Assembly: GCA_945883565.1 (NCBI GenBank)
Contig: CAMCXO010000015.1
Span: forward strand, 1-57,550
DNA: 57,550 nt
Origin: Chryseobacterium gleum
Lineage (GTDB): Bacteria > Bacteroidota > Bacteroidia > Flavobacteriales > Schleiferiaceae
Reading direction: 5' to 3'
The position numbers and the translations under genes were made by a program. The notes beneath the pieces were generated by a model, which saw nothing but the letters and a program-made list of their open reading frames with translations, was not told the origin of the DNA and did no database searches. Below, piece after piece: positions 1 to 57,550 of the stretch (its first letter is position 1; every line of letters starts with the position of its first letter).

Positions 1-2
1 GA

Positions 3-770
3 AAATCTTATATTTACGACTACAAAGGCAATGTTTCTCAAGTGAGCAATACGGTGGGCAGTACTTTCAGAGAGGAATATTCGGCCATTCCCCCATACAA
101 TGGCTTAAATATTAGCGATTACCACGATTCATGCCAAGAAGAGGAAGGCACCGGTTCGCCTGTCACGGCGAATGAACGAAATGGCTTTGGAAATCAAAAG
201 CGGGTTAATGAGTTTAATATTGGTTTGCTAACTTACGAGGCCCGTCTCTATAACCCCAGTATAGGTAGATGGTTGGGTGTTGACCCGCTAGCAGACGAAC
301 CAGAGCAAGTAGATAAATCACCATATGCCTATGCTTGGAACAATCCCATAAATTATACTGACCCAGACGGAAGATGCCCTAGTTGTTTATTTGGTGCATT
401 AGTTGGAGCTACAGTTGAGTATGGTAGTCAAGTAATTGCAAATCGTTTTGAAGGTAAATCATGGAGTGAGTCATTTACGGACATTGATGTTGGAGATGTT
501 GCAATATCCTTAGGAGAAGGATTTTTGACAAGTGGTACATCTGCAGTAAGAAGTGTGGTTGGAAAAGCAGTAGTGACTGTTGGTGCTGAAGTTATAAAAA
601 ATACCGTTGATTTTAAAAAAGATGGAGTAAAAGTAAATAATGCCAAAAGCGTTGTTAGAAATACCGCAGTTGGACTTACAACTGCAGGAGTAACAAAAGC
701 ATTACCAGAACCGAAGATAAAAGTTAAGGCTGAAGTAACTCCAAAGCAGGCTGTAAAAGCAGCAAGGTAA
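3..770 (+). CDS. RHS repeat-associated core domain protein, C-terminal part (5' end off the window)
   Basis: The frame is open to the left edge, so this is the tail of a longer protein; the first residues (YIYDYKGNVSQ) are a typical YD-repeat strand. The RHS core signature follows: ARLYNPSIGRWLGVDPLA, then SPYAYAWNNPINYTDPDG, the point where RHS shells end and the variable C-terminal region begins. The tail after DPDGRCPSC is Gly/Ala/Val-rich and resembles tails seen on many Bacteroidota RHS proteins; I cannot assign a toxin activity. RHS proteins are secreted or surface polymorphic toxins whose C-terminal tip is swapped between strains. The frame stops at TAA 768-770, but homologous-looking sequence continues in the same frame to 947 (next entry), so this stop is probably a nonsense mutation. 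Confidence 0.8.
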   Translation, partial: KSYIYDYKGNVSQVSNTVGSTFREEYSAIPPYNGLNISDYHDSCQEEEGTGSPVTANERNGFGNQKRVNEFNIGLLTYEARLYNPSIGRWLGVDPLADEPEQVDKSPYAYAWNNPINYTDPDGRCPSCLFGALVGATVEYGSQVIANRFEGKSWSESFTDIDVGDVAISLGEGFLTSGTSAVRSVVGKAVVTVGAEVIKNTVDFKKDGVKVNNAKSVVRNTAVGLTTAGVTKALPEPKIKVKAEVTPKQAVKAAR

Positions 771-947
771 ACTACTGTGGTCAACAGAGCAGCCATAGTT
801 GAAATAGAAAAAACAGCAAAGGCTATTTTAAAGGAAGCTAAGGCGATAAATAAAACAGCAAGTGCTGCAGGTACAAGCACTGCCACAGGTGCTGCCTCTG
901 AATCTACTAAAAGAAAAGGAGATAAAACTTATGGCAAAGGCAATTAA
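771..947 (+). pseudogene. In-frame continuation of the RHS C-terminal tail after a premature TAA
   Basis: Reading straight on in the RHS frame after TAA 768-770 gives 58 further open codons, from TTVVNRAAIVEIEKTAKAIL to the ending GDKTYGKGN, then TAA at 945-947. The Ala/Lys/Glu-rich composition matches the tail before the stop. The true end is also supported by the next gene, whose ATG at 931 overlaps this stop by 17 nt, a usual arrangement for coupled toxin/immunity genes. It has no plausible start of its own, so it is best read as the severed end of the RHS gene. A sequencing error or stop readthrough are alternatives. Confidence 0.65.
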
Positions 948-1284
948 GAAACAAAAATTAGTCAAAAAGCCTTTTATAAGTACTACCAAAATCTATTGGA
1001 TAATATTTGGGGGTTTGTTTATTTGGTTTATATTAATCAGACCTGAATATAATATCTACAGATTAAAAAATAATGGCATAGAAACGAAGGGAAGAATATA
1101 TAGAAAATCTGGAGTTGGATCAAAAGGAACGATCCGATGCTTTTATAATTTTGAAATTGCAGGTAAACAATATGAAGGTTTTTATGATAATAAAGACCTA
1201 AATCAATGGGATAGCCTTGCAATTATTTATTATGTAAAAGATCCAAGCCTAAATCAAGCAAAACAATTTGTATTAGATTATTAG
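931..1284 (+). CDS. Small membrane protein downstream of RHS toxin, candidate immunity protein (DUF3592-like)
   Basis: A 117-residue protein: a basic N-terminus (MAKAIKKQKLVKKP), one strong transmembrane helix near residues 17-33 (IYWIIFGGLFIWFILI), then a small soluble domain. Phrases such as GIETKGRIYRKSG and YYVKDPSLNQ resemble DUF3592-type membrane proteins. ATG 931 is preferred over the upstream GTG 862 because an AAGGAG box lies at 916-921 with a 9-nt spacer, and because 862 would lie deep inside the RHS frame. It overlaps the ancestral RHS stop by 17 nt. Position directly after a variable RHS tip suggests an immunity role (inference). It is visibly richer in A and T than the housekeeping genes, which fits horizontal acquisition with the tip. 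Confidence 0.65.
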   Translation: MAKAIKKQKLVKKPFISTTKIYWIIFGGLFIWFILIRPEYNIYRLKNNGIETKGRIYRKSGVGSKGTIRCFYNFEIAGKQYEGFYDNKDLNQWDSLAIIYYVKDPSLNQAKQFVLDY

Positions 1285-1443
1285 AGATTAAAAAAAAAGC
1301 CCAAGCGTTCAAATTTGGTTTTTTTCATTTTCCAAAACAGCAATTGAAACGGAGTTTAGGAGTTGCAAAAAAGGCAAAAAATATTTTTATTCTTGCAAAA
1401 GCGTAGCCAAATTATCCTTCATTTCCTTTTTGGCTATTGTTGT

Positions 1444-1583
1444 TGTAAGCTGCCCTAAAACTAGTACAGTTTAAAAGTAGAATTTTTAATTTTAAAAACT
1501 GTAATATGAGAAAGAGCAAATTCTCCCCGACCCCACGCCGGCAATTAAGGCGCCCAGAAGATCAATCAATTGCAAGACTTTAA
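1444..1583 (+). mobile_element. Remnant of the left end of an IS3-family-like element
   Basis: The stretch TGTAAGCTGCCCTAAAACTAG and the following AT-rich leader look like the left end of a Bacteroidota IS3-type element. An inverted pair (ACAGTTT 1466-1472 / AAACTGT 1496-1502) precedes an ATG at 1506 that reads MRKSKFSPT, the usual first residues of IS3 OrfA transposases. Similarity stops after about nine codons and the frame ends at 1583, so only a stub remains. This is recognition from memory of the family; no right end is visible. Confidence 0.4.
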
Positions 1584-1735
1584 TAGCCGCAGGCCAAGAA
1601 AAAAATCATTTAAACAAAACAAAATCACATTAGCCCCGCGCCGGCGATTGAGGCGCCCAAAAGATCAACCAATTGGAGAAATTCAATAGCCGAAGCCCAA
1701 GAGAAAAAACCATTTAAACAAAAAAAATGACATTT
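1531..1735. repeat. Two tandem copies of a ~103-bp repeat
   Basis: Unit 1 (1531-1633) and unit 2 (1634-1735) align along their length with scattered substitutions. Both begin CCCC(A/G)CGCCGGC and carry ATTRAGGCGCCCARAAGATCAA, then AATAGCCG, and end in CATTTAAACAAAA. Each unit contains a GC-rich CGCC...GGCGCC inverted pair that could fold. No coding frame spans both units. They sit between the IS-like stub and the carB 3' end. Function unknown. Confidence 0.75.
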
Positions 1736-1800
1736 TATAAAGCCCAAAGCCTACTGCCATTTGCCCCAGAGAGCTAGATGCCATATTACAAAAAAGCTGC

Positions 1801-4653
1801 CTATTTGCTTAAATACAAATTTCGCTCAGCATACAGTTTTTTGAAAACCGGATCGCGGAGGTTCTTAATGAAATAAATAGCTTCTCCAGTGCTTTTCATT
1901 TCGGGGCCTAAGTTTTTGCTCACATTGGGGAACTTATTGAAACTAAAAACCGGGCTTTTGATGGCAAAACCTTCGAGTTTGGGTTGGAATGTGAAATCTT
2001 TTACCTTGTTTACACCCAACATTATTCTGGTGGCGAAGTTTACATAAGGCTCTCCGTAGGCTTTGGCAATAAAAGGCACGGTTCGCGAGGCTCTGGGGTT
2101 TGCTTCAATAATGTAAACCACATCGTCTTTAATGGCAAATTGTATGTTGATGAGGCCTACAGTACCCAAAGCGCGGGCAATGGTATGGGTATGCTCTCGA
2201 ATTTGGTCTAATATAAGAGCCCCCAAATTAAACGGAGGAAGGGTAGCGTTTGAGTCGCCGCTGTGAATGCCACAGGGCTCTATATGCTCCATAATGCCCA
2301 AAATGTAAACGTCTTCTCCATCGCAAATGGCATCCGCTTCGGCCTCAATGGCGCCATCTAAATAATGGTCGAGCAATACCCTGTTTCCGGGTATATCTTT
2401 AAACAAATTAACCACATGGTGCTCGAGTTCTTCGTGGTTGATAACAATTTTCATACCCTGCCCACCAAGTACATAACTTGGTCTTACCAAAATAGGGAAA
2501 CCAAGTTCGTTGGCCAGTTCGCGGGCTTCATCGGCATTGGTAATAACCCCAAATCGCGGATAAGGGATTTGGTTGTCTTTAAGCAAATTTGAAAAGCGGC
2601 CGCGGTCTTCGGCCAAGTCGAGAGAATGATAGCTGGTGCCTAAAATGGGTATGTTGAAGCGGTGCAGTTTTTCGGCCAGCTTAAGGGCCGTTTGTCCCCC
2701 TAATTGCACTATAACCCCTAACGGATTTTCGTGCCGGATGATGTCGTAGATGTGTTCCCAAAACACGGGCTCGAAATACAATTTATCGGCGGTATCGAAA
2801 TCGGTTGAAACGGTTTCAGGATTGCAATTAATCATGATGGTTTCGAAACCACATTCGCGGGCGGCCAAAACCCCATGAACGCAGCAATAGTCGAATTCTA
2901 TACCTTGGCCTATTCGGTTAGGGCCCGAACCCAGAACCACCACTTTGGGCCGATCGCTTCGCAGGCTTTCGTTTTCGGAATAGGTGTGGCCGTTAGCTGA
3001 TGTAATTTCGCTTTCGAAGGTTGAGTAGTAGTAAGGCGTTTGGGCCGGAAATTCGGCCGCACAGGTATCAACCAATTTCCAAACCCTTTCTATCCCCATT
3101 TGTACACGGGCTTGGTGAACTTCGCTTTCGAGGCAGCGCAGCATATGCGCAATTTGGCGGTCGGCGAAGCCTTTGGTTTTGGCTTCGAGCAGAAGCGAAC
3201 GGGGAATATTGCCCAAGTGGTGTTGCTCTATTTGGCTTTGCACCTTGGCCAAGTCCTCTATTTGGCGCAAAAACCACATATCAATGCGGGTAATTTCGTG
3301 AATACGGCGCAAAGGCATACCGAGTTGTATGGCATCGTAAATTACAAAAACACGGTCCCAGCTGGCGTTGGTTAGTTTTTTAATTACCAAATCTTGATCG
3401 GTAAGGCCTTTGCCGTCGGCCCCCAAACCGTTGCGCTTTATTTCGAGGCTCTGAGTGGCTTTGTGCAAGGCTTCCTGGAAGGTGCGGCCTATGCCCATTA
3501 CCTCGCCCACCGATTTCATTTGGAGGCCGAGAGTGCGATCGGCGCCTTCAAATTTGTCGAAATTCCAGCGGGGTATTTTCACTATTACATAGTCGAGGGT
3601 AGGTTCAAAATAGGCAGTGGTGGTTTTGGTAATTTGGTTTTTGAGTTCGTCGAGGCGGTAACCAATGGCCAATTTGGCTGCAATTTTGGCAATGGGGTAA
3701 CCGGTGGCCTTAGAAGCAAGAGCCGAAGAGCGCGAAACCCTTGGATTGATTTCGATGGCCACAATTTCCTCGTTTTCATCGGGACTTACCGCAAACTGCA
3801 CATTGCAGCCACCGGCAAAATTGCCAATGCTTCGCATCATGCGAATGGCCAAATTGCGCATGCGTTGGTAGGTGGTGTCGCTCAGGGTCATGGCCGGCGC
3901 AACCGTAATAGAATCGCCGGTATGAATGCCCATAGGGTCCATGTTTTCGATGGAGCATATTATGATGACATTATCGGCCGAATCGCGAAGCAATTCAAGC
4001 TCAAATTCTTTCCACCCCAAAAGGGCTTTGTCTATCATAACTTCGTGAATAGGCGAGGCTTCGAGGCCACGTTTCAGCAATTCGTCGAAATCTTCGCGGG
4101 TATGTACAAAAGAGGCCCCTGTTCCCCCAAGGGTAAAAGAAGGGCGAATGCATAGGGGGAAGCCGAATTTTTGAGCTATTTCCTTTCCTTTTAAGTAAGA
4201 AGTGGCTGTTTGAGAAGGAGCCATGGCCACCTGAATTTCGTCCATAAGAACGCGAAATTTTTCACGGTCTTCGGTAATGTGTATGGCGTCAATGTCGACC
4301 CCAATAATGCGAACCCCAAATTCTTCCCAAAGCCCGCTTTTATCGGCTTCAATGCAAAGATTTAGGGCAGTTTGACCGCCCATGGTGGGCAATACAGCAT
4401 CTATATCGGGGTTTTCGTTCAGAATTTTTTCGATAGAGTCTACTTCCAGGGGCAATAAATACACCTTATCGGCCATAAACGGATCGGTCATAATGGTGGC
4501 CGGATTGGAATTGATAAGGCTTACCCTAATGCCTTCTTCGCGAAGCGAGCGAGCGGCTTGGGAGCCTGAATAATCGAATTCGCAGGCTTGTCCAATAACA
4601 ATTGGGCCCGAACCGATTATAAGAACATGTTTTATGGAGAGGTCTTTAGGCAT
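1801..4653 (-). CDS. carB: Carbamoyl-phosphate synthase large subunit, without the C-terminal MGS domain
   Basis: Makes carbamoyl phosphate for pyrimidine and arginine synthesis, with a glutaminase subunit (CarA) that is not in this window. The start MPKDLSIKHVLIIGSGP is chosen (ATG 4653); an upstream in-frame start would add 24 residues unlike the family. Two ATP-grasp synthetase halves are visible: the first with IGSGPIVIGQACEFDYSG, the second with LGSGPNRIGQGIEFDYCCVH. The protein is about 950 residues and stops soon after GPEMKSTGEAIYF, whereas the E. coli enzyme is about 1073 residues because of a C-terminal MGS regulatory domain. That domain is missing here, which I believe is usual in Bacteroidota and implies loss of classical UMP/ornithine control. 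It is transcribed away from the rpmH terminator. Confidence 0.97.
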   Translation of the reverse strand: MPKDLSIKHVLIIGSGPIVIGQACEFDYSGSQAARSLREEGIRVSLINSNPATIMTDPFMADKVYLLPLEVDSIEKILNENPDIDAVLPTMGGQTALNLCIEADKSGLWEEFGVRIIGVDIDAIHITEDREKFRVLMDEIQVAMAPSQTATSYLKGKEIAQKFGFPLCIRPSFTLGGTGASFVHTREDFDELLKRGLEASPIHEVMIDKALLGWKEFELELLRDSADNVIIICSIENMDPMGIHTGDSITVAPAMTLSDTTYQRMRNLAIRMMRSIGNFAGGCNVQFAVSPDENEEIVAIEINPRVSRSSALASKATGYPIAKIAAKLAIGYRLDELKNQITKTTTAYFEPTLDYVIVKIPRWNFDKFEGADRTLGLQMKSVGEVMGIGRTFQEALHKATQSLEIKRNGLGADGKGLTDQDLVIKKLTNASWDRVFVIYDAIQLGMPLRRIHEITRIDMWFLRQIEDLAKVQSQIEQHHLGNIPRSLLLEAKTKGFADRQIAHMLRCLESEVHQARVQMGIERVWKLVDTCAAEFPAQTPYYYSTFESEITSANGHTYSENESLRSDRPKVVVLGSGPNRIGQGIEFDYCCVHGVLAARECGFETIMINCNPETVSTDFDTADKLYFEPVFWEHIYDIIRHENPLGVIVQLGGQTALKLAEKLHRFNIPILGTSYHSLDLAEDRGRFSNLLKDNQIPYPRFGVITNADEARELANELGFPILVRPSYVLGGQGMKIVINHEELEHHVVNLFKDIPGNRVLLDHYLDGAIEAEADAICDGEDVYILGIMEHIEPCGIHSGDSNATLPPFNLGALILDQIREHTHTIARALGTVGLINIQFAIKDDVVYIIEANPRASRTVPFIAKAYGEPYVNFATRIMLGVNKVKDFTFQPKLEGFAIKSPVFSFNKFPNVSKNLGPEMKSTGEAIYFIKNLRDPVFKKLYAERNLYLSK

Positions 4654-4691
4654 TTGAAAATGGGGGTATGAATGCGTTTGAAAAGCTAAGG

Positions 4692-4729
4692 TCAAAAAAA
4701 AGGTGTCAACCTCAGTAGGCGACACCTTT
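4692..4729 (-). terminator. Rho-independent terminator after rpmH
   Basis: On the minus strand the 9-bp stem AAAGGTGTC/GACACCTTT (4699-4707 with 4721-4729) is followed by a run of T (the A run at 4693-4700 on the plus strand). It sits between the rpmH stop and the carB start, so it separates the two genes. Confidence 0.75.
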
Positions 4730-4762
4730 TAAAGAAGGGCGTATGTTCAGCACTTTTGCTGA

Positions 4763-4921
4763 TTAACCTTTGTGGTTACCTTCGTCTGAAACGGTCAGCT
4801 TTTTACGGCCACGTGCACGACGGGCTGCCAGCACTCTGCGGCCATTTGGCGTGCTCATGCGCTCTCTAAAACCGTGTTTATTGCGACGCTTTCTGTTCGA
4901 AGGTTGAAAAGTTCTTTTCAT
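4763..4921 (-). CDS. rpmH: 50S ribosomal protein L34
   Basis: A 52-residue, very basic protein beginning [18 protein letters not shown] and containing the [20 protein letters not shown] block, the full L34 pattern. It is a structural protein of the large ribosomal subunit. The C-terminus ([11 protein letters not shown]) is a few residues longer than the E. coli protein. It is a single-gene unit here: its own terminator lies just downstream, and the usual rnpA neighbour is absent. Confidence 0.97.
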
Positions 4922-4964
4922 GGCGGTGTTGATTAAGCCGTTACGGGCTTCTTATTTCGGGCTG

Positions 4965-4972
4965 CGAATATA
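4965..4972 (-). promoter_or_regulatory. Candidate Bacteroidota -7 box for rpmH
   Basis: On the minus strand TATATTCG matches the Bacteroidota -7 consensus TAnnTTTG at seven of eight positions and lies 43 nt upstream of the rpmH ATG. A T-rich tract lies at about the -33 distance but no clear TTG. Confidence 0.3.
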
Positions 4973-5023
4973 CACTTTTGTACGCTTAAAAAATCGCATC
5001 TTGCCAATCTAATTTTATTTTTT

Positions 5024-5806
5024 GTGAGCGACTTCAAAAACCAGAAAATTTGGATTACCGGTGCATCGTCAGGTATTGGTGCGGCACTGGCCTTTGAATT
5101 CAATAAGCTTGGCGCCAGGGTACTAATTTCGGCCCGAAGGCCGGAGGCTTTGCAAACTGTAAAGAATGCCTGTAAATACCCCGAGAATGTGGAGGTTTTG
5201 GTGATAGACCTCGAACAAATTCAAATGGCTTCCGAGGTTGTAAACCGCGCTTTCCAGTTAATGGGAGATATAGATGTTTTGGTGGCCAATGCCGGTATAG
5301 GGCAGTCGGCCAATGCGCTCGACACAAAAGAGGAGGTAGAAATGCGCATATTCAACATCAACTACCACGGGCATTTGGCCATAAGCAAATGGGTAATAAA
5401 GCGCATGTTGGAAAAGGGCAGGGGGCAGGTGGTGGCCATTGGAAGCATAGCAGGCAAGTTTGGTCAGAAAAAGCTGGCGGCATATTCGGCTTCTAAAGCG
5501 GCTCTTATTGTGTATTACGAGAGCCTGGCCCAAGAGTTGAGCAATACCTCTATTAAGATCCAGGTGGTGAGCCCGGGCTTTATTCAAACCAATGTAACCC
5601 TTAATTCGCTTGATGCCAATGGCAATAGACTTAACAAAAACAGCAAAGCCCAAGAAAACGGTATGCCCACTTCGGTATTTGCCCAAAAATTTATAAAAGC
5701 CATTAAGAAAAAGAGATTTCATCAATATGTGGGGGGAAAAGAATTGCTCGCGGTTCCTTTGCATGCAGTGTTTCCGGCCTTGTTTTACAAATTACTTTCA
5801 AAATGA
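5024..5806 (+). CDS. Short-chain dehydrogenase/reductase
   Basis: A classical SDR of 260 residues. The NAD(P)-binding motif TGASSGIGAA is at residues 13-22, the NAG motif (VANAGIG) near 90, and the catalytic set is Ser in GSIAG plus YSASK. The SARRPE segment after the second strand suggests NADP preference. The C-terminal tail (AVFPALFYKLLSK) is hydrophobic and may touch membrane, as in DHRS7-like SDRs. It starts with GTG, since no ATG precedes the dinucleotide fold. The stop overlaps the next gene by 4 nt, so the two are likely coupled. Substrate unknown. Confidence 0.9.
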   Translation: MSDFKNQKIWITGASSGIGAALAFEFNKLGARVLISARRPEALQTVKNACKYPENVEVLVIDLEQIQMASEVVNRAFQLMGDIDVLVANAGIGQSANALDTKEEVEMRIFNINYHGHLAISKWVIKRMLEKGRGQVVAIGSIAGKFGQKKLAAYSASKAALIVYYESLAQELSNTSIKIQVVSPGFIQTNVTLNSLDANGNRLNKNSKAQENGMPTSVFAQKFIKAIKKKRFHQYVGGKELLAVPLHAVFPALFYKLLSK

Positions 5807-6384
5807 ACATTTTAGCCCACAGCTTGCTGTCGGAGAAAAACGAAGATTGGCTGTTGGGCAATTTTATGGCCGATGGCCTAAGCAGAAAGCATTGGGGAAA
5901 GTTTTCTGAGGGGGTGCAAACCGGCTTACTGCTTCATCATGTTATTGATGGATATACCGATGCACATGATTTGGTTAAATATTGTGTTTCAAAATTGCGC
6001 ATCAGTCAAAATCGTTATGCGCCGGTGGTGGTAGATGTTTTATTCGATCATTACTTAGCCAGAAATTTCAGCCAGTTTTCTAATGAAAGCTTAAACGATT
6101 ATTCTGCTTTTGTGTACAGTGCACTTCAATTGAAGCAGGAATTAATGACCGAAAAAAAGCGGACGATGTTGAAGTACATGAGTGCTCAACATTGGCTGGA
6201 GTCGTATGCCGAATGGAATGGCTTTTTGCAAGCCTTGGCAGGCATGGCTCGAAGAACCCGATTTCCTTCTGAAATGGAAAAGGCAGGAGATGATATCCTG
6301 CCTTTTTACTATGAACTTGAAAGCGTATTTATGGCCTTCTTTCCAATGCTTAGAGAGAAAACAAGGTTGTTTTTAAAGCTTTAA
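5803..6384 (+). CDS. Acyl carrier protein phosphodiesterase-like protein (DUF479/AcpH family)
   Basis: 193 residues beginning MNILAHSLLS, with LLGNFMADG, LLHHVIDGYTDAH and VVDVLFDHYLAR: the His/Asp pattern of the ACP phosphodiesterase family, which removes 4'-phosphopantetheine from acyl carrier protein using a metal. Length matches AcpH of E. coli (about 193). It overlaps the SDR stop by 4 nt and converges on the thioredoxin-like gene so closely that both stop codons share the same TTAA. Family assignment is firm; the physiological substrate is inferred. Confidence 0.88.
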   Translation: MNILAHSLLSEKNEDWLLGNFMADGLSRKHWGKFSEGVQTGLLLHHVIDGYTDAHDLVKYCVSKLRISQNRYAPVVVDVLFDHYLARNFSQFSNESLNDYSAFVYSALQLKQELMTEKKRTMLKYMSAQHWLESYAEWNGFLQALAGMARRTRFPSEMEKAGDDILPFYYELESVFMAFFPMLREKTRLFLKL

Positions 6385-7550
6385 AGCGCTTTTTGAATGG
6401 CCGCCTCTAACGCTTCGCCCCTTAGGCCTTGTTCTATAATAATACCTTCGCGGTCGAAGAGCAAGGTGTAAGGAATGCTCTGAAATCCAAAAACTTCTAT
6501 TACGCTCGAATTCCATCCCATTAAATCGCTCACATGGTTGGGCCAGTTTAACTTGTCTTCGCTAATGGCTTGGGTCCAGGCGGCGCGTGCATCGGGCTGA
6601 TTGGGCAAACCGTCTAACGATACCGAGAAAATTTCGAAGCCTTTGGCCTTGTATTTTTTGTACATCTCAACCAAGCGCGGGCTTTCGGCTCGGCAAGGTT
6701 GGCACCAGGCGGCCCAAAAATCTACCAACACAACTTTGCCTTTCAAGTCGCTTATTTTTCGGAGGTTTCCATCTACATCGGGTAAAGTGAAATCAGGTAT
6801 GGCATTGCCTTTAGAAGCGCGTGCCATGGCTTCATTTAACTTCTCTTGCATTTGGAGTTCTGAGGCCATTTGTTGCATGCGGTCGGCAAAAGTGGTAACG
6901 TGTTCGTTATTCGGATGAACCTTAAGCATGGTGTCGAGCACCATTTCGTAATCGTCCATAAAACGGTCGGCCGGTATAAGTTGTGCATTTCCTACCCCCA
7001 TAGGGAAGATAAACAAATTCGACAGATGAGCCGGGTCTTCACGAAGCATGGCCAAGAGCGACTGACGGGTACTTTCTTCTGCCTGAACATAGCGGTTGTC
7101 GAGCTTTTGACGAATTTCACCGTAGTTTTCTTCGCTCATAGCGGTTTCGTTTACTTCTGTTAACGAATCGATTACAGCAAAAAGCCCGCGTACAATGCCG
7201 TTTATTTTGAGAATTCGTTCAGAACCTTCTGAGCCTGAAAGCTCGTAGGCACCCAAAGGATCGTTCAGATCAGCCGAAAACTTAATATTATCGCCATTTT
7301 CAACCAAAAGACTATAGCGGTACTTGTTGTCCATTTCGAGCATTATAAACTCAGGACCGGCGAATTCGGTTTGATAAGAGAATTTGCCATCTTTTACATC
7401 AACGGTATCGAGGTATTCGATTTCTTCGGGGCCAATGCGGGCAATAAACACCTTTTCGGTGCCTTCAACTTCGCCTTTGATGTTGATTTTTCCGCCCGAA
7501 TTACAGGCAACGGCCAACGCAATAAGCGCAAGAACTGCGGCTTTCTTCAT
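6381..7550 (-). CDS. TlpA-like thiol:disulfide lipoprotein with DUF4369-type N-terminus
   Basis: 389 residues. The N-terminus MKKAAVLALIALAVACNSGG is a lipoprotein signal with lipobox AVAC. Residues about 22-130 form a beta-rich DUF4369-like domain (NIKGEVEGTEKVFIARI...). A helical linker precedes a C-terminal AhpC/TSA-Redoxin domain with the active site DFWAAWCQPCR near residues 277-287. Such proteins act as periplasmic or surface thiol reductases in Bacteroidota. The start is 2 nt after the gatB stop, so this is the last gene of the miaA-lpxK-gatB operon. Its functional link to those genes is unclear. Confidence 0.9.
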   Translation of the reverse strand: MKKAAVLALIALAVACNSGGKINIKGEVEGTEKVFIARIGPEEIEYLDTVDVKDGKFSYQTEFAGPEFIMLEMDNKYRYSLLVENGDNIKFSADLNDPLGAYELSGSEGSERILKINGIVRGLFAVIDSLTEVNETAMSEENYGEIRQKLDNRYVQAEESTRQSLLAMLREDPAHLSNLFIFPMGVGNAQLIPADRFMDDYEMVLDTMLKVHPNNEHVTTFADRMQQMASELQMQEKLNEAMARASKGNAIPDFTLPDVDGNLRKISDLKGKVVLVDFWAAWCQPCRAESPRLVEMYKKYKAKGFEIFSVSLDGLPNQPDARAAWTQAISEDKLNWPNHVSDLMGWNSSVIEVFGFQSIPYTLLFDREGIIIEQGLRGEALEAAIQKAL

Positions 7551-7552
7551 TT

Positions 7553-9007
7553 TTAGGGATTGTGATTTTCGAGTTTAAGACGAATAATTTCTTGGGTTTT
7601 CTTAGGATCGGCTTTGCCACCAGAGCGTTTCATTACTTCTCCCATAAACAAGCCTATTAAGCCTTTTTTTCCGGCTTGGTATTCGGCTACTTTTTCGGGG
7701 TATTCGGCTAAAACGGCATCGGCCCAACTGCTAAGCTGATCGGAATCGCTGTTTTGCAGCCAGTTGTTTTCGCGGGCAATGGCTTCGGCACTTAGGTGGG
7801 TTCCGTTTTCGAGCAGAGGTAAAATGCGCTGGCTGGCTATAGAATAGCTTATAAGCTGTTGGTTTACCAGCGATAATAACTCGGCAACTTGGCCCGGTTT
7901 AACGGCATATTGACTAAGCGACCAAGCGTTTTGATTTAAAGAGGCCCTTATTTGGGTATTCAGCAAATTGGCTGCGGCCTTGGGTTCGGCTCCATGGTTT
8001 ACAATGGCTTCGAAGTAATTGGCCATTTCGCGGTCTTCGGTTAATACCGAGGCATCGTAGGCCGATAATCCCCATTCATGGGTATATTTTTCTACCCTTA
8101 CCCATGGTAAAACGGGCATTTGGGCCTTTACTTGTTCTATACGCTCGGGTGTTACAATAACCGGTTGTAAATCGGGCTCGGGGAAATAGCGGTAATCGTG
8201 TGCTTCCTCTTTGGAACGGAGGGCATAAGTTATGTTGCGTGCGGCCTCGTAATTGCGGGTTTCTTGTATAATGCGTTCGCCCTTATCGAGCAATTCGGCT
8301 TGCCTGGCAAACTCGAAATCGATGGACTTTTGAACATTGCGAAACGAATTCAGGTTTTTTACTTCTACTTTGGTGCCAAAAGCTTGAGCCCCAATAGGGC
8401 GCAACGAAATATTTACATCGCAACGCAGCGAGCCTTCTTCCATATTGCCATCCGAAATATCTAAATAGCGCGCCAGCTTCCTTATTTCATTCAAATAAGC
8501 ATAGGCTTCTTCTCCATTGCGCAATTCCGGTTCGCTTACAATTTCGAGCAATGGGGTGCCGGCGCGGTTCAAGTCCACTAAAGTGTGGAAAGGATCAATG
8601 TCATGCAAACTTTTGCCCGCATCTTCCTCCATATGTATGCGGGTAAGATGTATGCGTTTATTTAGGCCATCGGCCAGTTGTATATCTACCCAACCCTCTG
8701 TGCAAATAGGGGTTTTGTCTTGGGTTATTTGGTAGCCTTTGGGCAAGTCGGCATAAAAATAGTTTTTGCGGGCGAATTGGTTTTCTCGCCTAATTTGGCA
8801 ATTGCAGGCCAAACCCAAGCGAATGGCAAATTCTATGGTTTTTGCGTTCATTCGGGGCAAGGTGCCCGGGTGTCCCAAAGTAATTGGGCTAATTTGGGTG
8901 TTTGGTCCTTCACCATAGGTAACAGGGTCGGACGAATAAGCCTTGCTGAGGGTTTTAAGTTGAAGGTGGACTTCTAAGCCAATAACGGCTTCGTAACGTT
9001 CGTGCAT
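7553..9007 (-). CDS. gatB: Aspartyl/glutamyl-tRNA(Asn/Gln) amidotransferase subunit B
   Basis: 484 residues, full length for GatB. The start YEAVIGLEVHLQLKT and the blocks PRMNAKTIEFAIRLGLAC, KNYFYADLPKGYQITQ and DYRYFPEPDLQPV are diagnostic. The C-terminal YqeY-like tail (GLIGLFMGEVMKRSGGKADP) binds tRNA. With GatA and GatC (not in this window) it converts Glu-tRNA(Gln) and/or Asp-tRNA(Asn) to the correct amidated form. It lies 21 nt after lpxK. Confidence 0.97.
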   Translation of the reverse strand: MHERYEAVIGLEVHLQLKTLSKAYSSDPVTYGEGPNTQISPITLGHPGTLPRMNAKTIEFAIRLGLACNCQIRRENQFARKNYFYADLPKGYQITQDKTPICTEGWVDIQLADGLNKRIHLTRIHMEEDAGKSLHDIDPFHTLVDLNRAGTPLLEIVSEPELRNGEEAYAYLNEIRKLARYLDISDGNMEEGSLRCDVNISLRPIGAQAFGTKVEVKNLNSFRNVQKSIDFEFARQAELLDKGERIIQETRNYEAARNITYALRSKEEAHDYRYFPEPDLQPVIVTPERIEQVKAQMPVLPWVRVEKYTHEWGLSAYDASVLTEDREMANYFEAIVNHGAEPKAAANLLNTQIRASLNQNAWSLSQYAVKPGQVAELLSLVNQQLISYSIASQRILPLLENGTHLSAEAIARENNWLQNSDSDQLSSWADAVLAEYPEKVAEYQAGKKGLIGLFMGEVMKRSGGKADPKKTQEIIRLKLENHNP

Positions 9008-9028
9008 ACGGCCTGCAAATAACGCACT

Positions 9029-10063
9029 TTAAAGCGGCAAATTGGTGTGCTTTTCAAGCAATTTGCGCATGGTTTTTTCGCCATCAAACAAAAAGCCAAA
9101 GCTTAAAGGTAAAATACCCCAATTAAGTTGTGGGTGTTGTTTCCATTTTTGGGGAATTCGAGCCCAATCTTTTTGGGTGGTAATGATTTGCCCACTACAA
9201 AATTCCAAAGACTCTTCCAACATTTTCTGGAAATCCATCTCTGAATACAAATGGTGATCGGCAAAAAATTTACATACCACAACCATGTTCGGAAATTGGG
9301 TTTCTATTGTTTTTCTAAACCGATAAGGTTGTGCCATCCCGGCTAACAGAAGGGCTTTCTTAGGCTCGTTCGAAACCGCATTTCCGTGGCGATCTAATAA
9401 TGGTCCGGTTTGGGTACGGCCAAAAAGCACTTCTACACAAAATGGCAGGGTTTTTTGCCGGTAAAAGTCAATTTGGGCTTGAGAAATATGGGGCTCACAA
9501 TGGGTGAAAATAACCACATGAGCCCTTTTACAGCCCGATTTAAATTCGCGTAATTGCCCGGATGGCAAAACCCAATCATTAAAAAACGGTCTATCGAATC
9601 GGCTAAGCATAATGTTCAAATCGCGTTTTATATGGCGATGCTGAAATGCATCGTCGAGAACCAAATACCGCAGCCGAGGATTTTCGTTTACCATACGCTG
9701 AGCCCCTATAACACGCTTTTCGCAAACTGCTACGGCTGTATGAGGCAATTTTAGTTTATGCATAAGGGGTTCGTCTCCAACATCTGTAGCTGTAGAAGTG
9801 CTTTCGACCCATAAAAAACCTTTGGATTGGCGTTTGTAACCGCGACTTAAAATACCGGTTTGTTTTTCGGGCAGGATTTGGGCCAACCATTGCACAAAAG
9901 GGCTTTTACCGGTTCCACCTGTGCTTAAATTGCCCACAGATATAACATAGGCATCAACCTTTTTTTGTTCAAACCACCCCCAATCAAAGGCTTTGTTCCT
10001 AATAAGCATCACGCTGCCGTATAGCCTAGAAAATGGCCATAGAAGAAATTGAAGAAAGACCAT
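9029..10063 (-). CDS. lpxK: Tetraacyldisaccharide 4'-kinase
   Basis: 344 residues. LpxK phosphorylates the 4' position of the lipid A precursor at the inner membrane. The N-terminal hydrophobic anchor (LLWPFSRLYGSVMLIRN) is followed by the P-loop SVGNLSTGGTGKSPF and by LSRGYKR and VLDDAFQHR, all family hallmarks. It confirms an LPS-bearing outer membrane. Its start codon shares one base with the miaA stop codon, so translation is probably coupled. Confidence 0.95.
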   Translation of the reverse strand: MVFLQFLLWPFSRLYGSVMLIRNKAFDWGWFEQKKVDAYVISVGNLSTGGTGKSPFVQWLAQILPEKQTGILSRGYKRQSKGFLWVESTSTATDVGDEPLMHKLKLPHTAVAVCEKRVIGAQRMVNENPRLRYLVLDDAFQHRHIKRDLNIMLSRFDRPFFNDWVLPSGQLREFKSGCKRAHVVIFTHCEPHISQAQIDFYRQKTLPFCVEVLFGRTQTGPLLDRHGNAVSNEPKKALLLAGMAQPYRFRKTIETQFPNMVVVCKFFADHHLYSEMDFQKMLEESLEFCSGQIITTQKDWARIPQKWKQHPQLNWGILPLSFGFLFDGEKTMRKLLEKHTNLPL

Positions 10064-10965
10064 TAGGGTTTAAGGTTTTGAAGCCACTCTAGGAGGCTGT
10101 TGGGAGATTGGGCATCGAGCCAAACCAAATCGGGCAACTGGTTTTTGAACCAAGTTGTTTGTCTTTTGGCATAGCGACGGGTGTTTTGGGCAATGGCTGC
10201 AATGGCTTCTTCTAAACTGCATTGGCTGCGGAAATAGGCGAATAGTTCGGTGTACCCCACCGTTTGAAGAGCCGGTAAATGGGCCAATGGCAAAAGCGAC
10301 TTCACCTCTTCTTTCAATCCGGCCTGCATCATTTGTTCAACCCTAGCATCAATGCGTTGATAAAGGGTTTGTCGTGGCCACAAAGGGGCTATGGCCACAT
10401 AGTTGTATGGCGATTTAGCAGGCATTTGTTGCGCAACAAGTTCAGAGTAGGTATACCCACTTAAGCAAATTTCAAGTACCCGCATCAGCCTTTGAGGGTT
10501 TTGAATGTCCATTTGTAGGTATTGAACAGGGTCGAGGGCCAATACTCTCGATTGTAAATGGGCAAGACCTTTTTCATGGTATTCGCTTTGAACCAAAGTT
10601 CTGATTTTGGCTTCAACATTGGGCAAGGCATGAAAGGGAAAGAGCAGCGATTTAAGATATAAACCACTACCTCCAACCAATACAACAAAGGATGTGTTTT
10701 GATTTTGCATCCAATTATTAAATAATTGGGCAAAAGTTCCGGCCGATATGGCATCGAGAACGCTAAACTGATTAACAAAGGCATGTGGAGCCATTTTTAA
10801 TTCTTCGATGCTAGGCTTTGCTGTTCCAATAGTCATCTCCTTGTAAAACTGCCTTGAATCGAACGAAGCGATAGGCGCCCCTAATGCTTTCGAAATTTGA
10901 ATGGCCCAATTGGTTTTGCCCGAGGCCGTTGGCCCAACCACTGCTATTATTTTAGGAAACGGCAT
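10063..10965 (-). CDS. miaA: tRNA dimethylallyltransferase
   Basis: 300 residues. MiaA adds a dimethylallyl group to A37 of tRNAs reading UNN codons. P-loop VVGPTASGKTNWA is at residues 9-21, with DSRQFYKEMTIGTAKPS and a conserved GGSGLYLKSLL. The substrate (DMAPP) would come from the mevalonate pathway indicated at 48-50 kb. It is the first gene of the miaA-lpxK-gatB-thioredoxin-like operon and is divergent from the Wzc-like gene. A near-consensus box (TATATTTT) lies just upstream on this strand. Confidence 0.96.
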   Translation of the reverse strand: MPFPKIIAVVGPTASGKTNWAIQISKALGAPIASFDSRQFYKEMTIGTAKPSIEELKMAPHAFVNQFSVLDAISAGTFAQLFNNWMQNQNTSFVVLVGGSGLYLKSLLFPFHALPNVEAKIRTLVQSEYHEKGLAHLQSRVLALDPVQYLQMDIQNPQRLMRVLEICLSGYTYSELVAQQMPAKSPYNYVAIAPLWPRQTLYQRIDARVEQMMQAGLKEEVKSLLPLAHLPALQTVGYTELFAYFRSQCSLEEAIAAIAQNTRRYAKRQTTWFKNQLPDLVWLDAQSPNSLLEWLQNLKP

Positions 10966-11029
10966 TTTGTACGAAAATATAGTGGTTTTTTAAACACTTG
11001 AATTCTGAATATGCGCATTTTGATTGCAG

Positions 11030-11037
11030 TATATTTG
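11030..11037 (+). promoter_or_regulatory. Candidate Bacteroidota -7 promoter box for the Wzc-like gene
   Basis: TATATTTG is an exact match to TAnnTTTG, about 105 nt upstream of the ATG at 11143. No TTG is found at the ideal -33 distance, so support is partial. The implied leader is about 100 nt and AT-rich. Confidence 0.4.
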
Positions 11038-11142
11038 GCGCCATTATGACAAGGAAAAAAAGAAAAAGATTCGGCTCTCGATTTTTAACATTTTTTACTG
11101 TCAAAACATTCTCTTAACACCGCGAAATTACTGCCATAATTC

Positions 11143-13650
11143 ATGGTTGAACTCAATCCACAATCCTCCGATAGCAAGAACGGTCAAAATGGCCAGCAAG
11201 ATTCCGGAAACTATGTAAAGTCGCTGCTTTTGGGCCTCAGCAGTTTTTGGCCTTTGTATGTGCTGAGTATAGTGCTTTTTTTATCAGGTGGTTATCTCCT
11301 TCTGCGGTATTCTACCCCTGAGTTTAGAACCAAGGCGAGCATGAGCGTGGAAGACAAGAATTCCGAAGCCAGTGGTTTTGATGCAGTGCTTACCGCTATG
11401 GGCTATGCCGTACCGAGCTCAAGTATGGACAAACATTTGTTCATTTTGAAGTCGAGAATGTTAATGGAAAATACCCTTCGACGCGATCGCTTTGAAGTGA
11501 GTTATTTTAAAGAAGGACGTATTAAAGCGAACGAAATATTCCTGAAATATCCTTTTCTAGTGGAATTCGAACCCTTAGCATATCAACCTTTGGGTACACA
11601 GATTAATGTTGAAATAATTGACGAAAACAGCTTTAGAATTTTTTGCAACGACAAAGTGAAAAACTTTGTTCGCTATTCAGATGATAGTAAGTTAAGCGCG
11701 AAAGAAATGGGGCTGCGCCATGTGAAGTCTCTAAACGGTACCTATGCTTTTAACGAATGGATTAAAGGAGAAGGATACCACTTTAAATTGGTAAGAAACG
11801 ATGCCTTTTTTAATTTGAATGAGCGCGATTTCCGCTTTCGCTTCAATCACATAGATGCGCTTATCAACCCCCTACAAGAAAAAATTAAAATCGACAGCGT
11901 GTCTGATGGAGCCAGTGCGGTGCTCATCTCGATGTTGGGCAATATGCCTCAGAGGCAAGAATTGATTCTTAATAACCTGTGCAATTCTTTCATCGATTAC
12001 GGCCTCACTCAGAAAAATATGATTTCGGAGACTACCATTGATTTTATTGACAAGCAGTTAAGAAAAATTGAAGACAGCCTTTTTAGTGTAGAGCTTAAGT
12101 TGGAAAAATACCGTTCCGACAACCGAATTGTAAGCTTGAGCTCAGAAGCTCAGGTGTTGTTTACGCGATTGAGCGAATTAGAGAGCCAAAAAGCTTTGGA
12201 AGAAGGCAAACTTGCCTATTACAAATTCTTGTACGAGAAGTTAAGCGATCAGGAAAACACCGATATTCTGCATTCGCCGGCAGCAGTGGGCATACAAGAC
12301 CCCACTATTATGAATTTGGTGAACCATATAAATACTTTAATTGCCCAAAAGTCGGTGGCTCTTGCTTCGGTGAGACCGGGCAATCCGGAGCTTTTAAAAT
12401 TGAATTCCGAAATTCGGGCCACTTCAAAAATGTTGGTCGATAATATTTCGGCAGCCCAAAAGCAAAGCGAAGTGATGCTTAACGAAGGCAAGCGCCGTAT
12501 TGCCATCATTGAACGCGAAATGATGGCTTTTCCGGCAACAGAACGCAACTTAATTAGCATCGAGCGCAAGTTCAAACTAAACGAAGGTCTGTATGTGTAT
12601 TTGCTTGAGAAAGAAGCCGAAGCCGGTATTGCACAGGCTTCTAATGTTTCGGCAAGTAAATTGGTTGATAGGCCGTTTACCCCAGAAATGCCGGTTAGCC
12701 CTAATAAAAAAGTGGTGATGGGTTTGTCAGCTTTGCTGTCGTTAATCCTGCCAACTGCGTTTTTGTTGTTGAGAGACTTCTTAAACACCAAAATCAGAAC
12801 CAGAGGCGACATAGAAAGCGCAACAAAAATTCCGCTCTTGGGTATTGTAGGTCATAACGACCGCGAAACCACTTTGGTGGTGGCCTCGCACCCAAAATCG
12901 TCTATTGCCGAATCGTTCAGAGCCTTGCGCTCCAATATGCACTTTATTGCGCCTATACCCGACCAAGGCGCTCAGGTTATATTGGTAACTTCCAGCATTG
13001 GTGGAGAAGGTAAAACCTTTTGTTCCATAAACCTCAGTCTGGTACTTTCCTTAACTGGCAAGAAAACCCTATTAATTGGGGTTGACTTGAGAAAACCTAA
13101 GATTTACAACGACTTTGGCCTTTCTAACACCAAAGGCCTTTCTAATTATTTAGCGGGAGTAGAAGATCAGGATGGTATTATTCAATCAACACGCTACAGC
13201 CATTTGGATGTGATTTCTGCGGGGCCAATTCCGCCAAATCCTTCTGAACTTATTATTGGTGAGCGCTTTGGTGAGCTGATTTCGAATTTGCGCAAAACCT
13301 ACGATTTTATTGTTTTGGATACGCCGCCAATCGTATTGGTTAGCGATAGTTTAGAAATAATGCGCCATGTAGATATGAGTTTGTATGTGGTGCGTCAAGC
13401 TTATACCGATAAAGCCCTTTTAAGCATCATTAACGATAAGTTCAATAACCAATCGGTTAAAAATCTGGCATTAATCTTTAATGATTTCGATGTAACACGC
13501 GGCTACGGCTATGGTTACGGTTATGGCTATGGTTACGGTTATGGCTATGGATATGGATACGGTTATGGCTACGGTTATGGCTACGGTTATTTTGAAGAGG
13601 AAGAAGGCGCAAGCACAGGTAAGCGCAAGAAGAGAAAAAGAAAGGAGTAA
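11143..13650 (+). CDS. Wzc-like polysaccharide co-polymerase with BY-kinase domain and Gly-Tyr tail
   Basis: 835 residues. An N-terminal Wzz domain is framed by membrane helices near residues 36-55 and 520-545, with a long coiled-coil periplasmic part in between (SLFSVELKLEKYRSDNRIV region). The cytoplasmic C-terminus is a BY-kinase: Walker A SSIGGEGKT near 616-624, Walker A' LLIGVDLRKPK near 643-653, Walker B FIVLDTPP near 721-728. The autophosphorylated tyrosine cluster is replaced by 15 Gly-Tyr dipeptides (residues 787-816), then FEEEE and a Lys/Arg-rich end. It controls chain length and export of a surface polysaccharide. No Wza, Wzy or phosphatase gene lies next to it here. Confidence 0.93.
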   Translation: MVELNPQSSDSKNGQNGQQDSGNYVKSLLLGLSSFWPLYVLSIVLFLSGGYLLLRYSTPEFRTKASMSVEDKNSEASGFDAVLTAMGYAVPSSSMDKHLFILKSRMLMENTLRRDRFEVSYFKEGRIKANEIFLKYPFLVEFEPLAYQPLGTQINVEIIDENSFRIFCNDKVKNFVRYSDDSKLSAKEMGLRHVKSLNGTYAFNEWIKGEGYHFKLVRNDAFFNLNERDFRFRFNHIDALINPLQEKIKIDSVSDGASAVLISMLGNMPQRQELILNNLCNSFIDYGLTQKNMISETTIDFIDKQLRKIEDSLFSVELKLEKYRSDNRIVSLSSEAQVLFTRLSELESQKALEEGKLAYYKFLYEKLSDQENTDILHSPAAVGIQDPTIMNLVNHINTLIAQKSVALASVRPGNPELLKLNSEIRATSKMLVDNISAAQKQSEVMLNEGKRRIAIIEREMMAFPATERNLISIERKFKLNEGLYVYLLEKEAEAGIAQASNVSASKLVDRPFTPEMPVSPNKKVVMGLSALLSLILPTAFLLLRDFLNTKIRTRGDIESATKIPLLGIVGHNDRETTLVVASHPKSSIAESFRALRSNMHFIAPIPDQGAQVILVTSSIGGEGKTFCSINLSLVLSLTGKKTLLIGVDLRKPKIYNDFGLSNTKGLSNYLAGVEDQDGIIQSTRYSHLDVISAGPIPPNPSELIIGERFGELISNLRKTYDFIVLDTPPIVLVSDSLEIMRHVDMSLYVVRQAYTDKALLSIINDKFNNQSVKNLALIFNDFDVTRGYGYGYGYGYGYGYGYGYGYGYGYGYGYGYFEEEEGASTGKRKKRKRKE
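13501..13590 (+). repeat. 90-bp tandem hexamer repeat (15 x GGNTAY) encoding (Gly-Tyr)15
   Basis: Fifteen successive Gly-Tyr codon pairs with mixed codons (GGC, GGT or GGA with TAC or TAT) near the 3' end of the Wzc-like gene. Changes in copy number by one 6-bp unit would keep the frame and alter the number of phosphorylatable tyrosines. Confidence 0.95.
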
Positions 13651-13660
13651 AACGGCTTAA

Positions 13661-14164
13661 ATGTTAATTAGATTAAAACTTGGTCGCTCAAAATCGGCTT
13701 TTTGGATTTTGGGGCTATCGCTTTTAATCCTAGGGGCTTTGCTTGCTTTTTATTCTAACCAAGCCGCCATGTTTGCCACCAAAGTGTTAGGGGCCTTGAT
13801 GTTGTTGTCTGGTGTATCTAAGGCTTTTTCTCACGAAAAACGCGGTTTTATAGAATACAAATGGCTCATCGATTTGGCTTTAGGGGGTTGGTTGCTTTTT
13901 GCTGAGTCGTCACATGAATTGTTTGGTTACATTTTGGGCCTTTGGTTGCTTTTGTCGGCTTTGATGAATTGGTATTTCCGATTTAAGTCCACTAGGGAAT
14001 GGTTTAGTACAAAGGATTTGGTTTCGGTTGCACTGCGGTTGGTGTTCGGTTTGCTTCTTTTCATGTTCCCCTCTCTCTTGTCTGGAGGGCTTATGTTTAT
14101 GCTGGGAATTCTATTTATGGCTTCGGGTTTGGTGGTGCTAAATAGAATACGCTACATCGAATAA
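13661..14164 (+). CDS. Small multi-pass membrane protein, DUF308/HdeD-like
   Basis: 167 residues with about six hydrophobic segments, for example FWILGLSLLILGALLAFY, LLLSGVSKAF, FGYILGLWLLLSALMNWY and FGLLLFMFPSLLSGG. The paired-helix pattern with repeated LG(A/I)L motifs resembles DUF308/HdeD proteins. It starts 10 nt after the Wzc-like stop, so it is probably co-transcribed. Role unknown; HdeD itself is linked to acid stress in E. coli, but that should not be transferred. Confidence 0.7.
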   Translation: MLIRLKLGRSKSAFWILGLSLLILGALLAFYSNQAAMFATKVLGALMLLSGVSKAFSHEKRGFIEYKWLIDLALGGWLLFAESSHELFGYILGLWLLLSALMNWYFRFKSTREWFSTKDLVSVALRLVFGLLLFMFPSLLSGGLMFMLGILFMASGLVVLNRIRYIE

Positions 14165-14328
14165 CAGAATATGAGTTTAGTTCAATTTATCTGGTTATAA
14201 GTCGATTAAAACGATTTCTTTCTCTATTATTTCTGTATAAGCCCCGGAATTTTACACAAACTTGCCCAAATAGTGTGGCAACCGTAAAAAAGAAAATGCC
14301 GAGTCTTGTGGTGTAAAACAACAGGCTC

Positions 14329-14574
14329 ATGAAACTCCGAAAAAACATTGCCCTTAGCGACTCCGGTTTTTTGTTCAACCCATCAACCGGCGATTCGTAT
14401 TCGTTAAACCCTATGGCGGCGCGCGTTCTGCGCTGGGCCGGAGAAGGTATTGAAGAAGATGAAATAATTAAGCGCATTCTGGCCGACTTTATGGCCGATC
14501 GCGATACCGTTGAAAAAGACCTTCAAGACTTTAGCAATATGCTGCATATGCACAAACTATTGGCCGAAGAATGA
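14329..14574 (+). CDS. PqqD-like protein (peptide-recognition fold), first gene of a six-gene operon
   Basis: 81 residues: LSDSGFLFNPSTGDSYSLN, ARVLRWAGEGIEEDEIIKRI, then DVEKDLQDF-like spacing and HKLLAEE. This is the PqqD/RRE winged-helix pattern (beta-hairpin with a GxSYxLN turn, then three helices) that binds leader peptides in RiPP pathways or acts as a scaffold. No PqqE radical-SAM gene and no obvious precursor peptide lies next to it. Its stop overlaps the ATP-grasp start by 4 nt, suggesting the two proteins work as a pair. Family is clear; function here is inference. Confidence 0.8.
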   Translation: MKLRKNIALSDSGFLFNPSTGDSYSLNPMAARVLRWAGEGIEEDEIIKRILADFMADRDTVEKDLQDFSNMLHMHKLLAEE

Positions 14575-15617
14575 AACCCAAATACACCATTGCCGTAACC
14601 GGTCTAAATGCCATCGACAGTCCGGGCCCGGGTATTTCGGTAATTCGGGCACTTAAAGCGGCTACCCACTTCGATGTGCGCATTGTAGGCTTGAGTTACG
14701 AGGCCTTAGAACCCGGCATTTATATGCACGATTGGGTTGATAAAACCTACCAAATTCCCTATCCAGGGGCTGGTCAGGAGGTACTGCTTCAACGATTGGG
14801 TTACATAAACGGACTGGAACATCTAGACTTTTTATTCCCAAACTTCGATGCAGAGCTGTTCAATTTTATCAAACTAAAGGGCAAGCTCGAAAACGAATTT
14901 GGCATTAAAATGATGCTTCCCACCATAGAGCAGTTTGAAGCCCGCCAAAAATCAAAGCTCAACGATTATGGCTTGACTCATAATATAAAAGTTCCTGCCA
15001 GTGCCCTGGCTTTTTCAGCAGCCGATTTGCCTGCTGTTGCCGAGCGTATGGGGTATCCAATGGTGGTGAAAGGGAAGTTTTACGACGCTAAAGTGGCCTA
15101 TAATTTAGAACAAGCCCAATCTGCCTTTCATAAAATTGAAGCACAATGGGGATTGCCTATTGTGGTTCAAGAATTTGTTAGGGGAAGTGAGGTTAACGTT
15201 TGCGGTATAGGCGATGGAAATGGTCGTTTAATGGGTGCTGTGCCCATGAGGAAACTCTACATAACCGACAAAGGAAAAGCCTGGTCTGGAATTACCCTCG
15301 ACGATTCGGAACTCTTGAACATCAGTAGAAAACTGGTGGAATCAACCTGCTGGCAAGGCCCATTTGAATTGGAATTCATCAAATCGGCCGAAGGCGAATA
15401 CTATTTGCTCGAAATCAATCCCCGCTTTCCGGCCTGGTGCTTCTTGCCGGTAGGAGCCGGGCAAAATCAACCCGAAACCATTGTGCGCTTGGCTATGGGC
15501 GACGAAGTTGAACCCTTTGAGACTTACGAAACTGGTAAAATGTTTATTCGATATGCCTACGATATGGTGGTTGACCTCAAAGAATTCGAACAAATTTCAA
15601 CCATAGGAGAACTTTAA
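14571..15617 (+). CDS. ATP-grasp ligase (carbamoyl-phosphate-synthase/PylC-like)
   Basis: 348 residues. The N-terminus ITVxG-like strand (YTIAVTGLNAIDSPGPGISVIRAL) resembles the pre-ATP-grasp domain of CPSase-like enzymes. The ATP-grasp core shows GYPMVVKGKF (ATP-binding Lys), VVQEFVRGSEVNV, and the metal/ATP site ELEFIKSAEGEYYLLEINPRF. Such enzymes join a carboxylate to an amine or thiol through an acyl-phosphate. Overlap with the PqqD-like gene and 14-nt spacing to the decarboxylase gene point to one pathway. The substrate is not readable; an amino acid or peptide carboxylate is plausible. Confidence 0.85.
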   Translation: MKPKYTIAVTGLNAIDSPGPGISVIRALKAATHFDVRIVGLSYEALEPGIYMHDWVDKTYQIPYPGAGQEVLLQRLGYINGLEHLDFLFPNFDAELFNFIKLKGKLENEFGIKMMLPTIEQFEARQKSKLNDYGLTHNIKVPASALAFSAADLPAVAERMGYPMVVKGKFYDAKVAYNLEQAQSAFHKIEAQWGLPIVVQEFVRGSEVNVCGIGDGNGRLMGAVPMRKLYITDKGKAWSGITLDDSELLNISRKLVESTCWQGPFELEFIKSAEGEYYLLEINPRFPAWCFLPVGAGQNQPETIVRLAMGDEVEPFETYETGKMFIRYAYDMVVDLKEFEQISTIGEL

Positions 15618-15631
15618 ATCAAAAACAAAAA

Positions 15632-16996
15632 ATGACCCAAAACACCCGTAAACCTTACGAACGTCCCTTAATCAGACCACTGAACAGCGGTTTGATGAAC
15701 AAATTTGGCCAACGCACCGAATGGGCGCCTTTTACCCACATCGATGGCGTTTCGGTTAAATCGCTTATCGAACAATTCGGATCTCCATTGTTTGTGTATT
15801 CAGAACGACGCATGCGCGACAATTACCGCGCAGCTAAAAAAGCCTTCGAAACCCGCTATCCCAAAGTTCAATTTGCTTGGTCGTACAAAACCTGCTACCT
15901 GAATGCTGTTTGCAAAGTATACCACAGCGAAGGCTCATGGGCCGAAGTGGTTTCGCGCTTCGAACTGGAAAAAGCCTTGCAAAATGGGGTAAAGGGAAGC
16001 CATATTCTGTTTAATGGCCCCGATAAAACCAACGACGATTTGAAACGGGCCATAGAAGTGGATGCTCCCATTCATATAGATCACCTAGACGAATATTACC
16101 GATTGGTAGATTTGGCCAAGGATCTAAAAAAACGTCCAAGGGTGGCCATTCGGGTAAATATGGACACTGGCATTTACCCCATGTGGGACCGCTTTGGGTT
16201 TAACTATGAATCGGGGCAAGCCTGGGATGTTCTCAATAAAATTGCCGCCGCAAATGTTTTAGAACTCATTGGCCTTCACACCCATATAGGAACCTATATG
16301 TTGAGCCCTTCGGCATATGCGGTAGCGGCTTCTAAAATGGCCGATTTGGCCCTTGGCCTTAAAAATCGCCACAATATTTCTATATCATACATAGATATGG
16401 GAGGTGGTTTTGCTTCTAAAAACACATTAAAGGGCGCATTTTTACCGGGTACAGATACCGTTCCCGAAGTAGTTGAATATGCGGAGGCTATATGCTCGTC
16501 TTTGTTAAACGCAGGCTTTTCAAACGACGATTTACCCAGTCTTTACCTCGAAAGCGGCAGAGCGCTTATAGACGATGCTGGCTTTTTACTGGGAAGTATT
16601 ATTGCCAACAAACGCCTGAGCGATGGAAGAAGGGCTACCATTTTAGACTTCGGGGTAAACATACTTTTCACGGCCTTTTGGTACGACCATAAAATATCGC
16701 CGGCTCAAGAATTCGGATACCACAGCGAAGATTGTGTATTGTACGGTCCACTTTGCATGAATATCGATGTGGTACGCGAAAGCGTCAGCCTTCCTCCTCT
16801 AAATGCAGGCGACCATGTGGTGGTGCATACTGTTGGGGCATACAACATAACCCAAAGCATGCAGTTTATAGCCTTGCGTCCGGCTGTGGTCATTATTGAC
16901 TTAGAAGGTAAACCCCATATTATTCGGCAAAAAGAAAGTTTGGAAGTACTTCAAACAGACGAAAGAATGCCGGCTTATCTGGAAGCTAATTCATGA
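15632..16996 (+). CDS. Fold-type III PLP-dependent decarboxylase (LysA/ornithine decarboxylase superfamily)
   Basis: 454 residues. A TIM-barrel PLP site is visible: Schiff-base Lys86 in FAWSYKTCYLNAV, LIGLHTHIGTY, the phosphate-binding loop DMGGGFASK, and YLESGRALIDDAG (EPGR in classical family members). The C-terminal beta domain has YGPLCMNIDVV with Cys375 and Asp379, and TVGAYNITQSM. The family decarboxylates diaminopimelate, ornithine, lysine, arginine or carboxy(nor)spermidine. The YKT and ESGR variants differ from standard LysA (YAxKAN, EPGR), so a specialised substrate is likely. Its stop overlaps the transporter gene by 4 nt. Confidence 0.88.
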   Translation: MTQNTRKPYERPLIRPLNSGLMNKFGQRTEWAPFTHIDGVSVKSLIEQFGSPLFVYSERRMRDNYRAAKKAFETRYPKVQFAWSYKTCYLNAVCKVYHSEGSWAEVVSRFELEKALQNGVKGSHILFNGPDKTNDDLKRAIEVDAPIHIDHLDEYYRLVDLAKDLKKRPRVAIRVNMDTGIYPMWDRFGFNYESGQAWDVLNKIAAANVLELIGLHTHIGTYMLSPSAYAVAASKMADLALGLKNRHNISISYIDMGGGFASKNTLKGAFLPGTDTVPEVVEYAEAICSSLLNAGFSNDDLPSLYLESGRALIDDAGFLLGSIIANKRLSDGRRATILDFGVNILFTAFWYDHKISPAQEFGYHSEDCVLYGPLCMNIDVVRESVSLPPLNAGDHVVVHTVGAYNITQSMQFIALRPAVVIIDLEGKPHIIRQKESLEVLQTDERMPAYLEANS

Positions 16997-19188
16997 CCAA
17001 AATTGGTTCAATACCTGTTCAGTTTAAGTGGCTTTTGGCTAATCTGGGCCATGGCGTTTTAAACAGCTATGGCCAAATATTTTTTGCCCAATACCGGGCC
17101 TTGTCGATTGTGTTGCTGTTGGTGGCTTTTTTCGATTTAGGCTCGGGATTCGGGGGATTGATGGCGGTGATTCTGGCCCAAATGTTTGCCCTCGCTCTTG
17201 GGCAAAGTGCCTACAGCCTTCGCGACGGCAGTTTAACTTACAACGCCCTTATGACTGGTATGGCTTTGGGAATGGCATACGAGTGGAATTTGGCATTGGG
17301 GCTTCTCATTGCATTAGGCAGTTTGCTAAGCTTACTGTTTACCATGTGGTTTTCGGCACAATTGGGGGCCCGCCGGCTGCCATTTTTAAGCCTACCTTTT
17401 CTTTTGGCCATTTGGGTGGTATTGCTTGGCGCCCAAAGTTTGAGCGTGGTAGAGCTTAGCCCAAAATCGTACCTAAGCCTGTATACCCAATTCCCCGAAA
17501 TTTTCAACCAAACCAACGATTTTATAAGCCAATGGCCTGCTTCCAATTATTTCCATCTACTATTCAGATCGGTAGGGGCCATTTTCTTTCAATTCAACGA
17601 CCTGGCCGGCATTTTAATCTTGCTGGCAGTGCTCTTTCAATCGCGTATCGCTTTTGTTCTCAGTATATACAGCTTTAGTTTGGGCTATGGTTTTTACAGC
17701 AGCTTAGAGGGCGATTTCAGTCAACTTATTTATGCCTATATCGGCTTTAATTTTATATTAACAGGCATAGCCTTGGGCGGCTTTTTCATAGTGGCCGACT
17801 GGCGAAACTTTGTGCTGTTGGCCGTGGCCGTTCCGCTATCAGCTTTGCTTATTGCGGCCCTTGACCCGGTTTTTCAATCGGCAGGACTGCCACTTTATTC
17901 CTTGCCTTTTAATCTTGTAGTATTATTGGTTTTAAGTGCTTTATGGCAACGTTTTTACCCCAAAACCCTTTTACCGGTTTATACCCAAACGTATTCGCTG
18001 GAAGAAAACCTCTACGCCCATCAAACATTTAGAAACCGATTTGCCCACTTGCCGGCGGTTTACGTTCATCCACCCATTTTAGGCGAATGGTATGTTTCGC
18101 AAGCCTTCGACGGCACAATTACCCATCTCGATGCATACAAATACGCTTGGGATTTTGATCAACGAGATACCGAAGGCTTCAGTTTTAAAGAACCTGGCGA
18201 ACAGCTCGAGGATTTTTATGCCTGGAATTTGCCGGTGGTGGCTCCGGCTGCGGGCTATGTAGTGGCTTTGGTTAACGATTTGCCCGATAACGCTATTGGT
18301 AACGTTGACCTGAAAAACAATTGGGGCAATACTTTGGTGATAAAGCACGTAGATGGTCTTTTTTCGAAACTGTGCCATTTGAAAGCCGGGAGCATCCTGC
18401 CGAAACTGGGTGAGTATGTACTTCAGGGCCAGGTAGTGGCCCGTTGCGGAAATTCTGGTAGGTCGCCCGAACCCCATTTGCATTTCCAAATACAGGCCAC
18501 AGAACATATTGGCGCACCCACCATTAAGTATCCATTGTGTGCTTTTGTAGTAGGCGGCAAGCAGTTAAAACAATTCGATTACCCCAAAGAAGGCGAGAGG
18601 GTGTCGCCTTTTGTAGCCGATGGGCTATTAAAGGAAGTGTTTGGCTTATACCCCGGTTGTGGTTTTAAAGTACAGGCCACTGGTTTCAGAAAATCGCCTA
18701 CCGAACTCGAGTGGAAGGTTTACACCAATGCCGCCAATCGCCTGTATTTGTATTGCAAATCATTTAAGCAGCAAGCCTATTTTACTACCTATGGTCACGG
18801 CCTCCGTTTCGATGCGTTTGAAGGCAATGCCCAAGGACCACTTTACTTCTTCTACCTTGCTACTTACCATGTGCTTTGGGGGAGATTGAGCGGATCCGGG
18901 GTATCCGACCTCTTGCCGGTACGTCATTTTTCTTTGCCTCATCAGCGCTTTGTTGCCGATTTATTGGCCCCGTTCGTAGGCTTGCTCAAAGTGAAATACA
19001 GCAGCAAAATGTTGGGTGAAATTGGTAATAGTCTGACCTATGAAGCCGAAATCACCAGACGCTTTTTAGGCAAAGAACAGATTTGGGCCACCATTCGGGT
19101 AGAAATCAACCAAGAGAAGCAAATTGTAATTGAAGTAATTCGCGAAAGAAAACCCCTAATAAAAATGGTATGTCATCCAAGTTTATAG
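16993..19188 (+). CDS. Urea-transporter domain fused to an M23 metallopeptidase domain
   Basis: 731 residues. Residues about 15-315 are a polytopic UT-family channel with LTYNALMTGMALGMAYEWNL and RLPFLSLPFLLAIWVVLLG, matching the UT repeat motifs. Residues about 365-510 are an M23/LytM-like zinc peptidase: THLDAYKYAWDFD, PVVAPAAGYVVAL, NNWGNTLVIKHVDG, and EPHLHFQIQ near 491-499 for the second zinc site. The last ~200 residues are a beta-rich domain I do not recognise. The M23 part would face the periplasm. The start overlaps the decarboxylase stop by 4 nt; the end overlaps the outer-membrane gene by 19 nt. Confidence 0.88.
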   Translation: MTKIGSIPVQFKWLLANLGHGVLNSYGQIFFAQYRALSIVLLLVAFFDLGSGFGGLMAVILAQMFALALGQSAYSLRDGSLTYNALMTGMALGMAYEWNLALGLLIALGSLLSLLFTMWFSAQLGARRLPFLSLPFLLAIWVVLLGAQSLSVVELSPKSYLSLYTQFPEIFNQTNDFISQWPASNYFHLLFRSVGAIFFQFNDLAGILILLAVLFQSRIAFVLSIYSFSLGYGFYSSLEGDFSQLIYAYIGFNFILTGIALGGFFIVADWRNFVLLAVAVPLSALLIAALDPVFQSAGLPLYSLPFNLVVLLVLSALWQRFYPKTLLPVYTQTYSLEENLYAHQTFRNRFAHLPAVYVHPPILGEWYVSQAFDGTITHLDAYKYAWDFDQRDTEGFSFKEPGEQLEDFYAWNLPVVAPAAGYVVALVNDLPDNAIGNVDLKNNWGNTLVIKHVDGLFSKLCHLKAGSILPKLGEYVLQGQVVARCGNSGRSPEPHLHFQIQATEHIGAPTIKYPLCAFVVGGKQLKQFDYPKEGERVSPFVADGLLKEVFGLYPGCGFKVQATGFRKSPTELEWKVYTNAANRLYLYCKSFKQQAYFTTYGHGLRFDAFEGNAQGPLYFFYLATYHVLWGRLSGSGVSDLLPVRHFSLPHQRFVADLLAPFVGLLKVKYSSKMLGEIGNSLTYEAEITRRFLGKEQIWATIRVEINQEKQIVIEVIRERKPLIKMVCHPSL

Positions 19189-20435
19189 GCCTTTTTTTCG
19201 TTTTGTTTTTTAGCTTCATCACTTTATCTGCGCAAGACTCACTTCGAATGTATGCCGATTCACTAAGCTTGGGCTATTGGCAAAATGCCCAATGGAATGA
19301 CTTGGTTGAATACTCGAAACATAACGAAGTTAAAAGTTTAAATTCCATTTCTTTATTCAAACGATTTGCCGATGCTTACGCTGCACTTGGATACTGGCCC
19401 GAGGCAGAGGCTTGGGCACTAAAGGTTTGGGCTCAGAAACCTTATGATGAGGAAGCCTTAAGGCATATGTTTAGGGCTTTGCAGTTAAAAGGGGAGCCGG
19501 AACTTCTTTCTAAATTAGGTAAGAAACTCGATTACTCCTACCCCATATGGCAGTGGAACAGTGTAAATGCAGAAGTTTTGTATAAGCCCGAACCATTGAA
19601 CAACCGGGTAGAGCCACTTTTGTATTACGGATTGGGCATTAACGCCTCTCAAAAAGGACATAGCACCTGGCAAATGCAATGGGGCAGTGCTAAGCAAACA
19701 TATTTCTGGGAATCCTTCAATCAGAATAACCTTTGTGTACAATACAAAATGGCTATTGACCACAAATGGCTGCTGCGTGTTCCTGTACAACTGGCCTGGT
19801 ACCAATCTACTCTTTTAGCCGAAGACACCATAGAGGGTATTGGAGTTCAAATAAACAATGGAACATCTGAACAACTCGCATGGTCGGCAGGGACTTTTGC
19901 CAAAAGACTTATGGGAAGATGGACTTTTGAAGGGGGATTTCAAGCCATTGGCTGGCAAACCAATACCACTTACCGCCGAAACTGGTTGGTACCGGGTTTT
20001 GAAATAGACGATACGGTAACCACCGAGAATAGGGGCGAACAGTGGGAAATAGTTTTAAAAACCAAGTATATGGTACCTATTTGGGGCAACCGAATCGTCT
20101 TGGGAATTAATACTGGCTTTTTGGCCTTTAATGGCAGCACCTTTTTAAACGTTAGGCCATTTGTTCAGGCGCAAATACGGCCAAAACTGTCTGTTTATGC
20201 CGATTATTGGCACAAAAATGGCTATTTGCTGGCCGATGGAAACACGGCCGTTCTTAACAGCAACACCAATACCCAAAGCGAAAGGTACTTTTTGGGTATT
20301 ACTTACCGCTTCAAAGAACGGTGGATTGTGAGCCCGGGATTGCTTTACGAAGAAGGCAAAGATGCCCTTTACTTTAACCGGAACTTTGAGTATTTCGGCT
20401 TTTACACACAACTACAATTTCAATTTAAACCATGA
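19170..20435 (+). CDS. Outer-membrane beta-barrel protein with TPR-like N-terminal region
   Basis: 421 residues. The signal peptide MSSKFIGLFFVLFFSFITLSAQ fixes the start, 19 nt inside the preceding gene. Residues about 25-125 are helical with TPR-like spacing (ADAYAALGYWPEAEAWALKVW). From about 140 to the end, alternating aromatic beta strands (WQMQWGSAKQTYFW, QWEIVLKTKYMVPI, RYFLGITYRF) end in FYTQLQFQFKP, as expected for a barrel. YaiO-like outer-membrane proteins have a similar plan. Probably the surface component of the operon. Confidence 0.75.
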   Translation: MSSKFIGLFFVLFFSFITLSAQDSLRMYADSLSLGYWQNAQWNDLVEYSKHNEVKSLNSISLFKRFADAYAALGYWPEAEAWALKVWAQKPYDEEALRHMFRALQLKGEPELLSKLGKKLDYSYPIWQWNSVNAEVLYKPEPLNNRVEPLLYYGLGINASQKGHSTWQMQWGSAKQTYFWESFNQNNLCVQYKMAIDHKWLLRVPVQLAWYQSTLLAEDTIEGIGVQINNGTSEQLAWSAGTFAKRLMGRWTFEGGFQAIGWQTNTTYRRNWLVPGFEIDDTVTTENRGEQWEIVLKTKYMVPIWGNRIVLGINTGFLAFNGSTFLNVRPFVQAQIRPKLSVYADYWHKNGYLLADGNTAVLNSNTNTQSERYFLGITYRFKERWIVSPGLLYEEGKDALYFNRNFEYFGFYTQLQFQFKP

Positions 20436-21031
20436 AAAACCTCAAAATCACCATCTTCACTTTGCTGCTTGGTACAGCATGGGTAAATGCCCAAAATCAG
20501 ACGTTTGATGCATTTTCTAAGTCTTACACTCTAGAAGCCGAAGGAAAGTACAAAGAAAGCCTGGCCAGTTTAGAAAATGTACCCGATGGCTACGCCGTAC
20601 AATTGCGAAGGGCTTGGCTGAACTACAGCCAAAAAGCCTATTTACAGGCCAAGGCACAATACTTACTGGCCATTGCCAAAGAGCCTAAAAGCATCGAAGC
20701 CCGTTTGGGATTGATTAATGCCCTGTCGGCATTAGAGCAATACGAAGACGCCGCTAAGGTTTATCGCGAAATTTTGGCCATAGATGCCAACCATTCAACG
20801 TCTAATTACTGGTTGGCTTATCACTATTTTTTGAAAAAAGAGTTTGATAAGGCTGAGCCACTTTTGCAGCGATTAATTGCACTTTATCCATTTGATTTTG
20901 ATGGCAACGTGCTTTTGGCACAGGTATATTTAAACCGTGGCAAAATAAATGAAGCCAAAAGATTATACAACTTGGCCTTAATGTATAATCCTAGTCGCAG
21001 CGATCTAAAAGAAGTACTCGAAAAGCTGTAG
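20432..21031 (+). CDS. Secreted TPR-repeat protein
   Basis: 199 residues with signal peptide MKNLKITIFTLLLGTAWVNAQ, then TPR-type helical repeats (EAEGKYKESLASLENV, KPKSIEARLGLINALSALEQYEDAAKVYREIL, STSNYWLAYHYFLKKEFDKAEPLLQRL, LLAQVYLNRGKINEAKRLY spacing). It overlaps the barrel gene by 4 nt (ATGA) and is the last gene of the operon. It is likely a periplasmic adaptor for the barrel or the M23 domain (inference). Confidence 0.85.
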   Translation: MKNLKITIFTLLLGTAWVNAQNQTFDAFSKSYTLEAEGKYKESLASLENVPDGYAVQLRRAWLNYSQKAYLQAKAQYLLAIAKEPKSIEARLGLINALSALEQYEDAAKVYREILAIDANHSTSNYWLAYHYFLKKEFDKAEPLLQRLIALYPFDFDGNVLLAQVYLNRGKINEAKRLYNLALMYNPSRSDLKEVLEKL

Positions 21032-21260
21032 ACTAAAATGCCTTGGGTTAAAAGCAAAAAAGTGTATGTTTTGGAGTAACCACGGCCTATAACTTCGAAA
21101 GTGCGTCAAGTATAGCATAGTCCGCTTTCAAAAAATGATTCGGAACCTAATTTAACTTTTGGCTATTTTCTTTGGGTGATGCCTAAGGCAAATCATTTCG
21201 CAGCTTCGGTGTTTATACCTAATGGGCCATCATGCATAAGAGCACCAATCGCGCGCTATT

Positions 21261-21292
21261 TAATAACATAGCCTGCCAAGGCTATGTTATTA
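21261..21292. repeat. Perfect 13-bp inverted repeat with a 6-nt loop
   Basis: TAATAACATAGCC (21261-21273), loop TGCCAA, GGCTATGTTATTA (21280-21292). Neither side has a long T run, so it is not a typical intrinsic terminator. It could be an operator, a processed RNA hairpin or a remnant of a mobile end. It lies about 230 nt after the TPR gene. Confidence 0.8.
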
Positions 21293-21887
21293 TAAGTACC
21301 TCGTTTCAAAACAACAATGGTACACCAGCTATACCCCACTCATGTAAATGGGCCCTTTCATGTTGCTTAATCTCACCACCTTAGTCACCAAGGTTCCCTT
21401 TCTTATGCGGAAATATTTTTTACTGAAATGGTCAAACCACATTTGTCATCGACGTTTATGCCCCATTTGTTCTTTAAAACCACTTTATCGGTTTATATTG
21501 GGTTTGAACATTTAAAAAACCCGTCTGCGCAAACGGTTATTCTTGGTTTTACCTAAAAAAGCCTGTTAACAGTGAAGCCGGTCTTCACACATTTAACTAC
21601 GGTTTTACATTAGGCTCATTTCTATGCATGTTAGAACCAACATCTCCATAAAAAACACATTCTGCATTAAAGCATTTGAAAGTGTTAAACCAATATTCGC
21701 GGCATTTCAATATGGGCGTTTCAACCTAAATATTTGATTATCATAATTAAAATAAATGAATACCTGCCTAACAGATTACTATTATTATTTAATGGCCAAA
21801 ATTTTAATTTCAATCTGAATATCTGTTTTTGTGCAGGTTAAACATATATGAATTAATAAATAAACCGTTAAATCTTGAAAAACAGCC

Positions 21888-21895
21888 TACTTTTG
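21888..21895 (+). promoter_or_regulatory. Candidate Bacteroidota -7 promoter box for the Delta-60 propeller gene
   Basis: TACTTTTG matches TAnnTTTG exactly and lies 37 nt upstream of the ATG at 21933. No good TTG is found at the -33 distance, so this is a partial match. Confidence 0.4.
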
Positions 21896-21932
21896 GTGCT
21901 ATTTTCGAGCCCAAATTTCGTCGGTTATAGTT

Positions 21933-24410
21933 ATGAAACACATCCTTGCCACCATTGTCTCTTTTTTAAGCTTCAACGTTCTTCTGGCTCAACAAGCAGG
22001 AAGCCTTGATCTAAGCTTTAACCCAAGCGCCGAAGTGGTTGGAAGTATCTATTCAACAGCCATTCAACCCGACGGGCGCATTATTATTGGAGGTGGTTTT
22101 ACCAACTCCTTTAACGGACGAAACTACATTGCCCGAATAAATCCTGACGGCACCCACGACCTCAATTTCACATCGGTAGGAACCGACAACAGCGTGCTTA
22201 CCACGGTGCTTCAAGACGATGGTAAAATCATGATTGGCGGCAGATTCACTATCACAGGTGGCGCAGCCCGAGGCAGAATTGCACGCCTCAATGCCAATGG
22301 AACCGTTGACCTAACTTTCAACCCGGGCGCAGGAGCCAACTCTTGGGTAAGTGGTATTTCTCCTCTCCCAAACGGCAAAATGATAATTTGCGGATGGTTT
22401 ACTTCTTACGACGGCACCCCCATTAACCGCATAGCACGAATCGAAAACGACGGAACACTCGACTTTACTTTCAATCCGGGTTCAGGCGCCAACGACCGAA
22501 TTAGCAAAGCCATAATACAGCCCGATGGAAGAATCATTATTTCGGGCGATTTCACCACCTTCAATGGGGTTAATATGAACCGCATTGCACGATTAAACCC
22601 CGATGGCTCACTCGACCCAACTTTTAACCCTGGCACTGGTGCCAACCGCGATGTGGTGGCCGCTCTTCAACCTGACGGTAAAATTGTTATCGGCGGTGAT
22701 TTTACATCTTTTAATGGCACCCCAATTAACCGCTTGGCCCGACTAAATTCAGATGGAAGTCTCGATCTCACCTTTGATGCCGGAACAGGGGTAAACGGAA
22801 ACATTGCCACCATCGTTATTCAACCTGATTTGAGAATCTTAATAGGGGGCGACTTTATTTCTTACAACGGATTGCCCAGCAGGCGCATTGCCCGAGTAAA
22901 TGGTTTTGGCTCGCTCGACAATTCATTCAGCCCAGGAACCGGGGCCAATAATTTTGTAAGTACTATAAATCTTCAGCCTGATGGTCGAATGGTTATTGGA
23001 GGTGATTTTACCTCTTACAATGGCACTTCGCGCCCTAGAATTGCCCGTTTAAATGTTGATGGATCTCTCGATGTGAGTTTAAATCCAGGCACAGGCGCCA
23101 ACGACGAAGTACATGCAGCCGTTCTACAACCCGATGGCAAAATTCTCATAGGAGGAAGCTTCACCGCTTTTAATGGAACACCACGCGGAGGAATTGCACG
23201 ACTTAACACCAATGGCACCTTAGATGCCAGCTTCAACCCGGGCACGGGCATAGAAGGCCTTTTCAAAGGCATCTTTGCTATGGCGCTGCAGGTCGATGGG
23301 AAAATTCTAATAGGCGGTAGCTTTTGGGAGTACAACGGAACGCCCCGCGAAAACATGGCCCGCCTGAACCCCAATGGCACTATAGATCAAAGTTTTAATA
23401 CCGGTTTGGGAGCCGACTCCTGGATAAGCGATATTTTGCTGCAAGCCGATGGTAAAATTATTATCAGCGGCTGGTTTACTTCTTTCAACGGCTCCACCGT
23501 AAACCGAATTGCTCGATTAAATGCCGATGGCTCTCTTGATTTAACGTTTAATTCAGGCTCGGGCGCCGACGACCGTGTAAACGATTTGCATTTGCAATCG
23601 GATGGTAAAATACTTATTGCAGGCGATTTTACCAATTTCAACGGCATTAGTCGGAACCGAATTGCCCGCTTAAATGCCGATGGATCTCTTGATTTTGCCT
23701 TCAATCCGCCGAGTGGTGCCAACAGCGAGGTTCACGCCATCTCTCAACAAGGAGACGGTAAAGTGCTTGTAGGGGGGCGTTTTACTATGGTGAATGGAGT
23801 GCCGACCAATGGAATAGCACGCTTAAACCCCAATGGTAGCCTCGATGCCACCTTAGAAACCGGAACCGGGGTAGATGTAACCTACGAAGGCGTTTTATCT
23901 ATAACCCCCGAAGCCGATGGAAAAATTATTTTGGGCGGCTGGTTTAACGATTACAACGGCATACCAAGAGCCAACATCGCCCGTCTTAACCCCAACGGTT
24001 CACTCGATTTAAGCTTTAACCCCGGTACAGGCGCCAGCTTTTTTGTTAACACTACCGTATTACAGCCCAATGGCCGCATCCTTCTCGGTGGCGATTTCAC
24101 ATCCTACGACGGTTTACCTATAGAAGGTATCGCCAGGGTTTTCGGCACCAGTATTATTGGGCTTGACGACGAATTCATCAAAAGCGTTCATTATCCGGTT
24201 TTTCCGAATCCGGCCGAAAATATTATCCACATCAAATCGCCAAAAGGCAGTTACCTCGCTTTGTACGATTTGCATGGCCGCTTACTGCTCCAAGCCCAAG
24301 CCGAGGGCGAACAAAGCAGCTTCAACATCGGTGCATTACAACCCGGCACATACTTAATTGAAATTAGCAGTGATGAAGGCACAAGCCGTCAAAAGCTTCT
24401 TAAACGGTAA
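21933..24410 (+). CDS. Secreted Delta-60 repeat propeller protein with T9SS type A sorting domain
   Basis: 825 residues. A signal peptide (MKHILATIVSFLSFNVLLAQ) is followed by 14 repeats of about 50 residues, each like LQPDGKILIGGDFTSFNGT then RIARLNxDGSLDxTFNPGTG. These are Delta-60 repeats, which fold as beta-propeller blades. The last ~75 residues (VHYPVFPNPAENIIHIKSPK ... GALQPGTYLIEI ... QKLLKR) are a Por-secretion type A signal cleaved and surface-anchored by T9SS. Fourteen blades fit two seven-bladed propellers. The gene is monocistronic: promoter-like box upstream, strong terminator 16 nt downstream. Ligand unknown. Confidence 0.92.
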   Translation: MKHILATIVSFLSFNVLLAQQAGSLDLSFNPSAEVVGSIYSTAIQPDGRIIIGGGFTNSFNGRNYIARINPDGTHDLNFTSVGTDNSVLTTVLQDDGKIMIGGRFTITGGAARGRIARLNANGTVDLTFNPGAGANSWVSGISPLPNGKMIICGWFTSYDGTPINRIARIENDGTLDFTFNPGSGANDRISKAIIQPDGRIIISGDFTTFNGVNMNRIARLNPDGSLDPTFNPGTGANRDVVAALQPDGKIVIGGDFTSFNGTPINRLARLNSDGSLDLTFDAGTGVNGNIATIVIQPDLRILIGGDFISYNGLPSRRIARVNGFGSLDNSFSPGTGANNFVSTINLQPDGRMVIGGDFTSYNGTSRPRIARLNVDGSLDVSLNPGTGANDEVHAAVLQPDGKILIGGSFTAFNGTPRGGIARLNTNGTLDASFNPGTGIEGLFKGIFAMALQVDGKILIGGSFWEYNGTPRENMARLNPNGTIDQSFNTGLGADSWISDILLQADGKIIISGWFTSFNGSTVNRIARLNADGSLDLTFNSGSGADDRVNDLHLQSDGKILIAGDFTNFNGISRNRIARLNADGSLDFAFNPPSGANSEVHAISQQGDGKVLVGGRFTMVNGVPTNGIARLNPNGSLDATLETGTGVDVTYEGVLSITPEADGKIILGGWFNDYNGIPRANIARLNPNGSLDLSFNPGTGASFFVNTTVLQPNGRILLGGDFTSYDGLPIEGIARVFGTSIIGLDDEFIKSVHYPVFPNPAENIIHIKSPKGSYLALYDLHGRLLLQAQAEGEQSSFNIGALQPGTYLIEISSDEGTSRQKLLKR
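22002..24150 (+). repeat. 14 tandem ~150-bp Delta-60 repeats
   Basis: The repeated protein unit (GSLDLTFNPGTGAN then DGKIxIGGDFTSFNG and RIARLN) recurs 14 times. Units 10 and 11 resemble units 3 and 4 (SWISDI/GWFTSFNGSTVNRIARL against SWVSGI/GWFTSYDGTPINRIARI), which hints at an old seven-unit duplication. Confidence 0.85.
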
Positions 24411-24425
24411 AAAACTATTTGATAG

Positions 24426-24449
24426 AACCGCCTTCGGGCGGTTTTTTTA
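24426..24449 (+). terminator. Rho-independent terminator after the propeller gene
   Basis: A 7-bp stem AACCGCC/GGCGGTT with a TTCG tetraloop (24426-24443), then a run of seven T. It lies 16 nt after the stop codon. Confidence 0.92.
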
Positions 24450-24514
24450 TTCTTGGATGCCCTCTTTCGGGGCCCAAAATGTTTGCAAAGCCGATTACGA
24501 GCCAAACCCCTCAT

Positions 24515-24541
24515 GGGCCGGACTTTCCGCTGCAATCCTTG
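24515..24541 (-). repeat. Copy A of a recurrent intergenic element (core AAGGATTGCAGCGGAAAG)
   Basis: On the minus strand this reads CAAGGATTGCAGCGGAAAGT then CCGGCCC. The same core occurs on the plus strand at 26871-26894. I recall this type of sequence between genes in many Bacteroidota genomes. It sits just after the propeller terminator and 3' of the AlkC/D-like gene. Function unknown. Confidence 0.55.
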
Positions 24542-24642
24542 TCGAATGCCATACCCTGAGTAAGCCTCCAAAATGTGGGTATTCTAAGTTCGATTGCCTT
24601 TTTATTTGCCCATAAACAGCCAACGGAGGCTTCAGAAAGCCA

Positions 24643-25455
24643 TTATTTGGCTTGTTTTTCAAGACTGCGCAAAGCTTTTTTAACAATATAAGCCGTTTCT
24701 TTACCCAAACTTTCAGCACGCCACCGGGCGCAAAGTTTAAAAACAAAATCGGCCTGTGACTTGCTCGCATCGTTTAGCCAATTGCCAACACTGTCTTGTA
24801 CATATTTAGATGAATCAGACTTTAAAGGCTCCAATAGGTTTAAGGCTTGCTGAGGATTTTGTTTTAGAGATTCGATATGCGCACACCATACCCCTCTTGG
24901 TCGGGTGGCTTCACTTGCAAACCGTCTAATGTTTTCGTTGGCATCCAAAACCCAGGTTGATAAATGGCTGATGCTTGATTCCAAATTCATGGCAATGTCG
25001 GGTCTTATAGCCATCCATCCCACTTCTCTCACCCCAAAATGCGAATCGGCTGCAAAAGTCCGAATGTGTTTTAGTTTCTCCTGTATTTGAATTTCTTGGT
25101 TTCGACCAATGGCATAAGCTGCCCAACAGCGAACCACATCTGAGCCATGAGCCGAAATCAAGGTCATCAATTCCGGGTCGCGGTTAACTGCCGACTGCTT
25201 CATAAGGCCTATTCCAATAGTTTCTTGAAGGGTATTTACAGTTTGCTTTTTTAAGCTGTTTATTTCTTCGATTATAGGGTTTGAATAGTTTTTTCGGTTT
25301 AGAGCTTTTAAAACGTTTTCGAGCAAAAGTCTTTGATTTACCGCTAACCACTCCACCAGATTAACCGTTTCTTCTTCACCCCTGTTTAATCGTTGCAGAA
25401 CATCGTCAGGAATGTCTTTTATAGTTCTTGAGCCTTTTCTAACAGTGTTTTTCAT
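24643..25455 (-). CDS. AlkC/AlkD-like HEAT-repeat DNA alkylation repair protein
   Basis: About 270 residues from ATG 25455; an upstream TTG would add six. The protein is an all-helical HEAT-like solenoid with HFGVREVGWMAIRP, WVLDANENIRRFASEATRPR and SKYVQDSVGNWLNDASK, the pattern of the AlkC/AlkD alkylpurine glycosylase family. The N-terminal ~70 residues (TIKDIPDDVLQRLNRGEEET) are typical of these proteins in Bacteroidota. It would remove bulky or positively charged alkylated bases without base flipping. No alkylation-response gene is nearby. Whether catalytic residues are all kept cannot be judged here. Confidence 0.8.
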   Translation of the reverse strand: MKNTVRKGSRTIKDIPDDVLQRLNRGEEETVNLVEWLAVNQRLLLENVLKALNRKNYSNPIIEEINSLKKQTVNTLQETIGIGLMKQSAVNRDPELMTLISAHGSDVVRCWAAYAIGRNQEIQIQEKLKHIRTFAADSHFGVREVGWMAIRPDIAMNLESSISHLSTWVLDANENIRRFASEATRPRGVWCAHIESLKQNPQQALNLLEPLKSDSSKYVQDSVGNWLNDASKSQADFVFKLCARWRAESLGKETAYIVKKALRSLEKQAK

Positions 25456-25700
25456 TTTCCCAATTGGTGTCAAAACTGAAGAGAACTTATTTGAGTCAAA
25501 GTTTAAGGTTTACTTACTGTTTTTCGCTTAAAATTTTAAGATTTTTTGTTTCATGAACGGACTAACTCGGTAATTTGTTTTTTAATTCGATGTTATCTTC
25601 GGCAACGGGATTTATCCAGGCCGCTCCATTCGAAGGTATTGGAGGCTTTCATAGCTTGGAACCATTCTATTTAAAGGCTAGTTAAGCCATTGGAAAAATT

Positions 25701-26465
25701 ATGGAAACAACCATTGAACAAAAAATAAAACAGCACTATCCAAAAGCTGAAACAGGCGCTTTTATTACAGAACAGTATTTAGCCTACTTATCAGACCACT
25801 ATAAGGAAGACTTCAAGAAAATGTTATTTGCTACATCTGTTTGTGCCGATGACATAAATGTGTCAACCGATTTTAGACGTGTACTAACCCGCCCTTTTAC
25901 TTTAGGTGGACTGGGTGGGATTCCATTTGCGGGTTTCACCGGAATGGTGGCCTTTAGTCATCACATACCCGATAATGGGAGTGGTTTTATTTTTTATGGC
26001 CCCCACATAGGCATTACCGATGAAGGCGAGTTAGGTAAAATGCGAAGACCGGGGCAGGCAGGCTTAAGCAACAGTTGCGGGGCTTTGATGCTTGCACTTA
26101 GCCGTTTAGAGTCTGAAGATGATATTTACGTGCCTATGAATGTTGAGTACGACTATCAGCAAATATTGTTAGAGCGTACTATAATGCCTTACAAACACGA
26201 AATATTGACTTCAGAAAACAGGAAGAAGGCCATAACTGAAGTAGCCTACACGAATATTCATAGGCAACTTAATTTTCTGATTAGAAAAGCCAAAGATGAG
26301 TTCAGTTGCAACAGAATTTACCTTCTAGGGGCCATTATTATTAATACCAGTCCGGAGTTTCACGACTATGTAGAGATAAGAAACTTCGAAGTGATTGAGC
26401 TAAACCATTTAGAGCCTTTAAAATCAGAATCTATATTAGAACAAGATGCCTTCAAGGCTCTGTAG
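25701..26465 (+). CDS. LCIB/LCIC-type (theta-class) carbonic anhydrase homologue
   Basis: 254 residues. The LCIB signature is clear: FATSVCADDIN (Cys48), TRPFTLGGLGGIPFAGFTG, AFSHHIPDNG (His87/His88), FIFYGPHIGI and LSNSCGALM (Cys126). In algal and bacterial LCIB-like enzymes a Cys-His-Cys set binds zinc, and all three appear kept. No signal peptide is seen, so it is probably cytoplasmic. It would interconvert CO2 and bicarbonate, but activity is known to vary within the family. It is a single gene between the AlkC/D-like gene and a non-coding gap. Confidence 0.85.
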   Translation: METTIEQKIKQHYPKAETGAFITEQYLAYLSDHYKEDFKKMLFATSVCADDINVSTDFRRVLTRPFTLGGLGGIPFAGFTGMVAFSHHIPDNGSGFIFYGPHIGITDEGELGKMRRPGQAGLSNSCGALMLALSRLESEDDIYVPMNVEYDYQQILLERTIMPYKHEILTSENRKKAITEVAYTNIHRQLNFLIRKAKDEFSCNRIYLLGAIIINTSPEFHDYVEIRNFEVIELNHLEPLKSESILEQDAFKAL

Positions 26466-27048
26466 AAAGCCCGTTAGGCTTTTACCAAAGAAATTGAGCA
26501 ATGGAGTTGGTGGCTAATATCCTATACATGTTTTATAAATGGATTTTAAACAACTCTGTTTACTATAAGGCCATACCTAACGGATAAACTTATACCTATA
26601 AATCCACTTTAAATTTCAAAATTATGGATAAACTAACTTTGGTTTAAAGATGGATTAGTTGAAATACTGAAGAATATGGATTGATGTTGGGTTTGCTTAT
26701 TGCCCGAAGCTTTTTTGCATAGTTACCGAGCCAATTGGATTTTGCTTGGTATTTACATGGTTTTTGATGTGCCTATTGCCATAGAAATTGATCTATTTAT
26801 AGAATATTGAAAATTCTTTCCTTGGTTTCCTTATACTAGAATGGATAGAACAACAGCTCAGACAATTTGCGCAAGGGATTGCAGCGGAAAGCCCACAGCC
26901 GCCAAGGTAAATTGGTTTTGGAGATCAGCTTAATTGGCGGCGAGGACTTGGAGTGTAAAGCCCGGCCGCGAGGGGTGAGTAGGGGCCTTCGTTTTGACGG
27001 GGTTTGAACCCCGAGAGGATGCGCCCAAAAAGGTTATAAAATGGAACG
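26466..27048. other. 583-bp intergenic region with structured element and possible gene debris
   Basis: No intact gene. An orphan TAACTTTG (26634-26641) matches the -7 consensus. Around 26680-26820 short hydrophobic translations appear in shifting frames (such as NWILLGIYMVFDVPIAIEID) without a usable start, which may be a decayed membrane-protein gene. The right half carries copy B of the recurrent element (next entry). Confidence 0.45.
26871..26970 (+). repeat. Copy B of the recurrent intergenic element, with a foldable arm
   Basis: The core GCAAGGGATTGCAGCGGAAA then GCCC (26871-26894) matches copy A. It is followed by a perfect 8-bp stem GCCGCCAA/TTGGCGGC (26898-26905 with 26934-26941) around a 28-nt loop, then GGAGTGTAAAGCCCGGCC. 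The compact fold suggests an RNA or processed 3' element rather than a coding remnant. Extent is approximate. Confidence 0.45.
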
Positions 27049-28131
27049 CTAGTTCCAGCTTTGTGTTTTTTGGGTTCGAATTATGGCCAAAAGGGCGGTG
27101 GCTACCAAGTAAAAGGGATAAACAAGGGCGAGGGAAAGGTAGTGTGGTTTGGCATCGGCTCTTTTCCATTGTTGGGCGCCTGGAGCAATGATGAGGTAGT
27201 CGATTAGGGCTTTTAAGGGCCAAAGCAAAAGCCATGGGCCGGGTATTAGGCACAGTAAAAGGATGCTTAAGTTGGCGGTAAATACCAGTAGACTGGTGTA
27301 TTGGGCCATGTTGTTTTGGTAGTATTTGGCTTTGCTTCCCCAGCGAATGCGTTGATTAATAAAGGCTTTCCAGCTTTTAGGGGCATTGGTTAGCACCAGG
27401 GCTTCATCTTCAAAATACAGAGCATTGGGTCCGAATTGCTTTAGAATGGCGTGTAATACAAACACATCGTCACCACTTAAGAGTTGTAAGTTTAAATCCT
27501 GTTCGCTTAGGTTTTTACGGGTTGAGGTTCGTACGGCCATATTGGCGCCATTGGCCATGAATGGCTTTTTTAGGTAAACCCCGGCTTGTGTGGCTCTAAC
27601 CAAGGCCAGAAAATCGAGGGTAAACCAGGCATTCCACCTTTGAGGGCTATGGTTGTATACCACAGGCCCTAATACCATTTCTATTTGAGGGTTTTTAAAG
27701 GGCAGAGTCATGCTCGAAATCCAATTGGAAGGCAATTGGCAATCGGCATCTGTAAAGATTAAAATGTCGCCATCGCTGGCTTTTACCAATTGCTGTATGG
27801 CGGCTTTTTTGCCTTGTGCCGGTAGTTTGAGAAGTTTAAGAGGCAGTTTGGCAGCGTTTTGTACCAAGTATTCGGCGCTTCCATCGGTTGAACCATCGTC
27901 GGCCATTAAGAGTTCCCAATTTCCTGTGTAGGTTTGGTTTTTTAACGATTGCAGCAAAGACGGCAGTTCGTGAATGGCGTTTCTGAATGCCAGCAGAATT
28001 TGAATTTTTTTTGGTTCAAAATCCTTGTATTTTCCGTTTTTGCTTTGAGTAGCTCTCCCTTTAAGTGCCATTATAGCCTTTAGGCCCCAGAAAAGGTAAA
28101 CGAGCAACGGAATGCTTAGCCAAAATGCCAT
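27049..28131 (-). CDS. Family 2 glycosyltransferase, membrane-associated
   Basis: 360 residues. An N-terminal helix (FWLSIPLLVYLFWGL) precedes a GT-A domain with LLAFRNAIHELPSLLQSL, MADDGSTDGS, the metal site FTDADCQLP, LSGDDVFVLH and the acceptor motif QRIRWGSK. The C-terminal ~100 residues hold three or four hydrophobic helices. This resembles processive or lipid-linked GT2 enzymes that add sugars to surface glycans or glycolipids. It is divergent from ruvC with about 27 nt between starts, so their promoters overlap. Confidence 0.9.
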   Translation of the reverse strand: MAFWLSIPLLVYLFWGLKAIMALKGRATQSKNGKYKDFEPKKIQILLAFRNAIHELPSLLQSLKNQTYTGNWELLMADDGSTDGSAEYLVQNAAKLPLKLLKLPAQGKKAAIQQLVKASDGDILIFTDADCQLPSNWISSMTLPFKNPQIEMVLGPVVYNHSPQRWNAWFTLDFLALVRATQAGVYLKKPFMANGANMAVRTSTRKNLSEQDLNLQLLSGDDVFVLHAILKQFGPNALYFEDEALVLTNAPKSWKAFINQRIRWGSKAKYYQNNMAQYTSLLVFTANLSILLLCLIPGPWLLLWPLKALIDYLIIAPGAQQWKRADAKPHYLSLALVYPFYLVATALLAIIRTQKTQSWN

Positions 28132-28158
28132 GGGCGAAAATTAGCCTATTTTCGGGCT

Positions 28159-28749
28159 GTGTTAACACCAATACGTATTTTAGGCATTGACCCCGGAACC
28201 CGGATTATGGGCTACGGGATTTTGGAATTAATAGGCAAAGACATGCATTATGTGGCCCATGGAAGTGTGCATTTTAAAACAGAAGATGATTCGGTGTGGC
28301 GGTTAAAGGCCATTTTTGAGTCGGCAGTTGGTTTAATTCGTCAACATCAAGTGGTTGAATTGGCTATTGAGGCCCCGTATTATGGTAAAAACGTACAGTC
28401 GATGCTTAAACTGGGGCGCGCCCAAGGAGTGGTTATGGCGGCGGCTTTATCGGAAGGATTGAATGTGCATGAGTATGCACCGCGTTTGATAAAACAAAGT
28501 ATAACAGGCAGAGGCAATGCCTCGAAAGAGCAGGTGGCCGGTATGTTAAATCACCTTTTGAAAATGCCGAACGAAGCGGCCCGTGAATGGGATGCTACCG
28601 ATGCTTTGGCTGTTGGCGTTTGCCATGTATTGCGCGGAAACTCTGCCAATTCTGCCAATTTGGTAAACCCAAATAAAAAGGCATTGGGTTCAGGCAAGAA
28701 ATCAAGTTGGGGCGATTTCATTAAAAACCATCCTGACCGACTGGGTTAG
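28159..28749 (+). CDS. ruvC: Crossover junction endodeoxyribonuclease RuvC
   Basis: 196 residues from a GTG start. RuvC resolves Holliday junctions with RuvAB. The acidic catalytic residues are present: Asp in ILGIDPGTR, Glu in AIEAPYYGKN, and the two Asp in EWDATDALAVG. The KLGRAQGV and ITGRGNASKEQV blocks are also typical. The last ~25 residues (Lys/Ser/Asn-rich) extend past the core. Its stop overlaps that of the convergent OlsF-like gene by 4 nt. Confidence 0.97.
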   Translation: MLTPIRILGIDPGTRIMGYGILELIGKDMHYVAHGSVHFKTEDDSVWRLKAIFESAVGLIRQHQVVELAIEAPYYGKNVQSMLKLGRAQGVVMAAALSEGLNVHEYAPRLIKQSITGRGNASKEQVAGMLNHLLKMPNEAAREWDATDALAVGVCHVLRGNSANSANLVNPNKKALGSGKKSSWGDFIKNHPDRLG

Positions 28750-30611
28750 TGGGGGAGATCGGAATGGGTTTCGGCTGCCCGATCGTGAAACTTCAAGAAG
28801 GTTTCTACGCCTTCCTGAGTTAAAAAGCGGGCCAAAAGCTTTTGTTCGGTTTTGGTTAAATCAACCATAATCAATCCGTCGACCACATGGCTAAAAGCCG
28901 GGTCTACATTAAAACTCAACAAAACGCCATTGAGCTTTAAATAGTGTTTTAGGAGGGTGGGGATGCCTTTTTCATCGCGTTCAAAACCCGCAACCAATGC
29001 CGAAATACCCTCTACCGAAACCACCGATTTGCCTATTTTAGAAAGAGAGGTGCCTCTAAAACTCTCGGGGGTACGGGGGGGCTTAAGAGGGCGAATGAGT
29101 TGGGTGAGTTCTGAATTGAAATTGTGTTCTTTTAAAAAATGCAGCATTAGGTTTTTAGAGATGGTGTGGTAGGTATCGGAAATACTTACCGGACCGAAGA
29201 GGGTTTTATAATCGGGATTGAGCACTACAAATCGACCAATGCCTTTCCATATGAGGGCCAGTGCACTGTGTTTTCTTTGGTATTTGGGTTGAATAAACGA
29301 ACGGCCCAGTTCAAGGGCTTTGCCCATTTTTTTGATAAAGCTTAGCTTGAAACGAAAGAGTGTTCGGGTATAAAGGCCCGAAACGCCATGTTCGCTTACA
29401 ATTTCATCTACCAGCCCTATACGGTAAGCGCCTACCAACTCTTTTTCTTTTCGGTTCCACATAAAAAGGTGGCGGTAATAAGTATCGAATTGGTCGAGAT
29501 CGGTGCTTTTGCCTGTGCCTTCGCCTACTTCCCTGAATGTAATTTCCCGCAAGCGGCCAATTTCTTGAATTAGGTTTGGGATTTGTTTGTATTCCGCGCA
29601 GTAAATACTAAAATCGCCTTCTTCAAGCAATGTACAAGATTTGGGAAGTTTGGCAATTTCGGCTTCCAATAACTCTGGATTAATAGGCTCTACCACGGCT
29701 TTCGGTTGGGCCATAAGGGCCGAAAACCGATAGGGCAACTGCAGCTTTCGGAGCTTGTCCCAAGCTTTGTTGGGCTGCCCGAGAGCATAAGTGTGCAAGC
29801 GTAAAAATTCAGTAGCGGCTTCGTCGGTTTTGAAGGCTTTTAGCTGTTGGTGGGTTATGGCTTTGCCAATGCGCAATCGAAGAGATTTGCTACGCATTTT
29901 GAGCAATTCGCGTGCAAGCATGGCGGTTCTTAACCGGGGATGTAACAAGCCTAAAAGCTGAAAACTGAAACTGTTATGACCTTCGAAGAAAATGGGCAAT
30001 ACCTTGGCTTCGGTTTTGAGAGCGAGTTGGGCAATGTGTGGGGTCCAAGCCTTATCGGCTATGTGGAAGTGTTTGATTTTAAAGCTCGATACTTCGCCAG
30101 CCGGAAAAACGCCCAAGCAACCACCCTTTTTTAAGTGTGCCATGGCCAACCGAATGCCCTTGGTGTTTGCTTTTTTAGATTGAGGCCGCTCAAAAGGGTC
30201 AACCTGAATTATGTGGTTACTCATGCCCTCGATATTGGCTAAGAGAAAATTGGCCATTAAAAGCGAGTCGGGTCTTAGGCCTTTCAAAAATTCGCCCAAA
30301 ACAATACCATCTAAAGCACCGTAAGGATGGTTGGATACTACCAGGAGTGGGCCTTCAGTTGGAATTTTGGCAAAAGCATCGGCTTCTACTTCATATCTAA
30401 CCGATAGGGCGCCCAAAGCCCTTCTAAAAAACAAGGCATCGACTTGTTTGTTTTCTATGGCTTCGTAAACCAGGTTTTGATGTATTTGATTGATGTCTTT
30501 GGTTCCCAAAAACCGGTCGATGATTGGAAAAAACCAAAGCCTTGCCCATTTTGGCCAATGCGCAAGCAGTTCATTTAAATCGATAAGCAGCTTTGGTTCC
30601 GAATTCGTCAT
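28746..30611 (-). CDS. OlsF-like bifunctional acyltransferase (LPLAT + GNAT)
   Basis: 621 residues. The N-terminal ~280 residues are a PlsC-like acyltransferase with LLVVSNHPYGALDG and GVFPAGEVSS. Residues about 330-560 are an OlsB-like GNAT domain with REITFREVGEGTGKSTDLD, YRIGLVDEI and ELGRSFIQPKYQR. The order (O-acyltransferase then N-acyltransferase) matches OlsF, which makes ornithine lipids in some gammaproteobacteria and Flavobacterium. Aminolipid synthesis at the inner membrane is therefore likely; whether ornithine or another amino acid is acylated is not shown. It is a single gene. Confidence 0.85.
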   Translation of the reverse strand: MTNSEPKLLIDLNELLAHWPKWARLWFFPIIDRFLGTKDINQIHQNLVYEAIENKQVDALFFRRALGALSVRYEVEADAFAKIPTEGPLLVVSNHPYGALDGIVLGEFLKGLRPDSLLMANFLLANIEGMSNHIIQVDPFERPQSKKANTKGIRLAMAHLKKGGCLGVFPAGEVSSFKIKHFHIADKAWTPHIAQLALKTEAKVLPIFFEGHNSFSFQLLGLLHPRLRTAMLARELLKMRSKSLRLRIGKAITHQQLKAFKTDEAATEFLRLHTYALGQPNKAWDKLRKLQLPYRFSALMAQPKAVVEPINPELLEAEIAKLPKSCTLLEEGDFSIYCAEYKQIPNLIQEIGRLREITFREVGEGTGKSTDLDQFDTYYRHLFMWNRKEKELVGAYRIGLVDEIVSEHGVSGLYTRTLFRFKLSFIKKMGKALELGRSFIQPKYQRKHSALALIWKGIGRFVVLNPDYKTLFGPVSISDTYHTISKNLMLHFLKEHNFNSELTQLIRPLKPPRTPESFRGTSLSKIGKSVVSVEGISALVAGFERDEKGIPTLLKHYLKLNGVLLSFNVDPAFSHVVDGLIMVDLTKTEQKLLARFLTQEGVETFLKFHDRAAETHSDLPH

Positions 30612-30787
30612 ATGGGTTAAATACAGCCCTTTTTAAAAAACATAGTGTGTAATGAACAAGTTTTGGTCTAAAACCAACCGACTGCGAAAGTAAGACTTAA
30701 GGGCATTGTTCAGAATAAGTCCACTTTTAGAGGCATCTAAACCTTTGTTTTAACATTTTGGTAATTGATGAAGTGTAAATTGGCCGC

Positions 30788-31819
30788 ATGAATAAACGTG
30801 TTTTGCCTTTTTTGGCTTTCACAGCCTTGGTCTTTATGAACGCCTGCACCCGCGACCGCGATTTAAATACCAATCCGCCTATTGGTCCCGGAGACTGTAG
30901 CAACCCAGCCATGTGCTTGGTTATTAACGAATTCATGGCATCTAACTCCAATACTATTTTGAGCCCTGCTGGCCTGTACAGCGATTGGATTGAGATTTAC
31001 AATCCCAATGCGGTGGATGTAGACCTTGGAGGTTTGTATATAAGCGACGATATAAATGAACCCAACAAGCATCAAATTCCTCAGGGTTTAGGCAATGCCA
31101 CCGTGGTTCCGGCTAAGGGATTTTTACTTATTTGGGCTGATGATTCTACCGAGTTGGGACCCTTACACACCAACTTTGGCCTTTCAGCCGGAGGCGAAGA
31201 TGTGGTTTTAAGCTATAGCGATGGAGTAACCATCATAGATTCATATGTTTATGGCCAACAAAATACGGATGTTTCAACCGGACGTACTCCAGATGGTGGG
31301 GCATGGGGTATTTTAACAACGCCCAGTCCGGGAAGCAGCAATGTAAGTGGCGGAGGCGGTGGTGATTGTAATGTGCCGCGATTGTGCTTGAAATTGAATG
31401 AGTTTATGGCTTCTAACGATGCTACTATTCCAAGTCCGGCCGGTGGATTTGGCGATTGGTTTGAAATTTACAATCCAACCAATCAGGCGGTTGACATTGG
31501 CGGCATGTATGTGTCTGACGATTTGGGCAATTTGCAGAAGTATGCCATTCCAACCAATGCCCCTCAACAAACCACCATAGCGGCAGGCGGTTATATGTTG
31601 ATTTGGGCAGATAATACTGGTTTTGGTCCATTGCATACGCCTTTTGCGCTTTCTGCCTCTGGCGAAGATTTGGTACTAACCGATACCGACGGCATTACCA
31701 TTGTAGACTCCCACAGTTTCGGTCCTCAAACCTCAGATGTTTCCGAAGGCAGAGTGCCCAATGGATCTGGAGCCTTTCAAATACTGTCTGCTCCTAGTCC
31801 GGGAACAGCCAACAACTAA
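30788..31819 (+). CDS. Lipoprotein with two lamin-tail domains
   Basis: 343 residues. A lipoprotein signal ends in the lipobox MNAC. Two lamin-tail (LTD) Ig-like domains follow: CLVINEFMASNSNTILSPAG with SDWIEIYNP at about 43-165, and CLKLNEFMASNDATIPSPAG with GDWFEIYNP at about 195-340, joined by a Gly-rich linker. Bacterial LTD domains occur in secreted or surface proteins, often with nucleases or phosphatases, but no enzyme domain is present here. The two copies are strikingly alike, implying recent internal duplication. It is 10 nt from the next gene, so it leads a three-gene operon. Confidence 0.85.
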   Translation: MNKRVLPFLAFTALVFMNACTRDRDLNTNPPIGPGDCSNPAMCLVINEFMASNSNTILSPAGLYSDWIEIYNPNAVDVDLGGLYISDDINEPNKHQIPQGLGNATVVPAKGFLLIWADDSTELGPLHTNFGLSAGGEDVVLSYSDGVTIIDSYVYGQQNTDVSTGRTPDGGAWGILTTPSPGSSNVSGGGGGDCNVPRLCLKLNEFMASNDATIPSPAGGFGDWFEIYNPTNQAVDIGGMYVSDDLGNLQKYAIPTNAPQQTTIAAGGYMLIWADNTGFGPLHTPFALSASGEDLVLTDTDGITIVDSHSFGPQTSDVSEGRVPNGSGAFQILSAPSPGTANN

Positions 31820-31829
31820 TTAAAATAAC

Positions 31830-32549
31830 ATGAAAAAGGCTTGGTATGTTGGGGCGATGGCCCTAACGCTTTCTGCCCAATGCTTTGCTCAAACAGCAGG
31901 CAAGCTTGAACCCATAGACAAAGTGTATTTGAAGGTGCCTGAGCCTTCGGATATGGCATATGATGCCGAACGAAACAGCTTTTGGGTGGTAAGTGATAAC
32001 GGCATTTTGTTTGAGCTCAACACTGCTTATGAAGTGTTACGGCAAAGCGCGGAAATAGCTACAGACCTTGAAGGGGTTGCCGTTTATGGAGATTATGTGT
32101 TGTGTGTAGATGAAACCTACAGAAAGGTGCTTTTTGTAAGACGCGACAATTTGAATCTCGAAAGAGCAGTAGAGCTACCTTATTTGGGCGGTCGAAACCA
32201 AGGCTATGAAAGCTTGGCTGTTAAACCCAAGCAACAAGGGTTTTATTTAATTACCGAGCGCAATCCGATTTGGTTGATGTCGTTCGACGCGGCTTTCAAT
32301 AAGCAGGATACGCGGCGGCTCGAAATGGCTGAGGATATTTCGGCTGCTGTTTTTCACCAAGGTCATTTGTGGCTTTTGAGCGATGAAGACCGTATGGTGT
32401 TTAAGTGCGATGCCGAAGGCCAAAAAATTCTGAGTTCTTGGAAACTGGATGTTTTAAATCCAGAAGGATTGTGTTTCGATGCTTCCGGTAAAATGTATGT
32501 GGTATCTGATGATCGTGCTTTGCTTTACATCTTTCAAGCGCCAAAATGA
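31830..32549 (+). CDS. SdiA-regulated-domain secreted beta-propeller protein
   Basis: 239 residues with signal MKKAWYVGAMALTLSAQCFAQ. The body shows propeller-blade strands: PEPSDMAYDAERNSFWVVSD, ATDLEGVAVYGDYVLCVDE, YESLAVKPKQQGFYLITER, NPEGLCFDASGKMYVVSDD. The repeated E-G/E-S-x motif fits the SdiA-regulated (YjiK-like) family, related to phytase-like calcium propellers. Enzymatic activity unknown. It sits between an LTD lipoprotein and a porin and overlaps the latter by 4 nt. Confidence 0.82.
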   Translation: MKKAWYVGAMALTLSAQCFAQTAGKLEPIDKVYLKVPEPSDMAYDAERNSFWVVSDNGILFELNTAYEVLRQSAEIATDLEGVAVYGDYVLCVDETYRKVLFVRRDNLNLERAVELPYLGGRNQGYESLAVKPKQQGFYLITERNPIWLMSFDAAFNKQDTRRLEMAEDISAAVFHQGHLWLLSDEDRMVFKCDAEGQKILSSWKLDVLNPEGLCFDASGKMYVVSDDRALLYIFQAPK

Positions 32550-33718
32550 TGATGAAATCTGTTGTATTTTTTCTTGCCTTAATGTTGGTTGTTCCTGTTT
32601 TCGGGCAGTTAAGTATTGGAAACGGCGACCACAATTTGGAGTTCAGTGGTATGGTTTCGACCTATTACAATCAGCGGTTTTTAAAGTCTGACAACAACAA
32701 CCGAAATAAAGACCGTTTTAAATTGCGAGATGCACAGTTGCAGTTGGAGGGGCGCTATAAAAACTTGTATGAATACGAACTTCAAATTGACTTTGTAGAT
32801 CTGGCAGCGGCAACTGTAGGATTGGTTGATCCGGAAAACCCTGGATTAATGGATGCCTATATGGTGTATAAAGGCCTTGATTGGTTCGATATTAAAGTGG
32901 GGTATTCTAAGTTGCCGTATTCGAAATCGTCTTTAACGCCATTTATGTTTACGGCTTTTTGGCAAAGGGCGGAGCTGGTTCGGGGGGATGTTTTTAGCCG
33001 TCGTGATGCCGGGCTTACCCTTATGAAATCCATGTGGAACCAGCGCATCCAACTACAAGCCGGGGCCTATACTGGTTTGGGTGAACTTAGTTTAAGGGGT
33101 GACAACGACGCTTCTGGTGGTTTAGAATATGTAGGCCGTGTTGATTTTGCTTACCCATCGCGCTTTAGAATGCGCGACATTGATGAAAAAGTTTCGCCTA
33201 TTCCTCTTTTTAATTTGGGCGTTAATGCTCGGTATTTCAATAAAACCCAGCCCGAAGGCCGCACGCTTCCAGCATTTTCGCAGGGAGAATATGGTATAAA
33301 GGTTATAGATGGAGAACGCTTGGCCTATGGTTTCGATTTAAGTATGATGTACAAGGGGTTTTCGGCTCAATTCGAAATACACCAATTGCGTTTTACACCC
33401 AATAATGGGCAGGGTTTGCAAGGTTTAGATCCCAGTATTAGTGAAGGCTATTTTTTGGCAGGCGGCTATTTTGCCCAAACCAATTATTTTGCTAAATCAT
33501 GGAAAAGTGTATTCTCGGCCCGTTTCGAGGAGCTTGACTTGAACGATTTGGTTCCGGGTAATTCACACCGGCTATCGGTGGCGTATGCGTACCAATTGCG
33601 AGGATGGAACAGCATGCTGAAAATTCAATATTTTGGTATTCTTAAGGAAGAACTACCAATTGACCCTTTGCGCTGGACAGAACAAGTTCGCCTTGGCTGG
33701 CAATACGCTTTTAGGTAA
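32546..33718 (+). CDS. Outer-membrane porin, OprO/OprP-like
   Basis: 390 residues with signal MMMKSVVFFLALMLVVPVFGQ. The start of the mature protein (LEFSGMVSTYYNQRF, RFKLRDAQLQLEGRYK, YEYELQIDFVD) and the rest show the 16-strand pattern of phosphate-selective porin O/P, ending in VRLGWQYAFR with the C-terminal aromatic. In O/P porins the substrate is phosphate or pyrophosphate. Coupling to a propeller and an LTD lipoprotein suggests uptake of a phosphorylated or anionic substrate (inference). Confidence 0.85.
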   Translation: MMMKSVVFFLALMLVVPVFGQLSIGNGDHNLEFSGMVSTYYNQRFLKSDNNNRNKDRFKLRDAQLQLEGRYKNLYEYELQIDFVDLAAATVGLVDPENPGLMDAYMVYKGLDWFDIKVGYSKLPYSKSSLTPFMFTAFWQRAELVRGDVFSRRDAGLTLMKSMWNQRIQLQAGAYTGLGELSLRGDNDASGGLEYVGRVDFAYPSRFRMRDIDEKVSPIPLFNLGVNARYFNKTQPEGRTLPAFSQGEYGIKVIDGERLAYGFDLSMMYKGFSAQFEIHQLRFTPNNGQGLQGLDPSISEGYFLAGGYFAQTNYFAKSWKSVFSARFEELDLNDLVPGNSHRLSVAYAYQLRGWNSMLKIQYFGILKEELPIDPLRWTEQVRLGWQYAFR

Positions 33719-33760
33719 AAGCAGGGCATGCAGGGTTTATAATTGGAATTTTGCAGGCCG

Positions 33761-34339
33761 ATGGAAAGCTATAAAAACAACTTAGCCGTTTCGGCATCAA
33801 ACCGCAGCGAATGGCGACAATGGCTTGAGAACCATTCGGAATCGTATAAGTCTGTCTGGCTTATCATTTATCATAAAGACAGTGGAATGCCTTCGGTTTA
33901 TTACTCAGAGGCTGTGGATGAAGCCTTGTGTTTTGGGTGGATAGACAGTACGCCCAACAAGCGCGACTCCATCAGTTATTACCAATATTTTGCGAAGAGA
34001 AATCCAAAAAGCAATTGGAGTTTGGTAAATAAGATGAAGGTCGAAAACTTACTGGCTGCGGGTTTAATGCACAACCGAGGCCTGGAAATGGTAGAGCTGG
34101 CTAAAAAAAATGGTTCGTGGTGGGCTTTAGATGAAGTGGTTCAACTTAAAGAACCCGAAGACTTATTGTTCGCATTTAGTGAGAATGCGCTAGCCTTAAC
34201 CCATTGGAAGCAATTTCCACCCTCGGCCAGAAGAGGCATTTTAGAATGGATATTAAACGCCAAGCAAGCAGCAACCAGAAAAAAGAGAATTGTAAAAACA
34301 GTTGAGCTGGCTGAACAAAATAAAAGGGCGCTATTTTAA
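33761..34339 (+). CDS. YdeI/OmpD-associated family protein
   Basis: About 192 residues from ATG 33761; an upstream TTG would add six. The family signature is clear: SEWRQWLENHSESYKSVWL, YYSEAVDEALCFGWIDSTPN, YQYFAKRNPKSNWSLVNK and FPPSARRGILEWI, ending in a Lys/Arg-rich helix. YdeI-type proteins are small cytosolic proteins linked in E. coli to bacteriocin and peptide resistance, with no firm biochemical role. It is transcribed alone, with mpl convergent. Confidence 0.88.
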   Translation: MESYKNNLAVSASNRSEWRQWLENHSESYKSVWLIIYHKDSGMPSVYYSEAVDEALCFGWIDSTPNKRDSISYYQYFAKRNPKSNWSLVNKMKVENLLAAGLMHNRGLEMVELAKKNGSWWALDEVVQLKEPEDLLFAFSENALALTHWKQFPPSARRGILEWILNAKQAATRKKRIVKTVELAEQNKRALF

Positions 34340-34363
34340 AACCTTTTTTTGGGAATTTTCTGC

Positions 34364-35701
34364 TTAGTCGAAGTTCCACTCCAGACCCGAAAAATTGCCT
34401 GAGCTCATCAGTAACAATACAGATTGTTCATCCCATAAAAGCTCTGCCTTTTCTTTTAGCATTTTTACATCTGTAAATACCAGAAGCTGAGGATGATTAA
34501 AAAAGGCTTTAAGGTCGGTTTCGTTGAGATTAGGCAAGCCTTTTTGTTTCAAAACCATTGGATTGAAATACACAAGAGCCAATGGGCTTGCGTTTAGGGT
34601 TTCGGCATATTGAGGCAGATAGTCTTTGTTTAAACTAGAAAAAGTGTGCAACTCTAAAACCGCTATACACTTTTTGTTAGGGTGTTTTTCTACTACAGCC
34701 TCCACAGTGGCCTTTACTTTAGAAGGGGCGTGGGCAAAATCACGGTAGCCCGATTTTTTACCCGGCAAAGGCTCCAAGCGTTTTTGTGCACCTTTAAAGT
34801 GCATCATGGCTTGGTAGAAGGCTTCGTCCATAACGCCTAATTGGTTACAGATTAAGCGTGCACCCTCGAGATTTTGCATATTGTGCTTTCCAAAAATCTG
34901 CAAAGGCAAATCGCCTTCAGGTGTTTTTAAAAGGGTGAGGTTTTCACTTTCTATGTAAGCCGGAGTGCCATAGGGTAGGCGGCGAATGGTGTTTGAACTG
35001 TTGTTTACCAGAGAAGTAAGGGCTTTATCTTCTGTACAATAGCACAAAGTTCCACCGGGGCTTATGCTGTCTACAAAATCGGCAAACTGCTTTTGGTAAA
35101 GTTCTTCTGTAGGAAACACATTGGCATGGTCCCATGCTATTCCTGAAATAAGGGCAATGTTGGGTTTATACCATAGAAACTTCGGCCTGCGATCTAAGGC
35201 AGAGCTAAGGTATTCGTCTCCTTCAATTACCATAAACTCTGAATCGCCTTGAAGTTTTACCATACGATTGAAGCCTTGTAGTTGAGCTCCAACCAGATAA
35301 TCAGATTTTTGACCGGAATAGGCCAAAACATGAAGAATCATAGAAGTGATGGTGGTTTTGCCATGGCTACCGGCTATCACGACCCGGGTTTGATTTTGAC
35401 AGTGATGGTATATGAATTCAGGGTACGAAACCACTTTTATTTTTAACTCCAAAGCTTTTTGAAGTTCAGGGTTGTTTTCGCGTGCATGCATACCTAAAAT
35501 CACTATTTCAATCCCTTGGTGAATTTTTTCAGGAAACCATCCTTCAGATTCAGGCAAAAGGCCGACGGCATTCAGACGGCTTTTGGCCGGATCGAAAATT
35601 TGATCATCTGAACCACTCACCTGCCAATTTAGGGCATGAAGTTCTAGGGCTAAATTGTGCATGGCGGCACCGCCAATGGCAATGAAGTGTACGCTGGGCA
35701 T
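34364..35701 (-). CDS. mpl: UDP-N-acetylmuramate:tripeptide ligase (Mpl)
   Basis: 445 residues. Mpl recycles murein by joining UDP-MurNAc to L-Ala-gamma-D-Glu-meso-DAP. The N-terminal Rossmann motif FIAIGGAAMHNLA, ATP site VIAGSHGKTTITSM and IEGDEYLSSALD are typical of Mur ligases. The opening HFIAIGGAAM (not the GIGG motif of MurC) and the overall length favour Mpl over MurC, as does the FAHAPSKVKATVEAV block. It implies DAP-type peptidoglycan. It is a single gene here. Confidence 0.92.
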   Translation of the reverse strand: MPSVHFIAIGGAAMHNLALELHALNWQVSGSDDQIFDPAKSRLNAVGLLPESEGWFPEKIHQGIEIVILGMHARENNPELQKALELKIKVVSYPEFIYHHCQNQTRVVIAGSHGKTTITSMILHVLAYSGQKSDYLVGAQLQGFNRMVKLQGDSEFMVIEGDEYLSSALDRRPKFLWYKPNIALISGIAWDHANVFPTEELYQKQFADFVDSISPGGTLCYCTEDKALTSLVNNSSNTIRRLPYGTPAYIESENLTLLKTPEGDLPLQIFGKHNMQNLEGARLICNQLGVMDEAFYQAMMHFKGAQKRLEPLPGKKSGYRDFAHAPSKVKATVEAVVEKHPNKKCIAVLELHTFSSLNKDYLPQYAETLNASPLALVYFNPMVLKQKGLPNLNETDLKAFFNHPQLLVFTDVKMLKEKAELLWDEQSVLLLMSSGNFSGLEWNFD

Positions 35702-35738
35702 GGTATCTGTTTAGGGTCCAATAATTAGTATGACAAAT

Positions 35739-36797
35739 CTAAAATCTAAAAAAGCGTTTTGCTTTTAGTTGATCGAATTGTTGTCGATTAAGGAGGTAAA
35801 ATCCCAACACCACCGAGTTTTTATAAACCCCGGTTATGGGCCAAGGAGACGGCAAATGCGATAGTTTTTTCCTGGCCTTTTTAAGGCGCGAAAAGTGTTT
35901 GTAAAAACTGAAATGCGCACGAACCACGGCCCAAGTATGCAAGGGCTTTTGTTGAACAAGAAACAATAAGCCAGCCAATCCATCGAGCAGGAGTCGAAAA
36001 ACTATAACCGGCAGAAGCCATCTTTTTGGGAGGTTTTTGAAAAGAACAAACAGATTGTTTCGAAAGTTGTAAAACGTTTTACGAGGATTGCCATGGTTTA
36101 AAGTACCACCTCCTACATGGTAAACCGTGCTATTGGGTTCATAAGCCACAATATAGCCTGCGCGTTGAAGTCGCCAGCACAAGTCAATTTCCTCAAAATG
36201 CGCAAAAAACAGGGTGTCGAGTCCACCAACTTCCCAAAAGGCCGAGCGACGAACAGCAATGCAGGCACCTGAAGCCCAAAAAACAGGAATGGCTTGGTTG
36301 TATTGACCTTTGTCTTCTTCCAAAACATGAAAAATGCGTCCACGGCAAAAAGGATATCCCCAGTTGTCCATAAATCCTCCGGCACCGCCCGCATATTCAA
36401 AATGATTTTTGCGTTTATAGTCCAGTATCTTAGGCTGTAAAGCAGCGAGTTTAGGTTGATTTTGAAAAGCATTGGCTATAGGTTGCAGCCAGCCTTTTCG
36501 AACTTCTACATCGCTGTTAAGCAATACAATAAACTCTTCTTTAATTTTTTCAACTCCAAAATTATACCCCCCGGTATAACCCGAATTTTCTTCGTTTCGA
36601 ATGCAAATTACGTTGGGGTGTTCACTTTTAAGATATTCTACTGAACCATCGGTTGAAGCATTGTCGATTACATACACTTTCGCCAATTCTTGACTGTGCA
36701 TGCTAACTTGATGTAAAAAGGCTTCTAACCAATGCTTGCCGTTGTAATTTAAAATGGCCACAGCCAATGGCAAAGCAGCGTTTTCAATCTTTTGCAT
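35739..36797 (-). CDS. Family 2 glycosyltransferase, rhamnosyltransferase-like
   Basis: 352 residues. GT-A motifs: VAILNYNGKHWLEAFL, VIDNASTDGS, VLLNSDVEVRKGW (DxD-like), ASGACIAVRRSAF, FFAHFEEIDLCWRLQ. This is the WbbL-like pattern that adds sugars such as rhamnose or galactofuranose during O-antigen or capsule synthesis. The C-terminus holds a helix pair. It overlaps the LpxL-like gene by 14 nt, so it is the third gene of a GWxTD-LpxL-GT2 operon. Confidence 0.9.
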   Translation of the reverse strand: MQKIENAALPLAVAILNYNGKHWLEAFLHQVSMHSQELAKVYVIDNASTDGSVEYLKSEHPNVICIRNEENSGYTGGYNFGVEKIKEEFIVLLNSDVEVRKGWLQPIANAFQNQPKLAALQPKILDYKRKNHFEYAGGAGGFMDNWGYPFCRGRIFHVLEEDKGQYNQAIPVFWASGACIAVRRSAFWEVGGLDTLFFAHFEEIDLCWRLQRAGYIVAYEPNSTVYHVGGGTLNHGNPRKTFYNFRNNLFVLFKNLPKRWLLPVIVFRLLLDGLAGLLFLVQQKPLHTWAVVRAHFSFYKHFSRLKKARKKLSHLPSPWPITGVYKNSVVLGFYLLNRQQFDQLKAKRFFRF

Positions 36798-37647
36798 GCT
36801 TCCAGCGCTTATGGCTCCACAACCAATAGGCGGGTTCCGTTTGTATTTCTTCTTCGAGCCATTTTAAATGGGTAAGGGTGATTTGAGTTGGCTCCAGGGA
36901 ATTGGGAGAATCGGTTAAAAGTTTGGCCGTTAGTTCGTAATGTCCTCGGTTAACCGCCTTCGAGTAAATAAACACCACAGCGGCATCTAATTTTCTGGCC
37001 AAGTTCTCAACCCCTAAGTGAACAGGGGTTTCGAGTTTAAAAAAAGGCGCATAGAACTTTATTTTGTCTTTGGCAGGACTTTGATCGGCCATAAAAATGT
37101 ACAAATTGTTGCCCGGTGTTTGGCTTAACATATAAGGATATGTGTCTTTCATTGGATACAGCGACAAGCCGAATTGTTCGCGAATTCTAACCACGGTTTT
37201 ATTAAAATGCCTATTCTGAAGAGGCTGATACACCGCATGGCATTTTTGAGGAACACATAAGGGCAATGCCATGGCCATCCATTCGAAATTGGTGTAATGC
37301 CCCCAAACCACAATGATGTCTTTTTGCTTTTCTTGCAAATTATGAAACACTTCGGGGTTAATCAGTTTTAACCTTTCGGTGATTTCGGTTTTCGATAGGT
37401 GTAAACTTTTTATGGTTTCGAAAATCAAATCGGTAAAGTGCCGGTAAAATAATCTAGAAATGGCATTTAGTTCGGCTTCGGTTTTATTTGGGAAGGCAAT
37501 TTGGAGGTTTCCCCAAACCACTTTTTTACGATAGCCGCCCAGAATATGGATAAGCCAGGCCGAGAATCGACTAAATGTATAAAGCCAGGCAAATGGCAGG
37601 CGGGCTAAAAGACCGAGCCAGGCCAAAACAAGGGCATGTAAAATCAT
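36784..37647 (-). CDS. Lipid A late acyltransferase (LpxL/HtrB family)
   Basis: 287 residues. The N-terminal membrane anchor (LHALVLAWLGLLARLPFAWLY) is followed by VVWGHYTNFEWMAMAL (the HxxNxE-type catalytic motif of this family), CHAVYQPLQNRHF and FMADQSPAKDKI. It transfers a secondary acyl chain to lipid A at the inner membrane. It overlaps the GWxTD gene by 4 nt and the GT2 gene by 14 nt. Which acyl chain is used cannot be told. Confidence 0.9.
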   Translation of the reverse strand: MILHALVLAWLGLLARLPFAWLYTFSRFSAWLIHILGGYRKKVVWGNLQIAFPNKTEAELNAISRLFYRHFTDLIFETIKSLHLSKTEITERLKLINPEVFHNLQEKQKDIIVVWGHYTNFEWMAMALPLCVPQKCHAVYQPLQNRHFNKTVVRIREQFGLSLYPMKDTYPYMLSQTPGNNLYIFMADQSPAKDKIKFYAPFFKLETPVHLGVENLARKLDAAVVFIYSKAVNRGHYELTAKLLTDSPNSLEPTQITLTHLKWLEEEIQTEPAYWLWSHKRWKHAKD

Positions 37648-39128
37648 CGGCGGTTAATGCGGTCCATGCTCGCATCGTTAATAATCATATTGCTGTTTAC
37701 TCTGCCGCCATGTTGCATAATGTCAGACCCATTATCGTCTAATTCCATCGTTGGCAAAACCCTTCTGTTTAACATAATGGCCCATCGGCTGTTGAAGTTT
37801 TCGCCATTGGCATTGGAGTGAATCAATCGATACAAATTACCGGCACTTTCGGTGTTTGCGAAAATGAAGACTTTGTTAACCTGGTCTACCGTAGATGGCG
37901 ATTGTAAACGGTTATATTGCCAAATCTCATATGGGTAGGTTGAAGGTTCATAACGCCTATCTTCTACCATATCGGGTGCCCCATACTGCAGAAATACCCT
38001 TCCTCTATCGGTTTTATAGCCGGGCAAGGCTTGTGTACTGTACAATCCATCAATTTTTCTAACCTCGTTGAGATAGTTTTGATAGGCTGTTTGAGGAGAA
38101 GCGGCATCTTTTCCAATCCAAAAGGCGGTTAAGTATTGCCGCATTTGCTCTGCTGTTCCATTGTTTAGCATGCGACCTTGTTGATCGCGGTGGTTAGGAT
38201 CGCTAATGGGATAAAGCATATCGATCAGAATTCTCAGGCTGTCGGCTTTTTCTGCATTTGGAAGCCAAGCAGCCGCTTGAATATTAGGGTCGAGATTGAA
38301 TTTTATTTCAGGTTCTATATCCGATAAGCGGTAAAAGAACACCTTTCGAGCACTTTTTATTCGGCCTTTTTGATCCAATACATCCAGATTGAGCGAATAA
38401 CTTCCTCGAGGCAAATTCTCTATATTAAAAGCTGCCGAAATACTAACCACATCTGAAACATCCTTTCGACTGAATCCACCGTAGTTATTCAGGACACTGC
38501 CATTGCGATCGCTCAAATAGTATTTACAAATAAGTTTACTGTTTTGGTCAAATTTATTTGAGTTGTATATCTCAGCATAAAATACCAAGTTGTTTTGCTC
38601 CTTTTTAATGAGATAATCGCCTATTGGCAAAATAGGTTCTAAGGTTCCAGAGGCATTCTTTTGATAAATTATAGGCTCGGCGAGATAAATGGAATCGTTC
38701 TCGGCTTCAACAAAAACCACAGCATTAATACTCTGAATGTTGTCTGGTTTTTGAATATCGAATAAATCCAAAGTGAGTTGGTATTCACCATTAGGAAGAG
38801 CATACTTGGCTTGATGAAAAAAAGTATTCTTTAGTTTAATACTGTCGTCTTCCTCGGTTGTAAGCATTCTAAAAACATCACGAAGTACCAACGAGTCGCT
38901 TTGCTTGAATTGCAAATCGCATTGTAAGCCAGCGCTAAACAGACCGTTTGGTTTTAAAATTGGACTTAAGCTTCCACCGTCTAAGGCAAAATAGGTGTTT
39001 AGGATATTAAGTCCATCTGCATCTTGCAAGGCAGTGTAATGCACCATAATTCGGGGCATTTTATTTTGGGCAAAAACCACCACTGCCGAAATGGTTAAAA
39101 GGCCTGCTAAAACTGTGTTTTTTAACAT
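37644..39128 (-). CDS. Secreted GWxTD-domain protein
   Basis: About 494 residues from ATG 39128 (MLKNTVLAGLLTISAVVVFAQ signal peptide); an upstream TTG would add five. The central region is beta-rich with repeated Ig-like strands (LPNGEYQLTLDLFD, NLPRGSYSLNLDVLD). The C-terminal third has the GWxTD-domain pattern: FWIGKDAASPQTAYQNYLNE, ALPGYKTDRGRVFLQYGAPD and YPYEIWQYN. This family is widespread in Bacteroidota and uncharacterised. It leads an operon with a lipid A acyltransferase and a glycosyltransferase, suggesting an envelope role. Confidence 0.85.
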   Translation of the reverse strand: MLKNTVLAGLLTISAVVVFAQNKMPRIMVHYTALQDADGLNILNTYFALDGGSLSPILKPNGLFSAGLQCDLQFKQSDSLVLRDVFRMLTTEEDDSIKLKNTFFHQAKYALPNGEYQLTLDLFDIQKPDNIQSINAVVFVEAENDSIYLAEPIIYQKNASGTLEPILPIGDYLIKKEQNNLVFYAEIYNSNKFDQNSKLICKYYLSDRNGSVLNNYGGFSRKDVSDVVSISAAFNIENLPRGSYSLNLDVLDQKGRIKSARKVFFYRLSDIEPEIKFNLDPNIQAAAWLPNAEKADSLRILIDMLYPISDPNHRDQQGRMLNNGTAEQMRQYLTAFWIGKDAASPQTAYQNYLNEVRKIDGLYSTQALPGYKTDRGRVFLQYGAPDMVEDRRYEPSTYPYEIWQYNRLQSPSTVDQVNKVFIFANTESAGNLYRLIHSNANGENFNSRWAIMLNRRVLPTMELDDNGSDIMQHGGRVNSNMIINDASMDRINRR

Positions 39129-39193
39129 AGGGTAAAGATACAATCGCGTATTATGTTTTTATAGCGGCGAGAAGGTTTCGCTTTGTTTTGGAA

Positions 39194-40573
39194 TTATTTC
39201 CAAAGCCATTTTAACCATTTCAGTTTTTCTTTATAAGGTGGATAGCGCAAAGGCAGATCGAGCAAGGTGGTTTTCTTTAAAATGGGTTTTAAATGGCTAA
39301 AGGCCAAAAAACTATAATGGCCATGATAGCTTCCAAATCCGGATGAACCTATGCCTCCAAAAGGCAATTTAGGGTGTGCCACTTGCATGATGACTTCATT
39401 AATGGCCATAGAACCAGAAGCTATGCTTGCAGCTGCTTCCTTTTGTTCGCTTTGGTTTTCTGAAAAAAAGTAGAACGCTAGAGGTTTATCGTACTTTCTA
39501 ATGGTTTCAAGGGCGTCGTTCCAATTGGAATAGGCAATAATAGGTAAAATGGGACCAAAAATTTCTTCCTGCATACAGTTGGCTTCCAAATTTTGGGGCT
39601 CTAGTATGGTCGGTTCAAAATATCGGTTTTCTTTAAGGCCATTACCACCAGAAACCACCTTGCTTCCTGTGAGCAGCATCTTCAAGCGCTCAAAATGCTG
39701 TTGACTAATAATTTTGGGGTAGTCGGTTGAATTCTCAGGTTGGTCACCATAAAACTGCGCAATCCAGTATTTTAAACGTTCTATGAACTCTTCTTTAACA
39801 AGTTCATCAACCAATACATAATCTGGCGCTATACAAGTTTGGCCGGCATTTAATAATTTGCCCCAAACAATGCGTTTGGCTGCTAAATCTATTTTAGCGT
39901 ATCGGCTTACCCAAACAGGGCTTTTACCGCCTAACTCAAGGCTTATTGGGATGAGGTTTTCTGCGGCTTTTTTCATTATTAATTTACCTACCCTGGTGCT
40001 GCCGGTGAAGAAGATTTTATCCCACTTCCAATTGAGGAGGAATTCGGCGGTTTTAACATCACCTAAAACAACTTCAATGTATTGGTTATCAAAATTCTGA
40101 TTTATAATTTTTTGCAGTAAAAGAGAAGTGTGTATACTTAGTTCTGACGGTTTTATAACGGCCGTATTTCCAGCCGATATGGCTCCAATAAGTGGCAGAA
40201 TACTTAACTGGAAAGGATAATTCCAAGGTGAAATGATAAGGCAAACGCCATAAGGCTGGGCTTGAGTCCAGGCCTTAGACCAAAAATGAATATCTTGCCG
40301 AGTTGGTACTTTTTTGCGGGATGACCATTGCTCGAGTTTGCTGAGGTGAAAGTCAATTTCGTCGTAAACAATGCCAATTTCGGTGGCAAAAGCTTCAAAA
40401 GAAGATTTGCCCAAATCGGAGTGTAAGGCTTGTAAAATGAGGGTTTCATGGGCTTTAATGGCCGACCTGAGTTTGTGAAGTTGTCGCTTTCTGAACTTTG
40501 TATCTAAAGTTTCTCCTTTGAAGAAAAAAGTGCGTTGTTTTTCGAACAAACTTGGATCAAATTCAGAATGCAT
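39194..40573 (-). CDS. Aldehyde dehydrogenase family protein
   Basis: About 459 residues from ATG 40573; an upstream GTG would add six. Motifs: SPWNYPFQLSILPLIGAISAGN, FTGSTRVGKLIMKKA, ISLELGGKSPVWV (catalytic Glu), LLNAGQTCIAPDYVLV (catalytic Cys) and EEIFGPILPI. The C-terminal hydrophobic tail (LPLRYPPYKEKLKWLKWLW) suggests membrane attachment, as in fatty-aldehyde dehydrogenases of the YwdH/ALDH3 type. It oxidises aldehydes with NAD(P). It is a single gene. Confidence 0.94.
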   Translation of the reverse strand: MHSEFDPSLFEKQRTFFFKGETLDTKFRKRQLHKLRSAIKAHETLILQALHSDLGKSSFEAFATEIGIVYDEIDFHLSKLEQWSSRKKVPTRQDIHFWSKAWTQAQPYGVCLIISPWNYPFQLSILPLIGAISAGNTAVIKPSELSIHTSLLLQKIINQNFDNQYIEVVLGDVKTAEFLLNWKWDKIFFTGSTRVGKLIMKKAAENLIPISLELGGKSPVWVSRYAKIDLAAKRIVWGKLLNAGQTCIAPDYVLVDELVKEEFIERLKYWIAQFYGDQPENSTDYPKIISQQHFERLKMLLTGSKVVSGGNGLKENRYFEPTILEPQNLEANCMQEEIFGPILPIIAYSNWNDALETIRKYDKPLAFYFFSENQSEQKEAAASIASGSMAINEVIMQVAHPKLPFGGIGSSGFGSYHGHYSFLAFSHLKPILKKTTLLDLPLRYPPYKEKLKWLKWLWK

Positions 40574-40680
40574 TTGAGTTGAGGGTGTCACAATTGTATT
40601 TTTTTACAGGTTCTTCTCGTTTCAATAAATTAACGCATTAAAAACGTGGATTTAGGGTCTTTGGTTTTCCTTTGCGCCAA

Positions 40681-41907
40681 ATGAAAAGAGCAAGGCGTTT
40701 TTGGGCCTTTTACATCGAGAGTTACAGTGGACTTTCTCGCAATTCGTGGATGTTGGCTTTGGTAGCCTTAATAAACCGAAGCGGTAGCATGGTATTGCCA
40801 TTTTTGGGTTTGTACTTACGCGAAGCCAAAGCGTTTGATTTGTCGCAAGTGGCTGTGCTTTTGGCTATTTACGGAGTAGGTTCTGCAGTAGGTGCCATTT
40901 TGGGCGGAACTCTTACCGATACGTTTGGTGCCTTTAGAGTTCAATTTTCGAGCCTTTTTTTGGGTGGCCTTGGATTTATTGGCCTTTCCTTTGTTGAAGG
41001 CTATTATCCATTATTGTTGGCGGTTTTTTTAGCCAGTACCCTGGCCGAAAGCTTTCGTCCGGCTAATATGTCGGCTGTAACCACATATGCTCGACCTGAA
41101 AACATTGCGAGGGCCGTAAGTATTAATCGGCTTGCCATCAATCTAGGCTTTGCAATTGGCCCGGCCATTGGAGGTATTTTGGCCGAATACGATTATCGTT
41201 ATATTTTTTGGTTCGATGGTGCCACTTGTATAGCGGCCTCTATGGTGTTTTACAGCTATTTTGTAAAGCAACAAACCACTCGAATTAAAGCAGAAAAAAC
41301 GTCGGCATTGGCCAAAATGGGCGCGGTTTTTAAAGATCTGGCTTATATTAAGTTCATTTCATATGTTGTATCGTACGCGTTTTTGTTTTTTCAATTGTTC
41401 AACTCCATTCCATTGTATTTTAAAAACCCGGGCGGTTTGGGCGAACGCCAAATTGGTTATTTGTTTGCATTGAATGGGGCTTTGGTTTTTCTGCTCGAAA
41501 TGCCTTTAGTGGCTTGGATTCAATCTCATATGAGTGGTTGGCGCTCGCTTAGTTATGGATTTCTCTTTGCCATTTTGGCTTTTGTGGCCTTGATGTTTCC
41601 ACCGTCACCATGGGTATTCGTATTGTGTTTTATGTTATTAAGCGTTAGTGAAATCTTAGCATTGCCATTTACTGTTAGTTTGGCCAGTGGTTTCACTACA
41701 GTCCAAAACAGGGGTTCTTATATGGGGGTGTTGTCGCTGGGATTTGCATTAACCCATATTTTGGCGCCCACCATTAGCCTGTTTCTTGCTGAAAAGCTTG
41801 GTTTTAGTGGGCTTTGGCTAAGTTTAGGTATTTTGGGAATGGTTTTCGCTTTTTGGGGTTGGAAAGATTCAGATTTCTCCGAAGACCTTGCCACTAAGCC
41901 TGAGTAA
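40681..41907 (+). CDS. MFS transporter
   Basis: About 408 residues from ATG 40681; an upstream TTG would add three. Twelve hydrophobic segments in two halves of six. The motif-A-like loop GGTLTDTFGAFRVQ lies between helices 2 and 3, and INRLAINLGFAIGPAIGGILAE marks helices 4-5. It resembles drug/sugar efflux MFS proteins such as MdtH. Substrate unknown. It is divergent from the ALDH gene and converges with murA with a 7-nt gap. Confidence 0.9.
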   Translation: MKRARRFWAFYIESYSGLSRNSWMLALVALINRSGSMVLPFLGLYLREAKAFDLSQVAVLLAIYGVGSAVGAILGGTLTDTFGAFRVQFSSLFLGGLGFIGLSFVEGYYPLLLAVFLASTLAESFRPANMSAVTTYARPENIARAVSINRLAINLGFAIGPAIGGILAEYDYRYIFWFDGATCIAASMVFYSYFVKQQTTRIKAEKTSALAKMGAVFKDLAYIKFISYVVSYAFLFFQLFNSIPLYFKNPGGLGERQIGYLFALNGALVFLLEMPLVAWIQSHMSGWRSLSYGFLFAILAFVALMFPPSPWVFVLCFMLLSVSEILALPFTVSLASGFTTVQNRGSYMGVLSLGFALTHILAPTISLFLAEKLGFSGLWLSLGILGMVFAFWGWKDSDFSEDLATKPE

Positions 41908-41914
41908 AAAAGTT

Positions 41915-43219
41915 CTACAGCCTAATAATTTCGGCACCAATAGCATTTAAGCGTTCATCAATTCTCTCGTAACCACGGTCAATTTGCTCAATGTTGTGAA
42001 TGGTGCTTACCCCTTCAGCACTCATGGCCGCTATGAGCAATGCAATTCCGGCTCTAATATCCGGGCTGGTCATGGTGGTGGCTCGTAATGGAATTTGTTT
42101 ATTTTGGCCAATAACAGTAGCCCGGTGTGGGTCGCAAAGAATAATTTGGGCCCCCATGTCGATTAGTTTATCCACAAAAAACAAGCGGCTTTCAAACATT
42201 TTTTGATGAATTAATACGCTTCCTTTTGCTTGTGTGGCGACCACCAAAACAATACTTAGCAAATCTGGAGTGAATCCCGGCCATGGTGCGTCGGCAATGG
42301 TTAAAATGCTGCCATCAATAAACGACTGAATGGCGTAGCCATCTTGTTCTGGAATGAAAATATCATCGCCTTGCCTTAGGTATTGTATACCCAATTTACC
42401 AAAAACCTCGGGAATTACCCCCAATTGATCGAAAGACGTGTTTTTAATGGTGATCTCGCTGCCTGTCATTGCGGCCAATCCCATCCAAGAACCAATTTCT
42501 ATCATATCTGGAAGGATGTTGTGGGTAGTTCCGCCAAGGCTGTTCACGCCATCGATAAACAGTAGATTAGAACCAATTCCGTTAATTTGTGCCCCCATAC
42601 GCACCAGCATATTGCATAGTTGTTGTATATATGGTTCACAAGCAGCATTGTAAATAGTGGTTCGTCCTTCGGCCAAAACGGCAGCCATAATTATGTTGGC
42701 TGTTCCTGTGACTGAAGCCTCATCTAAAAGCATATAGGTACCTTTTAGCTTCTCGGCTTCAACCCCATAAAAAGATTCTTCCGAATTATAGCGAAATTTG
42801 GCACCTAGTTTTTGAAACCCAATAAAATGGGTATCTAAACGCCTTCTTCCTATTTTATCTCCACCTGGTTTGGGCATATAGCCTTGACCAAAGCGGGCCA
42901 AAAGCGGCCCTATAATCATGATACTGCCTCTAAGCGCAGCGCCTTTTGTTCTGAAAGCATCTGACTGTAGGTAATCGAGCCGAATTTGGTCGGCTTGAAA
43001 GGTCATACTGCTTCCTCCGTTTCGTCTAACCTTTACACCCAGCTCCTCTAAAATTCCAATTAGGCGGTTTACATCGTGAATATCGGGAATGTTGTTTATC
43101 GTAACCGCTTCTGAGGTTAACAATACAGCACACAGAATTTGAAGGGCTTCGTTTTTAGCGCCTTGCGGATGTATTTCTCCCTTTAGTTTTCGACCGCCCG
43201 TTATTTTGAAGGTGCTCAT
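41915..43219 (-). CDS. murA: UDP-N-acetylglucosamine 1-carboxyvinyltransferase, Asp at the Cys115 position
   Basis: 434 residues. MurA transfers enolpyruvate from PEP to UDP-GlcNAc, the first step of peptidoglycan synthesis. Motifs: GGRKLKGEIHPQGAKNEAL, MIIGPLLARFGQG and EIGSWMGLAAMTGSEI. In the catalytic loop PGGDKIGRRRLD, residue 121 is Asp (codon at 42857-42859) where E. coli MurA has Cys115. Asp at this site, as in mycobacterial and chlamydial MurA, makes the enzyme insensitive to fosfomycin. It is the last gene of a UvrD-DUF4290-murA run, 6 nt after DUF4290. Confidence 0.97.
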   Translation of the reverse strand: MSTFKITGGRKLKGEIHPQGAKNEALQILCAVLLTSEAVTINNIPDIHDVNRLIGILEELGVKVRRNGGSSMTFQADQIRLDYLQSDAFRTKGAALRGSIMIIGPLLARFGQGYMPKPGGDKIGRRRLDTHFIGFQKLGAKFRYNSEESFYGVEAEKLKGTYMLLDEASVTGTANIIMAAVLAEGRTTIYNAACEPYIQQLCNMLVRMGAQINGIGSNLLFIDGVNSLGGTTHNILPDMIEIGSWMGLAAMTGSEITIKNTSFDQLGVIPEVFGKLGIQYLRQGDDIFIPEQDGYAIQSFIDGSILTIADAPWPGFTPDLLSIVLVVATQAKGSVLIHQKMFESRLFFVDKLIDMGAQIILCDPHRATVIGQNKQIPLRATTMTSPDIRAGIALLIAAMSAEGVSTIHNIEQIDRGYERIDERLNAIGAEIIRL

Positions 43220-43225
43220 ATAGGC

Positions 43226-43870
43226 TTAAAGATTTTTACGAAACTTCTTTTTGGTGATTTGCTTTTTACCCCTGCTGCGCTTGGCTTTTCTTCCGGAATC
43301 GAGTACAGGCATGCTGTTGGCCAATGCTTGGGCGCTGGCTAAAGTATCGCCTTCGCGCATTAAAATTTTACCCCCTGAAAGCGCTTTGATTTCGCGCCAA
43401 ATAACTTCATCTTCAACGGTGTCTTTATTCCAAACCAGATAACTTTTTTTCATTTGGTTGGCCACGAGCTTTAAAAGGGCTTCTCTTTTAGGGTCGCCTT
43501 CCTCCATATCGGCCAATTTTTGAATTAGACCTTTTAGAATGTTGCCATAATGCCTGAAGCTTATCGTTTTTTCTGGATAGGGCACCCGGTTTGGTTTGCT
43601 GCTAAAAGTCTCTTTGGTTGGAATAGGATAGGGGCTGTCTACCTCTAGTTCAAAATTGCTCATGATGAAAAGATGGTCCCAAAGTTTGTGGCGGTAATCG
43701 GGAGTATCTCGAAGATGAGGATTCAGGTTCCCGATGATTTCGATTATGGCTTTAGCCGCCAAATTGCGTTGTTCATGGTCGGTAATAGCCTTGCAATCCT
43801 CAACCATTCGCTGTACGTTCCTCCCGTATTCGGGAATAATTAAATGTTTTCGCGCTGAATTATATTCCAT
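43226..43870 (-). CDS. DUF4290 family protein
   Basis: 214 residues, no signal peptide. Signature blocks are LIIPEYGRNVQRMVEDC, HLRDTPDYRHKLWDHLFIMS, FRHYGNILKGLIQKL and ANQMKKSYLVWNKDTVEDE, then a Lys/Arg-rich tail (KAKRSRGKKQITKKKFRKN) that could bind nucleic acid. DUF4290 is restricted to Bacteroidota and has no known function. It commonly lies next to murA, as here, with 6-nt spacing, and 12 nt after the helicase gene. Confidence 0.9.
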   Translation of the reverse strand: MEYNSARKHLIIPEYGRNVQRMVEDCKAITDHEQRNLAAKAIIEIIGNLNPHLRDTPDYRHKLWDHLFIMSNFELEVDSPYPIPTKETFSSKPNRVPYPEKTISFRHYGNILKGLIQKLADMEEGDPKREALLKLVANQMKKSYLVWNKDTVEDEVIWREIKALSGGKILMREGDTLASAQALANSMPVLDSGRKAKRSRGKKQITKKKFRKNL

Positions 43871-43882
43871 AGTGTTGGCTAA

Positions 43883-46216
43883 CTAGTTAATTTGGCTGAG
43901 TTTGGCAAATCTCAGCAACAATTTTTTCTCTTCCCCTTGGTCGAATTTAACCGTGGCTTTGGCATTTGGTCCATTGCCCTCGATTTCTAATACGGTACCT
44001 ATGCCGAAACGCTCGTGTAGTACCCTCATGCCTACCGAAGGTATTTCTACCGGGGTGGTGTTGAGGGATTGGGTTTTGAGCGACGAAGATAAGCTTTGTA
44101 ACTTTTTCCGGTTATTGGGTAATGAAGGGGTGTTTAACCTTTTTTCTGTTTCAGGAAAAAGTTTGTTGAGTTTATCCCATGCAGATTTGTTTTCACCAGG
44201 TTTATTAAATGAACCAGGCAGTAAGTCGGTAAAAGGACTAAAATCGGGCACCTTAATGTCCAAATGTTCTTCATTAATTTCATCTAAAAACCGACTGGGT
44301 TCGCAGTCGGTTATTTTCCCCCATCTAAAGCGGGTATGGGCATAGGTTAAATAAGCCAGCTTTTCGGCCCGGGTTAAAGCCACATAAAACAAACGGCGTT
44401 CTTCTTCCAGTTCGCTTCTTGTATTAACGGCCATTAAACTAGGAAAAAGGGTTTCTTCCATTCCCACTATAAAAACGCAAGGAAATTCTAAACCTTTAGC
44501 CAAATGCACGGTCATGAGGGCCACCTTGGGTTTGGAATCGTCTTTTTCGTTGTCGGCATCGGTAATGAGGGCAATTTCTTGCAGAAAAGCAGCCAAAGAA
44601 GGATCACCCTCTGAATCTTGCTTTTGTTGTTCGGCGAAATCCTGAATGGCGTTAATAAGTTCTTCGGTGTTTTGAATGCGGGCTTCGGCCTCAGGACTTT
44701 CATCGGACTTTAATTCACGCAATAAACCCGAATGCTTAAATATGTAGTCGGCGGCTTGAAACGCATCATTTTTTTCAATTTCGACTGCATAGCTTTTTAT
44801 AGCGTAACAGAAATCGATGAGCTTTTGGGCGGTTCCTGACTGAATGCCTGCCGATTGAAGTAACAAAGGATTTTCGGAACATTCGAAGAGCGATAACCTT
44901 TGCTGTGCTGCCACCACATTTAGACGTTCGAGGGTGGTTTCTCCGATTCCGCGTTTGGGTAAATTTACTATTCTTCTAAACGCTTCTTCATCTTTTGGAT
45001 TTAGGGCTAATCGGAAATAGGCCAATAAATCTTTGACTTCTTTTCTTTGGTAGAACGAAAGTCCACCATAAATGCGGTAGGCAATATTTCTTCTTCGGAG
45101 AGAATCTTCAAAAACACGCGATTGCGCATTGGTCCGGTAAAGGATTGCAAAATGCCCGAAGTCCCATTGTTTGTTTTTCGAAAGTTGAAAGATCTGTTCT
45201 GCTACATAATTTCCCTCTTCATAATCGCTAACCGCCTTAAATACCGGAATTTTTTCTCCGTCTTCGTTAGAGGTCCAAACGGCTTTTGGAATTTGCTGTT
45301 GGTTGTGTGCAATAACAGAATTAGCTGCTTCTACAATATGCTTGGTTGACCGGTAGTTTTGTTCGAGTTTGAAAACGCCGGCGTTTGGATAATCGCGATT
45401 AAAGCTTAGGATGTTATGGATATTGGCACCCCTGAAAGAGTAAATACTTTGGGCATCATCGCCCACTACACAAAGATTTTCGAAACGCGAAGCCAGGGCT
45501 TTAACTATTACATATTGAGAATGATTGGTGTCTTGATACTCATCTACCAAAATGTATTTGAACCGTTGCTGGTATTTAGCGAGGACTTCGGGAAATTTAG
45601 CGAGTAACTCGTTGGTTTTAAGTAATAAGTCGTCGAAATCCATAGCGCCGGCCCGAAAACATTTGTCCATATACTTCTCATAAACTTCCCCAAAGAAGGG
45701 CATTTTGGCTGCCACATCTTGTTCTTTAAATTCTTCTCTTTTAAAGTAAAGTTTTGGGGTTATGAGACTGTTTTTGAAAGATGAAATACGCGCTTGAACC
45801 GATTTAGGTTTATATACTTCCTTGTCTAGGTGCATTTCGTTTAGTACCGAGGTGATGCTTTTTCTGGCATCTTCTGTATCGTAAATGGTGAAGTTAGAAG
45901 GAAACCCTAAATGATGGCCTTCTACACGCAACAAACGGGCAAAAACCGAGTGAAAGGTGCCCATCCAAAGGTTACGTGCTTCCGAATCGCCCACAATTTT
46001 ACCTATGCGCTCTTTCATTTCGCGGGCGGCTTTATTGGTAAAAGTGAGTGCTAGGATGTTAAAGGCATCTACCCCTTTGTCCATTAAAAGCGCGATGCGA
46101 TAGGTCAAAACCCGGGTTTTGCCCGAGCCTGCACCTGCAATAACCATTATGGGGCCTTCTGTGGCTTCGGCTGCCGCCCTTTGAGCAGGGTTCAGCGCTT
46201 TCAAATAATCACTCAT
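43883..46216 (-). CDS. UvrD/PcrA-type superfamily 1 DNA helicase
   Basis: 777 residues. Motif Q region LNPAQRAAAEATEGP, Walker A IAGAGSGKTRVLTYRI, motif II VDEYQDTN, motif III CVVGDDAQSIYSFRGA, motif IV LEQNYRSTKHIV, motif V TVHLAKGLEFPCVF and motif VI FYVALTRAEKLAYLTYA are all present. The C-terminal ~90 residues include a Tudor-like part (VGMRVLHERFGIGTVLEIEGNG) that in PcrA binds RNA polymerase. It acts in repair and replication-transcription conflict. It leads the operon with DUF4290 and murA. Confidence 0.95.
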   Translation of the reverse strand: MSDYLKALNPAQRAAAEATEGPIMVIAGAGSGKTRVLTYRIALLMDKGVDAFNILALTFTNKAAREMKERIGKIVGDSEARNLWMGTFHSVFARLLRVEGHHLGFPSNFTIYDTEDARKSITSVLNEMHLDKEVYKPKSVQARISSFKNSLITPKLYFKREEFKEQDVAAKMPFFGEVYEKYMDKCFRAGAMDFDDLLLKTNELLAKFPEVLAKYQQRFKYILVDEYQDTNHSQYVIVKALASRFENLCVVGDDAQSIYSFRGANIHNILSFNRDYPNAGVFKLEQNYRSTKHIVEAANSVIAHNQQQIPKAVWTSNEDGEKIPVFKAVSDYEEGNYVAEQIFQLSKNKQWDFGHFAILYRTNAQSRVFEDSLRRRNIAYRIYGGLSFYQRKEVKDLLAYFRLALNPKDEEAFRRIVNLPKRGIGETTLERLNVVAAQQRLSLFECSENPLLLQSAGIQSGTAQKLIDFCYAIKSYAVEIEKNDAFQAADYIFKHSGLLRELKSDESPEAEARIQNTEELINAIQDFAEQQKQDSEGDPSLAAFLQEIALITDADNEKDDSKPKVALMTVHLAKGLEFPCVFIVGMEETLFPSLMAVNTRSELEEERRLFYVALTRAEKLAYLTYAHTRFRWGKITDCEPSRFLDEINEEHLDIKVPDFSPFTDLLPGSFNKPGENKSAWDKLNKLFPETEKRLNTPSLPNNRKKLQSLSSSLKTQSLNTTPVEIPSVGMRVLHERFGIGTVLEIEGNGPNAKATVKFDQGEEKKLLLRFAKLSQIN

Positions 46217-46341
46217 GCTAATCGGTCAAATGTAAAACCCCATCGGCAGAATAAAGTATACACATTTCGCAAAAATCGACCCCGTTAAAACAAAATCACT
46301 TAACTACTTTTACCATAGCTATTGAATATTAAACCAAGCTT

Positions 46342-48066
46342 ATGCGCAAGTTGTTCCTTTTGGTATTGGTGGGCGTTTTTCAGTGGGGCCACGCCCAGTT
46401 TAATTTACCTTCCGATACAGTTCTTTGTCCTGGTACAGATCAAGTTATTCCAAGTGGATTTAAAAGCATCTCCACTTCAACGGTTTTAACCCTTTCAGAC
46501 GATCAATACAGTGGTATTATTCAAATTGGATTCCCATTTACTTTTTATGGAGTCACTTATACAGAGCTGGTAATTAGTTCAAATAATTATGTAACGTTTA
46601 ATACTGGCAATGCCGGTGGATTTTCACCTTGGGCCATAAACGCAAATATTCCAAATAATACCAATGCGCCGCTGAACTCCATTATGTGCCCTTGGCAGGA
46701 TATAAATCCGGGTATTGGAGGAACGGTAGAGTTTGGTATCGCTGGAGTGGCGCCAAATAGGGCGTTCACTATTTCATATTGCGAAATACCAATGTTTAGT
46801 TGCACGCAACTCGACTTTACCAACCAAATTGTTTTATTTGAAGGTTCAAATAGAATCGAAACCCATATTGGTGAAAAGAATTTATGCCAGACATGGAATG
46901 GTGGAGTAGCCATTCATGGATTACAAAATGCAGCCGGCACAGTGGCACATGTTGTTCCCGGAAGAAATTTTAACAACCCTATTTGGTCAACTTTGAATGA
47001 AGGAACTGCTTTTATTCCTGATAGCACAGGTTTTAATTATACCATTCAACCTATCTCCTATGATCCTTCTGTTTTTAATCCAATTAATTGGTATACTTTA
47101 TCAGGCCAATTGTTTGCCACAGGCGATAGCTTAGTTGTTAATCTGCCCCAAGGAAGTGTTGAAACTTTTACAGTTAGCTCAGCCATTTGTGGCGGAACTG
47201 TTTACGCCGATACGGTAACGGTTTACATTCCAAGTTTGAGCAGCGACGAACTACAGCCTTCTTGCGAGAATGAAAACAATGGGGTGGTATTCATTGATTT
47301 GTTTGATCAAAACCCTTTTAGGTATAATATTTTTTTAATTGATGAAACCGATAGCATTGTTTGGGCCAGTAAGGTTAACCGAAACGAAGACACCGCCTAT
47401 GGCATTGCGCCTGGAAAGTATACCATTGTGGTAACCGATACCAACAGTTGCATGCTGTTCGATACCGTTATTGTGGCTTCCTTAGGCAATGTTTTAGCGG
47501 AAATTCTGCCGGTAAGCGATACGCTTTATGATACTTTACAGGTGGTTCAAACTTTTTACAACGGCAGTACCGGGGCTGTGAGTTACACATGGTCGGGTAA
47601 CGCCCAGGTATCGGTAGACACCAATGCTACTTTTACTTTTGATACCTGCGGCACATTTTGGATAAGTTTAATTGCCGAAAACGCCAATGGGTGTCGAGAT
47701 TCAACTGCCTATCCCTATGTGGTAAAATGCTACATACCCATTCCGCCAGAACCAGAACCTGATACGTCGCATTTGGCCATGCCGAATGCGTTTACACCAA
47801 ATGGAGACGGGGTAAATGATTACTTTAATGCCGTAGTTGGAAGTCAGAATTTAGAATTTTTTGAAGCGGAGGTTTTGAACCGTTATGGGGTATCGCTTTA
47901 TAAATGGCGGGATTGGCAATCGCCCGAATTAGGCTGGGACGGCAAAAACAAAGGCACAAAAGTGGCCGATGGGGTCTATTTCTATGTTGTTAAGGCAAGA
48001 GGGACCGATAAAAAAGAATACGACTTTAATGGGGTAGTTCATGTAATGTCGAGCGGAGCACCTTGA
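46342..48066 (+). CDS. Secreted adhesin-like protein with T9SS type B (gliding-motility) C-terminus
   Basis: 574 residues. Signal MRKLFLLVLVGVFQWGHAQ, then a beta-sandwich domain with YSGIIQIGFPFTFYGVTYTE and VTFNTGNAGGFSPWAI, a Cys-containing Ig-like part, and the C-terminal CHU_C/T9SS type B domain MPNAFTPNGDGVNDYF with VLNRYGVSLYKW and VADGVYFYVV. T9SS type B substrates are exported to the surface or medium. No enzyme domain is evident. It is divergent from the helicase operon and precedes HMG-CoA reductase by about 80 nt. Confidence 0.9.
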   Translation: MRKLFLLVLVGVFQWGHAQFNLPSDTVLCPGTDQVIPSGFKSISTSTVLTLSDDQYSGIIQIGFPFTFYGVTYTELVISSNNYVTFNTGNAGGFSPWAINANIPNNTNAPLNSIMCPWQDINPGIGGTVEFGIAGVAPNRAFTISYCEIPMFSCTQLDFTNQIVLFEGSNRIETHIGEKNLCQTWNGGVAIHGLQNAAGTVAHVVPGRNFNNPIWSTLNEGTAFIPDSTGFNYTIQPISYDPSVFNPINWYTLSGQLFATGDSLVVNLPQGSVETFTVSSAICGGTVYADTVTVYIPSLSSDELQPSCENENNGVVFIDLFDQNPFRYNIFLIDETDSIVWASKVNRNEDTAYGIAPGKYTIVVTDTNSCMLFDTVIVASLGNVLAEILPVSDTLYDTLQVVQTFYNGSTGAVSYTWSGNAQVSVDTNATFTFDTCGTFWISLIAENANGCRDSTAYPYVVKCYIPIPPEPEPDTSHLAMPNAFTPNGDGVNDYFNAVVGSQNLEFFEAEVLNRYGVSLYKWRDWQSPELGWDGKNKGTKVADGVYFYVVKARGTDKKEYDFNGVVHVMSSGAP

Positions 48067-48145
48067 TTTCAAGTGTGTTTGTGATTGTTTTTCGCTAATT
48101 AAAACACTTTTACCGTTTTATCGTTAAAGGGAGTAAGATTTGGAA

Positions 48146-49489
48146 ATGAATAACAGTGTAAAGGGCTTCTCAAAGCTATCTAAAGAGGCCAAAATTGAAT
48201 GGTTGGCTCAAAACCATTTTGAACATCCCGATACAGCCATAGAATTGCTTAAATCGTATTGGCATACGGATTCAAGGGTTCAGAAACTACATGACGATTT
48301 TATAGAAAATACCATCAGTAATTACTACTTGCCTTTTGGTGTTGCGCCCAATTTCTTAATCAACGGCAAGGTTTATACCTTGCCAATGGCTATTGAAGAA
48401 AGTTCTGTGGTGGCAGCTGCTTCAAAGGCTGCTACTTTTTGGCTTGAACGCGGGGGCTTTAAAGCGAAAGTGATTTCCACAAGAAAAATCGGCCATGTTC
48501 ACTTCATTTATCAAGGCGATGCTGATGCTTTGAGAGAACTTATTGAAATAAATAAGGAAGACTTTTTTATAGATACAGATGCCATAACCGCCAATATGCG
48601 AGGCCGAGGTGGGGGTATTGTTTCACTTGAGTTGGTTGATAAAACCGAGTTTGAGTCCGGGTATTTTCAACTGGAAGCGAAGTTTGAGACTTGTGATTCT
48701 ATGGGTGCTAACTTTATCAACAGTTGCCTCGAACAATTCTCTAAAACCTTGCTTCATTTGGTTCAAAACCATTCAGAACTTTCGAAATCGGAATTGCAGG
48801 TGGTAATGTGCATACTTTCAAATTATACCCCTGAATGTATTGTTAAAGCTGAAGTTTCTTGTGGTATAGAAGAGTTAGAAGAGGGAAGTGGTGTCTCCCC
48901 TAATGAGTTTGCCTCAAAGTTTGCCAGGGCAGTTCGTATTGCCAAAGTAGAGACCTATCGCGCCACTACCCATAACAAAGGCATTTTTAATGGTATTGAT
49001 GCCGTTGTAATAGCAACCGGAAACGATTTTAGAGCTGTAGAAGCGGCTGGTCACACGTACGCAGCGCGAAATGGCAAGTATCAAAGCCTAACCGATTGTG
49101 AAATTACCAATGGACGTTTTCATTTTTGGATAGAACTTCCCATGGCCCTAGGTACAGTTGGGGGGCTAACTGCTTTACATCCTTTGGTGAAGTTGGCCCA
49201 TCAGATGTTGGGAAATCCATCGGCAGAAGAACTTATGCAAGTGGTAGCCGTTTCAGGGCTGGCTCAAAATTTTGCAGCATTAAGGGCGTTGGTTACCACC
49301 GGAATTCAAAAAGGGCATATGAAAATGCATCTTTTTAACATCTTGAATCAGTTAGAAGCCAATGAGTTGGAGAGGTCTCAAATTGTAGAATACTTTAGCG
49401 ATAAAGTGGTAGCGCATAACGAAGTGGTGCGTAAGTTTTGTGATTTACGAGGTATCGACTACGAGGTTTTTGTAGGAAGAAAAGCCTAA
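48146..49489 (+). CDS. mvaA: Hydroxymethylglutaryl-CoA reductase, class II
   Basis: About 447 residues from ATG 48146; an upstream TTG would add two. Motifs: YYLPFGVAPNFLING, MAIEESSVVAAASKAA (catalytic Glu), CDSMGANFINSCLEQ, TTHNKGIFNG (catalytic Lys), VIATGNDFRAVEA and KGHMKMHLFNI (catalytic His). In Flavobacteriales the class II enzyme makes mevalonate from HMG-CoA for isoprenoids. The adjacent GHMP kinase begins 3 nt after the stop, so the two are probably one operon supplying DMAPP/IPP, which also feeds MiaA. Confidence 0.95.
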   Translation: MNNSVKGFSKLSKEAKIEWLAQNHFEHPDTAIELLKSYWHTDSRVQKLHDDFIENTISNYYLPFGVAPNFLINGKVYTLPMAIEESSVVAAASKAATFWLERGGFKAKVISTRKIGHVHFIYQGDADALRELIEINKEDFFIDTDAITANMRGRGGGIVSLELVDKTEFESGYFQLEAKFETCDSMGANFINSCLEQFSKTLLHLVQNHSELSKSELQVVMCILSNYTPECIVKAEVSCGIEELEEGSGVSPNEFASKFARAVRIAKVETYRATTHNKGIFNGIDAVVIATGNDFRAVEAAGHTYAARNGKYQSLTDCEITNGRFHFWIELPMALGTVGGLTALHPLVKLAHQMLGNPSAEELMQVVAVSGLAQNFAALRALVTTGIQKGHMKMHLFNILNQLEANELERSQIVEYFSDKVVAHNEVVRKFCDLRGIDYEVFVGRKA

Positions 49490-49492
49490 GCT

Positions 49493-50386
49493 TTGAAACC
49501 CGGCAGGTATTTTAGTCCAGGGAAATTATTATTGTCCGGAGAATATTTGGTTTTGCTTGGGGCGAAAGCTTTCGCTTTACCCACCAAATTAGGGCAGTGG
49601 CTGGAAGTTGAGGAAATAGATGAAGACCATTGTGAATATCGGGCTTTTGATAAGGAAAATGTACTTTGGTTATCAGCGAAATTCGATTTGAATGGAGGGT
49701 TATTAACCTCCAATAGTCTAACTGAAGCGAAGAAATTGGAATCTGTTTTAAGGCTTCTTAATCTAAAAAAAGATAAGGGAGGCTGGAGTTTTAGCAGCAA
49801 ACTTGACTTTGACAGAAATTGGGGATTAGGCAGCAGTTCTACTTTTTTAGCAAATCTAGCCAATGCCTCTTCTCTAGATGCTTTTGATCTTTTTTTTAGA
49901 ACGCAAACAGGAAGTGGTTATGACATCGCGGTTGCTCTTAGCCGTTCACCTCTTTTTTATGTTGTGAATAATCAACAGCCAGAATACCAATTAGTCGAAT
50001 TTAACCCATTATTTAAATCTCAGCTGTTTTTTGTATACCTCGAAAAAAAACAAAACAGTGAAAAAGAGGTAAAGGGTTTTCTTGACAAGCCACAAATTAC
50101 ATCAAATCAAATAGAACTGGTGGGCCATTTGTCGGAGGCTATGGCTTATGCCAAAAATCTTGTTGATTTTGGTAAAGCCATGGAAGAACATGAGGGTTTG
50201 CTATCCAATATTCTTGGTAAACCCAGCATTGAGCAAACGAGATTCAGGGATTTTCCGGGTAAAATAAAATCTCTTGGTGCTTGGGGCGGCGATTTTGCTT
50301 TAGCCGCCTGTGAAGATTCGCCTTTAGAATATTTCAGCAAGCGTGGATTTCGCACAGTTCTAAGCTTTCAAGAAATGATTGGATAG
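49493..50386 (+). CDS. GYDIA-type GHMP kinase (mevalonate-pathway candidate)
   Basis: 297 residues from TTG 49493. No in-frame ATG keeps the N-terminal motif SPGKLLLSGEYLVLLGAKAF, so TTG is likely real. The glycine-rich ATP loop NWGLGSSSTFLANL and GSGYDIAVALSR (which names the GYDIA group) and the C-terminal GAWGGDFALAA are typical GHMP motifs. This Bacteroidota-specific group likely phosphorylates mevalonate or phosphomevalonate. It follows HMG-CoA reductase by 3 nt, which strongly supports a mevalonate role. Confidence 0.88.
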   Translation: MKPGRYFSPGKLLLSGEYLVLLGAKAFALPTKLGQWLEVEEIDEDHCEYRAFDKENVLWLSAKFDLNGGLLTSNSLTEAKKLESVLRLLNLKKDKGGWSFSSKLDFDRNWGLGSSSTFLANLANASSLDAFDLFFRTQTGSGYDIAVALSRSPLFYVVNNQQPEYQLVEFNPLFKSQLFFVYLEKKQNSEKEVKGFLDKPQITSNQIELVGHLSEAMAYAKNLVDFGKAMEEHEGLLSNILGKPSIEQTRFRDFPGKIKSLGAWGGDFALAACEDSPLEYFSKRGFRTVLSFQEMIG

Positions 50387-50410
50387 ATGGAAAGTTCGGT
50401 ATTTTCAATA

Positions 50411-51460
50411 TTAAGTGTGTAGAGGCGCAAATTGAAATGGCTTCGTTTCCTTAAAAAGGGCAGAACACTCACCTGAATGGTTTTCGTTGTTATCCAGGCT
50501 AAGTTTTGCTACTGCGCCATTTTCGTTGAAGTTTAATTTAGAAAATTCGACCCAAATAACATTTGGGTTGAGGACATTGTCGAAATAATAGATTAGATTT
50601 TTGTGGTCGGCAACAGTTCTCCATCGCGTGGAAGAGATATTGGGCTCGGTTGGAGAAGAAATTCCTAAAGGCACAGAGCAATTTCTAATAACACTAAAAA
50701 CCAAAGGAATAGCAATACGGGTATTATCGGTTTTAGGAATGGCATTGATATAAAAGGTTGCCCTTACAAATCTATCGGCGGCACGATTTGAACCGGGCAA
50801 CATGATTTCGCCCGGTATACCTTTCCAATAGGCATTAATGGCCAATTGTTCTTCGAAAACCGGAGAGTTTGTCATAGTGGTATATTGGCGGCTGTGGTGA
50901 ATTATCAATTTGCCATTTATATATTCGAAAATGGCGTTGTCGCCGCTTTTATCTGAAATGGAAAGATGAACACTTGCAAAAATCTGAGTGCCGGGTATAA
51001 ACGAAGAGGCCACCACGAAATCTTCTCTTCTAAGGGCTTCAACCGCTTCATTCACATTTGCGTAATTATCTAGAACATACTGCAACCAAAGAGAAATGGC
51101 TAAGCCCGGTTTCTTTTGATTGTTGTTAAAAACCGGATATTGAGACTCAACCAGCCAAAGTAAATTACCTGCCAATCCTTTTTCGTTCATGCCATCGGAA
51201 GATGCAATATCCCAAGAGCTTGTGATAAGACTACCATACTTTGACTTCCACTTTATGGTGTTTTCACCTGTTTCACCATTTCGATTCATTCCCCTTGGAA
51301 ACACCCATAAGTTGGCTGGAATCTCGCCTTTCCAATCCATTGATCTGGCTGTAATGGTGGTTTGATCAGGCCCCTGATACACGACTCTTGTGCAGGCTTT
51401 CGTTTCGAGAGTGAAAGAAGAAATACAAAGAGCCAGTAGGACAACAATATGTTTTTTCAT
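50411..51460 (-). CDS. Secreted choloylglycine hydrolase-like Ntn amidase
   Basis: 349 residues. The signal peptide ends just before Cys23 (LETKA|CTRVVYQGPDQ), so cleavage would expose the catalytic nucleophile of the Ntn/linear-amide C-N hydrolase fold. SMDWKGEIPANLWVFPRG, SDGMNEKGLAGNLLW and TMTNSPVFEEQL match the family (bile salt hydrolase, penicillin V acylase). A periplasmic amidase acting on N-acyl amino acids is the safest reading; bile salts are not implied. It converges with the GHMP kinase. Confidence 0.85.
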   Translation of the reverse strand: MKKHIVVLLALCISSFTLETKACTRVVYQGPDQTTITARSMDWKGEIPANLWVFPRGMNRNGETGENTIKWKSKYGSLITSSWDIASSDGMNEKGLAGNLLWLVESQYPVFNNNQKKPGLAISLWLQYVLDNYANVNEAVEALRREDFVVASSFIPGTQIFASVHLSISDKSGDNAIFEYINGKLIIHHSRQYTTMTNSPVFEEQLAINAYWKGIPGEIMLPGSNRAADRFVRATFYINAIPKTDNTRIAIPLVFSVIRNCSVPLGISSPTEPNISSTRWRTVADHKNLIYYFDNVLNPNVIWVEFSKLNFNENGAVAKLSLDNNENHSGECSALFKETKPFQFAPLHT

Positions 51461-51531
51461 TGAAAAATGGAATTAGCGAAGTTCAAATATGAGCCATTTT
51501 TTCTTCGAAAAAGCATTAAATGGTCAATATA

Positions 51532-53724
51532 TCAACGAATAATGGTAACTGAGCCCTTTTCGGAATGGATTCGCCAATCGGGTAAACGAAGAAATATTTG
51601 GTAATAGTAAACCCCATTCGGCACCGCTTGTCCGTTGTATGTTCCGTCCCACCATTCGCTAAAATTATCTGTTTCAAAAACCATTTGACCCCAACGGTTA
51701 TAGATTTGAAGATGGTAGGAGTCGAATCCACCACCGCGAATAATAAATTGGTCGTTTAGTCCATCTGCATCTGGCGTAAAGGCATTAGGGATGAATAAAT
51801 CGAATTCTTGTTTGGCTTCAATTGTTCTTTCGGTTATGTCGAAACAGCCATTGTCGTCGGAAATGGTTAAACGCACGGTGTAAGTACCTGGTCGACTGTA
51901 GCTATGACGAGGCTGTGAAGACGTAGAAGTGTCCCCATCTCCAAAATTCCAAAAATATTGACTTGCGTTTTGGCTGAAATTGTTGAATCTGAAACCAAGT
52001 TGAATGGCAGGATCTTCTAATGGATTGAAAGAAGCTACCAATGGGGGGAATACTTCTCCCCAGATGGTATCGTTAATTACTTCGCCACAAGCATCTATAA
52101 CCCTAAACGGGTAAGCTGTGGTTTCTGTGGGCAAAAAGCGCCTTACTGTGTCTGATCGGCCATCCCACCAAAGGATTTGAACAGGCGCTATACCCCCGGT
52201 ATGGCGAATTAAAGCGCTTACAGAATCGCCTAAACAAACCGACATTCCTCTGCTGAAAACCGAAAGAGGGTCGGCCTGACGCACATAAATAGTTAAACTA
52301 TCGGTGGTACTATCGGCTGCACATTCATCCCATGTGTGATAATAGTAAGTGGTTGTTTGATGCACGGTATCCCAACGATAAGGATTTAGACTTCCATTGT
52401 CCCAAGCCGAGAATCGTTGGCCATCGCCTCCACTTGAACCCGCAAAAAGTTGAATAGGCAAGCCCGAACAATCAACCGTGTCGGTACCTTGTTGCAGGTT
52501 AATGAAGGCTGTCATGGGCTGTCGATCGCGCACCCTAAAAATTATAGATTGAGGTTGGTAAGTAAAACAAGGCGTTACTACTAATTGGGTATTAATAATT
52601 AGGGATTCGGTTCCTTCTGCTATGCCGTCGTCATAAAAGTGAATACCCACTGAATCGCTTCGAACACCGGATGGCAAATGGATGGAGTCGGAGAAATAGG
52701 CATAATCGATACCTTCCACAGCACTTCCGGCTTTTGAAAAGTGAACCGTTAAGGCTTCATTAATATTTCCTGCTTTTTCGACCACAAAATAATTGGCATT
52801 ACAGCCCTCAACCGAAACCGAGTCGGTGAAAGAATTGTTGTGATTGGTAGAAGACCGAAACTGTATGCTTGGGGTTCTGAAGCTTTTGGCCTTTATGAGG
52901 GCAAAAGAGTGAAGCGCATTGTCTGAAACATCGGCCACAGCCAGTTTAATGTGGTATAAATTTCCGCAAACTACTTGAGCTTTGGCCCTTAAAGGAATGG
53001 TATAACCTGTTGCATTAATATTTGTTGCACTGTTGTTGCCAACATAAAAGGCATTGCTTATGGCATAATTGGGATTTGCGGTTAAACAATTGGCAGCCGG
53101 ATATCCGCCTGATGGAAAGCCTTGGTTTAAAGTGTTTACTGCGACCGGTACCGGTGGATTGGTGTTGGGAACTTGGGCAATGTTTACAGTTCTGGAAGCT
53201 GCAACGCCGTTTATTCCGGCGCCGGTTAAAAAGAATCCAAAAGGGTCGTTAAAACCGGAGCAGGTGTACCCTTGATATTCGTAAGATGCAAAAATGTATT
53301 CGAAAGAAAGGGAGTCGCCCGTGGCTACAAAGTCGAATTCGATAAAAGCGCCATCATTTATGTTTGAATTTGTTGACCCGATGGCATTTAACATACTGTT
53401 GAGGTCGGCATCGGGCGTTGGACCGAAGGCTGTAGAAAAATTTGCTCCGGGCATAGCATCTACTGCATTTCCTGATATCAGTACAATGCCTGAATCGATG
53501 CCTAATCCAAACGAGTTCCCATTAAAAAACAGGCCAATTTGGGTAGAATTGGGCGGTGCAGGAAATGCGGGTAGAAAAGGAACCCCGGGACCTAAGAGCA
53601 CACTTTGAACCAAAGTTTGTGGATTGTTGTAAGGGGCAGCATTCGATACCACAATTTGAGCCGAGGTTTCAAACGAGAGCCAAACAAATAAGAAAGTCAG
53701 TAAGAAACTTGATATGCATCTCAT
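51532..53724 (-). CDS. Choice-of-anchor L / PKD protein with T9SS type B C-terminus
   Basis: 730 residues. Signal MRCISSFLLTFLFVWLSFETSAQ. Residues about 25-290 are a choice-of-anchor L domain (NNPQTLVQSVLLGPGV, IDSGIVLISGNAVDAMPG, FIFASYEYQGYT-like). Then Calx-beta-like strands, a PKD domain (YFWNFGDGDTSTSSQPRHSY, GTYTVRLTI) near 560-640, and the T9SS type B domain FIPNAFTPDADGLNDQF with QIYNRWGQMVFET and VPNGVYYYQIFLRL. It is a large secreted adhesion-type protein. A near-consensus -7 box (TATATTTA) lies only 8 nt before the start. Confidence 0.92.
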   Translation of the reverse strand: MRCISSFLLTFLFVWLSFETSAQIVVSNAAPYNNPQTLVQSVLLGPGVPFLPAFPAPPNSTQIGLFFNGNSFGLGIDSGIVLISGNAVDAMPGANFSTAFGPTPDADLNSMLNAIGSTNSNINDGAFIEFDFVATGDSLSFEYIFASYEYQGYTCSGFNDPFGFFLTGAGINGVAASRTVNIAQVPNTNPPVPVAVNTLNQGFPSGGYPAANCLTANPNYAISNAFYVGNNSATNINATGYTIPLRAKAQVVCGNLYHIKLAVADVSDNALHSFALIKAKSFRTPSIQFRSSTNHNNSFTDSVSVEGCNANYFVVEKAGNINEALTVHFSKAGSAVEGIDYAYFSDSIHLPSGVRSDSVGIHFYDDGIAEGTESLIINTQLVVTPCFTYQPQSIIFRVRDRQPMTAFINLQQGTDTVDCSGLPIQLFAGSSGGDGQRFSAWDNGSLNPYRWDTVHQTTTYYYHTWDECAADSTTDSLTIYVRQADPLSVFSRGMSVCLGDSVSALIRHTGGIAPVQILWWDGRSDTVRRFLPTETTAYPFRVIDACGEVINDTIWGEVFPPLVASFNPLEDPAIQLGFRFNNFSQNASQYFWNFGDGDTSTSSQPRHSYSRPGTYTVRLTISDDNGCFDITERTIEAKQEFDLFIPNAFTPDADGLNDQFIIRGGGFDSYHLQIYNRWGQMVFETDNFSEWWDGTYNGQAVPNGVYYYQIFLRLPDWRIHSEKGSVTIIR

Positions 53725-53802
53725 AGAAGCGTAAATATAGAGTAAGCGCGATGATTTCAGTGAACAGATTGAACTTAAAACGCGTTTGGTTGAGTGAAGG
53801 AA

Positions 53803-53832
53803 TTGGTAATGCGTCTTGACCCAGTATATTTG
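53803..53832 (+). promoter_or_regulatory. Bacteroidota-type promoter for the M20 peptidase gene
   Basis: TTG at 53803-53805 and an exact -7 box TATATTTG at 53825-53832 are separated by 19 nt, matching the TTG-N(17-23)-TAnnTTTG layout. The box ends 18 nt before the ATG, giving a short leader. Confidence 0.6.
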
Positions 53833-53850
53833 TACTAAATCCTTTGATTT

Positions 53851-55242
53851 ATGAGCCCCAAGAACTACTTAGAAACGAATAGAGAGCGTTTCCTGAATGA
53901 ACTTTTGGAATTATTGAAAATTCCATCGGTGAGTGCCGATAAATCGTACGCTCAAGATGTTTTGAATACCGCAGAGGCTGTGGCAGTTAGATTGAAAGAA
54001 GCCGGGGCTCAACAAGTAGAAGTATGTCCGACGCCCGGTTATCCGGTTGTATATGGCGAGTATTTTGTGGCCTCCGAGCTCCCTACTGTTTTGGTTTATG
54101 GCCATTACGATGTTCAGCCAGCAGACCCTTTAGAGCTGTGGGAAAGTGGTCCGTTTGAGCCTGTTATAAAAACCACACCCATACATCCTGAAGGGGCCAT
54201 TTTTGCACGTGGGGCTTGCGACGATAAAGGTCAAATGTTTATGCATATAAAGGCATTTGAATGTATGCTAAGAACCACTGGATTGCCTTGCAATGTGAAG
54301 TTTATGATTGAAGGAGAAGAGGAGGTTGGCAGTGCCCATTTGGCATGGTATCTGGAGCGCAACCAAGAGAAATTAGCCTGCGACGTTATTCTTATTTCCG
54401 ATACGGGCATGATTGCCAATCAAGTACCGAGCATTACAACCGGGCTAAGAGGGTTAAGTTATGTAGAAGTTGAAGTAACCGGGCCAAACAGAGATTTACA
54501 TTCTGGTTTGTATGGAGGGGCAGTTGCAAATCCAATCAATGTTCTTACTCGTATGATTGCTGGGTTGCACGATGAAAATCTTCACATAACCATACTAGGG
54601 TTTTACGATGATGTTGAAGAACTGAGTGCAGAAGAGCGGGCTGAAATGGCTCGTGCGCCTTTTTCGCAGAACGACTATAACCAAGCGCTTGATTTAGGTA
54701 AAGAAGAAGGAGAAATGGGATTTACCACTTTAGAGCGGACCAGTATTAGACCAACTTTAGATGTAAATGGTATATGGGGGGGGTATACTGGAGAGGGTGC
54801 GAAAACGGTAATAGCTTCCAAGGCATTTGCTAAAATTTCTATGCGTTTGGTTCCAAACCAAGATCCAGAAAAAATAACCCTTTTGTTTAAGAATCATTTT
54901 GAAAGTATTGCTCCTAAATCAGTTAAGGTAAAAGTAAGTCCACACCATGGCGGAAAGGCCTACGTTTCGCCTACCAATACACCTGCTTACAAAGCGGCAA
55001 GTATGGCAATGGAAACCACTTTTGGTGTTAAACCTATTCCTCAAAGAAGTGGAGGAAGTATTCCAATTGTGGCACTATTTGAAGAGAAGCTAAAAGCCAA
55101 GTCTATTTTACTGGGTTTTGGTTTGGATTCTGACGCGATTCATTCTCCAAACGAGCATTTTGGTATTTTTAATTATTTTAAGGGAATAGAAACCATACCG
55201 TATTTCTATCAGTACTACGCAGAACTTATGAAGACGGAATAA
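53851..55242 (+). CDS. M20 family dipeptidase/carboxypeptidase
   Basis: 463 residues, no signal peptide. The M20 zinc and catalytic residues are visible: LVYGHYDVQPADP (His, Asp), FARGACDDKGQMF (bridging Asp), MIEGEEEVGSAHLAWYL (Glu-Glu), RDLHSGLYGGAVANP and the C-terminal HSPNEHFGI with His. The long middle lid is typical of the dipeptidase subgroup (CNDP/PepV-like). It is likely a cytoplasmic peptidase for di- or tripeptides. It converges with trmD with a 6-nt gap. Confidence 0.95.
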   Translation: MSPKNYLETNRERFLNELLELLKIPSVSADKSYAQDVLNTAEAVAVRLKEAGAQQVEVCPTPGYPVVYGEYFVASELPTVLVYGHYDVQPADPLELWESGPFEPVIKTTPIHPEGAIFARGACDDKGQMFMHIKAFECMLRTTGLPCNVKFMIEGEEEVGSAHLAWYLERNQEKLACDVILISDTGMIANQVPSITTGLRGLSYVEVEVTGPNRDLHSGLYGGAVANPINVLTRMIAGLHDENLHITILGFYDDVEELSAEERAEMARAPFSQNDYNQALDLGKEEGEMGFTTLERTSIRPTLDVNGIWGGYTGEGAKTVIASKAFAKISMRLVPNQDPEKITLLFKNHFESIAPKSVKVKVSPHHGGKAYVSPTNTPAYKAASMAMETTFGVKPIPQRSGGSIPIVALFEEKLKAKSILLGFGLDSDAIHSPNEHFGIFNYFKGIETIPYFYQYYAELMKTE

Positions 55243-55248
55243 GCGACC

Positions 55249-55923
55249 TCATTCAAGTAAATCGGGGCGCAAATTTTTTGTGCGCTCCAAGGCTTGATGT
55301 TGCCGCCACGCTTCAATTTTGGCAAAATCGCCTGAAAGCAGTACATCGGGTACTTTCAAACCTCTGAATTCTGATGGTCGCGTATAGACCGGAGGCGCGA
55401 GCAAATCGTCTTGAAAGGAATCGCTTAATGCTGAGGTTTCGTCGCTTAAAACCCCTGGAATTAAACGGATGATGGCATCGGCCACCACGGCTGCGGCCAA
55501 TTCGCCACCGGATAAGACATAATCGCCAATCGAAATTTCGCTGGTGATAAAATGTTCACGAATGCGGTGATCGATGCCTTTATAATGGCCACAAAGTATG
55601 ATTATGTTTTTTTGAAGAGAAAGTCGGTTGGCTTCTTTTTGATTGAAACGCTTTCCATCAGGCGTCATAAAAATGATTTCATCATATTGACGCTCTGAGG
55701 TGAGCATTTCAATGCAGGCCACTATAGGTTCTATGCGCATAACCATTCCGGCGCCTCCACCAAAAGCATAATCATCGAGTTGACGGTTCTTTCCCAACCC
55801 AAACTCTCTTAGATCGTGCACAATAATTTCAGCTAGGCCAGCTTGAATTGCGCGTTTTAGTATACTCACTTCGAAAGGACTTTTTAATAAATCCGGGAGA
55901 AGAGTGAGTATGTCTATGCGCAT
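55249..55923 (-). CDS. trmD: tRNA (guanine37-N1)-methyltransferase
   Basis: 224 residues. TrmD methylates G37 of tRNAs to prevent frameshifting. SPOUT-knot motifs are present: [57 protein letters not shown] and [21 protein letters not shown], then a C-terminal [23 protein letters not shown]. The usual rimM/rplS neighbours are absent; it follows the DUF5777 gene by 45 nt on the same strand. Confidence 0.97.
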
Positions 55924-55968
55924 AATTATTTTCTTTTAGAAGAATTTCGACTTTTTTCGATGACAAAA

Positions 55969-56880
55969 TTACCACGTGGCTTCTGGCATTTTAGGCTTTA
56001 CCAAGGTGAAAACGCGGCTAATATTAAAGCCAAAAAACACGTCACCCTCTAACCATTTGCCAGTTGTTCTGGCCATAAAGTGAGGGTCGGCGACGGCTCG
56101 TGAGTTGCTGAAGAAAAGTTGAAAAACATGGCCTCCGGTTTCTATATCGAAACCTAGAGACAATGCGTTCTCATAAGGAATGTCTTCGCCATTTTCTTCT
56201 CTAAAATTTCGGTTTATTTGAGGGAAATATTCAGCATTAATGCTTACTCTTTTGGTGAGCTTATAGCGGCCTGACAAACCCAAAGTGAAAATGGTATTGT
56301 CTTGACGACGCAAATCAACCACATTGAAGTGAACCCAAGAAGGGGTTAAAGCCAATGAGACTGATTCGTTGAATTTTTTAGTGAAAATCCACTGAAAGGC
56401 ATATGAAAATCGTTCAGATTCGTTGTGGGGCAAATTATCGTTCCATTTTTGGGTTTCGATAAATGAGGCCGCGTAGGCCGTGAGCCCAAAAGGAAAACCA
56501 TTTTCTTCTTGTTTGAGCAACCTGTATTTCACAAAACCGTCGTAGGTTTTTAGGAGTGTGCTTCTACCGAACCCAATATTGAGTCGGTCGTTTATTCCAT
56601 AATCTAGTCCTATTCTAACATTGGCATTATCTAACCCAAAAAAATTATAGAAGAAGTCATCGGAGAATGCGCCAAAGCGGTGAAGAATCATGAATTGAAG
56701 AACGCCTTTTCCCGGGGTTTCGTTGCTTTGACCATTTACAATTCGGGTTCCTTTAAATGTGGCCGTGGTATAGGTTTTACTTTTGGTTTCGGGCTCTTTT
56801 AACAAATCTAAAATATATGATTGGCCGAAAAGAAAAGGGCCGGTAAAAACCAGCCCTAAGTATAGAAATAAAGACCTCAT
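55969..56880 (-). CDS. DUF5777-type outer-membrane beta-barrel protein
   Basis: 303 residues with signal MRSLFLYLGLVFTGPFLFGQ. Many alternating beta strands with aromatic ends (ILHRFGAFSDDFFYNFFGLDNANVRI region, LNIGFGRSTLL, VSLALTPSWVHF, VFQLFFSNSRAV, GDVFFGFNISRVF) fit the DUF5777 barrel family. DUF5777 proteins usually lie beside YceI proteins in Bacteroidota, as here with 4-nt overlap. Function unknown; surface transport or lipid binding are guesses. Confidence 0.85.
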   Translation of the reverse strand: MRSLFLYLGLVFTGPFLFGQSYILDLLKEPETKSKTYTTATFKGTRIVNGQSNETPGKGVLQFMILHRFGAFSDDFFYNFFGLDNANVRIGLDYGINDRLNIGFGRSTLLKTYDGFVKYRLLKQEENGFPFGLTAYAASFIETQKWNDNLPHNESERFSYAFQWIFTKKFNESVSLALTPSWVHFNVVDLRRQDNTIFTLGLSGRYKLTKRVSINAEYFPQINRNFREENGEDIPYENALSLGFDIETGGHVFQLFFSNSRAVADPHFMARTTGKWLEGDVFFGFNISRVFTLVKPKMPEATW

Positions 56881-57425
56881 GGTTTGGCTTCGTATTGAGC
56901 CTTAAGACTCACCTCAATTTTCTCGGCAATTTTATTGCGAACGGCACCAGGGATTGCAATGTTAAAGTCGGCAGGTGAAACAAAGAATTTACTTTCTATG
57001 CGAAACTTGCCATCGACTTTAGAAACGGTAACTGCCTCCGTAATTTCTTTATCAACGCCATGAATATTAAGTATGCCTTTGGCTTTTAGAGTCATTGGTT
57101 GATTACCGATGGTGCTCAAAACTTCGGGATTAAGTATTTGACCTTTGAAGGTGGCATTTGGGAATTTATTGCTTTCCATGTAATTCTCGTTGAAGTGTTC
57201 TTGCATTAAAGCTTTTTCAAATTTGAAAGCTTTAATTGGGACTTGAAAAGCCAAGCTGCCTTTTTCAATATCTAAAATGCTTGACACTTGATTGTTAACA
57301 GCTTCGATGTCTTCGACCGGCGTACTCGAAAAAAAACGAATGTACGCATCGCGTGTGATGTAAGTTGATTGGGCAAAAAGAAGGCCACTCATGGTTAATC
57401 CGAGAAGGCTTAGAAGGGTTTTCAT
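56877..57425 (-). CDS. YceI family secreted protein
   Basis: 182 residues. The signal MKTLLSLLGLTMSGLLFAQ is followed by the YceI lipocalin-like barrel: AYIRFFSSTPVEDIEAVNNQ, GSLAFQVPIKAFKFEKALMQ, ESNKFPNATFKGQI, ILNIHGVDKEITEAV. YceI proteins bind isoprenoid or fatty-acid-like ligands in the periplasm. It is the first gene of a YceI-DUF5777-(trmD) run. A weak -7-like box (TAACTTCG) lies 20-27 nt upstream on this strand. Confidence 0.93.
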   Translation of the reverse strand: MKTLLSLLGLTMSGLLFAQSTYITRDAYIRFFSSTPVEDIEAVNNQVSSILDIEKGSLAFQVPIKAFKFEKALMQEHFNENYMESNKFPNATFKGQILNPEVLSTIGNQPMTLKAKGILNIHGVDKEITEAVTVSKVDGKFRIESKFFVSPADFNIAIPGAVRNKIAEKIEVSLKAQYEAKP

Positions 57426-57550
57426 TGATTTTGTGTTTGAATTACGAAGTTACAACAATGAGGCCAAAAAATGGGGTTGGTTTTGATTTGGGTTTAGAAA
57501 CTTAGATTTTAGTTGGGGGTTGGTTTAGTTTTTGTATTTGGGTTGATTTT

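Follow-up and report, generated by a model that had tools for sequence, protein, structure and literature searches.

A conserved six-gene operon of Bacteroidota joins an ATP-grasp ligase and a FigC-like decarboxylase to a urea-channel/M23 fusion and candidate outer-membrane proteins

The described systems closest to the locus presented here each share part of it. The decarboxylases FigC, SbnH, MccE and BtrK form a clade whose substrates are derivatised amino acids, not free polyamine precursors (PMC7857480, PMC8503589). Channels of the urea-channel (UT) fold consist of two inverted halves, and the loop between these halves lies on the periplasmic side (PMC4357013). The T9SS sortase joins its cargo to free amines (PMC4560394), its known acceptor being a Wbp/Vim-derived sugar (PMC7468200). 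In the operon characterized here, a relative of FigC is encoded together with a protein of the UT fold and, in one lineage, with a T9SS-secreted partner; the enzyme families that it combines are not known to work together.

The six genes, here A to F, lie on the forward strand of a 57,550-nt stretch of Chryseobacterium gleum DNA (contig CAMCXO010000015.1, assembly GCA_945883565.1), the whole of which we analysed and refer to as the window. The initial annotation had described six same-strand genes with short overlaps and one gap, and the ORF coordinates agree with it exactly, the junctions from A-B to E-F measuring -4, +14, -4, -19 and -4 nt. The families it had named are likewise recovered by Pfam: PqqD for A, ATPgrasp_Ter for B (35.7 bits, cut-off 29.1), Orn_Arg_deC_N for C (98.6, cut-off 23.4), UT (175, cut-off 25) and Peptidase_M23 (51.2, cut-off 28.7) for D, and TPR for F; a Pfam search of E gave no matches, and its putative barrel is recognized from homology. 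None of the six proteins reached the cut-off of an NCBIfam curated model for any named function. The flanks within the window are ordinary chromosomal genes (miaA, lpxK, gatB, carB and a Wzc-like kinase gene), tRNA and Rfam searches gave no matches, and a promoter and terminator scan found sites no commoner than in shuffles. An anti-phage system was considered and rejected, PADLOC giving no match. The Wzc-like tyrosine autokinase/chain-length protein (11143-13650) has a C-terminal tail in which Gly and Tyr alternate for about 15 pairs (GYGYGY...), and 901 nt 3' of F, on the same strand, lies a gene (21933-24410) for a DUF5122 beta-propeller repeat protein of 825 aa that carries a T9SS sorting domain.

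Do these genes form a functional unit? In a phylum sample of 395 Bacteroidota genomes, a UT-M23 profile gave strong matches spanning the UT part (E <= 1e-117) in 34, and an ATP-grasp profile (E <= 1e-109) recovered the identical 34 and none of the others, so that B and D co-occur in 34 of 34 carriers with no orphans (Fisher P ~7e-50, a value without phylogenetic correction). In the sample of the window's own order, UT-M23 proteins are rare. The relatives fetched first carry the six genes in the same order between differing flanks, the PqqD ORF of one of them (L021) coming from a separate reading, and a locus cut by a contig end (L017) shows D-E-F. The order A-B-C-D was found in all carrier loci read, with F next in nearly all; at one locus (L084), where A is weak, an extra gene lies between A and B. 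A gene order that recurs in more than 30 loci or genomes from many families, between unrelated flanks, is far beyond chance. Moreover, the protein distance matrices correlate for all pairs (r 0.65-0.90; B-C 0.89, B-D 0.90), a level that 0 of 1000 permutations reached and that joint inheritance would lead one to expect. The six genes are thus almost certainly one system, as the initial annotation had argued: the joint neighbourhood search with the ATP-grasp and UT-M23 proteins that it had suggested returned a same-order gene set in many families, and the genes were nowhere found scattered in relatives. A scan of a contig collection, with one protein as query, matched close relatives only, and a plasmid search found no cassette, the matches listed being to the M23 domain alone.

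Two further observations concern individual carriers. At locus L079 (genome G123, 8444-16487), D occupies two separate frames, and a stretch of about 6 kb with no clear cassette gene lies between it and E; this cassette may be decaying. Contig 1 of G229 carries B, C and part of D at both ends, B and C having the same scores at each, which probably reflects the overlap of a linearised circular assembly.

What could such a system produce? We tentatively propose, as a reading that is possible rather than probable, that the six genes build an amine-bearing amide by ligation and decarboxylation, then release it and export it to the cell surface. In this model, whose substrates, sequence of reactions, M23 sidedness and direction of transport are our inference, B would act in the cytoplasm, linking a carboxylate to a diamino acid by an amide bond at the side-chain amine, or joining an amino acid onto a carrier presented by A. 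C would then strip the alpha-carboxylate, so that the amide bears a free primary amine. The M23-type hydrolase of D, placed at the cytoplasmic mouth of the UT channel, would free the product from its carrier or trim it, and the modified channel would pass it to the periplasm. From there, F with its TPRs and E with its barrel would carry it across the outer membrane, to be received in one lineage by a dedicated T9SS-secreted protein.

The chemistry of this model is that of B and C. B (14571..15617, 348 aa) is a carbamoyl-phosphate-synthase-like ATP-grasp ligase whose metal-binding EINPR motif (residues 281-285) is conserved and intact. C (15632..16996, 454 aa) is a PLP decarboxylase of the alanine-racemase fold with N-citrylornithine decarboxylase as its nearest relative, its best match among solved structures being FigC (PDB 7kh2, 250 bits), against 185 bits for LysA. 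K86, E307, R310, C375 and D379 are invariant, C retains the catalytic residues described for FigC, and the active-site loop reads Cys-Met (C375-Met376) in 39 of 39 sequences, as in FigC, where LysA (1twi) has a Glu at the aligned site. C scores below the curated models of both FslC (215.6 bits, 500 required) and the LysA equivalog (213.8 bits, 297.9 required). A function as housekeeping LysA is disfavoured by this score, by the Met-for-Glu motif and by a separate LysA above cut-off in 29 of the 34 cassette genomes. In the remaining five, the window's own genome (G000), G145, G222, G229 and G461, no diaminopimelate decarboxylase reaches the LysA cut-off; C might serve the lysine pathway in these genomes, which counts against the biosynthesis-export model. 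Given the preference of the FigC clade for derivatised amino acids, C would, by analogy, act after B on an amide-linked amino acid. Amide chemistry and decarboxylation, both part of the initial annotation, are supported.

D (16993..19188, 731 aa) comprises a UT domain (17056..17937; residues 22-315, Pfam envelope), an M23 metallopeptidase domain (18055..18591; residues 355-533) and a third, C-terminal, half-barrel-like beta domain (18592..19185; residues 534-731), and its AlphaFold model has a pLDDT of 89 and a pTM of 0.80. The UT domain (PF03253) superimposes on UT structures with Z ~36 over 310 residues. In the pore, as compared with dvUT over 37 sequences, Q24 is kept in 31, T130 is Ser in 35, E187 is kept in none, its replacement being mostly A or L, and T294 is Ser or Thr in 16; the second Thr is often Val. 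With the pore Glu lost, the Gln mostly kept and Thr exchanged for Ser or Val, the selectivity of the channel has probably been altered. Vertebrate UTs also vary at E187, so that its loss alone does not exclude urea. Urease is clear in only 1 of the 34 cassette genomes, with five more borderline at ~25 bits, and this rarity, taken together with the lost Glu, makes urea an unlikely cargo; a role in urea nutrition was rejected, urease being nearly absent. The solutes that UT channels admit are very small, and passage of a sizeable amide would call for a wider pore, a point against the biosynthesis-export model.

The side of the membrane on which the M23 domain lies bears directly on what it may cleave. 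Its fold is that of LytM-type enzymes (Z ~14), and H378, D387, H462, H495 and H497, the zinc ligands and catalytic His (zinc binding being assigned by family), are invariant in 37 of 37 sequences. Fold and intact zinc site would both suit a peptidoglycan-facing system, in which a periplasmic M23 domain cuts cross-links, the channel, barrel and TPR proteins transport a modifier or pieces of muropeptide, and A-B-C synthesize or alter a diaminopimelate-containing peptide, as the kinship of C with LysA might suggest. Speaking for a periplasmic M23 domain are also its stand-alone relatives, which carry signal peptides, and the weakly YmcC/LolA-like fold of the C-terminal domain: modelled with a pLDDT of 94 on its own, this domain had no strong match in a fold search, its best hits being a putative lipoprotein (Z 8.4) and a YmcC-like exported protein (Z 7.8), both weak. 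However, when the modelled helices are used, without coordinates, to place the loops of D on one or the other side of the membrane, the N/C-terminal side carries 7.2 Lys and Arg against 2.3 on the opposite side, with the higher count in 35 and equal counts in 2 of 37 sequences. This charge bias gives the same orientation as the UT structures, so that the two together put the C-terminus inside in 37 of 37, and the model shows no extra transmembrane helix between the UT and M23 domains. The cysteine content of the M23 and C-terminal parts resembles that of the operon's cytoplasmic proteins and exceeds that of E and F, although some cysteine occurs in the stand-alone relatives too. Finally, C lacks the Glu of LysA, and M23 domains related to that of D occur in haloarchaea, which to our knowledge have no murein. 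We therefore regard a peptidoglycan-facing role as rather unlikely, and, from the charge bias and the homology of the UT fold, the M23 domain as likely to reside on the cytoplasmic side, the weak C-terminal fold match pointing perhaps outside. The periplasmic cutting of peptide cross-links in the initial annotation is accordingly not the leading reading; its division of the pathway between inner and outer membrane is supported, while the periplasmic peptidoglycan element probably does not belong to it. The relatives of the M23 domain include haloarchaeal, Thermus and Thermomicrobium plasmid proteins with N-terminal hydrophobic segments (L117, L118, L119).

A (14329..14574, 81 aa) is the sole PqqD-family protein in the window's genome. 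It belongs to the family by its domain score (PF05402, 43.9 bits against 23.4) and falls below every named PqqD equivalog model. G13, F16, G21 and N27 are invariant in 39 sequences, among which there is no invariant Ser, Cys or Lys and hence no conserved residue for carrier attachment; a LysW-like carrier function was rejected, as the variable C-terminus is not conserved. The family membership of A would be compatible with a RiPP pathway, in which A binds the leader of a precursor encoded away from the cassette, B and C act on this precursor in the manner of MccE in microcin C, the M23 domain serves as leader peptidase, and D-E-F export the product. Peptide-modifying decarboxylases do exist, as MccE exemplifies, and the union of hydrolase and exporter in one protein may recall peptide export systems. 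Yet no conserved ORF of 18-130 aa lies within 1.8 kb of the cassette across loci, on which ground a linked RiPP precursor was rejected, and Pfam and NCBIfam find neither a radical SAM nor another tailoring enzyme in the cassette. Together with the equivalog scores of A, this makes a RiPP pathway unlikely, and the peptide recognition that the initial annotation had ascribed to the PqqD protein is left with no linked peptide substrate near the loci. The lack of an identified substrate and of a linked precursor counts against the biosynthesis-export model as well.

At the outer membrane, the export that we favour would depend on E (19170..20435, 421 aa) and F (20432..21031, 199 aa), both with a signal peptide by inspection: F is an exported TPR protein, and E appears to combine TPRs with an outer-membrane-type beta-barrel. 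The relatives of E match TPR models, and homology links its C-terminal part to a barrel-like family that stands alone (hhalign probability 95.9%, P 6e-9): one group of families has, in place of E, a barrel-like protein of ~275 aa that is encoded 3' of F and homologous to the barrel part of E. From this homology, E and its relatives would be outer-membrane-type barrels.

A possible recipient of the product is found in families f31 and f49, where the operon often begins with a gene, at most ~170 nt before A, whose product of ~280 aa has a T9SS sorting domain. A profile of its N-terminal domain, from which the sorting domain had been removed, matches 13 of the 34 cassette genomes and 0 of 28 cassette-free genomes of the same families; within f31 and f49 it matches 13 of 18 cassette genomes against 0 of 28 (P 8e-8, not phylogenetically corrected, the genomes being related). 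The partner is encoded a few kb away in G400 and elsewhere in the genome in G229, and the extra gene between A and B at L084 encodes a 661-aa protein of the same sequence cluster. It was not found in the window's own genome, which counts against the biosynthesis-export model. SprA is present in all 34 carriers and in 303 of the 395 genomes overall (P 8e-5, confounded by phylogeny), and PorU is present in the window's genome; SprA presence was rejected as evidence for T9SS dependence on account of this confounding. At its most far-reaching, the proposal would make the exported amide the acceptor onto which PorU anchors secreted proteins or a dedicated partner, as an alternative to A-LPS, with a cytoplasmic M23 domain on a repurposed urea channel; we consider this very improbable.

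Could transport proceed inward instead? Channels are passive and could work in this direction, the barrel and channel importing a small amide or peptide fragment that a cytoplasmic M23 domain hydrolyses and whose parts B and C process, and a hydrolase at the inner mouth would fit such a route. However, an ATP-consuming ligase is biosynthetic, the gene set includes no conserved TonB-dependent receptor or binding protein, and the T9SS-secreted partner points outward, so that uptake seems distinctly doubtful. That genes of unrelated function share this operon by chance, as tight operons may generally permit, is refuted in practice by their co-occurrence without orphans, the same order across families and the correlated divergence.

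The cassette constitutes a coherent and widespread operon, and its phylum is ecologically important in many settings. No published description of the combination was found in the open-access papers to which our search was limited, and within these the 'no named system' of the initial annotation holds true. What appears new is the gene set and its unity; each part comes from a known superfamily, and the function is a proposal. The locus suggests that the urea-channel fold has been reused for another solute and that an M23 hydrolase may face the cytoplasm, and the T9SS-secreted partner offers a handle on the system. Should the product truly reach this protein, it would bear on how secreted proteins are held in Bacteroidota that lack A-LPS.

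How does the cassette compare with known systems? With PorU anchoring it shares, in one lineage, a cassette-specific T9SS-secreted protein, and the sortase uses free amines, but the known linker of PorU is the Wbp/Vim sugar and not a cassette product. The exporters PgaA, BcsC and VexE likewise pair a TPR protein with an outer-membrane barrel, with weak matches at the TPR level, yet the cassette has no polymerase or polysaccharide enzyme. D has the same fold as the UT channels dvUT, UT-A and UT-B, but differs from them in the loss of the pore Glu, the frequent Val at the second Thr, the fused M23 and beta domains and the near absence of urease. A shares its domain family with the PqqD/RiPP recognition elements, but neither a linked precursor nor a radical SAM partner was found for it. 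Butirosin biosynthesis offers a small protein, a ligase and a LysA-like decarboxylase whose substrate is a linked amino acid (BtrI-BtrJ-BtrK); the small protein of that module, BtrI, is an acyl carrier bearing a phosphopantetheine Ser, whereas A is PqqD-like and has no conserved attachment residue. In the rhizoferrin pathway of Francisella (FigA/FslA and FigC/FslC), the ligase is an NIS synthetase, not an ATP-grasp enzyme as here, and the export parts differ, but its logic, an amide formed on an amino acid and then a FigC-like decarboxylase with a Cys-Met loop, is the one that we propose for B and C.
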